Part shown: one piece after another, positions 1 through 64,000 of the stretch
Position numbering within the stretch: position 1 is the stretch's first letter
How the letters are laid out: each line of letters opens with the position of its first letter
DNA from: Spizellomyces punctatus DAOM BR117
Lineage: Eukaryota > Chytridiomycota > Chytridiomycetes > Spizellomycetales > Spizellomycetaceae
Direction of reading: 5' to 3'
Assembly (NCBI RefSeq): GCF_000182565.1
Contig: NW_015971549.1
Span: 124,001 to 188,000, forward strand
DNA length: 64,000 nt
The notes under the pieces: model-generated
Seen by the model: only the letters and a program-made list of their open reading frames with translations
Told to the model about the DNA's origin: nothing
Database searches by the model: none
Translations under genes and position numbers: made by a program

Positions 1-509
1 TGATTCCTGAGGATGAAAGGATCCCAAGGGTTACCGGGGCTCTCTGGTATTTGCTTTGTCTTCTCGATATTGCCCACGGTCGATAGTTGCTTAATCCGTC
101 AGGATAGGAAATACACCTCAGGCGCCGTTGGCACTCTCTTGCACACTATAAATCTTCAAACTCCGTCTCCGTATCCAGACACAGATGTCGAAGTTCATGC
201 GGACGGATATCTCTTCAAAATTCTGGACCTTTATCACGCACCGACGTTGCTTACTCGTGCCGGGGATCATGATCCGTTGGTTCTTCAGGTAGGCGCAACT
301 TGGGTATGTAGTCTTAAGCGGCTGATCTGATCCCGATGTTCGTCGATGCATAGTACCAGAATGATGACCCTTATCTGCGCGAGGTGGCCGCGGTTGTCGA
401 TGCCGTCGAGGGAAGGGGCAAAGGCAAGGAGGAAATCCTATGTGATTGGAATGATGCAGTGGAAACCTATTTGCTCAGTTGGGCGATTAGGAACGCTTCT
501 GAGGAGTAG
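1..509 (+). CDS. Gfo/Idh/MocA-family oxidoreductase, C-terminal end (5' partial)
   Basis: Two exons are visible, about 12-288 and 360-509, joined in phase 0 across a short intron (donor at 289, acceptor CAG just before 360). The upper exon contains SGAVGTLLHTINLQ and a following DVEVHADGYLFKILDLYHAPTL-type strand pattern. The last exon contains NDDPYLREVAAVVDAVEG and ends DAVETYLLSWAIRNASEE before TAG. This is the usual C-terminal part of fungal NAD(P)-dependent Gfo/Idh/MocA dehydrogenases, where the beta-sheet domain is followed by a helix with DP(F/Y)..E and a closing Y..TWAIR-like helix. The N-terminal Rossmann domain lies outside the window; a stop at bases 1-3 in this frame implies that an intron ends at about base 11. 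Substrate cannot be inferred. Confidence 0.6.
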
Positions 510-1019
510 CTTGTATAGCGCTATCCTTTGGTCACTGCTTTGCATCTAAATATCTGGCACGATCTTGAATTTCGCAATCACATTTTTGATCACGTAATAA
601 CTCCCGATCATAATGAAAAAACCCAGTAGTTTAGACAATTTCTGGAGGGCAGAGCTTGTTTAAAGGCCGATATCAAACCAAAAACTTTCTCCAACAACCA
701 CGGTAGTGGTCCCTGAGCGGTCAGAAGAGCTTCAGCTGAAGCCAGGGGCTCCACTGACGTGACAAGCCAATTGTACTTGAGCCCCATTGAGTCAGTATGC
801 ACTCAGCAATCGTGCTGTCGTGAAGGATGAGCTCGTTAGGTAATGAAAAGGTACAAAGAACCTCCCAGAAAGAGTTTCATTCTGTAAATACGGACATTGT
901 CATAAAACCCCGTCGAGCAGCAACAACAAGTGATTAATTTTCGCATCGCTCCTGTCTACTTTGGCTGTTCACTACCTATAGTCTCTGCTTCACGAAATCT
1001 GCTTAGAAACATAGCCATC
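510..1019. other. Intergenic gap, no gene seen
   Basis: This stretch separates the 3' end of the oxidoreductase from the CBS gene. I see no convincing reading frame, tRNA or repeat in it. It should hold the promoter of the downstream CBS gene, but no clear TATA box is visible. Confidence 0.4.
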
Positions 1020-2563
1020 ATGGCCACAACCCAAACTGCACCTCAGACAGCTCCTACCGCGCCCACCAGCCTAAAAAGTCTTCCCTGGCCTTTCCCTATC
1101 GACTTCCTCAGAAACCATACCATTGATGAGATTCTTGAAGATCGCATGGTGGCTCGTGCCAATTCAGCAGCCAACTATGAGCTGGCAGAAGTTAATGAGA
1201 ATGCAACCGTTGCGCAGGTATTGTCTATCTCCGGTCAAGTACACAGTTTGAAATTTGGTCTTGTCTGATTGAAACCGCCTTGTTACATATTGCAACATTG
1301 CATAGGCATTTGACAAACTCCGCGCAGACGATGTCACCGCCCTTCCCTGTTTTCGCGAGGAAGGTGGCAAAAAAGAGTACACCAATATGATCAATATTCT
1401 CTCCCTGGCCGCTTATACTATCTTTATGGTGATCAATAACTCTTTTAGCACATGTTGCAGCCAACCACGAAATGACTGTTTTCTTTTGGATGGTTGATAG
1501 ACTCTCTGGGACGAATTGGAGGATAGAGATTTCCGCAAGGCAGAGAGCGAAGCGGAACGAGACGAGCGACGTGCCCGCATGGTCAAGGAGCACATGGACA
1601 ACTACTTTACGGTAATAGAAGCCTTTGGATTGATGTCATTACGGTTGCTTATCATGTCGCCTATTCTCCCCAATATAGCGGCCTGTAAAAGATGTGATTG
1701 GCTTTCATGCCGAGTCCTTTAAACTCCATTCGCTTCCCCGTACAGCCAGCGTCCTCGATCTAGTCAACATAATGAAGGACGGAGTTCACCATGTCCTGAT
1801 TCCGCCGCAAGGTGACCAAGAAGCGGATATCGTCAGTCAGGGTGATCTGGTGAGGTGGTTAACCAGCGAAAAACATGACGATTTGAGTTTGAGGCAGCTG
1901 TGGCAGATTGGAGTGGATACTGCTACAACGTATGCGTTGAAGGTATGAGTCGAAAATGGGCTACGTTGACATCACCGGTTTTCCTGTTCTCACAATCCAA
2001 CACTAATAATTTCATCTTTTGGGGAAAAGTTTGAAGGCGACGGTGATCCGAACCAGCTCAAATATCCCGACGGTCGGTGGACGGGGCGACAGAGGCGGTA
2101 AGGCGAGAATGGAAGATATCTAATGTCGAAAGCTGGAGCACTGCCTCATCTCTCTTCAAACCACTTTAGATACGCTCTGCACCTTCCTGACAATCTGCAG
2201 GCTGTAGTGGCGTTCAAGTCCATGATGGTCCATCACTTGTCTAGCGTCGCTATCGTTGATTCTAAAGACGGCACCATTAAAGCCAATCTTAGTGCTACAG
2301 ATCTTCGTGCCATCACTCCCGACAATGTTCTGGACGTGTTCCGTCCTGTGATGGAGTATCTTTCGACACTACCTGATCGTCGTGAGGAGCCTGTAACCAT
2401 CAGTCGGCATAATACGATCAAAGACGCAATCAACAAATGTCTTCAATATGATGTCCACAGGGTTTGGGAGATTGATGATGAGACCAAGAAGCCGATGGGA
2501 AACTTTTCGTTGACAGATGTGATTTGCTGTTTGTTGCCGTTGGATGCTCCAAAGGAGGAGTGA
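1020..2563 (+). CDS. CBS-domain protein (AMPK-gamma/Sds23-like)
   Basis: The six-exon model, about 385 residues, is exons 1020-1217, 1306-1428, 1501-1611, 1679-1942, 2030-2097 and 2170-2563. All junctions keep frame; the last intron holds a TCTAAT branch site. The ATG at 1020 sits in an ATCATGGCC context. The protein has a Thr/Ala/Pro-rich leader, then tandem CBS-like units. Typical CBS text includes NATVAQAFDKLRADDVTALP, TASVLDLVNIMKDGVHHVL followed by IVSQGDLVRWL, then SMMVHHLSSVAIVDSKDG with LSATDLR, and HNTIKDAINKCLQYDVHRVW ending in a FSLTDVI strand. Paired CBS motifs form Bateman modules that bind adenine nucleotides in AMPK-gamma and Sds23 relatives. An insertion rich in Glu and Arg (about residues 108-144) splits the first unit. 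The exact subfamily is uncertain. Confidence 0.75.
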
Positions 2564-2870
2564 GTGCGGTTTCCTGCACTGGTAATTTTCATTGTGTACA
2601 TATCTTGCTTCTGCTGGTATTCGAGAGCCATTTGTGCATGGGATAAATCGCTGTTAAAAACATGCCATATGTATAGCTTTCTGCAATCAATGATGGGGTT
2701 AACTCGGTGGATGAACTGGGACGCAGGAGATCGATCGCGGTGCGCTCCTTGACTCAGCTGAGTGAGGTCATCCGTTCCAGGGCGGTTTTGCTAGTACTTT
2801 CAATTTGAGTTTGATGGCCAAAAGACCTTTCTCAGCGATTGCAAACTACAGACTAGCTTAAACTCCAAGA

Positions 2871-3454
2871 ATGACCAGCGTCCTATCTCTCATCAACCGC
2901 CCGCTGATTGTGTCCGTCGGCATTCCCGTGGTGCTTGGGATGTCATCCGGTCTCATCACACAAAAGTCAGTTCGCGACTGGTATCCAACCATCAAAAAGC
3001 CGAGCTGGACTCCACCCAACTGGGTCTTTGGACCAGTGAGTTTCCAAAGATTTCTAGTTTATTCATTTGCAATTCTTTGTATTCATCGGGGTTTGTTACT
3101 TAGGTTTGGACTACCCTTTATGCATCAATGGGCTACGCCTCGTATTTGATTTATAAAGCCGGCGTAGAGCGGCCTTTCCTTGATACCACTGGGCCCCTTC
3201 AGCTATACGCTACCCAGCTTGCCCTCAACGTCTTGTGGACACCCCTGTTCTTTGGCGTGCATCAGCTTGGAGCAGCCAGTTTGGACATTGTAGCCTTGTT
3301 TGGCACTATTGTTGCGACTACTCGGGAGTTTGGAAAGATTGACCGTCTAGCTGGATGGCTAATGGTCCCGTATGCGGCATGGGTAGCATACGCTGGGTCT
3401 ATTACCCTGTATGTATGGTGGAATAACAAAGATACAAAGGGGAAGAAGAACTGA
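2871..3454 (+). CDS. TspO/MBR (translocator protein) family membrane protein
   Basis: Two exons, 2871-3035 and 3104-3454, joined in phase 0, give about 171 residues, the normal length for TspO/peripheral benzodiazepine receptor proteins. Five hydrophobic segments can be picked out. The family signature W-Y-x-x-L/I-K-K-P-x-W-x-P-P appears as DWYPTIKKPSWTPPNWVFGP, followed by VWTTLYASMGYASYL. Later hallmarks are the Q-L-A-L-N-x-L-W-T-P-L-F-F segment and the final MVPYAAWVAYAGSITLYVWW helix. TspO proteins sit in the outer mitochondrial membrane of animals, or in the outer membrane of bacteria, and bind porphyrins and sterols. The role in this fungus is inferred from family only. The gene lies about 300 bp upstream of RFC4 on the same strand. 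Confidence 0.93.
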
Positions 3455-3749
3455 TGCTGTAAATAAAAGATTTTCAAAACCCTATTCGATTTGGGAACAT
3501 CGTTCCCAGTTCAATTGATAGAATTTACAATCAACGGACGTTGGTGGTTTACATATTGGGCGGCAAAGAGGAGCAGGCCTTGAGCATTTCCGATTACTGT
3601 TATTCCCTCGCTGACATGTAGGTAAACAACAATGCGATATCTCTGTAGGAGTTACGAAGGTTCGCTGTGCCACCACTTGACTCATATCCGGCAATCTGGA
3701 CAATGTCGCTCGCTGTTCGCTTGCTTTCTGAACGAGATCCATTTTCACA

Positions 3750-5247
3750 ATGGCAGATTTTTTCAAACCGTCAAAATCCGGAAGGTCAAAGTCCTCTTCA
3801 AAACCCCGTGAACCTCCAATACGACCATGGATAGAAAAATATCGACCGAAGGACATGAACGACATCAGCTCCCAGGAAGAGGTAGTCGCCGTTCTAAAAA
3901 AGACATTAGAGTCGCAGAACGTGAGTATATATGATACATACTCCAAGATAGTATTCATATTGCTGATTACCTGGCTCTTTATTGCTCTAGCTGCCGCATC
4001 TTCTTTTCTATGGACCACCGGGAACTGGGAAAACTTCTACTATTTTGGCGTTGGCGAGGGAACTGTACGGGTAAGTGGGCGCCTGATGAGACGGTGTGCG
4101 GTACTAAAGGCTAATGTGAACCGGACTGTAAAGTCCAGAACTCATAAAAGACCGAGTTCTTGAACTTAATGCCTCCGATGAGCGCGGTATAGATGTCATC
4201 CGTGCCAAAGTCAAGAACTTTGCGCGAACAACAGTGAGCGGCTCGGCAAAGTATATATCGAGATCTTGGTTGTTGCCACCAGAAAATCTGTCAACTGATG
4301 GATTTTCTATTTAGTGGCTACCCCTCCCCGCCATACAAAATCATTATTCTTGATGAAGCAGATTCCATGACGCAAGACGCTCAATCCGCCCTGCGTAGAA
4401 CAATGGAAACTTATTCGAACATTACCCGATTTTGTCTCATTTGTAATTATATCAGTCGGTACGATATGGCAGTCTGCATCGATTCACAGCCCATGCATGG
4501 TGTCGCTTATCCTGTCTATCACAGTATCATTCAACCCCTGGCCTCCCGATGCGCCAAATTCCGGTTTAAGCCCCTCGATACGACATCCACCAAACAGCGC
4601 ATCGAAGAGATATGTCGCAACGAGAGTGTGAATTGTCCTCCTGAGGTATCAAGTGCATATTCATGTCCTCCTGATATGACCCGCCTAACCTGGTTTTCAT
4701 AGACGGTTGACCATCTTGTTCGAGTCTCGGAAGGCGATATGCGGCGATCCATCATGCTCCTGCAAAGCGCGTACAGATTATATCAGTCAGAACCCATAAC
4801 AAAGGATGCCATGTCTGAGATTGCTGGGGTAAATGCCTGCCTGGTTCAGAATCAAAAGATTGAGGAAATAACGCGGTAAACCGTTTCCTGCTCCTTTTAC
4901 AGGTTGTTCCGGAACCCTTAATTGACAAGCTCATGGCGGTATGGCAGTCTAAAAACATAGCTCATATTGAAAGTACGGTGAACCAAGTCATCAAAGCCGG
5001 GTATTCTGGGGCACAGTTGATGAGTCAGGTTTGTAGTAGTTCTCCTGATGCGGGTGATTGCTGTCAAAGACGGATTTTGACACTCAAATATCTCACGTAG
5101 CTCCACGATCGTGTGATATCAGACGCCCACCTCTCTTCAATTCAGAAATCAAAAATGGCACAGACCCTAGGCCAAGTGGACAAGGCCCTTGGGGACGGCG
5201 CGAGCGAGCATTTACAGTTGTTGAGGCTGCTTGTTGCTGCATATTGA
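3750..5247 (+). CDS. RFC4: Replication factor C subunit 4 (RFC4; yeast Rfc2 type) clamp-loader ATPase
   Basis: About eight exons encode roughly 340 residues, the usual size. After a short Ser/Lys-rich leader come WIEKYRPK and [15 protein letters not shown]. The second exon carries the Walker A motif [20 protein letters not shown]. The third has [22 protein letters not shown] (RFC boxes IV/sensor region). The fourth has Walker [21 protein letters not shown] and ends with [10 protein letters not shown]. Next come [17 protein letters not shown], the SRC arginine-finger motif, then [19 protein letters not shown]. The last exons encode the collar domain, ending [16 protein letters not shown] before TGA. 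The text matches animal RFC4 more closely than RFC2, RFC3 or RFC5. RFC loads PCNA onto primer-template DNA. The gene converges on the minus-strand KASH-like gene, 214 bp away. Confidence 0.93.
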
Positions 5248-5461
5248 CCGTTGTTCTTATCATGAACATTTTATCTTGCTATAATGTTAATATATTTCGG
5301 ACAGATTAAAATCAGTAATTTTCCCACTGCGTACAGGTTCCGATCCCATATTTTCCGTTACATATCTACAGGCATGGTTCTTTATTATTAACATAAAAAT
5401 CCGGAGGCGCGACCACGCCGACCATCCAGACCATCCAACCTCCCAGTATACGCACCCAACC

Positions 5462-8400
5462 TCAAGTGGGCACAATCCACTTAATCTCACCGAACAGCAT
5501 CTCATGCAACCGAATTAGGGTCCAATCGAAAATTCCGTAAGGGTGCTGTTCCATCTCGGGGTCGACCCACCATGCTGTGTAGTACATGGTGATAAGGCAC
5601 GCAATAGTCATCATTACCAGAGTTTGGAACCATGTGGTGGTAGCTGGCACTCGCGGTTTCGGTGTTGATGGCACTTGCTTCGGGCGATGACCAATTGACA
5701 ATTCGTCATCGGACCATGTGTCAGCGGGTGTGAAAGAAACCAAGGTTTGAATACTGACGGTTTTGCGCCGGGGTCGTACTGTGGTGGGCTGGGATGTATT
5801 GTGCTTCGATACTTGAAGGGTCAGTTCTGCGATAGTCGCTCGGTATTCAATGATTTGTTTTTTCAGCTCGCTGACACGTTCGGTTAGCTGGACGTTACGA
5901 CCAGTTTGTTTTTGGAGTTCTAGTAGAAAATTTTCAATGGGGAGCTCACTCCCAAACGATGGCGGGAAATCTAGTACCAACCTCTCTGTGCATCCTGTAC
6001 AGTATTCTCCGTTTGCGTCACATCCCGCTTCAGGGCCTGAATCCACCGATCTGCCTCCGCATCGTAATGTTTACGGAAGTTGAGGATGCGCCGTGTTTCC
6101 AGGACCTCGTCTTGCAGGTTTACAATATTTTCCCGAAGTCGGCGCTGTATGAAGTTACGTATTATTACACTGTACTATCACAGAGGCTAGCAATGGTTTC
6201 TTACGTTCTCTGTTTCAACGGATGTCAAAATCTCTGTGAGGCCCCTTAAACGCTCGTCTAATGAAGTTGAAAAAAGTTTTCCTTGTCAGCATGCCGCTGC
6301 ATATGCCTTGGGGTTGAATCGCATCACTAACCATCCAATTCCTCGCGCTCTCTCATCGCCTCCCGGGCTGCAAATTCCCTCTCCACCTGCTTTCTGATCG
6401 CTTTTTCCAACGCTTTAAGTCGAGCGTCCTCATCCGTTTGAACTCCCTTCCCGTAGGTTTCAACCAAGCCAACCCCAGTTTGTATGCCAATATTTTGGCT
6501 ACACACTTCTGGGTCCTCAGTCTGCAACCACTTGTTATGAACAACTGGGACGACCTGCTCCGATTGAACGCCAATTGATGTCTTCACTGCCTCCGCTTGC
6601 ACGACTTTGCTTTGCGTTTCAGTCGTTGCTACTAGACATTGCGTGCCCACTTCGCATTTCGGAACCTCATCGTGCGACCTATCAGTCTGGGTAGATGCTG
6701 AACTGATGTCTGCTGTTGTTTGCAGTCCAACGCTACAGTCCGGGCGTACCGGAAATTGCTCCATGGTTTGCACTTCCTGTTGAAGTCCAGATATCAAGCC
6801 CGAACCCGCCTGTACGGAAACCATACAGTCGGGCCGGATTGCTATCTTTCCTCCTGTTTGCACTCCTTTGTCACATGAGTCGATGATACCTGGACCCGCC
6901 TGTATACCAACGCACGCCTCATGCCGAACCACTTCATCTGTTTGCACACCCTGCACAAGTCGTTGACCCATCCCTGCCCCGAACTGCACCGATTGATCCG
7001 ACTTTGAAATCTCGTCAGTCTGTATTCCCTCGTCAGAATATCCAACACACCCAATGCCCTTCTGTGTGCCAATCGAACATTCCGGTTTCAATGAGACTGC
7101 TCCCTCGGTTTGCGTCGCCTTTGATTGCAACGCTAGCAGAAGAGCAGATTGCGATTGTAGTCCAATGGAACTACGACGTGTTCCATACATTGACGTGAGT
7201 GCCATGCCAATTGTTTGGGTAGCCTTCGCACTGGTCTGAGTTGAAAGCGTGTCAGATTGCACAGCAATTGACTGCGTCGATTTCAGCTGAGGTATATCAA
7301 TCGAAAGGACATGATCCAGTAATGGCGCTGTGGGAGATGTTTGAATTGATGCGTCCGGCGCGTGGGAAGGTTCAGTCTGGGTAGTCATATCTTGCCACTC
7401 CGTAATAACGGGGATCAACGGTAGAAAAGGTCTTTCTTGTAGCATTTCCTCCAGTTCTTCAACTGTGGGTTTGAAAGGGGATCTAGGACGTTTTGATGGC
7501 GACTTGGGCATTTTGGAGGGAGAACTGACTGGAACCCCGGAATTTGGCGAGGCAACTAAGTACGACGATAACGTAAGCTCATCCAGCAGGCATTTGACGA
7601 TGCAAACGTTGAGTTAGCTACTTACGGGTAACTACCATATGCGGCATGTTAATTAGTTTTCCCTTGGACGGCGAAAAAGTTAACGAGTCCATATCCGGAT
7701 CGGGCATCTTTAAGCGCAAGATCTTGCATTAGGCCATGCACACGCAGGGGAAACAATGGACTCAACCCACCACCATAAATCTAGCCTGATGCTTGTATTC
7801 TCTTCGTCGATGGCCCTTGCGGGATTCGTGGGAGGGGTGTGTATTCTGTAAGATATTATCAATGTAACAGTTGGACTAGGTTTTCAGGGACGCCCTCCCT
7901 TACCCCATCCTCCTGACCAGACTCTGAACCATAAGTTGAATCCGAGCACTCCATTTCCTGGTTCAATGGCTACCACCCAGCCATATGATCAGCGCCAGAC
8001 TCTATTTACACCGCCCAATTTGCATACCTTTGAAGTAGATGGCGCTTCACGAAGCATTTCCATGGTTCTCGGTGGGCGTGAACTATTGCCTAGCTCCTCT
8101 AAGTTGGCTTTGAGAGTTTCAATGGTTTCCTTTAACTCCAGATTTTCCTTTCGTAGCTCATTCATCAGATCATCAGCCTTTTCCACATCGCGTTCGAGTC
8201 TTTGTATATCATCCTCTAAACGCCCCTTGTCGTCCAATGTCTATAAAGTCAAATATATAGTGTTAACACAAGTATTCGTTGCCTCCTCCTTCAGATCATA
8301 CCCTTTGTAGGTCGCGTTCGAAATGCTGGAGGTTCGTCTCTGATGTGGCGAGTTCAGATTCCTTCCATTGCAACATATCGGCAAGTTTTTTGTTGGCAGC

Positions 8401-9834
8401 TAATGTAGCAACACCTATCGTTAACCCTTCATATATTGACTTTCCAAAATGAATTGAATACCTGTTTGCTGCTCCAGTTGATGACGCAGGTGCATGCTGT
8501 TGCTTTTTGATGCTGTCAGCTGCTTCTTTAAAGAAACTATCGAAGTTTCAAGCTGGGTAGTGATGTCAAATCAGTACCTCCGATCTCAAGACTCATCTCA
8601 CCGCAAAACTTACAGCTTCCATTTGCAGCAGCAATAACTCCTCTCTGCTCCGCACATCCCCGCACTCTTTCCTCTTGGCTGTAAGTTCGGCCTCCAACTC
8701 ATCCACTTTGCGCTGAAGCTCATGAATCTGATCATCGGCACGCCGATGAGACCTTTCCGACTCGTGAAAACGTCGTGTGATTTCAGAACATCGGCGCTTT
8801 AATGAAGATATTGTCCCGATTTGAGAAGTTATCGTGTCCTATTAATCAAGCAATTAAAGGGCGAGCCACGACCGCTTGTTGGTAATTCCCCAACCTACGT
8901 CGTCGTCTTCCTCACTGAAAGGGCTTCTGGGAGCAGAATGAAATGGGCTCCCATCTACATCAGCTTCAGAATCACTAAACAGATTCTTGCGAGGTGATGA
9001 AGACAAAGAGCTGCTAGTGTCGGAAAAAGTTGCCCTAGGGCTCCAGAACATCTCGGGGGTTCTTACGGCGCCCGCATACACGGAGTATGGCTCGTTAGCA
9101 CCATAGGTACTCATACCGCCGGCTTCAATCACTTCAAAATCTGGGCTATTGGTGTTCGAACGAGACCGAGGGGACGCTGACCCAGGGGTATGTATCTCAA
9201 ATTGGTCAAGATAATTCGGGGATTGTGTGCCTCCGGCTCGCCGAGCCGTTGGGCTGGACGTTGGACTGTGTACTGACCGTCGACGTGCCGCTTTCGCTGC
9301 TCTCTGAGCAGAGGGGAACCGTCCAGGCATGCGCACGGTTGATGGTAATGTTGGTAGTATCTGTCGTGTTGGTGGTGGTGTCGGAGTACGAAGCACTCGT
9401 GGTGGGGGTGATGGTGTCGCCATGGCTGTAGGACGCGCACGCTGAAACAGTCCCAAGAATTCCTCCGCGTCGAAACCTCTGGTCGGATCGCAGGACGCCA
9501 ATTCCTCGCATAGTTGTCGGAGACCAGACCGTTCTTTCACTGTGAAAATCTGAATACGGTGCTCATTCTCCAGATCTTCCACAAGAGGTAGTACGTTTGC
9601 GTATGGGATAAAATCGGAATTTTCGCTGTACCGTGTCCAAAGCTCTTGTGCCCGAAGGAGGAGGTATGCACTCAGAGTTGCTTCTGGCGCCGGCGTCAGG
9701 TTCTGTCAAAACGGAGGTCACTTGAAGACACATTCCAACAATATACAAAGAAAACTCACCAGTTCTGATGAAGCATCCTCTTTCCCAGCGTACGTGTCTT
9801 CAGTACTACCAGTAGACTCTAGCTCGTCCGTCAT
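5462..9834 (-). CDS. Long coiled-coil tail-anchored protein with KASH-like C terminus and Gln-Thr (LC8-type) motif array
   Basis: I join about a dozen minus-strand exons into one protein of roughly 1,200 residues. Start is ATG at 9834 (MTDELESTGS); an upstream in-frame start is only GTG. Order: a helical N-terminal segment with a DPTRGFDAEEFLGLFQRAR stretch recalling an EF-hand-like fold; a Ser/Pro-rich region with many SP/TP sites (8900-9450); coiled coil (8000-8840); the Gln-Thr array exon (6332-7555); a second coiled coil (5800-6330); a basic linker; one hydrophobic span (TLVMMTIACLITMYYTAWW); and a 37-residue tail ending WIVPT before TGA. Junction phases at about 6331, 6185 and 6010 agree, supporting one gene, although some donors are GTTAGT or GTTGGT. 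One-TM tail anchoring with terminal VPT fits KASH proteins (plant WIP/SINE end in xVPT). The 7700-7990 part probably holds small exons I could not fix. Function is inferred. Confidence 0.68.
6332..7555 (-). repeat. Array of about 25 short Gln-centred motifs (TQT/GVQTD/GIQT), LC8-binding type
   Basis: This single exon of the KASH-like gene encodes a low-complexity region with a motif roughly every 10-20 residues. I count 14 copies with QT: TTQTE, SIQTS, STQTS, KATQTI, KATQTE, GIQTD, GVQTD, KGVQTG, EVQTM, GLQTT, STQTD, WLQTE, GIQTG and KGVQTD. Eleven further sites have Q followed by S, A, K, C or F in the same setting (GLQSQ, GTQKG, GIQAG, SVQAG, GVQSE and others). Two copies begin KATQT, the same core as known dynein light chain (LC8/DYNLL) ligands; GIQ(T/V)D is the second classical LC8 form. 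Longer repeats such as RPDC-x-x-x-x-Q show local duplication. The exon ends in a charged helix leading into the second coiled coil. Confidence 0.75.
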
Positions 9835-10660
9835 TGATCGAGCGTAACGGCCGACCGCAGAATTGAATGGCGCTACCCTGGGGTGTTGGCATACGCGTTC
9901 GGCGCGTTTTCGCACCACCCCTTCTGAGAGCTTCCTTTGAAGCTAATGTTCCCCCCCCGGACACCTACTTGATTCTGCCGATAGAAGTTAGGTTGAATTT
10001 CTCCCACGACCGGAGACTCGAGTTTCCGGGTGGTCGGGCTGCTCAACGTTTCAGAATGGTTTGGGCTTCGTGAGCTGCAGCCCTCAAATAGTACGGACGG
10101 CCTTTATAGCAAAATGCTTAACGAACACTGTGCTTATCACCAATAGTGGCCGCGATCCGCTGCCGAGATGGTCGTCACCTTTGCAGGGTGGGAAACAGCG
10201 CAGCACGAATGTGTGTTGATGCCCTTCTGGATGAATCATCGGACACATCACATGATCTATCAAACCGCTTTTGGTGAATCGAATTCATGTGGTCATTCCG
10301 TCCGAAATAAACGATGCAAAAGGTCGATTGGATGTATTTCTCTACAGATATTTATTTCCCACACCTTTCAGAGCTCAAACTAATCTTATATCAGCCGTCC
10401 TAAACTACGGCGGCGAGGGGGGGACAAGACGAGCAGAAAATAAAACATAGATGGACGACCAAAAGGAAAGACAATATATACACAAAAGAATCGCAAAGTC
10501 CCGCCACCATTATCATCGGTCATCATCTATCAGCAAAGACCCGTATGTGGGAATTGCTGTTTTAGCGACGATCAGGTGAATCTTCCGACAGTCTACTTGT
10601 CAACATATCTGATGTCAGAGGTTTTGCGACCACAAATTTCTAAACAGCTGCATAAGCAAC
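9835..10660. other. Gap between the KASH-like gene and the PTC7 gene
   Basis: About 800 bp separate the start of the KASH-like gene from the 3' end of the minus-strand phosphatase. I find no reading frame here that I would call a gene; it should carry the promoter of the KASH-like gene. Confidence 0.4.
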
Positions 10661-12240
10661 TCACCGAACCACACCAGCCAATACTGTCACATCATCCATC
10701 TTGCCACCTTGATAGTATAATCCTTCCTGAATAGCGCGTGACTGGAAAGGGCTAGACGAAAATCGTGAATCTTCCGCAATCTCCCTCGCTCGCTTCAAAA
10801 GGGCATCCGTTATGCGCTGGGGATCAACCGATACCGCCTTCTTGTTTTGTGTAACTGAGCGAACAATGTCCACAATGTCTTCATCAAATACATTGTCAAA
10901 CATTCCATCGCTGCCGAGAATGACAATGTCTCCTTCTTCAACTTTTACTCGAAACGTTTGAGCGTCCGCCGGTGAATCGCGGCTCCCCGTACCCAGTTGG
11001 AAGGGGAAATTGAAAGAGTGTTGTTGCTCCTCCGTGCGGAAGATCGGTTCGCTGTCCCGGATGATCAAAACTCCGCAATCACCTAAATTCGCTATTCGTA
11101 ATTCATCATCCTGAAAAAATCGCCAAAAGCATGAGTTATTTCTTTTGCAAGGGCGCTCTACTTTTCAAGCAAACATACCCTTAATATTGCAATGATCGCC
11201 GTGGTCGACCCTAGCAAATTCTCTGCCTTTGCATCGAGGTTGGTATGATCATAGCTCTTCTGCAAGATATCCCTCGGATCTACATTGTTATAGTCCTCAA
11301 TGGTATAATCTGAATTCACAATGTCATCCAACTTCTCCAGCTCTGCGCTGGCATAGTGCATAATCTTTCGAGAATACAATGCTGGGTTTGCCCCTAAAAG
11401 CATGGAAAGTTAGACGGGTCAAATTTCTAATTATTTCCCCATCGTATTTCTTACCCTTCACTTGCGCCCAACCTCCGACCCCGTCTGCCACCCCTAGAGA
11501 ATCCGGACGAACAAAATACGCATCTTCTCCAACTTGGACCGATAGAAACTCCCCCGAGTCGTTTGAACACGGCCGACTCGCTCTCTTTGGCATTGCGGAC
11601 GCGGCATGTGCAAATCGAAATGTCCGACGAGTAGTTGGTATAGCCTACAGTGCGCGAGCATTAAAAAAAAAAATGGCTACTCCAAACGCTCCTGCACCAG
11701 TTTTCTGCTGGCCCATACCTTTTCAAACAGTTCAAAAATGCTCGGGCTTTCTCTCCGTTTGAACCAGTTTAGAGTATCTGGCTGAGATGCCACGGCCGGC
11801 ATAGACATGTGCCTTATGTGCTGGTGCTTGGTATAAGCCAAGTGCAGTTGCTCTGCCCCGGCGGTGTGCACCCCACAGCGAGGGGCATAGGTAGCGCAAG
11901 CGGCGGCATAGTTGAAGTTTGACGCTTCAGTGAATAGTCTATACGCTCTACGAGGCCCTTCACTGTGACTTTTCTTTCCACCTGGCGGACTTGGTGGGCG
12001 GACTATAGGGTCTGTGCATGGTTCTTGGAATGGTGGGATAAAGGCGATACGATATGGAGGGAGTGTGGGCTTGGCTGTCGAGAGGGTGTGATTGGGGAGG
12101 GGAGACTTTTCTATTGATGGTGAGGAGAATCGTCCTGAGGACACATAGAGAGGGGTCCGGACAATGTTCCGCACATAGCGGGATACTGTTTGAGCAACGA
12201 TGCGCACCGCTGAGAATGGGTTCCCTCGTGCATACAGCAT
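10661..12240 (-). CDS. PTC7: PTC7/PPTC7-type PP2C protein phosphatase, probably mitochondrial
   Basis: The C-terminal exons carry the PPM/PP2C core in the PTC7 order: GEDAYFVRPDSLGVADGVGG (metal Asp and GVGGW), an ILQKSYDHT helix, LLGSTTAIIAILR, then DDELRIANLGDCGVLIIRD and GDIVILGSDGMFDNVFDEDI with the late metal Asp, ending GGKMDDVTVLAGVVR. Exons lie at about 10661-11107, 11180-11395, 11453-11650 and a long 5' exon at about 11703-12240. The ATG at 12240 begins MLYARGNPFSAVRIVAQTVS, Arg-rich with no acidic residues, which fits a mitochondrial presequence; a longer frame to 12282 starts only with TTG. Yeast Ptc7 and human PPTC7 act in mitochondria on coenzyme Q and import proteins. The first junction, near 11650-11703, needs an unusual donor (GTGCAG), so it is uncertain. 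Confidence 0.82.
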
Positions 12241-12598
12241 AGTGCACGGGCAACGAGAGTGTGCGCAAACAGTTTGACACAAACGTCTTCACAGAAAGGC
12301 TAGCTCCAAGTATGCGTAATTGTGAAAAACGAACGTAAAATCCTGGTAATGTCCCGTTGGCGTTTTGGTGCCCTCGTCACCCCGTTCATGTGTTGGCAAA
12401 AATAGGCGATTCCAGTGATAAGCAACAAACTATTCATTTGGATCATTCGGTACGCTTGGATCTTCTGGTCACCATCGATGCCTTTGCGCAATGACTGTGC
12501 CACTGACCCACAAATCTGGATTGACTGTCGATCCGTGGTGCTGGGTATTGATTATGTAGGCAGATCATTATGACTTGCCCACAGCGTTCTCCATCGTG

Positions 12599-12631
<33 letters not shown>
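12241..12631. promoter_or_regulatory. Divergent intergenic region between PTC7 and histidine phosphatase genes
   Basis: The two genes start on opposite strands about 390 bp apart, so this stretch must carry both promoters. No clear TATA box is visible. Its plus-strand end is a GTC trinucleotide run abutting the downstream ATG. Confidence 0.4.
12595..12631 (+). repeat. GTC trinucleotide microsatellite
   Basis: About a dozen near-perfect GTC units end directly at the ATG of the histidine phosphatase gene. Read in frame they would be a poly-valine run, but the only in-frame start upstream is TTG, so the run is better taken as 5' UTR. Confidence 0.85.
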
Positions 12632-12632
<1 letters not shown>

Positions 12633-13493
12633 TGTCCCCAGCTACCTCAAACGGCCAAACGCTGTCCCCACCCATCATCCACTTGGTCCGTCATGCACAA
12701 GGATGGCACAACGTTGACGATGACAGCACCATCAAAGACCCCACGCTCACCCCCTCGGGCGAGAACCAAGCCCACACACTCGCAAGTCAGTTCCCCTACC
12801 ATGATCAGATCACGCATATTATCTGCTCCCCTATGAAGCGTACAATCCAGACCACTCTCCTGGGTTTCAAACCTGCTTTGGATAGAGGTGTTCAAGTCAC
12901 AGTTTTGCCTGAATTTCAGGAATGTGGTGATTGGCCTGCGGATACAGGAACAGATCGTTCCCTCCTGGAAAAGGAGTTTGGTCGACCTGGATGGGATTTT
13001 CGTGGCGTTGTCGATGGGTGGAATTCGAAATCTGGCAAATGGGCGTCAGATCATCCGAGTCTTGTGGCCAGAGCAAGAGAAGCACGAAGAATCCTGAAGT
13101 CCATCAAAGGCCAGCACATTGTCGTTGTGACGCATGGCGCAGTATGTACAGTACATCTCACGCTGTTGCTCAACCGAGAGTGTTTTTTTAAGAGGTGTTT
13201 CTGCCCTTTTTCAGTTTTTGCACTATCTAACCGAAGATTGGTCCGACTTCAAATCCGGTCATGGCAAGTGTTTGATACTGATTTGTTACGCTTATCCATA
13301 TTTCTCACCATTCTCACTTACAATAGGCACTGGCTATGCTAATGCTGAATATCGATCTTTTGCCTTTGTTCCGGGGACGAATGGCAATGATTCTATCGCT
13401 GAAATTGAAGAAAGTAGAATTCGTAGAACTGGAACCGAGCATGGCTTGGGTAAAGCAGAGACACGAGAATTGAAGGCTACCCATGTAATTTAG
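12632..13493 (+). CDS. Histidine phosphatase superfamily (phosphoglycerate-mutase-like, PMU1-type)
   Basis: Three exons, 12632-13141, 13215-13263 and 13327-13493, give about 240 residues. The catalytic LVRHAQGWHNVD motif near residue 17-28 is the RHG-type phosphohistidine site in its fungal VRHAxGxHN form. The second arginine is in ICSPMKRTIQT, and the second catalytic histidine in GQHIVVVTHGA. The protein then has FLHYLTEDW and GYANAEYRSF, as in fungal PMU1-like phosphatases. I chose ATG 12632 because the longer frame begins with TTG. The second intron begins GCAAGT and ends AATAG, so it appears to be a GC-AG intron; the frame closes correctly across it. The substrate is not known. Confidence 0.85.
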
Positions 13494-13559
13494 TAGGACT
13501 GTACACTTCCAGATTAGTGCTGTGGACATCTAAACCATCAATATTGTCACAGATAGATA

Positions 13560-13665
13560 ACATGTACCGTTTTTTATTTCAACTGCACGGCTTCATGTCC
13601 TGGGTGCTAACGAGCCGGGTGACGTTAGTCGTTAGCAAAACAGTTTGAACTGCATATGATGCAGA
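13560..13665 (+). repeat. Diverged direct repeat, copy 1 (copy 2 at about 15418-15515)
   Basis: Both copies share, in order, CATGTACCGT, a T-rich patch, GGTGCTAACGAGCCGG, a GTTGAC/GTGACG step, TAGTCGT(T)AGCAAAACAG and TTGAACTGC. They are about 1.85 kb apart in the same orientation. This could be a solo relic of a mobile element or a segmental duplication; no coding sequence for a transposase or reverse transcriptase is visible between them. Confidence 0.65.
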
Positions 13666-14018
13666 TCCAACTGTTAGGGTATACAATTTAATGGCAACAT
13701 CTTTACTGCTTCATTCTTTGTGCCATCGCTAACGACCTTGAATCACCTCATGGCAGAGATTTACAAACTCTAAGGAAAGGCTTCCGTAAAGTAACCAGAA
13801 TGAACCCCATCCCACTCACCGATGGGTCTTTCATTCTCCAGCGTTGGGGGCAGCCCGATCATGCTTCTTGTTCCCCAACCTTCTAGCAAGAATAAGAAAC
13901 GGTGCCATACTAATCCGTGTGTCTAACAATATTATTTTACCATCTAGTGCTATCATATCATCTACAATTAAAATGAACCCTTTGTTACAATGTCCAACCT
14001 CCAAACGCTGATGCAAAG

Positions 14019-14430
14019 AGGTCTACCCGATGTTGGCTAGAACTATCCTGAATTAGATTTTCGGGATTTTTTCCTTTGACCCTTTGTCATTGACCCCCCT
14101 CCTGGTTCTCGGTCGATTTCCTTTTCATCGTTTCCTGTATTTTCCTCTTCTTATTGCATGACCCTTTTCATCGTTTCCTGTATTTTCTTCTTCTTATTCA
14201 TTGACATCCCTCGTGGTCCTCAGTTGATTTCCTTTTGTTCGTTTCCTATACTCTGTTCTTCTCATTCATTGAAATCCTTCTGATTCATTGACCGCCCTCG
14301 TGGTCCTCTGTCGATGTCCTCGGTCCAAGGTCTACCAGATGTTGGCTATCCCGATTTGGACTTTCGAGTTTTTTTTTCCTTTGGCCCCTTCGTTTGACCC
14401 CCCTCGAGTTCCTCTGTCTCTTTTTGATTT
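14019..14430 (+). repeat. Two diverged tandem units of about 310 bp
   Basis: GGTCTACC(C/A)GATGTTGGCTA begins both units, at about 14019 and 14328. Each is followed by a TTTTTTCCTTTG(A/G)CCCCTT-like tract, then TTGACCCCCCTC and a second T-rich tract. Inside, shorter repeats of TTTCATCGTTTCCTGTATTTTC recur at about 14123 and 14166. Confidence 0.6.
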
Positions 14431-14579
14431 CCTTTGTTATGGTCGATGCCGCCATGGAATGATTGAAACGATGTGATGATTGGAAAATCAGCTAATGGGT
14501 TGGGCGTGGCACTGGTTAGGGTTCTGATTCATTGACACATCTCTTTGAATTGCCGTTCGCCGTTCTTCCTCCTTCTGAT

Positions 14580-14984
14580 TCATTGGCATACTGAGTTTTC
14601 TTCTTTTGATTCCTTGACACATGCGGTGGGATTTTCTGCGCGTGGGAGTGTTGGCTCGATGTGGGCAAAAGATGAATTAGTTGATTCGCCATCCACATAA
14701 GCGAATGCCCCTTGCACGAAATAGCTTGCTAAATCCAAAGTAATCCATTGCGGCCACCCATCCTGGTAACAGTAGGTGCATATGCATGCACGCAATATCG
14801 CGTTTCCTTTGACTTTTGCTGAAACGACATTTGCAGCGCTGATCGTCGTGTCTTTTTGCAGTTTCGTACTCTCAATCCGTTTCTCCAATCTGGCCTTCTC
14901 ACTCGGCTTTTCACTCGGCTGTTCACCACGTTCAACAAAACTCAATACAACAGGCTCAGCTTTTTCGCGCTTGCATCTCGTCAT
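14580..14984 (-). CDS. Weak hypothetical ORF, 134 residues
   Basis: The frame runs from an ATG at 14984 (MTRCKREKAEPVV) to a TGA at 14580. It is Lys/Glu-rich at first and has three clustered Cys residues in ACICTYCYQDGW. I recognise no family. It lies in repeat-like DNA and may be chance. Confidence 0.15.
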   Translation of the reverse strand: MTRCKREKAEPVVLSFVERGEQPSEKPSEKARLEKRIESTKLQKDTTISAANVVSAKVKGNAILRACICTYCYQDGWPQWITLDLASYFVQGAFAYVDGESTNSSFAHIEPTLPRAENPTACVKESKEENSVCQ

Positions 14985-15603
14985 TCGCTCGATAATCTCT
15001 CTTGTTTTAGTTCATTCATTGAAATCCTACACTAAACTATCCAGTCGTTGTTGCATTTCTTCAACATCAGTCTTTGTGTGATCCCCATATTGGAGATCTC
15101 TGCCCAGAGTCGATGACGTTTGCGGTCGTTCCCTGAGCCTTCATACGAGGCTGCAAATAACACAGCTGCCACCCCTGCCAACGTAGCTCAGGAGAAAGGC
15201 AAGCTAGCCAGTCACTTGTATATTCGGTCATCAACACATATCCAACATTCGTGATACTATTTTGGCAACGAACATGTACCCTTGCCAATAAAGCAAAACA
15301 TCGCTGTGGGTGGGGTGATACGATACATCCGAAATCGCCCCGTTCGGATATGTGCGCCGTCACTGATGGGTAGTAGGATTGTCGTAATCCATAATGTACT
15401 GTCAGTAGGGATTCGATACCATGTACCGTCTTTATTTATACCGTAGTACGCTCTTTCAGGTCCCGGTGCTAACGAGCCGGTTGACTTTAGTCGTAAGCAA
15501 AACAGGTTGAACTGCGTATTGCAAGTCTCTAGCACTTCAGCTGGGGTCCAAATTTACATCAACATCTGCGCAAAGTGAAGCCTCAGCTACCAAATACATC
15601 ATC

Positions 15604-18600
15604 CTAAAAATAATCTACCCCGCTAACCCCTTCCAATAAATCATCCAAGATCCTCTCCGAAACAGATCCAATCCCCTTCGCCAACTCCTTCTGCTGACTG
15701 ACTGATAAACAAGCGTACTGATAAAGCAGCTCGCCATCCAGTACCAGCCGTGGTCCTGGAGGACCTGTCATTGGGGTCGCGGTTGCGGCTGTTGTAGGGC
15801 GGGATTGAAGGGGCACTTGACTGCATGTAATAGGATATTAGAAGAAATGACGAATTTGAGAATTTGAAGTTACAAATATCATACCGGAACCCGCGCGGAT
15901 TGAGGCCAGCGGGGTGCTGCAGATTGTTCACCATTTTCGAGTAAAGCCCATACAGACGTTTGTATAGCTTCTCGGAAACAGGTAACAGCAATGCAAGACC
16001 ACCTTCCAGGGTACCTTTTAACCAGACCAAGAATCAGTGGCAGTACGTCATAATAGATCAATCTCGCCGCACTCACCAGTTAAACAAACTTGTTGCCGAG
16101 GTATCGTATTCGACCCTTTACGAGAAGATGACATGCGCTGCAAGCGGACAATCTTGCTGACATGTTGTCCAGCATGGAAATCGCCTCTACGAATCAATTT
16201 TTGTCCGCTAGATGATTGTATATCTGTTCAACGGACGTAAGCAAGTGAATCTACAAGCACGTACAACCAAGCAGTCAACGAGGGACGCTACATACGATAT
16301 GGAGAATATGTCATAACATGCACATTTGATTCCCCATCGCCAACAATAAAGGCAAGGGACGAGTCGTCGACCATGAATTCGCAGCCATATACATTGAGGG
16401 AGTGATAATCCTTTCCCAATAGCGCGAGCTTTGGGGGCTCCTCCTATGATGTAGACAAAAATCTTGGTTAAAATGATCGAATTGCCTGTTAACATATCAA
16501 ACTGATTTGCGCACCTGGAATCCCAAGAACCACACGCTCTTCATGATATCCCCAACCAGAATGAGATTTTTTATAGCGCAAACGCTATTGACATACATGT
16601 TGACGTCAATGAATGCCACACCAGTCAGGCTTTCCGAATCGTCGAATGTGTGAATAATGATCTAAAACCAACGTAAAGGAAATGGAAGGTTACTTATGTC
16701 AGTCATGTATTAACCTACCGCCTTGCTCGGCCTTCATTCCTTCCCAATATGTTCTCTGTGCAACTATAGGTGAACGACCATCATCAAAAGGCACCGTCCC
16801 CTATCTTCCACAGTAGTTGATCTTCCAACCAACTTAGAGGATAACAGCCATCGAAAAACATAGTTTCCCGTTTCGGATTGGGTATCTTCCCCGTATCTAC
16901 GCTCCTCCATATGCAAATCATCGGTGAACATACCTTCGTGCCAATCGCCGCAAGCAAATATCCTCCAACATTACAAAGGGCTGTCACCGGACCCTTTTCT
17001 TCGTTTACAAATAATTGTTTAAAACGATGGTTGGTTTGAGGGTTGTCAGGTTCGGGAACGATGTCAATAATATCGTAAATGAATATCTAGGCGTTTCACA
17101 AACGTTCATCTTCGATTCTACCATCAGACAAACTGCAAGTACTGAACTCACCCTTCCTCGCGTCGCCAAGTCCTCCCCACGCACAGTTCCTGTGCCGACA
17201 GCGATGAATAATTTACGTCCAGAAGTGGTTTGCTTGCTTTCCAGTTCAATAGCTTGGATGGCAAGGATGTGCTCGTATTCGTCCATTGTGACTCTGGAAA
17301 TAGGAGCGGCTCTGTTACGTCCGTGCCCAGCGAATAGTATCCAAAAAAGGCGACTTACACGTCCACTGTTTCCCAAGTTACAGGAGAGACCAGTTCCATG
17401 CTGTACGAGCTGACCTGCGGCCAATACATCCCCGCATCTACCCCCATGAATGAGATTATTCGAAAAATCATCCATCAATTTCCATTAGTAACTATAAACA
17501 TACCTCTATCTTCATCCTTGACGCCGAAATTCCTCTTCGTATGCTCAGACTCTGGTAACTCATCACCGGCTTCGATAACACCAGCAGCCACCGCGGCAGC
17601 ATGCTGCGCCTTGGACAAAACAAAGGGAACCGGTACTGATGTCGCCATGACATAGGTCTGCGACGTGTGGTGATAGGTAAGTTTCTGTGGTGTTCGACGG
17701 AGAGGAACTTTGCAGTAGGGCCAGTCGGCATCGTATGTAAAATGGGCAGGGAGTTGACAGATGCGCATGGAGCCCTAGATCAAATATATTGGTTGACTAT
17801 GTCGAATACACTCAAAAGACAAACGTCAAAGACGCGGCGCTCGAAAACTTACCTGTCGAGTAACATATAAAAATCCATGTGGAACATTCACATTGTGTAA
17901 TCTCGTGAACCCAACCACCTCCCCATCCACCATCTGGGGATGAACTCTCACCACATTTTTGCCAGAAACAGCCATGGGCGGTTCAAGAACTGCTTGCAAA
18001 CCCTGCACAACGTCAAACTGCGGCCCCACTCCGCCAGTCTCGGCAACCATAATCCAACATGGTCTTGGCCCGGACATGAAGACGCCAGAATACATCAAAC
18101 TCCCTTCTAGTCCAATTTTGTTGAAAGGTTTCAGATACCGTCTTCGGCGGGTGGACGACTTCTCGGGGTATTGATGTACAGGGTGGAGTTTGTCGCCTTC
18201 AGTGTCGGCATAAAGTTTGGGTTCCCGCGATATATGATCGTGCGAGACACGGACGAAACGGATGGCCAGTCGGTGGGATCGGGAACTGTACAGGACGTCT
18301 CGGGAGTGTGTATTTGATGGGTTAGGGGTAGCAAGCGCATTGCCTAAGGCAGTGGCAGGAGTTTCGATATCATCATCCGGAATGTGAAGGAATGCTTTAT
18401 AGATGATAAGATCGGATTCTTCTGTTCGGCTCTGCCACAGATACAAGCCAATTAGCCATACTTAAGGTAAAGTATTCCAAGCAAATTCCTTACAATAAAG
18501 TATGGATGTTTATGTTTCTTATCTCTTCCTAGATTAATCATCAAAATCTCCTCGAATTTGACGGCAGGTCGTCGACTTTGTCCATTGCCGTGTGGATCGA

Positions 18601-21600
18601 CATGAGGATGATCGTATATCAAACTCGGAAGAAGATCAAACTGCGGAACAAAGTAGCATTGCTCAAAATCTGGAACGCGGAAGATCTGCAGAAAACATAA
18701 ATAAAATAATTATTCAATGTTCCGTGAACGGCAATATCTTCATAGACTCCTACTCACCTCCAGGGCACCGTCCTCTCTGAAAACGATGCACCAGATACGT
18801 CGTTCTGGAACCGACGGCTGACCGTCCTCATCGACGCGGCTGACATTTTCTTCGTTAACTTCAGCGGGTTCAGGAGCTTGATCTGGCGTGTCATCCCGAC
18901 GAAATGTATCACCGTTTGCATCAAGCTGCATACCATCCTCTTGTACAACAGTCTTTTCTTCGACATTCCCTTCCGCCTCACTCTCGCTATCATCGGCTAT
19001 CTCCGCCCCGTAGATATCGTCATGCTCTCCGTATAAATCCAAGTCCAATCCGCTGTTCAAGTCTTCCGCGACACGCTTTCGCTTCTTTGTTTTCTTCTTG
19101 GGAAGCTTTAGCTTGGCAACTGGATTGTACTGGGATACTGGTGTGGCTTTAGCAGCGGCAGTAACGGATTTGGCTGCTTCGCTAATAGTAGGAAGCAAAC
19201 TCCCGCTGGTATCATCGCAATACAAGCAAGCCGCAGTAATGCCAATATCCTACATCATTACCCTGTTATTGGCCACGCCACGCGCGGAGAGTCCTACGAC
19301 GGACACAAGTTGATTCATACCTTGAGCTCTTGACACATCTGCAAGTCTCTGGTGTGAGGATCCATCACAAAAAGCATCACTTCTCCAACGTTCATTAGGA
19401 CCAGGACGTAAGGGTCCACGATGCTACACGCCACGATCCAACGATCATCCTCGCTAATTGGGATTTCTTGTGTTCTCGTACCATCTGGTAACGCGTTATC
19501 GTCAAACACGGACATCTTATTGGATCGAGGGAATATCACCTACCTGAATCCAACACGATAATTCCACGAGGATGAACCTGAACTGTTGCAGTTTCATCTA
19601 AAAGGCTACCTACACCTACCGTAGGTCCCTCTCTGAAAAACCCTTTTCCTTCCACTTCGGCAAACTCTTCGCCAGTCTCTAATATCTGTACCCAAAGACA
19701 GAGTCAAGAAGGAAACATTGAACGTCTAAAGAAAAATGTTCATACCATGGTCTGGTCCTCTTTGGATAGAACTAGGAACTTGTCAAAAGCTTCTTTTACC
19801 ACAGGTGCGCCGTTCTCCTCAACAGTCTCCAGCTTCTCTATCAGGGAAGCATCCGCCACGTCAACAGATTCTCTTCTCTGCTCATTCACTGAGGTACACC
19901 GAACGGACCATACATCCGTTATCCCCGGCATCTCAAATGTGGAAATAATCTGTGGGCGGATGTTACGCTGAAGAATACCCAAAGCCCCGCTGAACCCTTC
20001 TCCAGCACATGTTACGACCTCAAGTGAGGTCCGGGGGTTATCGGGTGAGAAGGCGTGGGAGGAGTATTGGGTCGGTTCGCCAACGACGAGGTCTTTGATC
20101 GGGCCGGTGCAGATGAGGGAGTCGCAGATACGGAAAGTGTATCGGGATTTTGGGGATCGGGTGCTGGCAGATTTCGTTCGTGTTGTGGACGAGGATGATG
20201 TAACTGCAAGCTGTTGAGGCGATACTCCAAAGATATCTTCATCGATCGCCAATTCCATGGATGCGGCAATCCCTGTCTCTTCTCCGCTTGGCTCAGGAGA
20301 GATTGAGACAGCATCGTCATCCTCTTCATTTGCAACCACATCGGCTTCCGTAAACTGGATAAGCATCGCATCGGCAACTCGAGACCCAACAAAGAGGTAT
20401 CCGAAGTTGCTAACACCATCATCATTCTCAAATGTCCCTCCAATCTCTCGAAAGTTCTTCAAGACTCGTATCAGCGGCCTCCCCTGTGCATCCACATTAC
20501 CGATTCGTGTCCCGCAAGATGGCATGATCGTACGCAAGCCCACGCGGGTTACATTAAAGCTTTTAACGCCCCCCTTCCGTCTTTTCCATCCACGTCCAAC
20601 GTCCTCTCCACCTTCCATGTCAACCAGCACAAGCTCGCCGCTTCGCAAGACCAAAAGCAAGGTATCGGGGTTCAAAAAGTACGGAACGCACGCTTCGAGT
20701 GATATTCCCAAAGATTTATGATCGGAGAAATGGGCCGAGTCATAAAGCGGGTTCTTTGTTTCAAAACTATGACCAATGGACTCCATGCTTGGAGGTGCTG
20801 GAAAGTTGGATTCCATGCCGTAGTAGCTATTCACTGCACATGCTACCCCAGGAACGGAGGTTTGGTCTACGTGGATAAGCGCATTTGGGGAAAGGACTAC
20901 CAAACCTCCAACCGGTGGAGGGACAGGGATTAGACTAGTGGCATTGTACGGTAAGTGGTCCACCTTGAATAGAACGGGATAGCTTCGTTGCGTGATGTCG
21001 AGGGAAACGACAATGAGAGATTTGGTGTCCTTTCGTGCAGCCAGACGTCTGTAACGTAATCGCGGATGAGATTCGTACAGGACTCCCGAATAGGGTTTCT
21101 GGCACTCACCCGGTCCAGGTTTGTATGGGCTCATAAAGGATGGCTAGTGTCGGCTCGAAAAACCCGTACAAGAACGCGACGTCAACCACATTCCGAACTT
21201 TTGAATCAATAGCGGAAAAAGGTATCACGAAACTGGAATGGAATGGGTACTTGCTGCAACAAGGATGAGAACATGGTGGAGGTGTGGATTTGAGCTGGTG
21301 ACTAGCAGCCTACGAAAAAATGTTTCTGCAGCTGACCTGGACGTATCGTCAGCGTCGTTAACCTGGACGCCAGTATCCTGCTTAAAAGGCAATATAGCCA
21401 GACGGTCGTTATAAAAGCGGAGGACAGCGCATCGATTTTCGGGATCAATACGAATTTCCGGCTTGAACTTATTTGTGACGCTCTCTTTCTGTTCATACGC
21501 AGACCTATTAGATGCGAATTCGCTAGGCATATAAAAACAACATGATGAAAACCTTGAACTCCTCACGCTCGTAGTAATGGATTGATACTGTGACGATATT

Positions 21601-22341
21601 GTGTGTTGCCGCTGAGTATTCTATTAACGACATCTTTTTGCCAGCTTGTCAACATACGGTCTGACATGAATGTGATGCAACCATCCATGCAACACATGCG
21701 ACCAACTTTTCTTACCTTTGCATCTTTGAAGCTCAACAATAAGCTATCCATTCCCAACAACCCAACAGAAGTCGACGTTCGAACCACTCCGATCGACGTC
21801 ACATTTCCATGTAATCGAAACTGTGCATGAAGCTCCAACTTGGCAACTTTGCGGGGATGATTGCATCGTTGCGGTTCCGGGATAGGTTTGAGTTTGGGAA
21901 AGGGGAGATTCTGCAAGTCGTTTGTTTATACCATGTTTGAAAGAGTATTATGTCGTTCAGCCATTTTTGAATTAAAAACAAACAAGGGCGCAAGAGACCG
22001 CAGACAGATATCGGTGTTTTATTCACTTTTATTTTTTTCACATACACACGAGGTCCATTTGTTCTCGCAAAAGTGCCATGCAGGCACCACTATATCCACC
22101 ATCTCGAAAGCAGAAAACAGAATCCTACCTGATCCTCCTCCTCTTCTTTCTCCTTTGCCAACTGCTGTCGCACTACTTCCGTATCAGCAACATCGTCCTC
22201 TACAACATTGTACACTTGCAACAGCGATCCCCGGGAAACAATCAAGTTTACCGCGTTGGGAGCTGTAAACTGGGCCTCGACGCAAGTCTCAATGGATGTT
22301 GGAGGCAATAGTTCCTTGTAGAGGCTGTAGACAGAAGACAT
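15604..22341 (-). CDS. CPSF1: Cleavage and polyadenylation specificity factor subunit 1 (CPSF160)
   Basis: One long minus-strand gene of many exons, estimated at about 1,350 residues. It begins at an ATG at 22341 with MSSVYSLYKELLPPTSIETC, matching the CPSF160 opening. Following exons give GNVTSIGVVRTSTSVGLLGM, NIVTVSIHYYEREEF, ENRCAVLRFYNDRLAILPF and DTKSLIVVSLDITQRSYPVL, all in first-beta-propeller order. A middle stretch near 19030-19120 is Lys/Arg-rich (KKKTKKRKR) and then acidic, a likely nuclear localisation signal. Later exons (MRICQLPAHFTYDADWPYCK, HHTSQTYVMATSVPVPFVL, RKLFIAVGTGTVRGEDLATR, KGPVTALCNVGGYLLAAIGTK) are the CPSF_A domain. The end, LVLDGELLYQYACLS with LAKGIG and ILDDLLEG, is the conserved C terminus. 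It is the scaffold of the complex that recognises AAUAAA in pre-mRNA. Confidence 0.92.
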
Positions 22342-22756
22342 TGTTGGGCGGGAAGGTGGTTCCGTAAGCGAGGTTACGTTTGGTAATGGGGCATGCTGTC
22401 AAATGTATGGAGAGCGCTTTGAAGCATTGATCTAAGACGTTTGCAGATGAGCGAGCAACCTTTGTTGCCATGCCAACAACACGTCACTCTGCCTCTCTCA
22501 GTCCTCCTTGGCTGCCTCTCCGTTTACCCCCAACAAGTGCTACTGGAAGAATCTTTACGCCAATTACCACTTATATACGTGCTTGCGCACTCCCAACAGT
22601 CACCTCTCACTGACCCATCATCAAACTGCTAAACTGTGAAGCATTCCGTGCTGTGTTGTGCCATGCTGTGCTGTTGAGCAGCTCCGCGAAATGAGGCGCG
22701 ATTTCACTCCCTGATCATTACAACAACATGGGTTTCACCTGTCGTACAATTTATAT

Positions 22757-22829
22757 GCCCGGTTAGCTCAATCGGTAGAGCGTGAGGCTCTTAACCTCAA
22801 GGTTGCGGGTTCGACCCCCGCATCGGGCT
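22757..22829 (+). tRNA. tRNA-Lys (CTT)
   Basis: A 73-nt cloverleaf: acceptor GCCCGGT pairs with ATCGGGC, D-arm GCTCAATCGGTAGAGC, anticodon loop CTCTTAA with anticodon CTT, and T-arm GCGGGTTCGACCCCCGC. No intron is present. The mature sequence is identical to the minus-strand gene at 30423-30495. Confidence 0.97.
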
Positions 22830-23394
22830 CTAGCGGGGGCAACGCGAAAGTTTTTTCGACAGATGGCGTGGTGCTTCTACTCACAACAATATCGTTTCTT
22901 CAGTTGTCAGTGTCCGCTTAGCTTTTGCTGGGCGTCATGAACCCATTTGCGATTTATTTTCTTGAGGGCTGCTCGTTTGAGGATGTGTCATTATCCTGGT
23001 CGCTTATTGTAAAGGTTTGCATACATTATTTTGAAAATGAATTACGCTTTGGGAGGCATCCTTGGCTTTGGAAGCACTCGTTTACTGCCATTTTATGCGG
23101 TATTCGTTCTGCCCATCCAGCAGGAGCGCAATCTTGTCCCAGAGTCTTTTGTGCATTAAAGACAAGTTTCCATTCTTGCCAGACAGCGCTAGTGTCGATG
23201 CTTGATTGCTCATAGTAAAACACTTTCAACCACAAGTTCTCGGGTATTTTAGCAAGTTTTTATTTTGAATATAATGTACACGATCCAATGGTCAAATCTG
23301 ACCCAGATCAAAAAGCGGAAGCAAACCAAACCAAAATCTACAAAGCAACAAACCACAAGAAAAAGGCCAGCCCTCTACATTATTCTTTTTTTTT
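22830..23394. other. Gap between tRNA-Lys and the questin-oxidase-like gene
   Basis: I see no gene here. The right end is A-rich and lies just past the 3' end of the minus-strand gene at 23395, so it probably contains that gene's polyadenylation region. Confidence 0.35.
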
Positions 23395-24822
23395 CTATTC
23401 CTCTTCCTCCAACAAAAACGAGCTGGCCTGGGGGTATCCACAACCTCTAAATTCCCACTCTTCACCACTTCCAGTTTTGACGACGCTTCTGACCACTTTG
23501 GCAGCCTTCAGATACGCACCACTCTTTTCACCATAAAGGTCTTCAAACATTTTCAAAGCGGCACAAGCCTCCATGACATGGACATCATCGTCCAAATGAG
23601 CGGGAGCGCCACAGAGGGCGTGCCATTCGCGGGCCATGAGGGCAGGAGTAGAAGGCAACGTCGGGGATCCGACGGGCGGAGAAGTAGAGAGCGGTTCCAT
23701 GTCCATAGAGTCAAAGTAGGCGGTTTCGAGGCGGTCTGGGTGGAGGTTTGGGCGACCTTGGGAGACGTAGAGAGCTAATAAGACGAGGAGGAATCTGCGG
23801 AGAAGGTGAATTTGATCTTTTTGGGTCGGGAGGAAGGCGAGGGTGGTATGAAGGTATTTACAGGCGATAAGACCTTGCATTAGGGGAAAGTCGAGTTGTT
23901 GAGGAAATACATGCCCAGTTGTGACGGCAACCAACACAACAGCGTTGGTGAGCTCTTCAAGAGCTGCACGAATAGAGTGCTCGTTTTCCTCAATTTTCCA
24001 TTCAGAGACGAGTTCGGCAAGGTCTTGGCCCAATTTGCTGCCGACGGCCTTGCGGACTCGTTTGTGAAACTCTAGTTGACCCCAGTGGGGATGAATCTGT
24101 TCGGGGTCAAAGCGAACATCTTCACGGGCGTCCTGGAGGATTTCGAGAACATTTGCCGTGTCGTCGTCGTCAACGGTTGGGGGGAGAGAGTCGATGATGG
24201 GTGTGTAGGTGTAGGCCCAGTAGGCGAGACCTTGAGCAATGACAAAAGGGTGTTGGAATTCGAGACCGAGGCCGAGGTGGACAAGAGGGTGGAAACAGTC
24301 ATTGCCGAGACCGCGAACAAGAGTGGGGAGATAGGTGGCGATGGTAGGTTTGATTCCGTTGGTTTCGATTTCCGTCAGAAAGAATTGGGTGTACGCAGTG
24401 TAATGGGTCTGTCCTTTGCCGAGATATTCGGTCCAATTGTCCGCCGTGATTTTGACAGTGACCGGACCAGCCGGGTCAAGCATTTTGGATTCGAGGTCGT
24501 AGCGCTCCTTCATGACCGTCTCGCTCGCTAGTGATCGTAATTATGAGTCATTGTCCACACAGACATTGAACTAAGAGTAAGTCATTGCCTTACCATTGAT
24601 TTTGTAAAAGCTCAACAAGGCATGCACAGCATAGTTGGGCTGGTACTCTTTGGTATGACGGTTCAAGACCTCGACATGGTGACTGGCAAAATCCTTGGCC
24701 AGAAGCTGCTCAACAACGTTCCAGCGCTCCCTGTCGGCCTCCACATTGAACGCAGGCACAATGCGGAGGTGAGACGGGACAGCAAGCGTGGCGCCGTTGT
24801 TGGGGAGAGTTGTCACAGGCAT
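23395..24822 (-). CDS. Questin-oxidase-like protein (DUF4243 family)
   Basis: Two exons, about 24594-24822 and 23395-24527, separated by a 66-nt intron, give about 450 residues. The ATG at 24822 begins MPVTTLPNNG. The N terminus has HHVEVLNRHTKEYQPNYAVH. The second exon has TADNWTEYLGKGQTHYTAYT and the family core NDCFHPLVHLGLGLEF, which matches the HPLIHLGYALE-type block of questin oxidases (AflY/GedK, DUF4243). The C-terminal half includes VLVAVTTGHVFPQQ and a HLLRRFLLVLLALYVSQGRP helix. In Aspergillus the family performs Baeyer-Villiger-type ring opening of anthraquinones. No other polyketide genes surround this copy, so a housekeeping or unrelated oxidative role is equally possible. Confidence 0.72.
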
Positions 24823-26726
24823 CTTTGGCAATATTTTATTGAAATGTGAAGAATGAGATGTGGGTGGTGGGTGATAATTGCTTTTTGCAAAAAAAAAGCG
24901 AGTTGTCTGGATGTCGTTTTGATAAAACAAAAAAGTAGAACAATGGGGGGGAATTGACAGCTCCTCCCATCCTTTTTATATTCCCCCAATCCCCCCCACC
25001 CACAAAAGTGCTCAACCTTAGTCGGTCTGACACACACACATCACAAACCCTTTTTTCATTGAAATCCAACACGGAAATTTCAAGGGCATTTTGGACAGGA
25101 AGCGCGCGACATTTGGGCACACACACACCGCGACACACTCACACACAACACACACACATAGGCATATTGCAAAAAGGAAAACAACAAAAACCAAAACGCG
25201 ATAACCCTTTTCAACCATCTCTCTCTCCCTATAGGTCAAAAACGGCTGAGACCCATTTGCGTTTATTGACAAGTAGGAGAGAGGAGAGGTCTCGTGGTGT
25301 GTTGGGTTTGGAAGGTTGCAACAAAGGGCAAGATCAAGAAGAAAAAAAGGGTCATGAGAGCAAAAAGAAGGAACCCAAATCGCCACCCCATTCAGCCATA
25401 AAAAGTCGCGCAACACACTCACAAAAGCAAGTAATACGCGGAAATGCGGCGTTGACAAAGCTCACGAGACGCGACACGGATAACCCACTGAGTCAAACAA
25501 ACTACAAAATGGGACCATATGACTCGCATTTTATATTGCAACTATTCAGAGTGACTTGAAATTGTTTCGCTTCTAAAGAGTGTTTTGTTAATAGCAACAG
25601 TTTAAAACCATTTGACATTTGTTGCCAAGCACCTTTTCCACCTTGAAACCTTTTTAAAAAGTTTTAATATGTAAACGCATAATCAAAAACTTGTTAACGA
25701 ACAGCTCAAGCCGCATTGGAGCATCAGCATGGGTGGCGGATCATTCCCTGTTGGACATTTTGTGGTTGTCCCCTTTTCTTGTGTACCTTTACGCAGCAAG
25801 CCCTTTTTTTTTTCTTAAACAGGCGTTCATCCATACCCAGCAGAGCAAAAGTCGTGTGATCAATTGAAACGCCTGGTTTCTGATTCAAGAAGGTTTGGAA
25901 ATGCGCGATTTGAAAGGAAGGTGGTGGAGGGTTCGATTCCCTTTTGCACACAAGGTGGTTGTGGACATCTCACTTTTCTCTGGATCATTGACTTTGATAC
26001 CGTAAGAATGGAGAGGATCGTTTAATGGTTGACCATGCTAAAATGCTCTATTTGGTGTGGATAGATCTGCATGCATACCGGCAAGGAGGATCGACAAAGG
26101 ACACTTTCATGGGTGTGCGATACATACAAGGAGGATCGACAAAGGACACTTTCATGGGTGTGCGAGTTCCATCGGGTTTGGTTTTTTGATCATCTGTTTT
26201 CCATTTCTCTTTGCCAACCCTCCAGGCCCATTTGTAAATGCACTCGAAAAGTTAAACTTCGTATAGGTACAGCTTGCAATGAAAGTTATCAATTTATAAA
26301 GTTGTCAATCAAATTTTTGATGCGAGTGAAAACTTTTTCTCTACAAACGAGGCTAAAGGCTTAAAACCTTACTTTTTACATCGAATCTAAAGTCTCTTTT
26401 TGAATTTAACATTTACAGTGGGTATAGAAAAGAGTGTACATGCAAGGAAAACAGGAAACAGGTAGCAGGTCACAGAAACCAGTGTAAAATCTATCCTAAG
26501 ATCTGTCCTGGCTAAGGCTGCGGGTAACCAATGTCATGAAAGCGACAGAAATGCAAAAACAACGAAACAACAAAAACCAAAGGAAATGGGGGAACCACAC
26601 AGCGAACAAAAACCCTTCCTCCAATGAGAAAAAACAAAACAAAACAGATAGGCCCGTACCAAATGACCAGAGCAAAACAGATACGAAAACGAAAAATGTC
26701 AATCGAGCGGAAATAGGACGTCCCGT
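24823..26726. other. Intergenic region, low-complexity rich
   Basis: No confident gene is seen. Near 24946-25165 there are G/C runs and CA-rich simple repeats on the plus strand, probably the 5' flank of the questin-oxidase-like gene. A TTCGATTCC patch near 25930 recalls a tRNA B box but no cloverleaf forms around it. Confidence 0.4.
26083..26165 (+). repeat. Tandem duplication of a 45-bp unit
   Basis: The segment AAGGAGGATCGACAAAGG followed by ACACTTTCATGGGTGTGCGA occurs twice with a 45-bp period (starts at 26083 and 26128) and no visible mismatch over the shared 38 bases, so the duplication is recent. Confidence 0.9.
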
Positions 26727-28546
26727 TCATATCATCCTCATCGCGGGTGCACACTCACGATCACTGCTCATCAACATATTCCGGACCTCTCTCAACCTTT
26801 TACATTCGATCTCATACGCATCCACCAGAGTCTGAAATCTCTGGACCTCGGTCGTCTCAGAGTGGGTCACAATCTCGGCGGGATTGAGCGCCAAATTACC
26901 AGAGTCAAGAATGTACGAGCAAAAGAGGGCGAGGAGTTGGAGAGGGCTGGAGCTGTTGCTGGACTGGGGAGGTTGGTTCTCTTGAGAGGGTGATGCAGCG
27001 TCGGATGAGACTTGCGAGAGAGAGGTTGTGGAAGTGGTAGAGTACGTGCTCTCATCATCAGAGTCTGATAGATCCGAATCGGACGTGTCCGCGGTAGAGC
27101 TACACTCTACTTCATCCTCCTCAACTTGGTCGTCTTCTTGACCGTTGTCATACGGGGACTCGTCCTCGTCCTCCTCGATCTGGTAGCGATTGCCGGTAGT
27201 GCGAATCACACCGCGACTTTGGCGCACAGTTGCGGGCAAGCTTTTCACCACGGCCCGGCCGGACCGTTCATTGACCGATATACGGAACGTTGGGATATCA
27301 ATTGCATCGTTAGTGGTGGTAGTGGGAGTACCCGATGAGGTCGTTGACGCTACACTGCCAGACCGGATGCGTAAGGCAGCAAGTTTTGTTTCATAGTCCT
27401 TTAGAGTTCGTGTCAGTCAGTATGAGCTGTAAAATGGAACATTTTTAAATGGACTCAATCATCACCTTGAATCCTTTTGCGTGCGGGTTGTAGTTCTTTT
27501 TTAGACTATTCACCTTCTCGCTCTGGTAATGCGTTACGGCGATAAACTTTGTTTCTTCAAACAAGTACGTCGTAACGGACTGTCCTTCAGCAGAGTGCTT
27601 AATAAGATGCACGCGGGGTTGGTACTGGTGGAATGAATTGAGATAAAAGTAGCCCTCCGGGACGGAAGGATAGTCAGGTGAGGAGCCCGGAGAAGGGGAA
27701 CGTAATGAAGACGGGCATCGATTGGTAAGCTTGATTTTGGCAAAGGATATGCCCTGTTGTATCCAGAAGGCGCCAGACTGGGTAGCACTCGAGTGCAAAA
27801 TTGCTCTGCAGGTTGGGACGAGCATATCCTCCGACTCGCCTCCGCTTCCGGCATCGAGGGACACCGGCGCCCAATGACCGTTTTTGAATTTGAATTTGTG
27901 CGGTACGGTTTGCACGATATCGATTGCAATGGAATAGAGGGCTTGAGGATCAAGGCATATGGGCCGGAACCGGAGCGTCGGGAAGAGACAGCGACCGCCT
28001 TTGGTGATGATCATTTCTGATAATGAAATATAAACAAAACACGTAAACGCGGCTGTCGATCTAGGACGAAATGAATCAACTAGACGCACCGTTTCCAACC
28101 GAATGAAACTGCGCCCAAAGTTTGGCATCCTCCAACAATATTGTCGGACCATTGGCATTTCTCATCGTTGATTCTTGTCGAGACCCATGTGGTGACAATG
28201 AAGGCGGAACAGTAAGAGTTCTCATTCCTCCTTGCCGCAGCGGACGCCGCTCAACTTGTTGATCGTTTCCGGATTGCGAGGACATGAGATTGTTGGAAAG
28301 CCGCCGGGTTTTGGCCTTGATGAGGTACGAGCTTTCATGCGAGTCGTCATCATCGGATTTTCGCTTTGGTACGGCGGTATGGGACGACGCTGTTGTGTGC
28401 ATGCACGTGAAAAAGATGCGTGTGAATATGTTACCTTGATCAGCATGTGCTCGCTTGTATTTTAACGATCTGGCGATCTTACCATTGCTGTCATTTATTC
28501 CACACCTTAAACGATACGCCGACGACACAACTTGCCCGACATGCAT
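26727..28546 (-). CDS. T-box transcription factor (Brachyury-like class)
   Basis: A four-exon model of about 530 residues. ATG 28546 (MHVGQVVSSAYRL) is chosen; the longer frame begins with TTG. A first intron (about 28395-28484) rejoins in frame to ASSHTAVPKRKSDDDD. The DNA-binding domain opens with ILLEDAKLWAQFHSVGN, is spliced in phase to EMIITKGGRCLFPTLRFRP, and continues with DPQALYSIAIDIV, GAFWIQQGISFAKIKLTN, FYLNSFHQYQPRVHLIK and FEETKFIAVTHYQSEKVNSL, ending NYNPHAKGFK. These are the diagnostic T-box blocks (LW..F...EMI.TK.GR..FP, KLTN, YQPR.H, F.AVT.YQ, NP.AKGF). A Ser/Pro insertion lies between LTN and the YLNS strand. The C-terminal region is acidic and Ser-rich with a terminal helix, suggesting an activation region. 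T-box genes are known in some chytrids and other basal fungi. Confidence 0.92.
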
Positions 28547-29651
28547 GGTTAAAGGCGACAAACACGCAAAAGGTATACTATGAGATCTATATGCCCGCAG
28601 CCACGAGTGCTCACTGTGCGTGAACAACAACGAGGAAAAGGTGACCCTCTCGCTTTTTATATCACTCTCGCAGCTGTGAAGAAAAACAAAACAAAAAAAA
28701 GACTAGCGCACTTTTTCCCACTATTCCAATTGGTTGTCTGGATGGTTAATAAAAACAAGGGTCCTCTCCTCCACCACCAGTTGAGACAGAAGAGCGGCGT
28801 CATTCCAAACCCCCTCAAATGGTACAAACTATTATAAACAAAAGAAAAACGGGTCCATTTGCCGTAAAGCCCCCGCGTCTGTTGTTTTTGTTGCATATCT
28901 CTTTCTCTTTCATAACTGGGTGGATACATTCGAACAAGTGTGTTTCATTTGATTATTATTACGCATAGCACTAGATATTGTGGATTTGGAATGGCAATGA
29001 AATTGACTGCAATGCTAAAACAAAACGCCAAGGCCAATGAACGCAATGGCAGATGCTACTACAAACTTACAAAGAATAACAATGAATACGCAGATCATTC
29101 CGTAGAAATTCGTCATCACTCCAAGCCAAAAGACCCGTGGGAAAAAAGATGATCGCTCATTACCTAATACATTTATCAAGGATGCAACTGCGGGAATGTT
29201 GACTCATTACAGAATGTATCTCTCTCTCTTCCTTTTAGGAGGAGGAGTTGGAACCCCCCATTTTCTCCCAATCTGCGGCAAGGGCGTTTTCACCCCATTT
29301 TTACGCCATCTTTATGTTGTTGTGCGCAAGTGAGAGAGTGGGATGGCGCGAGAGCGGGAGAGAGCCTACTCACAGATGGAAACTTTGCAAGAAATTCCAT
29401 CAGATTTGCAGCTCACAAAAGTCATGTCCTAACGAGTGACAAGTCTGCATAGAAAATGTATGATCTTGAACAAGAAATAAGGACAGTTTTACAGAGCAAT
29501 TCAACCAGATACGGGAAACAAGAAGCCTCACACTCAATCGATGAAGCTAACTAGACATTTAAAAATATGTTGTATTCGAGTGACCACGAGCTTGCATCAT
29601 AAATAAGTGACCTCACGCATGAGAAAAAAGAGAGATAAATAGTGAGAGAAA
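28547..29651. other. Intergenic region upstream of the T-box gene
   Basis: No gene is seen. Near 29561-29625 the sequence resembles the spacer found between the tRNA-Lys-like copies further right, so the duplicated array may begin there. Confidence 0.4.
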
Positions 29652-29726
29652 TGCCCGCAGCGGGAGTCAAACCCGCAAACTCGAGGTCAAGAATTCTCAC
29701 GCTCTACCGTTTGAGCTAATCAGGCA
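29652..29726 (-). pseudogene. tRNA-Lys-derived pseudogene, copy A
   Basis: On the minus strand it keeps the D-arm (GCTCAAACGGTAGAGC) and T-arm (GCGGGTTTGACTCCCGC) of tRNA-Lys. The anticodon arm reads TGAGAATTCTTGACCTCG with an extra base, and the acceptor stem no longer pairs well. Confidence 0.8.
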
Positions 29727-29815
29727 TATAGTAACACTAACAAATGTTTTTCATGAGATAAAATACCGTCAGGGATGACATGCGGGAGAAAAAAAGGAAT
29801 ACTACCTCAGAGAGA

Positions 29816-29891
29816 TGCCCGCGGCGGGAGTCAAACCCGCAATCTTGAGGTCAAGAATTCTCACGCTCTACCGATTGAGCTATTCCAGGCA
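29816..29891 (-). pseudogene. tRNA-Lys-derived pseudogene, copy B
   Basis: It shares the enlarged anticodon arm of copy A (TGAGAATTCTTGACCTCA) and an insertion after the acceptor stem (GGAATAGCTC). The A and B boxes are mostly kept, so transcription might still occur, but the fold is damaged. Confidence 0.8.
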
Positions 29892-30009
29892 TATAAACAC
29901 TATTGTTTATTTACATGACGAGGTCAAGTTCATTATGGTTGACTTGCACGACAAAAACAAGGTTTCAGATCCAGATCAGGACAGAAAACTACCTAACTGC
30001 AATTATGGA

Positions 30010-30086
30010 GAACCCGCAGCGGGAGTTACACCCGCAATCATGAGGTGAAGAAACCTCACGCTCTACCGATTGAGTTATTCCAGGCA
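30010..30086 (-). pseudogene. tRNA-Lys-derived pseudogene, copy C
   Basis: The anticodon arm here reads GTGAGGTTTCTTCACCTCA, again one base longer than the intact gene. The T-loop is altered (GTGTAAC in place of GTTCGAC), so the B box is damaged. Confidence 0.75.
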
Positions 30087-30282
30087 TATAAAGCGCGACG
30101 AAAAGCAACGTCATGCGGCAGGATTTTGGCAAACTGTCCAACGACATACTTGAGGATATTTGGTGGAGTGCTATGAGGTTGAATATAAACGCTATTGTTT
30201 ATTCGAATGACGAATTTGACTCATATATGGGTGACTTGCACGAGAAAAATAAACTGCATTATGGCACCAAAGCAGGTGAAAG

Positions 30283-30326
30283 CTGCAACCTGAGGGTGAG
30301 AGCCTTACGCTCAGCTAATTGGGCAT
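30283..30326 (-). pseudogene. tRNA-Lys-derived fragment, copy D
   Basis: Only the 5' acceptor, D-arm and anticodon-arm region can be matched (TGCCCAATTAGCTGAGCG followed by TAAGGCTCTCACCCTCAGG). The T-arm is lost and the D-loop has a deletion. Confidence 0.55.
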
Positions 30327-30422
30327 GTAAACATATAATGAGGGCGAGCCTGCATCCAAAATGGGTGACAAGTTCGATCGGCACATTGGTGCCAAAAAAA
30401 TTCTTGTTTTCTCTGTGCGCAG

Positions 30423-30495
30423 AGCCCGATGCGGGGGTCGAACCCGCAACCTTGAGGTTAAGAGCCTCACGCTCTACCGATTGAGCTAACCGGGC
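30423..30495 (-). tRNA. tRNA-Lys (CTT)
   Basis: An intact 73-nt cloverleaf with anticodon CTT, identical in the mature region to the copy at 22757-22829. It closes the row of degraded copies at 29.6-30.3 kb and is the likely parent sequence. Confidence 0.97.
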
Positions 30496-30633
30496 ATTTC
30501 CATTCCATAAAAATACAGAATAAATCCTGAATTAACTCTGCTCATGTTTGACATACCATTCATTCCCATGCCCACTGCAAAATCGGAAAGCCACTCATAT
30601 AAATAAATATATTATACAGTGAATACAGTAGCA

Positions 30634-33029
30634 CTACAGAGCATCAGGAATGGGTCTATTCAACATATCCAATACGTCACGTACACTCGCTTCGTAGCCA
30701 CCCTTTGTGACAAGTGCAACGTAGGCACTCTCGAGTCCCGCTGATGTCGCTATGCGATTAGTATCTTTCATCCATCGAATCACCGTCGGCAACAACTCGA
30801 CACGGCCCGTCTTGATGAGAGTATCGATGAGCTTGGTGGTAGATATCGGTGTGAATATGTATCGACGAGGGGGAGGTGTGATATCTTGGGTAGGTGAGGG
30901 AGAGGTGGTTAAAGGTTTTTGCGTCGCAGCGTCTATGACCGCCTTTTCTCGGGCAGCCTCTATTGCACCGCTGTGTTCGGCGGTATCACTTTTGAGTTGT
31001 TCTGCTGTGTCGCTCCACTCGCCCGTGTCTGCATTTGCGTGTCGCACCACGATTTCATCGGTCGCTTCATGCTCGTTAACGTCGAATGCTGGGGCGGTCG
31101 GCAGTTGAACAGCCAGAGACGAGGTAGGCACGGGAGACAAAAGAACCTCAAGTCGCCCGGTCCGCGCGGCGGCCTCCATCACAGCCTTCAGGGCCATCCT
31201 GGGAGGATTCCGCATTTGGCGCAACGTCTCCCACACCGCAAACCCATCATCCCATCTCTCCAGTCCAAAATAAATCATCATCGCCCATGTGCGCGCCAAG
31301 GGCAGTTCTTGTCGATGCTTTTCCGTCATATCATTGTATATTGTCGTACCCGAAAGAAAGTTGCCTGTTTCGGACGCTAACTGAAGGACCGATGATTTGA
31401 CTGTGGCCAAAGGTTCGACCTTCAATAGTCGCATCTCCTCGTACAATGTATACGCATTAGCCCAGTCCTTTTGCGAGCAATATGCTTTTATCGCGGCATT
31501 GTACGCATTGGCAGATATCACCAGAGAATGCTCTTTCATCTGGTGAATAACGCCCGTTAAAGTGTCCAGGGAGCTGCCATCACGACCAGCGCTATAGGCG
31601 ACAATCAGCAAGTTTAATAGATTACTCGACTCTGACGGAGGAAGATCCCGAACGAAATGTGTCCGCAGCTGTGTGAGTTCATCGAAACGTTTCGCCTTGA
31701 TTAACGCCTTGACAAGCGGGTGATATGCTTCCATTGTGGGCGTCTTTAGAGACCAACGCATCAATTTGTCGATAAGCAATGCCGCGTCAAGATGACCGTC
31801 CATGCATAGGCGGGCAGCCAGTCCGTTTGCATCGGCCATTCCGGGCAGCAAGTACTTTTCAATTAATCTCTTGCCACCATTGAGGGCTTCTTGGGCGTCT
31901 TTCGCTTGTGCCATGCCGATCACCAAAGCCCCCAAGAGGTCCCCCACCTCTTGATCTTTGTACAGAGAGCGGTAGAGGACAAATTCGAGCTCCTTCCATT
32001 TTCCTCGCTTGGCCAAAGGCGGTATCAGAGCCAAGGAGACACTCATTGTTAACGCAGAGCGCTTTTCGATGATTTTTTTGGCATAAGACAGTGCATTTTC
32101 TACCTCTGAAGTTTGGGCCAGAGCTGTGGCGATCGTTGCGTACACTGTGACACTCATGTCGACTCCCGCGTGCTTCATATCGCGGAACATACGCATCATG
32201 AGTGCTGGCTTTTTTGCTGTTGCAAAAGCCCGTATCAGCCCTTCATATGTGTCGGCATCAAGACTGGTGCCTTCGCGCCAGATTCGGTTATACAACTCTA
32301 AAGCTTGAGCAGTATATCCCTTCTTAATGAGACTACACAAAACGACCTTGTACACCTCTTTCTCTAGTTTCATCCCGGTAAATGTGATCTCCCCCATCAG
32401 CGCACGCACACTTCCAGGATTAGAGGTCTTTGCCATACCCATTACAAGATTAGAAAGAACTACGGCATTAGGCGTGATCCCATCAACTTCCATATCGCTC
32501 AAAACTCCTCGGTACTCTGGAGGTATTGCTCCTTTGGTCAGAGCAGCAGATATAATCTCATATTCTTTCAAACTAGGCGGACGCCGCATTTCGCGAGCAT
32601 TTTGGAGAACGATTCGCAATTTTTCCAAGATAGATTTGGGATCTTGATTGGAATTCGTCAAGATCTTGAGTAATTGCAGTGTCACCTTGCGGTTGATACT
32701 TCCTCGCTGCTGTCTATCTTGATAGAGGGCCTGATAGGCGTCCCAGCATGCTCTGGATTCCGCTGTTGCACGGCCTCAACAAAGTCATTCCAAACCGATC
32801 TGCTCGCAATTGGAGGTTTCAAAGTAGGCTTTGGGTTGGAAAACGATTCTCGGGACGGGGTGCGTTTGTTTTGCTTGTCATTTTGGGAAATAGAGCTATA
32901 TCTGCATGTCGAGGTTGGTGAAACGCAGAGAGGAGCAGGAGTCGAGCAGCTGCGGGAAGTTCTTGTCAAAGAAAGAATCAAGCGCCTGGGAGGGAGGTGA
33001 AACAAGGCCGAGGACAATCGCCTTTGCAT
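30634..33029 (-). CDS. Mitochondrial pentatricopeptide-repeat (PPR) protein
   Basis: A 5' exon from ATG 33029 (MQRRLSSALFHLPPRRLILS) is Arg/Ser-rich without acidic residues for over 40 residues, a strong mitochondrial presequence. It passes into a long exon to 30634. Total is about 785 residues. The body is a chain of helical pairs of about 35 residues in PPR style: ITPNAVVLSNLVMGMAKT, KLEKEVYKVVLCSLIKKGYT, SLDADTYEGLIRAFATAKKP, VDMSVTVYATIATALAQT and VISANAYNAAIKAYCSQKDW. PPR proteins bind organellar RNA. The two exons are in different frames; the best join is a 35-nt GT-AG intron at about 32675-32709, unusually short. A Pro/Thr-rich linker precedes the last two helices. The gene starts 175 bp from SND1 on the other strand. 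Confidence 0.82.
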
Positions 33030-33204
33030 TGTTTGTGAACGTTGAGACTGAGGTCAAAGTTGGGAGAGGCCACTCGATCTGTGTCGATGGCAACAACCAG
33101 ATCGCCATGACTCACGAACCACCTCTGTACAGTATACACCAAACTTTCCAGATCTACACATCTGCATTTTCATTCACTAACCAAGACTAGTCAGAAGCAT
33201 CACC
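33030..33204. promoter_or_regulatory. Compact divergent promoter, PPR / SND1
   Basis: Only 175 bp separate the two ATGs on opposite strands. No TATA box is obvious on either strand. Confidence 0.6.
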
Positions 33205-36200
33205 ATGACCGCTTTACCGCAATCAGGAAGAGCCATTGTCAAGAACATCATCTCTGGAGACAGTATTGTACTTCGCGGGAAGCCGGTCAACGGCCCTCCA
33301 CCGGAGAAGGTCTTGTCACTTTCGAACTTGGTAGCTCCAAGGTTGGGGTCTCCCAAAGACCCAGAAAAGGAAGAGGTACGTAGTTTGTTTACGATCCTAG
33401 TACATCCTTTGGAAAGAAACGCGTGTGATCGCCTGTACATGTTCTCATCTGCCCCATTTTGTCGCATACTCAGTCGTTTGCCTTCGAGTCTCGCGAGTAC
33501 TTGCGAAGTCTATTGGTCGGAAAAGAAGTTGCCTACAAAGTGGAATACACCACCACAACGAATCAACGTGATTTTGGCGTCGTCTTGGTACAACATCCCA
33601 TTGACGGGGAGACCAACATCAATCGCATTATTGCGCGAGAGGGATGGGCCAAGGTCAAGTCTCCCGAAGGAAAGCGGACGGCAACCGAGTGAGTGTCTTG
33701 TAGTACTTGCTTCTTGTTGGAAGCGTGGTGTTAAGTATTTCATCTAGAGAGCAAGAGCTATTGGCAAGCTTGGAGGCAGAGGCGCAGGCAGCCAAGAAAG
33801 GAATCTGGCAGGACCAGAATACTTCCAAAGGAGTATGTTGAATGAGAAAGACTCGTGTATGAAGCATTTCAAATTGACATTATCTGCATATGCAGATTGT
33901 TCGCTACGATGTGCGGGATGATGCGAGAGCATTCTTGGACAAGTACAAGGGAAAGCCTATCGACGGTAAATGGCTCTTCAAAGCTAATGCACATGATCGG
34001 AAGGTTGACATCTTTCCCTTTTGTATTCAGCGATTTTGGAGCAAGTACGCGATGGTGTGTAAAATCATGTAGTATCGCTTGTCTTCCATCGTAGGCTAAC
34101 TGGGCATTTACTAGGATCTACATTCCGAGTCTGTCTACTGTTGCCAGAGGGCATTCGTCAATACATTACACTGATGCTTTCTGGTATTAAAGCTCCAGCA
34201 TACCGTAAGGGAGTGCCAAACGTGGAGGATCTGGTGGAAGAATACAGTGAAGAGGCAAAGTACTTTGTCGAATCCCGCCTGTTGCAACGTGACATCAAGG
34301 TGGTTTTGGAAGGGCTTTCATCCAATGATAATTTTGTCGGAAGTGTCCAATTCCCGCTCGGAAACATTGCGGAGGCTCTACTTGGCGAAGGATTGGCCAA
34401 AGTTGTGGATTGGACGATCACGATGGTCACTGGTGGTCCCCAAAAGTACCGCGCAGCCGAGCAGCGAGCAAAGGACAGGAAGCTTCGGATATGGAAGAGT
34501 TGGGTTGGCAAAGCCAAGGTTGGCGGTCCGGAGCCCGAGTTTGATGGCATTGTGACTCGCGTCTTGTCAGGCGATACACTCCTCGTACAGAGTATTGCTA
34601 CAGGCAAGGAACGCAGAATACAGCTTTCCAGCATTCGCGCACCAAAGGCACCGGAGAAACCCCAGCAGCCCACAAAGGACCAGTCCGTGAAAGAGTACGG
34701 ATACGATTTCGAGGCAAGGGAATACCTACGGGGCCGTTGTATCGGAAAGCCTGTCCACGTGGTTATTGACTACATCAAGCCGGCGGATGGCCCGTACGAA
34801 GAGCGCGAATGCGCAACCGTAACCCAAGGACCGAAGAATTTGGCAGAGGTATTGGTAGCCAAGGGGCTGGCAGATGTTATTCGGCATCGAAAGGATGACG
34901 ATAATCGATCATCCCAATATGACCAGCTACTGATCGCGCTCGATCGTGCGCAAAAAGCAGGGAAAGGCATCCACTCCACAAAAGACGCACCGGTTCACCG
35001 TATCAGTGATGCCTCATCAAATGTCGCAAAAGCCCGACAATTTTTCCCGTTCCTACAGCGATCGGGGACAATTTCCGGTGTTGTTGATTATGTGTCGAGC
35101 GGATCACGATTTAGAATATATGTGCCATCCCAAAATTGTACTCTAACATTGGTTCTTGGGGGCATTCGAGCTCCAAGAGCAGGTCGCCCTGGTGAGAAGA
35201 GCGAACCTTATGGACCCGAAGCTTTGGAATTTGTAACCAGGAGAGCCATGCAACGAGACATTGAATTCAGTGTAGAGGGCCAAGACAAGGTGGGAGGGTT
35301 TATCGGATCCTTGTATCTTACAATCAATGGCGAGCGGAAGAATGTGGCAGTCATGCTAATGGAGGAGGGGTACGCCAGTGTACATGGCTATTCTGCTAGC
35401 CAAAGTCCGAACGCCCACGCATTGTACGAAGCGGAGAAGAAAGCACAGGATGCTCACAAAGGTATTTGGAAAGACTGGACACCCGAAGACAATCAGCCGA
35501 TTGTAGAGGAGAAGCCAGAGGAAGACAAGCCGATTGAAACCAAAGACGTGATCGTTAGCCATATTGAAGACGGCGGTCGGATATTTTTGCAGGTTCTTGG
35601 TTCCGGTGCGTTCTAACTCGAGATGATTGAATTGCACACCGTATTGACGTGGAGTTTGATCTAGATTTGGACCGCCTCGAACGCCTCATGGCCGATTTTT
35701 CCCTTCACCATAAGAGCGCAGCAGCTCCACCATACCAACCACGCAACGGCGAATACTGCAGCGCCCAATTCGGTGCCGACGACCAATGGTACCGCGCACG
35801 GGTAACAAAGGTCAACCCCGACAAGACCTACAACGTCACGTACGTCGACTATGGAAACTCGGAAACAGTCCCAGCATCCCGCATCCGCGCCCTGGACAGC
35901 TCTTTCAACACCATGACGCTCAATCCCCAAGCATCTGAAGCCAAACTCGCGTACCTCCAAGTCCCAACATTAGACCAGGATTATGGCGAAGAAGCTTTTG
36001 AGCAGCTCCGTAATCTGACCGAAGGCCGAACCCTTCAAGCACGGATTCTAGGACGCGTACCGAGCTCTGTGGGCTCAGGGCAAGCACTGAACGTTGTGCT
36101 ATACGACACCAAGAATAGTCGAGACGTGAGCGTCAATGAACGTTTGGTCCGAGAAGGGCTCGCTATTGTGGAGAAAGTATACAGAAAACGCTTTGCGGGA

Positions 36201-36420
36201 CAGCAAAACGCGAAACGTGCGAATGGGGCTACTGGCAATACGGCGAAAAAGAGTGTTTTGGACGCTGTGATGGAAGCACAAGAGGATGCTAAAAAGAGCA
36301 GGGTGAAGTTTATATCTCGTACATTTTATTCTTCATGTGCTTGATACTTATCCGTTGTTTTATTGTTGTTTTTAGGCGAATATGTGGCGGTATGGGGATT
36401 TCACAGAGGACGATGAATAA
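33205..36420 (+). CDS. SND1: Tudor staphylococcal nuclease (Tudor-SN, SND1)
   Basis: About eight exons encode roughly 890 residues, the normal Tudor-SN size. ATG 33205 starts MTALPQSGRAIVKNIISGDS. Four SN-like repeats follow; each has a GD(S/T) turn and an I(R/K)AP-type strand: VKNIISGDSIVLRG, QVRDGSTFRVCLLP with LSGIKAP, VTRVLSGDTLLVQS with LSSIRAPKAP, and VDYVSSGSRFRIYV with LGGIRAPRAG. A tudor domain comes after a 59-nt intron at 35606-35664: NGEYCSAQFGADDQWYRARV, then TYNVTYVDYGNSETVP. The final exon gives NMWRYGDFTEDDE, the conserved end. Early exons are 33205-33375, 33474-33688, 33748-33832, 33896-33965 and a 26-nt exon near 34030. Known roles are RNA binding in splicing, stress granules and RNA decay; nuclease residues of the repeats are generally degenerate in the family. 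Confidence 0.95.
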
Positions 36421-36582
36421 GCCCAAAAGGAAGGCATTATTTCTCATCTGTCAACAGCAAATCTTGTGCTGTATTCTGGGACCGGTTGAGTTGAACTTTT
36501 GTACTATGTAGGAATGTAGTTTAGGTGATACCATTTCTGCATCACAGTCCAAAAATCAAACTTCTCTATCTGGCGCCAAAAA

Positions 36583-36656
36583 CATGGTTTGCAATGAGCC
36601 AAACCTGGAATTTCTGATCCGTACTCAGCCGCCTGATCTATTGAGCCATGGCCTGC
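36583..36656 (-). pseudogene. tRNA-Arg-derived relic
   Basis: On the minus strand GGCCATGGCTCAATAGATCA, GGCGGCTGAGTACGGATCAG and AAATTCCAGGTTTGGCTC align in order to the intact tRNA-Arg at 37473-37545. The acceptor stem and T-loop are broken, so it is a dead copy. Confidence 0.6.
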
Positions 36657-36748
36657 AGTTGGTACACTGTTAGTGTAGAGGTGACAGAAACTGGCACTAG
36701 CTACTACACCAGGGAATAAACCGGCGACAACCGGTTCGGAAAAGCCAA

Positions 36749-37143
36749 CTAAGCTACTACTAGGCAATTATACACGCAATACGTAACGGTTGGTTCTAAC
36801 CGGATAATTGCCCACCACCACACAGTCCCTACTAGGCCTTGATCTGGAACTCTTGATGGCATTGAAGCCAGACTCTTGCATCCAGGAGCGAATCGACTGG
36901 GCAGCGTCACAAGCCAGAGGATGTTCAGTGACAAGGCTTGGAGACTACAAAAAAATGCATGTCAGAAGATGACCCGATGACAAGAAATGCAAGAAATGCC
37001 ATCGATACATACCAACCAAGCTCAACTAAGGTGGCAGCATAATAGTAGGTTTTGTTATCGGATCCGATTGGTTGCCGCTGGTTCTGATCACGGTTGCTGT
37101 CGGGCGGTCGAGGTCCTCGACACCACCACATCTGTATTCTCAT
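36749..37143 (-). CDS. Possible small gene with TATA box (unknown protein, about 100 residues)
   Basis: Downstream of a TATAAAAG at 37239-37232 and a pyrimidine-rich leader, ATG 37143 opens a frame with MRIQMWWCRGPRPPDSNRDQ, running to KTYYYAATLVELG. A T-rich tract ending TTTTTTTGTAG at about 36945 looks like a splice acceptor. With the GTATGT donor at 37012 the frame closes at 36749. With a weaker GTTGAG donor it continues in another frame that reads more like a normal protein (SPSLVTEHPLACDAAQSIRS and later SRDCVVVGNYPV). I recognise no family. Expression is suggested only by the promoter-like layout. Confidence 0.3.
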
Positions 37144-37231
37144 GATTCGACTGACAGTCGCGATGAGGGTTGCGCAGATGGTTTGAGAGTCGAGGAACTG
37201 GTGAGGAAGGGGAGAGAGAGCAAAGGCTCCC

Positions 37232-37239
37232 CTTTTATA
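37232..37239 (-). promoter_or_regulatory. TATA box TATAAAAG
   Basis: A perfect TATAAAAG on the minus strand about 90 bp before the ATG at 37143, followed by a CT-rich leader (CTTTGCTCTCTCTCCCCTTC). Confidence 0.5.
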
Positions 37240-37472
37240 GACCTTTGGCATGCGCCTCACCGCAGTTTAATAAAAAAACATTACATGCATGCCACACCAA
37301 TCTGAGCGATAGAGGGGGTTCTGATTATGCGATATGATTAACCGGATTAATCCGGATAATAATGAGTCCTAGTGCCATTTTCAATCACCTCCACACTGTT
37401 ATATTTTTCCTAAGTACTTAATCGCAAATTAAAAGTTCGACTGGAAAAAAAGTTATCGCGTGAATTCCTCTA

Positions 37473-37545
37473 CGAGCCTACCAGGATTCGAACCTGGAAT
37501 CTCCTGATCCGTAGTCAGGCGCCTTGTCCATTGGGCCATAGGCCC
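37473..37545 (-). tRNA. tRNA-Arg (ACG)
   Basis: A 73-nt cloverleaf: acceptor GGGCCTA pairs with TAGGCTC, anticodon stem CCTGA/TCAGG around loop CTACGGA with anticodon ACG, T-arm CCAGGTTCGAATCCTGG, discriminator G. No intron. Confidence 0.95.
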
Positions 37546-39552
37546 GCTTGACTTCAGAGCAGCACTGTTATTATTAGTTTTCATTCCTGTTGTGCTGGAT
37601 GACCTATAGTTGTGGAGATGGAGCCGACCGTACGACTTGAGGTTCCGCTCCTGAGTTGACCCCCCCCCCCCCCAAAAAAAAGGAGAACTGATACCAAATC
37701 ACTCTTACGGGTGCATCATAGCGTGCATCATGGCGTGCATTCAGACGACACCCTCCAGTCCCATATGCAGTCATGAGCGAGTACATATAATGTACGTGTG
37801 AGTGAAATCGACGCGTAAATCCCGTAATCTGCAACTTGCGGACGCCCTTTATCATTGAAATCACACCACTAGAGTACAGAAGGAGGTGTTACTATTGATT
37901 CAATCTCACATAGCCTTATCATAGTTCAAGTGGACACTGCGTCGATATATGGGCTGTGAGGGCTAGCGACCCAGCCGCACAAAGACGTCTCAGCGGGAAA
38001 CGTCCCCATGGACTGGCGTCGGTGCTTTCATACAGGTTTTTCATTCACTGATACGGGTCGACACAAAGTGCCGAGCTTTACGAACAGTGGCCATCTGAAC
38101 GCCCGCATCCAAACTGAACGCCATATATCCGATCTGATTTCTGCGGCCCTTGTCAGCAAGACACAGCCGAAAGGCCAGATCAAGCTCAAAGCATTGCCAT
38201 GCACTTTGGGATCAATGCATCAAAAGAACGCCTGCTGCTATGTACCCTGCTGCTTGGTCAAAACCGCAGAGACCAGGCGACCTAGTGATACAGATTAACC
38301 CGCACGGGTGTTACGGCAGAGGTACGCCCCGCCAGCCTGTTCAGAACTGGTACGCAGTCCCTCCGTGTCGAGGTCACAGCTGTCCAGTGCGAGAGGATGT
38401 GCGGACCAGGCACAACGTCACACTGACCAGATTTTACGAACATGTGCACCAACATGAATGCCGCTCTCTTGAATAGCCATCAGTCCCAACACACACGGAG
38501 GGGTCGATAAACGTCCACTTGAACCCTTCCCAAAGTAAGCTTAACCCTCAAGCTTACCTCTTATTGTTGGCGATGGTGGTTGAAGAAAGGCGAGGAAGAG
38601 ATACAAAAGAAGCGAGGAAGAGACCCAACGCGTCCTGCTTTTATGGGGTTTTTCCCACGCTCCCACATCCGACTCTTGATAAAACCAAATTTGGGCTTAT
38701 GAACTGTTAGAATGACTGTGCCATTCGTATTTGTTCCTGTGTACTAAATTCGGGTTAATCAAGATTTGGCTCATCATTTTAGCTGACCAACGTGTTACGT
38801 AATGTTATGGTCATCGCTCATCGATCGTCTTCCAGATACTCTTCCAAGACAACAGCGCAGAGGTCAACAGAAATATGCCTTGTAGATATTGGAGGATCAT
38901 TCAACTTACAAGGTTTGCAAATTAAAATCATTCTTTTGTGGGATACACACTCTATTTGAATGGCCCACCTGCCTGCTGGTTAAATCAAACCAAAACACAT
39001 TTCACATGTGCCTTCCAGTAGCTCCACTAGCCACACTTCTAGAAGTCTCTAGCCACCGCCACGTTACCGGATATCTGGATACATAGTGGCCGCAAAAGTC
39101 CGCCTTGCTTACTCCCCCCCCCCCCCCCCTCCTCCTCTTGTCACCTTTATTTTTCCAAAGTCTGCTTTTTGCTCGCTCGGGCCAGCCGAACATTACCGCG
39201 TAAAACCCATATTATTTGCTGTTCGTACGTAGCAGCAACATCCGTTCTCGTGCAGTGACCAACCTATTGGAGAGACGCTCGTGGGAGATTGTTATTAAGA
39301 GTGCACAGTAGGTACGGCATCCGCGCAACTCTGTGAGGCGTGACATTGGGGTGTCTATGGTGGTGGAAAAAAACATGCGGTTCGCATCGGCTAATCGCTT
39401 GCATCACCGCAGTTCTTGTTGCATACGAATAGATTGCAACCATTGCACACTGCTGTACTATCGAACGTTATTATAGTCCCGTCCATACCGCGTCGTCATC
39501 AACGTCGACAGTCCCCAACCTCTCCTTTTTCGCGTAATTTCAATACCAAACC
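37546..39552. other. Intergenic region between tRNA-Arg and RAP1
   Basis: No confident gene. A run of 14 C then 9 A lies at 37660-37682, and 16 C at 39114-39129. A minus-strand CATAAAAGCAGG near 38637-38648 is followed by a pyrimidine-rich leader, a GAGGTAAGC donor-like site and a 57-codon ORF (38282-38455), described in the findings. Confidence 0.4.
38282..38455 (-). CDS. Possible very small ORF, 57 residues, unknown
   Basis: ATG 38455 opens MLVHMFVKSGQCDVVPG and the frame ends ...VNLYH before TAG. It lies downstream of a TATA-like CATAAAAG and a possible 5' UTR intron. The phrase RRDCVPV recalls SRDCVVV from the candidate small gene at 36749-37143, but the similarity is too short to prove relation. 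Confidence 0.18.
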   Translation of the reverse strand: MLVHMFVKSGQCDVVPGPHILSHWTAVTSTRRDCVPVLNRLAGRTSAVTPVRVNLYH

Positions 39553-40682
<1,130 letters not shown>

Positions 40683-41399
40683 TTGATTCCATGGCGATGT
40701 TCCCTTTATCTCAAATAGTGGATTACTTTAGTGACATGATTTCGAGAAGGTTGGCGAGGGAAATGTTGACACGTCCTCCTTGAATCTGTTGCCCCCCATA
40801 TATAGATTTTGTTGTCGAGCAAAGAATTCTCATGTTGTGTGGCGGAAATAGTGTGGCTTTAGGTTGAGTTGGAACGGAAGCGAGGACAATTGGGGTTGGA
40901 GCAATCACAGAAGAGGATACCATGGAGATTTGATGTTGGAAGTGACAGTTGCCCCATATACATGTTCTGTTTGCCGTGCGTAATGGATGTTCTGTGTTCT
41001 TTTATCTTTACTTTTGTTTCCCATTGAAGCCTGAGTATGCATAATTATTGATTTTAATATGCATCTGGCAGCTTGCGTGGCCCCAACGTTTTGATAATAC
41101 AAGGATAATGCTGGATTGGAAACTTGCAAGCCGACCGACCGTGTTTTGTCACGTGCCGTATTACGCGAAGCTTCGGACCTAGAGTGTCAAAGTTCACTTT
41201 GTCAAGATCCCCAATGGCATCTCTCTGCGTATTGTAATGTCAAGTAATATCATATTTTCCAATGTCCGCTGAGAAGAGAATGATAGTAGCATAAGCGTCG
41301 TAAGAACCGGCGAAAACCTTACGGACCCATTCTACTGTCATTTGTGCGCAATTGCCGGGCCAATTCGATAGCATTTACACCTCCCCCCGGAGGCAGCCG

Positions 41400-41406
41400 T
41401 ATATAT
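41400..41406 (+). promoter_or_regulatory. TATA-like element upstream of RalGAP-alpha
   Basis: TATATAT lies about 62 bp before the ATG at 41468, preceded by a GC-rich patch (CTCCCCCCGGAGG). Confidence 0.4.
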
Positions 41407-41467
41407 CGTCCTTTCAACAACGTTGTTGAGCTGTCATAATATCATCAGCCGGAGTTTATAGCCAACC

Positions 41468-44400
41468 ATGAGCGACGAGAAAAGGATGGAGAAGCTCTTG
41501 AAGAGAGCCAAGCCCTTTTTGGATGAAAAGTTGAAGGCGAAGCAGAGATTAAGTTCTTTGTGGAATTTTTTAGGTCCGTAGTACAAAGTATTTTATGTAT
41601 TGGATTATGAAGTCTGGCAAATTGGCAGAGGTCTTGGGGCTACTCCCCTATCGGATCGGATCGCATCATTCGAAGAGCTCAATCCTACGCACCAGAAATC
41701 TAATCCTTCTCACCGCATAGACAACGCAAACGAGCAAGATCAATGTAAATTCTTTCAGGAACATGACTATCCCGTCTACACAGTCATGTACGACTGCTTT
41801 TCTCATCAAGTCGACAAAATCAAATGTAAGTAGTTGATTAATCGATTATCCCCTGGGTAGTACCTGATTGGAAGTGATATATTAACACACCATATTACCA
41901 GCACGAGAGAAGCCAGAGAAACCCTTGCCAGTTACGAGCAAGGAAGTCAACGACCTAATGCGAATTTTGCAAATATTGAGAAAGATATTTGCGTACCTTC
42001 CCGAGAAGATGCGATCAGGATGGCAACGGCGAAGCATTGGTAGGTGATGTCGGTCAGTACGACTTTCTGACTACTTTTTTCACAAATGCATTTGTATAGT
42101 TGGAGTACTTCATACGCTGTTGGCAACGACGAATCACCCAAAACTGCGTATAGAGGGATTTCGTCTCCTTCTGATGTATCTTGGCTGTCAGACTAGTGAA
42201 TCAAGCGAAATTATGCCTCTGTTTGCGAATGCTATGCCACTGGCTGTATTCGATGCATTTCCCTTACCAAATCCTATTGAGCTGGCGAAAGGAGACTGCG
42301 AAGATGAAGAGACGGGATGGTTAATATCCGTTGATGATGGAATAAATAGTGGGCGAGGGGCTCCTGGTGAGTGGAAGGGCGAAGGGAAGGGCCGCTTGGG
42401 TCAGACTCCCATCGAGTGGGAGAGACGAGTACATACTTTTATGACTGGCTCGTCTGGTGTGGGTTCTGGGAATAGCTGTAAGTGTTTGCAAAGGTTTCAC
42501 GTTTGGTGTAAGTGTCATCTTGTTTACTCCATTTAATAACTGAAACAGCCATTGACAAGACATCCTTGTTGCCGAGCAATACTCCCTTCACATCTTACGA
42601 CTGTGTCGACCTTTTTGAAGAGATTCTACATAGTCTTGTGGTAGCTGCAGGAGGATCTGATCCTACGGTTCCAATTCAGCCAGCACCAGCATCTCGAACT
42701 ATTTCTTCACTATCATCACGAACACCCTCTTTTGGCGATATTAGACAAAGTATCACAAATGCTATAAGTGATACAAGATCCTCTGGAGGTCGATATGGGA
42801 ATGAGCCGTCATCAACGGGGCGTCCTGAGGACAGCACGGACGATGCGGTGGTATCAACAAAATTGGAGTTCTTGTGGGAAATATTTAAAAAGTATTACTT
42901 GAGACTGCTGTTCCCTCGAGTTTCGCGAAAAGTTGGGATGGAAGTTGAAGATGGAGAAGGTATATCGTTGCTGATCGTTTGAGAGCATTATCATGATATA
43001 TAACCATCAGTTCTGATTATTGAAGGATTCGCGACTTGCCCTCCCCAATTACTGCACTGTCTCATTAACTTTCTCATACGACACGTTGCCGATCCTTCGT
43101 CTTCATCTTCCCCTTTGCGAACTTTACTTCTTGGAACCGATAGCTCGAATCATGACATGGTGCACGAGTGGCTTCGACAGGCGATGCTATTGCCCTATGT
43201 ATGGAGCGATGTAACTCGTGGTGCAATAGGAGTCATAAGGATTTGGTGTAATCTGCCTGTAAGTGACTTTAACAGTTCTACCATATTTAATCAAACAAGA
43301 CAACTCAGTTTTGCCCTACTTGAAAGAACGATGAACGACCGCCGTTTCTCCGATTTCCAGCAGCGAGGCAATCGGTCACAGGTTCAGATGAGAAGCTGGC
43401 TGATGATGATGGTGTCGACCCGAATGTATTCCTGAGGCGGTACATCCGAACTTTACGATTGGCGTTCTTGGAGAAACCGGATAGTGTGGAATACATTGAT
43501 TCCCAAGTACGGAAATGCATCTCCTGATATGGTTTTTTATGCTCTCTCTCACCGTTCAATGGCTTAGATGTCGATTTTTAACGAAGTGCTCTCTTTGTAC
43601 CGTTTCTTGACACTTGACACCACCCACCTTTCACCATCTCGCGCAACGTGGCACACCCTGACTTCAACTCTGTTGGATATTACCTCGCAAGTCCTTTGCC
43701 AAACCGATCCTTGCGCGGTGGTTCACAATTCTACAAGGGCTGCCGAAATCGCCGATATACTTCTGGAGACTGTGTTCTGCACGTGGGTGCGAATCGGCCT
43801 ACGGGAAGATGAGATATGGCGAACACTGAGAAAAGTTATCAAGACTTGTACTCGTTGGAGAGAGTGCATTGTACAATGGGAGGTCAGTGTGGTTATATGT
43901 ACTTTATCCTCGTTCATGCACTCAAAGTTCAGCTCTATTAGAAAACTACAATGAAACTGACTCGGATTCTATCACACCACGTATACTCCATCGACCTGGA
44001 CGTCGGTTCCAACACCGATTTGTCCCGACAACCGTCAGTTGCACCTACGCCCACCAGTGCAACAAGTGCAACCACCGTGACACCCCATAGCAAAACTGTT
44101 CCGACGTCATCTACATCATCGGGACCGACCCGGACCCGCGATCGATCTCAATCCATTTACTCCACAGGAGGTCCTCCAAAGATTACGAGCACCCAAATCA
44201 GAACCAGATCAGATACATCCAACACTCTTCACGGTGCCAAGAGTGAGTCAGATTTGGGTGGTGCATCTAGAAGCGGTGTCAGTTCGCCAGAACCGCGACC
44301 TGCGGAGAAAGCATGGGCAATTGGGTCAATGGCGGGGAGGAGCAAAGAAGGGGACACCAAAACCGGCAGTGTTGGAACAAGCGATGAAGTCACGGACGGA

Positions 44401-47400
44401 TCACTTGGGAGGAAGAATGAGACTGGTGTGGTTCCAGTGAGTTATAGATTTCCTATTTTTGTGCGTAGATTCAGTATATGTAACGGTCAACTTCACCAGC
44501 CAAAGAATGACAAGAAGACCGGCATATCTGTTCACTTGGAAGCTGCTGACAAGTAAGCATCCCAAAACTTGCCTCTGTCAGTGCAAAACCGCTAATTGGA
44601 TGTTTTTGCTACAAGTCCCAGCCGCATTCCAATACTTAGCATACAGCGAAGCTCGCCAACACCGGAATTTGAAGATTTATCTCATCTTCCGTTCTGGGAT
44701 GCGGAAACGGCTCTGTTTGCATGGAAGAATGTTGTCTGTGTGTTGGGTGATGTTAATGAGATTCAAGTGGGTATCTGAGCACACAGGGTGAATTCCCCCA
44801 AACAGGATGGACCTTATTGAATATTGATAACACGTTGCACTTTCTATTGTTAGGTGGCATCAAATCACGCATTAGCTATTGCTTGTCTCATGGCTGTATG
44901 GGATACATTGGAAAAGGTAAGTTCATTCTTCTCTTTCTTTGCGGTGCACCCTATTTTCTCAAATAGTTGTGTTTATGTTGGCAAGATACGAATGAGTCAA
45001 CCCTACGAAGGAGATGTCATACTCATGCCGCCTCTGTTCCAATTCGCAACATGGTTCTTCAAAGCTGCGGATTTGGGAGAGTGAGTTGAGTTGCGGTTTT
45101 TCTGGTGGTCAACTTAGGGAAGTTCTGACCTGTCTCTGTCTGTAGCGAGTACGCAGAAGGGAGAGCCATTGCATACGAGAGCATATGTAAGATGATGTGT
45201 CGTAGGCACGATCAACCATTCCCAGAGGATTACTTTTCACACTTCTTCCGGCTCCTGGCAAAGGTAAGTGGGCACACCCAAGTGGAGAGACGCACTCTAT
45301 GTCAGATGCCATCTCATACTTGCGTGGCTGTTCATAGGGTTTTGCGTCTGATGATAGGAAAGTTGTATACGCCATATTAGCAAATTGCCGGAAACTCTTC
45401 GCCCTCGGCCTACCGGGCAGTTATATCCTCATCCAGCCATTCATGAAATGTATTCGGAACCTGGTAAATAATCCATCTTTATATCCTTGAGTACATGTAT
45501 ACTAAAGTGAGTGTATCTGCAGTTCGTTGATGGAGGTCAAAAGGCCGATGCACAGAATATCCCAGAGTCAATTCGGCAGGACGCGATTGTCATTCTTTCT
45601 TCACTGATTCCCGTTTCAAACCATTACGGAAGGCAAGAAGACATGCAACTACGACGCATGTCGTCGACCTCTCAGACAGTTCCTACCTTGCAACCGTCCC
45701 GACAGTCTAGCAAAGACGGAATGTACATTGGATCGGATTATAGTGGGCATATTGAAAGCTCTCGACCCCAATCCGTGTTGAGTCGTCGAGAAGTCACACC
45801 TCCCAGACCCATCAGTACCAACCAGCTCGGAGCTCCACCACGACCTCCAACCCCATCTCCCGCTGCCATAGCAGCCGCTGCTGCTGCTGCCGCGCGGGCA
45901 GCCAACAAAGCATCACCGTCGACAACATCACCACGTCCAGTTTTATTACCTCCATCTCCTGCAGCCCTCGCTGCAGCTAATCGAGTAGTTACAAGCACGA
46001 TGCCAGTATCGCCTCAATTTCGCCCCTCTGTAGCTCACTCTCCAGACGGTGGGGGATACCTGTTCCCAACTGTTTCATCACCGCAGACACAAATGCCATC
46101 ACCGGAGCTGGCGATACCCATCCTCGGCCATATGCAAACTGCTGACCCTCCGACCATGTCATTCTTGGAATTAAAATTAACAATCAAAGACATATTGCTG
46201 GCCTTGATAACAGAGGAGAGATCACCTTCTCGTCATGAGAAAAATCCGGAGACTTTGGCGCTCTTAATGTGGAGTATAAGCGTCCTTGCATTTGAAGAAA
46301 TGATTGGGTGTCAAAGGTAGTGAAATGGACATGTATCATCCTTCATATGCTTGCTCAAACCTTTGTTTTTTAGACCGGTTAAAGAAGTAGTCGATGATTG
46401 CATAAATACGCTGCTCGATCATCTGACAGTAACAAACTTGAAAGTCGTGCATGCCGCTGCTGATGCGCTGACACTGTTTGCTCACAATTATAAGCTGGTT
46501 AATTATCTTGATAAGGTACGTCAAAGAGAACACAAAGAACCTGCTGGATATCTGGCGAATTTGAACTCGAATATGTTTGCTCCTAGCCTATTCTTCAAGG
46601 TGTGGTTGAAAAAATTGTGGGTGCATTGACTGAGCAGATGTTGTTCCAACATGGCCTTACAAGCAAACAAGTTCGCGGTAAGTCTTTAGTATGGTTTTCA
46701 TGCGGTTATACTGTTGGACTGACAGCATTGATACAGGGTATCTTGTATCCCGGCTCTTGTACTGCCTCCTTGAGTGGGTTATGATTCTCCCACCAGACCT
46801 GTGGGCCGTTCCAAAAGTAGCGCATATGGTGTTTGAGGTCATCGAGAATGCTCTAAGTGCCTCTGATGGAGGCCATGGAAGCGTTGGATCGGGGGTATGT
46901 GGACTCCTTATTCAACCTAATGCACCGCAGTTCACAAAATTAACTCCATGATTGTTCAAAGTCTGAATCCGATCGCTCCATACAGTCATCAGTCCGCAAA
47001 CCACGTATGAGCATCCACGAGGCTGCACCATTCCTCGTAAATACTGCTATGGGTACACGAGAGGGAAGCTCTTCCTTCCCGCGTGATCGTCGGTCAATGA
47101 TGATATCGGACGGGAAGCCTACCGCGACCGATCGAGCCGAAGTGAGCGCTACCACTAACGGGCTGAACCAGCCTACGGCAAAATCTAGCTTTGATGATCA
47201 GGATGGTGATAGCAACTTGATCATGGTTCGTCAGATGCCCAGTTACTTGCTGGAAATACGCTAATGTTCTGGCTCTACAGGAGACCGCTGAGAATGTCTT
47301 GACCCATATCATACACCATGTAAACAATTTTGCACAGCCTTGCGGTGCAGCCATGCTTGGAAGGTACGATGCAGGCCAGATGTCAGATTTCGTCCCTGCT

Positions 47401-49667
47401 ATGTCTAACAGGACCTCACTGGTGGACATCGGCACAGTCAGCTAATTGACCCAGCTCTGACTGAAGATCCTGGGAAGGATGGCGAGCGGTATCTGTACTT
47501 CACTTACAACAAGACCACTCTGATCACGGTGATCGATATGCCGGGGCGTACCCCACTGGGTAAGCATCCAGTGTGTTTAAGTGTAGGATGGGAATTGCGT
47601 GGCCGCGTATATTGATCATGACATTTGGAATCATGCGCAGACTCCCGAGCTCGTCTCATAATTCGCGATATGACTGGTCGATATTCTTGGGATACATATC
47701 TGTTTTACGAAGACTTGCAGAAAATGAGACTAAGAACAGAACAGCAAACTTCTCTTCATCTCTCTGACGAATCCATGGATGATGCTCCAGCCCGATTTGA
47801 TGCAGATCCATGTCAGTATCAAGGAATTGTATCAGCACTCAAACTTGCTGACGACATCAGTTTCGAGGAGAATGTCAGAAGATTTGTGCCGTAAGATTTG
47901 TTGGATTATGTGGAGTTTAATCACTTCGGAGACTGATACTTGATGAACCGTAGTGATCCCGTCACATATGTACGAGAACAGGGAACCATGCCTGAGTGGA
48001 AAGAAAACACAGGAGTTGAGACTGCGGACATGTTGGATGAATTGCTTCAGTAGTAAGTCCGAATGTTAAGCGATTCCGGATGCCCCACCGATGCTAATCT
48101 ATCTTACCTAAAGTATTGGAACGGCTCATCCAGACTGTCTTCTACGGGATAGCACTCCCCTAAATGTTCCACCAGAACTGCACGCCCCCGCTCGCGATGC
48201 CGTTGGCGAGATGGGCAAGCAGCTGCAGCGTCAAATTGATGCTGAACGCCAATGTGCCGAATTCTTTGTCAATGATTCTCTGGGAGAAACAGTTCAGCGA
48301 ATACATGTTACAAACGGAGAAGCGCGACGTATCGAACCACACCCACCACCTGTCGACATGACCACCGAAAGCTCCAATCCTCCACGTCGTCGAGCAACCG
48401 TTCCACATGTGCAAACCTCTCAGCGACCCTTATCACAGCACTCACAGCGAGAATCAATCCTGTCTGAATCCGTTGAACCGACCAAGAGCTACATTCGTGT
48501 GAAACCTGGCCCGCACCCACACACTGCAACTCCGTATCAGCGTGCACGGCTGTTACTGAGCCATTTGGGACATGTTGACTTTGATGGGCTAAAGTTTGGA
48601 TCCTTTCATATGCTCGGGAAAACTCCGGCGTTGTATCGAGACATCAAAGTCCTGGATCGCAAGCATGGGTAAGCTGGCTTGATATGCCTTTCCGGTAGCC
48701 TGCAACTAACCTAACCATACAGGCGAGAAACTATCAAACTTGCCATTATTTATGTTGCTCCTGGACAAGAGGATGAACAAAGCATTTTCAGGAACGAGCA
48801 CGGGAGTGTGGAGTACGAGGAGTTTGTATCTAGTCTAGGTTGGGAGGTACGTCGAGAAGGCTTACATCTTGCATGGCTTGTACAGGACTGACAATCGTTC
48901 TCACCTACTAGATTGATTTGGCTACGCACCCAGGGTTTTTGGGGGGCTTGGAACGAAGTCTTGCAAACGGAAGTATTGCGACGTACTATTGTACCTCAAC
49001 ATTGGAAATGCTTTTTCACGATGTGACCAAGATGCCTACAGACCCTAATGACCCGAAGCAGTTAAAGAAGGTAAGATGTATTGAGTCCAAAAGCTGTTTG
49101 ACTTTCATTTCCTGATATGTTTTTTTGGTTCTATGGTAGAAACGTCACATTGGGAATGACCATGTCCACATTGTATGGAACGAACACCACCGTGAATATC
49201 GGCGGGGAACAATTGGAGGCGATTTCGGAAATGCGCAAATCATCATCACTCCCCGAACGGATGGACTCTTCTCAGTCGAAGTGCTACGGGACGCCAAAGT
49301 TCCATCCTTTGGCCCGCTGCACAACCAAATGGTCGTTAACAAGAAAGTCTTGGGTCCCCTCGTTCGCCAGACGGCTCTGAATGCATACCGAGCCGCACTT
49401 GCCATTGGCGATCCGATGCAAAAGCAGAACAAGCACGTGGTGGGCATTCCACTCAATCGACATGCATTTGTAGCGAGGCGAGAGGATATAAAAACGATTG
49501 CGGAACGCCATAAAGTGGCCAAATGGACATTTGAGCGCTTTGTTGAGAGCGTATTTGCGACTGGGGCTGAAGGCATTGTAGGCCAAGTTGAAAACACTGC
49601 GGGTAGCAATGCCGGATTGTCAGGGTCTTCACCACTAGGGAAAATTGTCAGTGGACTGGTGGCATGA
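41468..49667 (+). CDS. RALGAPA1: RalGAP alpha subunit (GTPase-activating protein with RapGAP domain)
   Basis: A gene of roughly 30 short exons over 8.2 kb encoding around 2,000 residues or more. ATG 41468 starts [21 protein letters not shown]-terminal exons match RalGAP-alpha order: [40 protein letters not shown]-type text and [20 protein letters not shown]. Then come [11 protein letters not shown] and [14 protein letters not shown]. Long Ser/Thr/Pro-rich linkers sit at 44000-44440 and 45640-46100, the latter with an Ala-rich run. The C terminus is the RapGAP catalytic domain: [40 protein letters not shown], and [20 protein letters not shown], where the Asn of GND is the catalytic Asn thumb, followed by [16 protein letters not shown] and [15 protein letters not shown]. 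It inactivates Ral/Rap-class GTPases, usually with a beta subunit. Individual exon edges are not all resolved. Confidence 0.93.
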
Positions 49668-50008
49668 TGAGACTATGTCGGACGGTGTTATTAATAATGG
49701 CAAGGACTGATGCCATTTTTCTAATCTCACGCAAAACATCAATCTGGATACGAAGGAATGGGGTACCCAGAGTTCATATTTGATAGAATTTAATACACTG
49801 TAGTTATGGGCATTTGTTTATCCTTTCGTGGTAGGCTATAAAGCTTCCTGTGCCCACATATCCAGCCGGGTTAAACAGCTTCCAATCTCACTGTTAGTTT
49901 TTAGCTGCTGGGATAGGAAGCTCAAAGCACAACTGCGCCGCGAGCTGTCCAAGCTATCGCTGGTGAGTGCTCTCATTTGCCGTCTTCCCGTATATCCTGG
50001 TACGCAAG

Positions 50009-50807
50009 ATGCCTATCGTACCTTTGCCGACGACCAGCCCAAAATTGAAAGATCGCATTTCACCCAATGCTCAGATGCCGCATAACGACATGCCACATAT
50101 TCTATCACTCCCATACAACCTCCTCCATTACATACTGGTGGACCTGATCGGCGAAGATCTAATCGTTCATGCAGCGGGATCTGAATATCTGAAACTAGCA
50201 TCGGCTTGCAAGCTGTTTCAACAAATCCTGTACCATCGCACCTTTCGACGACGGATGATGCAAAGCATGGCGACAGCTTTGCACGCGAGGACGGGAGCGG
50301 TGATGAACAAGCCGGAGGGTGATGATCTTCAGCAGTCGATTTTCAGGTTTGTGCAAAAAAAGGAACTATATATGCCCGGCGGAATATGTACTCATCCCAC
50401 ATTTTAGGCTGCTTGTAAATCGATCACAATGTACCCGAGAAGTATGCAACAACGCTAACCCTTTTCAAAATCCGTACATTGATCGATACTACCTCTTGGA
50501 GCTCCTTCTCTATGTCTATGACCCTCATGAGTTATACCGCATGGCTCTTCCTTACATTCCGTTTGTCCGATCACCGCGCATCTTTGACTTCAGCATGGAT
50601 ACCATGCATGAGACAGTTGCATGCTTGCAATGGTACATAGTGGAAAATGATGAGAACAACATTGTGCTGTTGAAGAATGCGTGGAATAAGCGGGAGCAGG
50701 ACGGCCTGGAGGTGTGGCTGTTAGTGGAGTTTGGAATGATATTTGATTATTTTGGTGGATTTGCTTCTGGATGGACGATTGGGAGGCGGTCAAAGACTGT
50801 TATCTGA
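50009..50807 (+). CDS. F-box-like protein of unknown function
   Basis: Two exons joined in phase 2 across an intron at about 50347-50407 give about 245 residues. ATG 50009 opens MPIVPLPTTSPKLKDR; a second ATG at 50069 (MPHNDMPH) is possible. The segment HILSLPYNLLHYILVDLIGE followed by YLKLASACKLFQQILYHRTF resembles an F-box: a Leu-Pro start, an I/L-rich helix and a C..F helix. The rest has helical text with many Tyr and Leu (YYLLELLLYVYDPHELYRMA) and I recognise no repeat domain in it. F-box proteins link substrates to SCF ubiquitin ligases, but this assignment rests on a short weak match. It begins about 340 bp after RalGAP-alpha. Confidence 0.5.
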
Positions 50808-52157
50808 TGAACAATTGAACGGAGGACTCATTGGCGCAACTGTAAAACGGAGTGTATCGGGGTTGCTAAATCCCTGTCCTATGTCGGACTCTCAGAAATC
50901 CAGCACGGTTTGTAAATAGCTGTTGTATAGCATGATGCACATTTCTCGTTGCTGTGCAGTTGTATTGTATCAAGCATTCATTACACTCAACTATGAATTC
51001 CCTGGAATTAATCTTCACAGATGATGGTGGATCTCTTGATTTCACAATATATGGTCCACCGAGCAGACTAGGAATATCAGATTCGTCCTATGCAAATTTG
51101 AACGACATCAGCTGGTATTCTCTTTGATATTGCAAATGTCGGTTCAAGGACGAATTTGGATATCAAGATATACCTCAGCCTATCCGGCTCAAAAGAATAG
51201 TATCCGACATGGCGGGACTCATTAGTGATAGTAAGCTGGTCGGGAATATCCCCATTTTCAAATATTATGGATGTGGAATGCTTTGAGACATAAATATGGG
51301 GTCAGGCGATGGAATGCCCAATTTTAGCGTTACCGTATCATTGTCAGATATAGGTGGCTGCAAATCGTTTTGACAGGTAAAAAACCAGTAAGAAACTTTT
51401 GCAAAGAAAATATGGCGAGCAAAGAATAGAGGATACGAAAACGTGGCCATGGCAAAATGCCATCTGGAAGCTCCCGTCGTTGTCGTCTACGGGATAGTCC
51501 GACGCCGCGGACTGTGCAGTTGCTGCCCCCAAAAACATCAAATGGAATTGAATAGCGTAGACAGCATGGCATTTTCAGGTTTACAAAAGGGATTGACGTA
51601 GGGTCATGATGGCAGAAATCGTTAGACTTTAGAGACAGTTGACACTTTTTTGCCACGGTTTGCCTTTTCCAATGTGCTATTTTCATATTTATTTTATTTA
51701 GACCCAGCATCAGTTTTTTTGACGTATTTTTAAACAAAATGAGTTTCCAATTGGGTCACGGTTTGGGTGTTTTATAAATCGGCCAAAGCCCAAAATAATA
51801 ACGAGCACACTTGTCGTGTTTTGGGCTTGACTAGTGTTCTTTTTTTTTACTTTTTTTTTATTTTATTTCCATCTGGTGAGCAACATACCTAAATCCGTGA
51901 GTGTGAAAAGGAAACGGTTTTTTACCATAGTCCAAGCTCGCTTTTCGCCAGCAGCTTTTGGAATTTTCCGCAAAAGCCCTGCTTTGGCCTTTTGACACCC
52001 TGGCACACAAACCCTTTTGCGGCCCTTTTTGGCCTTTTACCTGGTGGTCTTTTGCCAAAGTACACACAGCTTCCGCTTGAACCTTTATCTCCCGCCCTGC
52101 TGCATAACAACCCATCCACAGTGGTTCACAAAGCAACCCATAGTAGGTGTTTGCTAG
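50808..52157. other. Intergenic region, no gene seen
   Basis: Low-complexity T-rich tracts occur at 51840-51870. A 5' exon of the arrestin-like gene probably lies here, because that gene's first visible exon has no ATG. A possible short exon begins at ATG 51739 (MSFQLG), but this is speculative. Confidence 0.4.
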
Positions 52158-53892
52158 TTGACACGCAATGATAAGACCTACTCCGCGCTGTACCATCCAC
52201 CTCTCACGCCGACCCTAAACCTTCCCCCCGATGCACAAGACATATCCTACATTGCCTCCCGCCCGGATGCAATCCACATTGTCCTTGACAGAGAGTTTGA
52301 TGCGCTCCTCGATCCGCCGCCTCTGCTTATTCATGGGAGAGTTCAAGTGGAGGTGAAGGGATCGTCGACGGTCAATAGGGTGGAGGTAGAGCTTGTTGGT
52401 ATTGAAAAGGAGTATCATCCTGCGAATCCGTTTGTGGAAAAGGAGTTGGTCAAGGAGGAGTTGGTTCTTTGGGAAGGAGTGGAGGGGGAGAGGACTTTGG
52501 GAGATGGGAGGTTCGTGATGTTTTTTTTTTTTTTTTGCTCGTTTTATTGTAAGTTTTTAAATCTTGGTTTTTTTCTTTTTTGATAGTCATGAATTTTCCT
52601 TTTCGATTCCTTTTCCATCCGATGTTCCACCCAGTCTCAAGGTTCCGTATGGCGAAGTATCCTACAAAGTAATTGTCACCCTGCATCGCAAACTCCTCTT
52701 CCCCGTAACAAGTCACCAAGAAGTAATTGTTCGTCGCTGCTTTCCGGCGCGGGCTCGATCTTCGTCCAAAACCCGATCGGTATCGCCTTCCGCCCGCATT
52801 CCAATGCTCGGATTGCGTGGCAGAAGCCCTACCCGAGACTCGGTGCGAAGTAGTAGTAGTACGGACTCGAGACGGTCTTCTAGGCGGTCGTTGACGACGG
52901 TTGACGAGGTGAGTCAATCCGGGAGTCAGACGTGGGCGTCTTTGACTAGGACGTTGAGTCGCGAAAGTGTTGCATCTCCAACGAGGTTGAATCCCCGCGG
53001 TGATGCCGAGTCGTCTCCGCAATACTATGATGAGCGACCCTTTGTAATCGAACGAAAGAATGAAGTATACACTGGTCCGACATCCGATGGGGAATTCATT
53101 TACAGCGTCACACTACCACGCCCCATTCTCCGCGACGAAAATGAAGTAAAAGTCGAACTTTGTATCGAAGATGGGACAGAACAAGTAGGATCAGTGCGAT
53201 CAATTGAATGCGACCTCATTGAGCGTCGATCATTCAGATACGATTGCCCGTTCGATAACCTCCCGTCTTTTAAACCGGCCATGGAAGAATCCACTCTCAC
53301 GAAACCGTCCATAAAGTATAAGCTCTCACAACACCAAATCATGCAGAAGCGACATTCTTTACCGTTTTTGCTTGATGTCACCGAAGCAGCACCGGATGTC
53401 TCTACGGAGACGTTGGCCATCTCTCACATTGTACGAATAGGGATTGAGTTTGAACCTGGTGGTGACGCAGTGAGTGCGCAAGACACGGGTGAAGAACGGG
53501 GACGAAGTATCTGGAGGGGCCATGCAATAGGCAAAAAAAAGAAGAGGCGACGCCTTGTTGTTGTGGAGATTCCTGCCCTGATTAGGGATGCGGTAGCCGT
53601 TGGACCTGTGGATGATGACATTGAAGTCGACGCGGTGGATATACCCGATACAGACCCACCCGAATTCAACATGTTTATAACACCCGCTACACCCGCCGCG
53701 GCCATTGTGCACTCCACACATACAACCGCATCAAACCCTTTTCTGCACGCTGCAGCTGCCGATGCGGAAAGTCTTTCTTCCGCCAGGTCTGCCGCCTTGT
53801 CTGGCTCGGGAGCACTCTCTGTGCCGTGTTTAGCACACACAGCGGAAAGGCAGAGAAGTAGGAGCCCTCTTAGGAGAATCGCTTTGCTTTGA
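52158..53892 (+). CDS. Alpha-arrestin-like protein (5' end unresolved)
   Basis: Two exons, about 52158-52513 and 52587-53892, are visible, split by an intron with a long T run. The first exon starts right after a TTTGCTAG acceptor and has no in-frame ATG, so an upstream exon is missing. Arrestin_N text: IHIVLDREFDALLDPPPLLI, then HGRVQVEVKGSSTVNRVEVE with LVGIEKEY; after the intron HEFSFSIPFPSDVPPSLKVP with GEVSYKVIVTLHRK. A Ser/Arg-rich insert (about 52740-52990) separates the lobes. The C lobe has FIYSVTLPRPILRDENEVKV and ECDLIERRSFRY. The tail is Ala/Ser-rich with a KKKKRRR patch. Alpha-arrestins usually recruit NEDD4-type ligases through PPxY; I see none in the visible exons. Confidence 0.72.
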
Positions 53893-54365
53893 ATAGGGGT
53901 ACGTCTGGCCAGGTTACAAGTATAATTTTCCTGTATATAGAATGAATTTATGAATAGAACTGTGTACATGAGCGACTTTTACCTTTTCCTCACTTGGCTG
54001 ACGCTTGACACAATTATGTCGAGAATGAAGTCTACCATTCCTTGGTCATTAGCAGGCAGCGTCTTCGGCTTTAACGTTTCATACGGTCAGCAAAGACACT
54101 GACTGCATGAGCATTTATCAACGTCGATCACAGTGCTGGTTACTTGTCACTCACAAAAGCTTTCTTATAGAACATATATTGACTAGGACCACAAGCAAGT
54201 TTATGTACAATCACCATCAACATCATACTAAAAAAAAGCCTCTGCAATTTTCAAAATGTACAAATTGATTTCCCTTCCTCGACCTGCCATGTAGCGTTTT
54301 TTTTCATGCCCAAACAATCAAGAATCATCGCGGCATCCAAGAACAACAGCTAAGTACATAACGCA
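53893..54365. other. Gap between arrestin-like and HVA1 genes
   Basis: The two genes converge here, and I see only AT-rich 3' flanking DNA. Confidence 0.4.
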
Positions 54366-54770
54366 TCACTCAAGTTTCCTTTGGATCGCTTTCTTGAAAT
54401 AGGCTTTTTAAAATATTGTAAGTAATTAGATCTTGATTTCCAAAAACGTAAATAAACAAATGACTTTACCAGTAGTCTTTTGAGTATGATCATTTTTGAT
54501 AAAGTACCTCGGCTCCTCAGGGGAAGCCCGAACATGACGACCGCCAATGTCGACTGGACAGGTCTCAATATCCTCAATCGTACCTGTCGTGGTCTGCATA
54601 GAACCTTCAACGGGATGATACTCAACCCGATCACCAATTTTGAGTTCAGCGCGGGTTTTCTCGATTTCGGAACCAGGTCTGGGTGTGCCTTTTCCGTGGT
54701 CTGTTTCCGTTGTGCAGGGGCCTTTGTGTTCGGCGTGGAGGGATGCTGCAGGGCGTTCGGTGGTTGCCAT
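54366..54770 (-). CDS. Small HVA1-type (hypervirulence-associated) tudor-domain protein
   Basis: Two exons encode about 110 residues from ATG 54770 (MATTERPAASLHAEHKGPC). The domain begins AELKIGDRVEYHPVEGSMQT and continues TGTIEDIETCPVDIGG, then PEEPRYFIKNDHTQKTT. The second exon gives YFKKAIQRKLE and a stop. This matches the small fungal/bacterial DUF2945 proteins, whose core is GDxVxW..G...G.V......V.G..(V/I)..(S/N)..(P)(R/A)(Y/V)..........K. The name comes from a Cryptococcus gene; it is a metabolism-related tudor-like fold and not a toxin. Upstream frame continues to 54950 but the Met chosen gives the usual start. Confidence 0.7.
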
Positions 54771-57361
54771 TTTTTTAAAAGAGATAAACTTTGTTGTTGT
54801 GAGGGGGCGTAGAGTGCGATGGATGGGTACTGGATGTGTGCTACTGGTTCGTGTAAAGTGGGCAAAGAAAGTTGGTTTTAAAGAATGGGATAAATTGGGT
54901 TTGAGTATTCTCATGTCCTTTTTAAATGTCCAACTCAGCTTTATGGTCATATAGGTCTTTTTTACTCCAAAAACTTGTGTGTGAGTTCATGATACGTAAC
55001 GATCTCTTTGTGTTTTCTTTTACGAGATGGGATTCCCTGGTCTGAACCCCCCCCCCCCCCCCCCCCCCCCAAATTGGGAGGGGTGGGGGGGCTCCCGATG
55101 ACTTTTTAGGGGCTTTGGAACCCCTATGAGCAAAACCTTTCCAAGAAAGGAATTTGAGTTCCCCACCTTGTCGAGATCGACTATTCTGACGAGAAATACA
55201 GAACCAAGGACCTTGATATCAAACAGTATAATTCTATCCTCACTCTTATAATCTAGTAGAGTAGCCATCTTTGCGTGTTGCCACACAAAGCGACTACTGC
55301 ATGTTTGCAGGAAAATGAGCAACGAAGAACGGTGCTAATGCCTTCACAGATAAGGCATATTTCTATTAAAAGGGTCATTGACGCAGTAATGGTCACCTTT
55401 GAGAGAAGCGTGGACGTTGCAAAGTAAAACCAAATCACAGCCGTCGTAAAATCTTGCAGGCGAGAAGACTAGTTTGTCGCTGATCATGATAAACTCTAAA
55501 AGGGGCGGATCGACCTTGCCCGAACTTATTCAGCACAAAACTATATACACATAGGTCCTCAGTTTGTCAATGTCGTAGTCCCCTATCCAGTAATGTCCAA
55601 ACACTTTTTCCTGGTGCACATTGAGATTTACCTCGCTAAACATCTCACGGATCTCGGTGCGTTGCAATTACCCCAAAACAAAGACTGTACATAGCAGAAC
55701 AAAAACCATGCACAAGTCATAGCCGCAGAGCAAAAAGTACTTGTAATCCAGCACCTGATGACGATACAAAAAAAAAAGAGTTGCCACAGGTGCTCCGTTC
55801 ACATGTCGCCCACTGTCAACTGATATTTAGTCAAGTAGTCGGGTTCGGATGTTCTAAACCGCGCAAATCCCCTTCATAACATCGACTCAACATCTGATTA
55901 TCAGCACCATATCCCTGCTGTGCGTCCCATCACAAATACAATACATTTGACTCAAATATCCCGCTGGCTGATAACAAACACTGCTAATAAGTGTAGTAAT
56001 GTAGAGAACGCCATATGAAGGAATTGGTTGCAACAGTTGCTCTGCATCTTACATAATGACAATTGTACGTAATAACGGGATGATGGAACTGGATTAAACA
56101 ATACCGAATCCGAGATGATTTGGAATCCTAAAAAGTGCGCAGGTATTCCAAGAAAGGGAATGAGTGTCAAAAAGTGCAACGAAAGATGGGTTCACTCTAC
56201 TGAGGGTGCGTCAAGAAAATGGTTTGGATTGAAAAGTCAATCAAAAGATTGTTATAGTGGCGGTTAAGGGAAACTTGTGTTTGAATTGAGACAAAAGGCT
56301 CGCTCTATCATAGTATTCGATGATACAATCACATCGGTAACAGACGTGAGCAAGAAATGATCATCACAAAATAGATTTGCTCAAACGTTCTCTTTCAACG
56401 GCGAGCTCCCTCCAAACCCACATTGCTTGTCCGATTCCGCCGTATTCACTCCTACTTGCAATCTCGTCATCATCATCATCATCACCTGATACTCCCAAGA
56501 AAACCAAGGCAAAAGACAAAGGTTTATCATCCCTGTGCACAAGGTAAGGAATGAACCAGCAAGATTACCAGAGCTCGGAAGCATGAAAAAGAAAAGCAAA
56601 TGAAAATTCCATGTGAAGTGGCTAAAATAACGTAAAGACATATGCAAAAGGTGTGAGAAAACGAATTGCACAGCCAAAAAGAAAAACCAAACTGTTTTTC
56701 AATACCCCAATCTAAACATATGAATGAGCCCCCCCTTTGGGGAGACAAGGAGACAAGCCTTAAGGCGTTCTTGCTTGGTCGTCCACCTATAATCGAAAAC
56801 AGCATTCTTACAATCGGAACTTTGGGGGAAGGAAAAAAAAAAAACACCTCAGCCATTAAATGTTGCAGGGTTCATTTTTGATCGTATTTGTCTCTTTTAC
56901 CGGAGGCATTTACAATAAAACTCGCCAACAAAAGGGCGTTTTTATGTCACCCAGAGTCTGAAGATTGTGATGCAAGTAGGCATTTTAAAAAAAGGGATAT
57001 TATGTGTAAAGGGATTAATATGACCTTAGCGTATCCCCCGCCCCACTTGGAAAAAAAAAAAACGGAGCCGGGTTGGATCTAAACGTCACGAACAGATCTT
57101 TATCCGTTCGCACCTGTCGATAATCTGAATGTGATTCCGACCATTTTTGGATGACCAGAGATACATAGTAGGGGACAGATATATTATAAATGAGATTTTG
57201 AAAAGGCGTAAAGGTTTGGTAAATAAAATGATTCAAAAGGCGGGATTGTTGACCATCCCTGTCTCACACCGACAAGAACTTAGATCGATCGGAGCGGAGC
57301 GAGATCTGCTAGAAAAAGGTCCAGCCAAATGTTCCAGCACCCACCCAACAACAAATCAACT
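54771..57361. other. Intergenic region of 2.6 kb, no confident gene
   Basis: It contains a run of 24 C at 55047-55070 followed by G runs, an open minus-strand stretch at 55530-55667 with protein-like composition, and otherwise AT-rich DNA with short A and T tracts. No tRNA or known element was recognised. Confidence 0.4.
55047..55070 (+). repeat. Poly-C run of 24
   Basis: An uninterrupted run of C, followed at once by AAATTGGGAGGGGTGGGGGG. Other C runs are at 37660-37673, 39114-39129 and 63576-63594, and a T10G10 junction at 63665-63684. Confidence 0.9.
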
Positions 57362-58746
57362 TCACTCAGCAATCACCTCCCGTCTCCCTTCGTAAACCCC
57401 AACAAGGCGATCCCCCACAATTTCCAAGGCAGCCCGATTTCCGCCATACACGCTCGATATACCGACATCAATCACAAGGACTTGGTTCTTACATCGAGAC
57501 AGGATTTCTCCGCGGAGTTGGGGTGTGTGGCCAATGACCATGCGATGAGCCTGTGATGCCAGTTAGAGGGGTAGATAAGACGGGGAGGAATAGTGTGCAA
57601 TATACCTTGAGGGCGTTGAGGGCATTCTCGAGCGTTTTGCAGACAACGCGCTCGTCGTCTTGAGCGTAACCGCGGTACCAGAGGGGACCATCGCCTCCAA
57701 ATAGTGGGACATGGTAGAGTTTGGAAGGGGGCAGGGTTTGGAGGTATGTTTGTGATTCGGTGTTGAGGGTGGGAATACCGTAGTGGGCCCACTTGGGGTG
57801 TAGGCTTATAGATCGAATTGAGTTGGTAAGAAAAAACGTCATGTAAACGGTTCCATGTAACAGAAAAGGACTTACCCGCCGTGAAGGAAAATGGTCCCAT
57901 TCACATTGGCTACAATATCCCATGTTCGCAAATACTTTCCCAGCCATCCTAACAAGAGGGTATCAAGTAAGCCATCGACCATGGTGTATATGCACAAACA
58001 AAGGAACATTACCCTCCCGTCCCCAATCCCGCTTTCGTTGTTCCAACCCACCAAAACTCTCTATATCTTCTGGTGTAACATATCGATAGTCTTCCATCAT
58101 GTTCATAACTTCGTGATTGCCTAAAAGGGGAATGACCTATGCAGGATATGAGGAATACAGTAATGTTTGTTGACTGCCAAAACGAGAGTCTTACCTTTCC
58201 ACCAGCTGTGACAGCTTGTTCAGATAGATTCTGCATGAGCTTGTATAATCGGATAGTATCGGGTCCTCTGTCGACTATATCTCCCTAAATATCACAACCA
58301 ATGCATCATTTATGTGCTTTTTAAAAAGAATGTTTTCAAACAAAAACGGTACGAACCGTTTGAACAAAAACCGTCCGTCCAGCAACCCATTCCCCTTTCC
58401 GGTTCGCGATCCCCGCCATTCGCAAAACCGCCAAAGCATTGGCATAATCTCCATGTAGATCCCCCACAGCAACGATCCGCAACGGTTCTTTCTGAATAGA
58501 GTCGTGGAGTGCGATCGGGACTGGAAACACGTTAAAATGGGCAAGAAGATGACTTGTGAGGTAGGCGAGGAATCCGCCTGTAAGGAGGAGGAGGATGGGT
58601 CGGAGTTTGGAGGGTGGAGGTACAGGTGTGGGACGGGGCTGTGGATTGGAACGAGGTGCTTTCCGTGGTGGCATTGTGATGCAAATACTGAAATGATTCA
58701 CACCCTTTTCACAAACACGCACTCTGCGTGTTGATGACTGTGCCAT
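57362..58746 (-). CDS. Shewanella-like metallophosphatase (calcineurin-like phosphoesterase), membrane anchored
   Basis: Six exons give about 370 residues. Two ATGs are possible, 58746 (MAQSSTRRV) and 58674 (MPPRKAPRS); the second is simpler. A single hydrophobic span (RPILLLLTGGFLAYLTSHLL) near the N terminus acts as signal anchor, placing the catalytic part in the secretory lumen or outside. All metal motifs are present in order: VAVGDLHGDY, then GDIVDRGPDTIRLYKL, VIPLLGNHEVMNMMEDYRYV, IFLHGG and HRMVIGHTPQ with SRCKNQVLVIDVGISSVYGG. The GDIVDRGPDT and NHEVMNM forms are those of Shewanella-like (SLP) phosphatases. Stop TGA is at 57362-57364. Introns are about 50-80 nt. Confidence 0.88.
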
Positions 58747-59239
58747 TTATGGTTTGTTTATCTTCATGACGAAATTGTCTGCACTTGATATTTTAAACGA
58801 CGGACAATCAAGTTCGAAAATGTATTCATTGTAGTTCATGCAGGTCCACTGGGAGCAGTACCAAAAAAAATGTATTGTGTGCACATTATTAATCTGTTAT
58901 GACCAAGTCCACATCCTACGAAAAACTAACGAAAATACGTCTTTTCTTGGAAGCACACTGCAGAATCCCATCAAAGAAAAAAAAAAAAAAAGAAACACAT
59001 AACAAAATAATCGCTTGAGGGCAATATATTACAAGAAGAAAAAAAAATAATAAAACCACACATGACGTGCGATGGGGGAAGACTCGTTTTTTGTGCAAAA
59101 CCAGCCCATTCCCTCCATTTTTCAGTTTTTTTTTCCTCCTTCTTTTGTTCCAAACCACTATTTGTCCATGTAATCAACTATCCGACAACAAAAAAAAAAG
59201 AAAAAGACAGTTGTGCGCAACCCCATAATCGACTTTTCC
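58747..59239. other. Gap between phosphatase and velvet genes
   Basis: Both genes are on the minus strand. The stretch has A-rich runs at 58978-58992 and 59190-59202 and no gene. Confidence 0.4.
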
Positions 59240-61546
59240 TTAATACCACGCATGGGGTGCAGGCGGTACCTGCGCCCTTCCACTCCTCATTAAACCCTCT
59301 CTTTGTTGCTGTTGTTGCTGCTGCTGCATATGATGAATACCCTCGTACCTCTCTTCAAACCTCTCGTACACCCCTCTAGGAGTGTATTGATGATAATGGT
59401 CGGTTGCAGCAGGAGGTACAGAAGGTGTGTAATGGTACTCGTAGCTTGGATTCCGGATAGGCGACACCGGGACGCGAGTGGGCGTACGGGAGGGAGTCCG
59501 TTTCACAGACGTGCTATGATGCGTTCCGTCCAAGACAGTGAGTTTGGTGGGTGTGTGTGGTGCGTGGGAGTTTGTACTCCAGGACTGCGCTCTGTTACCT
59601 TGGTCCGACGAGCGGGTGTACGGATGAAAGGCAGAGTTGAGACGCGGCGGTGGAAGGTTGGGGGCGCTTGGTTGGTCATGAGAGATATCGTGAATGCCGG
59701 GGAGGGGGTATCGATCGTATGGCGGCATCTGTTGGGTTATCTCGCGGTTTGGATGGTAGGCTGGCAGCGGGGCACCCGTCACAAGACTGTCGATAGAGAT
59801 GCGGGGAGCTGCGTGATTGGATGGAATGTCTGTTCTGTGAAGGCCATTCATACGAGGAGGATGCGGTCCCATCCAGGTATCCATAGAACTGCCTGTGGAG
59901 AGATGTGAGGCGATGCTGCTGCGCCGGTCGCCGACGGTGGATATGGGGCTGGGAAGAGGACTGTCGCCCATGCTGAGCGAAGCATAAGGGAGATGATCCA
60001 GCTCGGAGGCAGGGGAGGTGGCCAAATAAGTGGGTGATTGGATAAGGAGGGAGCTGGGAGCCACATGAACTCTTCTGACGGTTTCTTTCCCATTGTAAGT
60101 CGGTCTCCGCACTTGCTCGTTGGAGAGCCGCTTTGCCGAGCGGTTCATGTCATAGCCTGGCGGTGGTTGTGCAAAAGGCGGGTCTTTGGTATCATGATGG
60201 TCCTCTGTTTTGCGTTTGATGACTTTGCTGTTGACAGTGAAAACCTTGTGAGTGAGTGTGCTTATCAACAAACGATATGATGCAAGAGAAAAATGCTTAC
60301 CGGCGCAATTTAGGTTCATTGCGAACTCGTAGTCGAACGCCTTGTTCAGCAAAGCACCGGCAAAGCGGCGTCGATTCTGTTGTTTCAGTATGCATTCTCG
60401 GTTAGTACTCAGAGGACGTGTAACAAAACTCTGTTGTGCATACCAGCCATTCCCGGGAACGATTTTCCATAGACATAAAACGGCTCCGTTAAACTCTTTG
60501 CGCGACAATGAACCGCACCTCTACAATGAAAGCAAAGCATTGGCCGCAATGATGAGGAATACCATTCTGCAGAGAGTGAACATAGGAATGGATCCCACTC
60601 ACCCACTAATCTCAAATAAATTCAACATGAGTCTAAACCGCCCTTCAATCTTGACTCCCAAATTGCAAAAGACAAAAAAGGCTCCATCGACGTTCTCGTT
60701 ATCCTTGAGCCGGGCCATGGAGGTTACGACAGTGCCATTGAGAAGATGCCGCCCGTTCTCATCCTCGCGGCCGACGACTTCTTCATCCTTTTCATGATGC
60801 CACAGAGTTGCATAACACATGTAATATGGATTGTGGAGGGTATCCCTGTTGTGATTTGCGCCGCGTTAGATGACATGTGTGGGAGACAGAAAACGCATTG
60901 GCCGGGCGGAGACTTACGAGTAGATGGTGCCAGTGTGCCGGTTGGCAACGTGCACTAGACAAAACAATTCAACAGCGGAACCCAAAAAAAAACGCGTCAG
61001 CAAAAGCAATCTCCAGTAGAGACAACAAAAGATAAACATTTTGTTTGGAAACTTACATTGCGCAACCGGCGGTGGGTCTAGCGGACGTCGATCTCCTGCA
61101 AAGAAGAAAACAACGTACGTTAGCGCGAGAACCAAGAGAACTAAAAATGTAAACAATGCATCTATAACGACGACGACGACCATCAATCTGTTTTTGGCAG
61201 TTTGTTCCAAATGGCCCAAATGGGGTGCTTTGGTATTTACCTCTATCGGTAAAGCCGCATGCTCGCGCGCGTTCCGGCTGTTGTCGAATAGTCAACTGGT
61301 GTTCTCTAGAATAACAAAAAGAAATAAAAAAAAAAAAAGAGAGATGGAACGAGTCCGTTAGCGTTGTGCGCGCGCACATCATGGAGGTGAGCGGAGTATA
61401 TCTTTATATTCCAAGCACTTTTTCTCTTTTGTGTCTCTTTACCTCAAACTCAAGGGGGATTCGCTATTGAGATATTCCGTGTGCGGAACAAATGTATACG
61501 GCGTATTGTCGCTGACACTGGCCATTTTGCCGGGCTCCGGGTTCAT
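59240..61546 (-). CDS. Velvet-domain transcriptional regulator (VosA/VelB-like)
   Basis: About seven exons encode roughly 590 residues. The first exon starts at ATG 61546 (MNPEPGKMASVSDNTPYTF) or ATG 61525, and its donor AG|GTAAAG closes in frame with the next exon: REHQLTIRQQPERARACGFTD, then GDRRPLDPPPVAQ, VHVANRHTGTIY, MCYATLWHHEKDEEVVG, GTVVTSMARLKDNENVDGAF, FCNLGVKIEGRFRLMLNLFE, and VHCRAKSLTEPFYVYGKSFP GM. These are the velvet-domain blocks in order, with a short insertion before the GTVVTS strand. After the domain comes QQNRRRFAGALLNKAFDYE, then a Pro/Ser/His-rich tail with a polyglutamine run (CAG/CAA codons near 59315) and terminal RAQVPPAPHAWY. Velvet proteins bind DNA as dimers and coordinate development and secondary metabolism in Dikarya; in basal fungi the role is less known. 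Confidence 0.9.
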
Positions 61547-61648
61547 TGCCAACAAACAACAACCGACGTATGTGTGTGTGTGTATGCGTGTTTAAACGAT
61601 GCGCGCGTGTGTGTGTGTTGCGTAGAAACACCAACAAAGCGAGAGCGA

Positions 61649-61682
<34 letters not shown>

Positions 61683-63742
61683 TGCAAGTGCTATAAATCG
61701 CCGTGTCTCTTTTCCCCCGTCTGCGTGTGTATGTGTGTTTACGTCAAGGGTCCCTTTGTTGCCTGTCGGGAGGGGAGGGGGGCCTTGCAAGCTCTCGACC
61801 TTGTTTGCTCTACTCGACCTTGCTCGCCGTGTGTGTGTGTGTTGCCGTGGGGGTTGTGTGCCAAAAAGTGTGTTCCAAAGGTCGCCGTACGCCGAGGAAA
61901 TGGCCTTCTAAAGGGGGAGAGAGAGGGAACGATGGACGAAGGTCTGGGTCTGGGTCCTGATACGAGTTTCTGGAACGCTTGCAACCTGGGGGTCAATTTT
62001 CAAGCAGTTTGTAGAAAATAAAAAAAGGGGGGGCCAAGTCTCCAGGCGGAAAAAGAAAAAAAATTATAAAAAACACTTTGAGAGAGAAGGAGGGGGAAAG
62101 CCGGAATCAAGCAAAGCGCAATGAAATCGTATGGGCCTTTTTGTCCGATGCAAAAGGGCTCTCGTATTTTTATAGCGCGCTTAACAGTATACGCAAACTT
62201 TATCGTGTTATTAGTGTGTGTAGTTTTGGGGCGTGTGTGCGATGGGGAGGGACGTAGGGGGGGGAGAGAAGGCGGCGGGGAGAAGAGGCAATTTGGGGAA
62301 AAGCCTCTTTCAAAAACTTTTAATTTCGTGGATTATAAGGGCAAAAGAGTTGCCAAAAAGCCGCAAACAATAAGACAAACGACGACGACGGACTTTTGGA
62401 CAATACGCAGAGAGAGACTTGTGCATTTTAAACAGCCTTTCTGTGAAAGCATTTTCCTTCTGCCCTTGTCATAAGATGCGTGAGAATGGAAGCAGTTATC
62501 CTGTACAGTTATGCTGGGGAGGAGAAGAGTGTGTGCTGGGTGTGTATGGGTGTTGGGTGGATGGGGAAAAGGGCAAACCATTCCAGAGATTCGGTAAGGA
62601 GGGACAAAAGCGGGTCTCCGTTTTCTGCAGAGCCAAGTGTTCAAATCTCTCTTGGCTTGCAGCTTATGGCTGCTGCGACTGCTGCGGTGTTTGTGTTTTG
62701 TAGGTGGGCGAGTCCTGACCACATCCTCTCCTTTGGATCGTATAGATGGCGAGAGACAAGAAAAGAATCACTTTTTGCAATGCAATTTGCTGACAAAGCA
62801 CATCTTGTTCCTATTCTTCTGGCAACTTGCTCTTTCAATATCACTCTCATTTGTCCCGTGGCCTCTCCCCTCAAATGGCTGACACAATGGGGACAAACAG
62901 GCAGAGTTTCTCCAATGGGAGATGATCACATCACCAAATCTCACATCACAATAACAACTGTGCCAACAGAAAAAAAGGGCGCTATTTCTCCAGGCTCGTT
63001 CTGGCCTTGGTCCCATTCATTTTTACCGCAGTGCCGAGGGTTCATTTTGCCAACAACACTTTTGTTTTTTTTCCTTGCTGAGGCTGCGACAGGCTGCCAC
63101 AGGCTGCCACAGGCTGTCAGAGGGCTGCAAGAGTGATCCAATGTATCTAACGTGCGTTTTCATGTGCAATTGCCAAAAACACATGGCAAAGCAACAGGAA
63201 AGAAACCGACGAAAAGTGTCTCCCATCAGTCCCTTTTAACTTCCGTCGATTCATCCGAATCCATCAATCTGGTACCTTGGTAGAGCCCTGCAAATTTTAT
63301 ATCAACAACTGGGCGTTCACTAGCCGGCGGCATTTCACATCTTTGGGTTTGGTCAGATGACATGGACAGCCACAATGTCGGGACGACCGGAGGAGCGGAA
63401 CAGAAACCAAGCAAAACGACATTCAGAAACAGACGACGACGACGAGCAGGAGGAAGATGAGTGACAAATGACAACCAATGACAAGATTTGGACACAATTG
63501 AGCAATCAGCCCAGGCAGAGCCAAGAACACACACACATACATACACACATACGACATGCATACGCAATGAATGGTCCCCCCCCCCCCCCCCCCCACAAAA
63601 AGGCATCAGGTAACAAAGGGTCAATATACGAAAATCCAGGGAAAAAAAGTAAAATCTCATACGTTTTTTTTTTTGGGGGGGGGGCTGTGTATGTAGTTGT
63701 GTTATAAAAAAAAAATAAAAACCTTTTAAACAGTCAAGCTTA
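61547..63742. other. Intergenic region of 2.2 kb with microsatellites
   Basis: A (TG)n run of about 14 units lies at 61651-61679 with further TG/CG tracts nearby. 62240-62300 is G-rich. No coding region was recognised; it includes the velvet gene's promoter and the 3' flank of the kinase gene. Confidence 0.45.
61651..61679 (+). repeat. (TG)n dinucleotide microsatellite
   Basis: About 14 TG units in an uninterrupted run, inside a wider TG-rich tract from about 61570 to 61740 upstream of the velvet gene. Confidence 0.9.
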
Positions 63743-64000
63743 TTACAGCTTCCACTGCGAGATCAACGTTTGACAAATGCTTTGGTACGCAAGCGACGAC
63801 CCCTTCTTCCTGCTCAGCTGCAACGCATGCATGTTGGTCCCTTTCAGACGGCAAATCTCAATTTCAAACGTAGATTGTGCCGTTGTGCAGTGAATCTTGT
63901 ACCGATTGGTTTGATACTGCACTCGGTTGGTGTTGAGGACGCGCTCGATTTCCGATACGATTTCTTCGGGTGGTTTCATGGACGTCGTATCCGCGCCAAA
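63743..64000 (-). CDS. MARK/KIN1-type protein kinase, C-terminal KA1 domain (5' partial)
   Basis: The minus-strand frame is open from the right edge of the window to a TAA at 63743. It reads KPPEEIVSEIERVLNTNRVQ, then FEIEICRLKGTNMHALQLSR and KKGSSLAYQSICQTLISQWK with a final L. This is the pattern of the KA1 (kinase-associated 1) domain at the extreme C terminus of MARK/Par-1/Kin1 kinases: KPPEEI(M/V).E...VL.......Y, then (W/F)E.E(V/I)C(R/K)L, and a terminal I..(L/W)(K)L helix. KA1 binds acidic phospholipids and can autoinhibit the kinase. The catalytic domain lies outside the window. Confidence 0.72.
   Translation of the reverse strand, partial: FGADTTSMKPPEEIVSEIERVLNTNRVQYQTNRYKIHCTTAQSTFEIEICRLKGTNMHALQLSRKKGSSLAYQSICQTLISQWKL

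What the first reader, a model, noticed from the sequence alone, without database searches (positions are those of the whole stretch)
5462..9834. Candidate KASH protein carrying a long array of dynein-light-chain motifs
One minus-strand gene combines an EF-hand-like N-terminal segment, phospho-site-rich linker, two coiled coils, about 25 Gln-centred motifs, a single C-terminal membrane span and a short tail ending VPT. This is the layout expected of a LINC-complex linker that holds dynein at the nuclear envelope (animal KASH5 and fission yeast Kms1 do related jobs), but a multivalent LC8 array of this length in a KASH protein is, to my knowledge, not described. Splice phases at three independent junctions agree with a single reading frame.
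Basis: partly seen in the sequence, partly recalled or inferred. Interest (0 to 1): 0.8.

Follow-up and report, generated by a model that had tools for sequence, protein, structure and literature searches.

The report
Chytrid nuclear-envelope tether with dynein-light-chain array
A soil chytrid fungus has one gene for a membrane-anchored protein that looks like a KASH-type nuclear tether and carries an unusually long row of likely docking sites for the dynein light chain LC8, making it a candidate for the still unidentified link between the fungus's nucleus and its centrioles or motors.

Summary
The 13-exon minus-strand gene 9834-5462 gives a 1209-aa model that equals the public Spizellomyces punctatus protein SPPG_09406 (1208 aa) except at two splice acceptors. 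A Thoreauomyces humboldtii relative keeps coiled coil, Q-T array, second coiled coil, membrane span and short tail. The array is beyond chance: 12 strict [TVI]Q[TV] anchors against 1.8 in shuffles, 25 loose against 7. The relative's array is also Q-T-rich but uses SQT/AQT, and its strict anchors are not enriched. The N-terminal domain models, from one sequence, as an EF-hand pair. The genome encodes an LC8 identical at 83 of 87 residues to a DYNLL2 structure, a SUN protein, and a dynein light intermediate chain with the FF helix that EF-hand adaptors bind. The 33-aa tail ends IVPT (plant KASH ends (V/I)PT); Pfam KASH does not match. Best reading: a KASH-like, KASH5-style dynein adaptor in which LC8 staples parallel chains into a stiff rod or crosslinked tether, rather than itself holding dynein. 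SUN binding, LC8 binding and localisation are untested.

The parts
5462..9834 (-). Whole coding gene, 13 exons (SPPG_09406 of Spizellomyces punctatus); better acceptors: exon 5 = 8399-8302, exon 7 = 7969-7904
9439..9687 (-). EF-hand-pair-like domain (residues about 31-113); by eye neither loop has the full set of calcium ligands
9313..9336 (-). Conserved linker block VRMPGRFP in the Ser/Pro-rich segment
   Evidence: alignment A1
8082..8820 (-). Coiled coil 1 (residues about 300-489 of the 1209-aa model; exons 3-6); 94 of 183 aligned residues identical in the relative
   Evidence: sub-threshold coiled-coil Pfam matches, conservation; edges by eye
7913..7942 (-). DSTYGSESGQ, identical in both species, between coiled coil 1 and the array
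6417..7388 (-). LC8-type Q-T array, residues 634-957; 12 strict and 25 loose anchors; 11 of 25 gaps are 14-16 residues
5804..6416 (-). Coiled coil 2 (residues about 958-1096; exons 10-13)
   Evidence: sub-threshold coiled-coil Pfam matches, gene model; edges by eye
5741..5764 (-). Membrane-proximal LC8-type site KTVSIQTL, positionally conserved (TVAVQT in the relative)
5564..5620 (-). Transmembrane span LVMMTIACLITMYYTAWWV
   Evidence: highest hydropathy of the protein, 1.59 over 19 residues
5465..5563 (-). 33-residue presumed lumenal tail ending IVPT, KASH-like; DPE, P.G, W and penultimate Pro shared with the relative

Best explanation
A tail-anchored, KASH-like outer nuclear membrane protein. 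Shown by sequence: gene, layout, array, span and tail. Inferred: (1) the lumenal tail ending IVPT docks in the KASH pocket of the genome's SUN protein and places the protein on the outer nuclear membrane; (2) the two coiled coils set parallel chains, and LC8 dimers clip the chains together at many of the Q-T sites between them, turning about 320 presumably disordered residues into a stiff rod (up to about 110 nm if fully extended) or, because SUN-KASH units are trimers while LC8 is a dimer, cross-linking neighbouring LINC complexes; (3) the N-terminal EF-hand pair and coiled coil 1 bind the dynein light intermediate chain helix, as KASH5 does, so that dynein or the centrosome is held at the end of a long spacer. 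The most likely job is the nucleus-centrosome attachment and nuclear migration seen in this species, for which the main text of the paper seen holds no mention of dynein, KASH or LINC. Likelihood by step: LC8 array real 0.85; KASH-like SUN docking 0.7; EF-hand-LIC dynein adaptor 0.5; nucleus-centrosome role 0.4.
For: Gene model and public match; relative with the same layout from the linker on. Array statistics. LC8: 83 of 87 residues identical to a solved DYNLL2 chain (counted by eye on the printed alignment). SUN: one genome match, over the Pfam cut-off; span and coiled coil read by eye in the locus; two joined exons match SUN2 structures at E 3.6e-25; at the KASH-pocket positions (numbering recalled) His, Ser and one Tyr are kept and one Tyr is Trp. 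LIC: five piecewise DLIC matches over the cut-off; the ORF that carries the 3'-most of them reads VLANFFQSLLAKKT, and 4 of its 5 PDB hits up to E 10 are LIC chains or LIC helix-1 peptides, weakly (E 0.12-0.21). EF-hand model. Plant KASH ends (V/I)PT and opisthokont KASH is 8-32 aa (PMC13200780, passages). KASH5's EF-hand pair binds LIC without calcium (PMC9242646, passages). LC8 stiffens Nup159 into a rod (PMC12017986, passages), bridges 53BP1 trimers (PMC12187134, passages) and oligomerises coiled-coil LCA5 through a VQT and a weaker CQS motif (PMC9481538, passages). S. punctatus nuclei stay attached to centrosomes and migrate (PMC11974727, preprint, passages).
Confidence: 0.6

Rival explanations
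1. A tail-anchored coiled-coil tether of another membrane (ER, Golgi or mitochondrial outer membrane), with the IVPT end a coincidence. It would work as a golgin-like or organelle-dynein linker stiffened by LC8.
For: No KASH profile match; tail not PPPX; the relative ends NPV. The protein's own composition gives a [VI]PT end with probability 5.6e-4, small but picked after the fact.
Against: The 33-residue tail is longer than typical tail-anchor stubs (recalled) and keeps DPE, P.G, W and a penultimate Pro in the relative; a canonical SUN protein exists.
Confidence: 0.22
2. One reading: the LC8 array itself holds dynein at the nuclear envelope, each site carrying an LC8 that also sits on dynein.
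For: LC8 is a dynein subunit and the genome has it.
Against: The most accepted role of LC8 is a dimerisation hub, and the binding expected under the cargo model has not been observed (PMC9481538, passages); the two LC8 grooves are typically filled by two copies of the same client strand (PMC12017986, passages).
Confidence: 0.08
3. An LC8 sink or sensor like ASCIZ: weak, graded sites buffer LC8 at the nuclear envelope instead of building a rod.
For: Mixed strong and weak sites, as in ASCIZ (PMC5963919, passages).
Against: Sites lie between two coiled coils, and gaps of 14-16 residues recur (11 of 25 against 1.9 by random placement; the 14-16 bin was chosen after seeing the gaps), which favours ordered stacking; no DNA-binding family matched.
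Confidence: 0.08

Closest known systems
KASH5 (CCDC155), EF-hand-pair dynein adaptor of animal meiosis
   Same: Order of parts: EF-hand pair, coiled coil, membrane span, short lumenal tail; the LIC helix it would bind is present in this genome
   Different: No Pfam match to a KASH or EF-hand model, sequences not aligned directly; LC8 array and second coiled coil added; tail ends IVPT, not PPPX; meiotic role unknown
Plant WIP/SINE KASH proteins
   Same: (V/I)PT ending and no cysteine in the tail
   Different: Tail 33 aa against 9-13 aa (PMC13200780); cytoplasmic layout different (recalled)
Nup159-Dyn2 (yeast LC8) rod
   Same: Row of LC8 sites next to a coiled coil in a protein of the nuclear envelope region (PMC12017986)
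   Different: 5 sites against 12 strict / 25 loose; nuclear pore protein, no membrane span (recalled)
ASCIZ/ATMIN
   Same: Many LC8 sites of mixed strength; the human protein has 11, called the most of any partner in 2018 (PMC5963919)
   Different: Transcription factor; not membrane-bound
Fission yeast Kms1/Kms2 (KASH proteins at the spindle pole body with Sad1)
   Same: Fungal LINC at a microtubule-organising centre (PMC8015250, passages)
   Different: No LC8 array mentioned in what I read; sequences not compared here

Membership tests
KASH proteins | C-terminal span followed by a short lumenal tail (8-32 aa in opisthokonts) | tested here: met
   Top hydropathy windows at the C-terminus, then 33 residues, one over the quoted range; range from PMC13200780
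KASH proteins | Terminal PPPX or (V/I)PT | tested here: inconclusive
   IVPT in S. punctatus, but VNPV in the relative
KASH proteins | Match to Pfam KASH (PF10541) | tested here: not met
   Not among the 14 families up to E 10; no genome match over cut-off, none at this gene. So not filed as a Pfam KASH family member; 'KASH-like' only
KASH proteins | SUN partner in the genome | tested here: met
   L003
KASH proteins | Binds SUN and sits on the outer nuclear membrane | not testable with these tools
   needs binding and localisation
Multivalent LC8 clients | Several TQT-like anchors beyond chance | tested here: met
   12 strict, 25 loose; 16 of 36 Gln sites score 5 or more against 2.1 by shuffling with a home-made score
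Multivalent LC8 clients | Sites in a disordered region | not tested
   no disorder predictor was run
Multivalent LC8 clients | LC8 with a canonical sequence in the genome | tested here: met
Multivalent LC8 clients | Measured LC8 binding | not testable with these tools
   needs ITC or pull-down
EF-hand-pair dynein activating adaptors | EF-hand pair | tested here: inconclusive
EF-hand-pair dynein activating adaptors | Coiled coil after the EF-hands | tested here: met
   Residues about 300-489, about 27 nm (no coiled-coil predictor run), after a linker of about 185 residues
EF-hand-pair dynein activating adaptors | Dynactin-binding motifs in the coiled coil (Spindly motif etc.) | not tested
   none
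EF-hand-pair dynein activating adaptors | Activates dynein motility | not testable with these tools
   needs single-molecule assay

The most novel reading that the evidence does not exclude
Chytrids attach nucleus to centriole through a LINC complex whose cytoplasmic arm is an LC8-stapled rod of a dozen to two dozen LC8 dimers, a tether about 100 nm long whose stiffness or cross-linking is set by LC8 occupancy, with an EF-hand dynein adaptor head at its far end. No such arm turned up for any KASH protein in the literature searches made here.
Probability: 0.33. Interest if true: 0.8.

Novelty: new variant of a known kind. Interest (0 to 1): 0.6.

Why it matters
If true, it gives a molecule for the physical nucleus-centrosome connection inferred in Spizellomyces (PMC11974727, preprint, passages). 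It would also put a KASH5-like, EF-hand layout outside animals (to my knowledge not described; one search found no paper with all five of its terms) and show LC8 used as a structural stiffener in a LINC complex, with 12 strict sites predicted against 11 known in ASCIZ, and more if the weak sites count. The organism can be transformed, so the idea is directly testable.

Tried and rejected
Own splice choices at introns 4 and 6 were dropped for the public ones, because the relative agrees with those (by eye). The 14 Pfam families (AAA_13, GAS and others) are all below cut-off and read as coiled-coil noise; the database row for P0001 lists three precomputed Pfam domains (PF19220, PF24161, PF13166) that I did not follow further. 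Region searches for relatives of the tail (3 candidates scored) and of the N-terminal domain (131 scored) gave only the protein itself; the tail search missed even P0002, since the method needs exact 5-residue words, so distant relatives are not excluded. No paralogue of the last exon in the genome. PDB sequence search with exon 2: nothing. KASH5, CRACR2A or ninein structures are not among the rows shown; this excludes nothing. DNA-level repeats in the array exon are few (two 2-copy families), so the array is old or diverged. Strict-anchor enrichment does NOT hold in the relative. Literature: searches listed no paper whose title or abstract start concerns an LC8 array in a KASH protein or a chytrid KASH protein; listings are capped at 20 and subscription papers are mostly not held; a 2025 KASH review has no 'LC8' or 'DYNLL' in its text (PMC12581424). 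One search added nothing used. Some loose anchors overlap or have poor flanks (for example Trp at -2 at Q922); my point score is a home-made rendering of preferences in PMC6607443 (passages), not LC8Pred, and it gives part credit to Ser/Ala at -1, which favours the relative (18 of 39 score 5 or more against 2.0). The piece 4238-4699 (+), RFC-like by eye, had no Pfam match at E 0.001.

Full report
What is there. The window is from a 24.0-Mb genome in 29 contigs. The minus-strand stretch 9834-5462 splices into 13 exons and one 1209-residue frame. A protein search returned the same protein as SPPG_09406 of Spizellomyces punctatus DAOM BR117 (P0001, 1208 aa) and one relative, HKX48_001105 of Thoreauomyces humboldtii (P0002, 1125 aa, E 9.4e-68); these were the only 2 with E <= 0.001 among the 7990 candidates scored, a capped set. 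P0001 and my model are identical where aligned and differ only by 5 and 4 residues at two acceptors; the relative supports P0001 there (by eye). Neighbours are other genes: TspO, a PP2C-type phosphatase and a histidine phosphatase.

The array. In residues 634-957 there are 36 Gln. Of these, 12 sit in strict [TVI]Q[TV] anchors (shuffle mean 1.83, maximum 8 of 20,000), 25 in loose [TVILSA]Q[TVSAC] anchors (mean 7.0, maximum 19), and 10 in [TVI]Q[TV] followed by D/E/G/P/S (mean 0.64). Outside the array, 40 Gln hold 2 strict anchors. With a home-made score built from published position preferences (PMC6607443, passages), 16 of 36 score 5 or more against 2.1 by shuffling. Of the 25 gaps between 26 sites (loose anchors plus one TQK), 11 are 14-16 residues against 1.9 with random placement; the bin was chosen after seeing the gaps. 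By eye two sub-types recur: [KQE]-G-[VI]-Q-T-[DG], and a Cys-containing P-[DEK]-C-x-[VI]-[GS]-x-Q. The relative has 39 Gln in 394 residues and 25 loose anchors (mean 8.0) but only 2 strict ones (mean 1.25): its triads are SQT and AQT (11 against 0.97). So a Q-T array is a shared feature, while its sequence turns over; LC8 binding is well supported by motif for S. punctatus and less so for the relative. One site is positionally conserved: TV-x-[IV]-Q-T just before the membrane. An LC8 site of the weak CQS kind does bind in a coiled-coil partner (LCA5, PMC9481538, passages).

Partners in the same genome. LC8: 83 of 87 residues as in a solved DYNLL2 chain. SUN: one match; by eye the locus shows an N-terminal part, a membrane span, coiled coil and SUN domain, and the joined domain matches SUN2 and SUN1 structures, best E 3.6e-25, with the T[IL]EH, [AS]SAPKDF and CIYR elements kept and the EY of SUN2 reading DW. 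LIC: five piecewise matches; the ORF with the 3'-most match reads VLANFFQSLLAKKT, and 4 of its 5 PDB hits up to E 10 are LIC chains or LIC helix-1 peptides, weakly (E 0.12-0.21; the fifth is unrelated at 1.3).

How it would work. LC8 takes two parallel chains at each site; next to coiled coils it can make a rod, as with Nup159 (PMC12017986, passages), or bridge trimers, as with 53BP1 (PMC12187134, passages). Human SUN2 with KASH forms trimers (PMC13200780, passage), so both modes are open. The full extension of 324 residues is about 110 nm (at 0.34 nm per residue). Dynein, if bound, is more likely met by the EF-hand pair and coiled coil 1, by analogy with KASH5 (PMC9242646, passages). In S. 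[quoted passage not shown] the main text has no occurrence of dynein, KASH or LINC (PMC11974727, preprint, passages and term counts). That is the natural place to test this gene. Against a motor role there: microtubules are not essential for cellularisation.

Is it a KASH protein? By topology, tail length and IVPT end, yes in style; by profile, no; by conservation of the last residues, only the penultimate Pro. I therefore call it KASH-like. Novelty: new variant of a known kind. I found no report of an LC8 array in a KASH protein (searches; capped listings only), and ASCIZ with 11 sites was the record named in 2018 (PMC5963919, passage).

Noticed in passing
window 7913-7942 (-): DSTYGSESGQ is identical in both species within a poorly conserved stretch; the DS...S spacing resembles a phosphodegron or kinase site (recalled).
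   Followed up: no
window 9313-9336 (-): VRMPGR(F/W)P block conserved in the otherwise loose Ser/Pro linker; possible docking motif.
   Followed up: no
window 6417-7388 (-): Nine cysteines in the array, about five of them just before a [VI]-[GS]-x-Q site; unusual for an LC8 array, possible redox or metal sensitivity.
   Followed up: partly
P0002 residues about 672-760: Thoreauomyces array holds recent tandem repeats of 29 residues (listing), so the array can grow by duplication independently in each lineage.
   Followed up: partly
L003 471-1517 (+): The SUN protein's coiled coil has near-identical internal repeats (QYDALEQQI..., by eye).
   Followed up: no
window 2862-3454 (+), 10661-11164 (-), 12560-13342 (+): Ordinary neighbours: TspO/MBR, PP2C-type phosphatase, histidine phosphatase; a replication factor C-like gene at about 3732-5100 (+) is recognised by eye only, its tested piece had no Pfam match.
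   Followed up: partly
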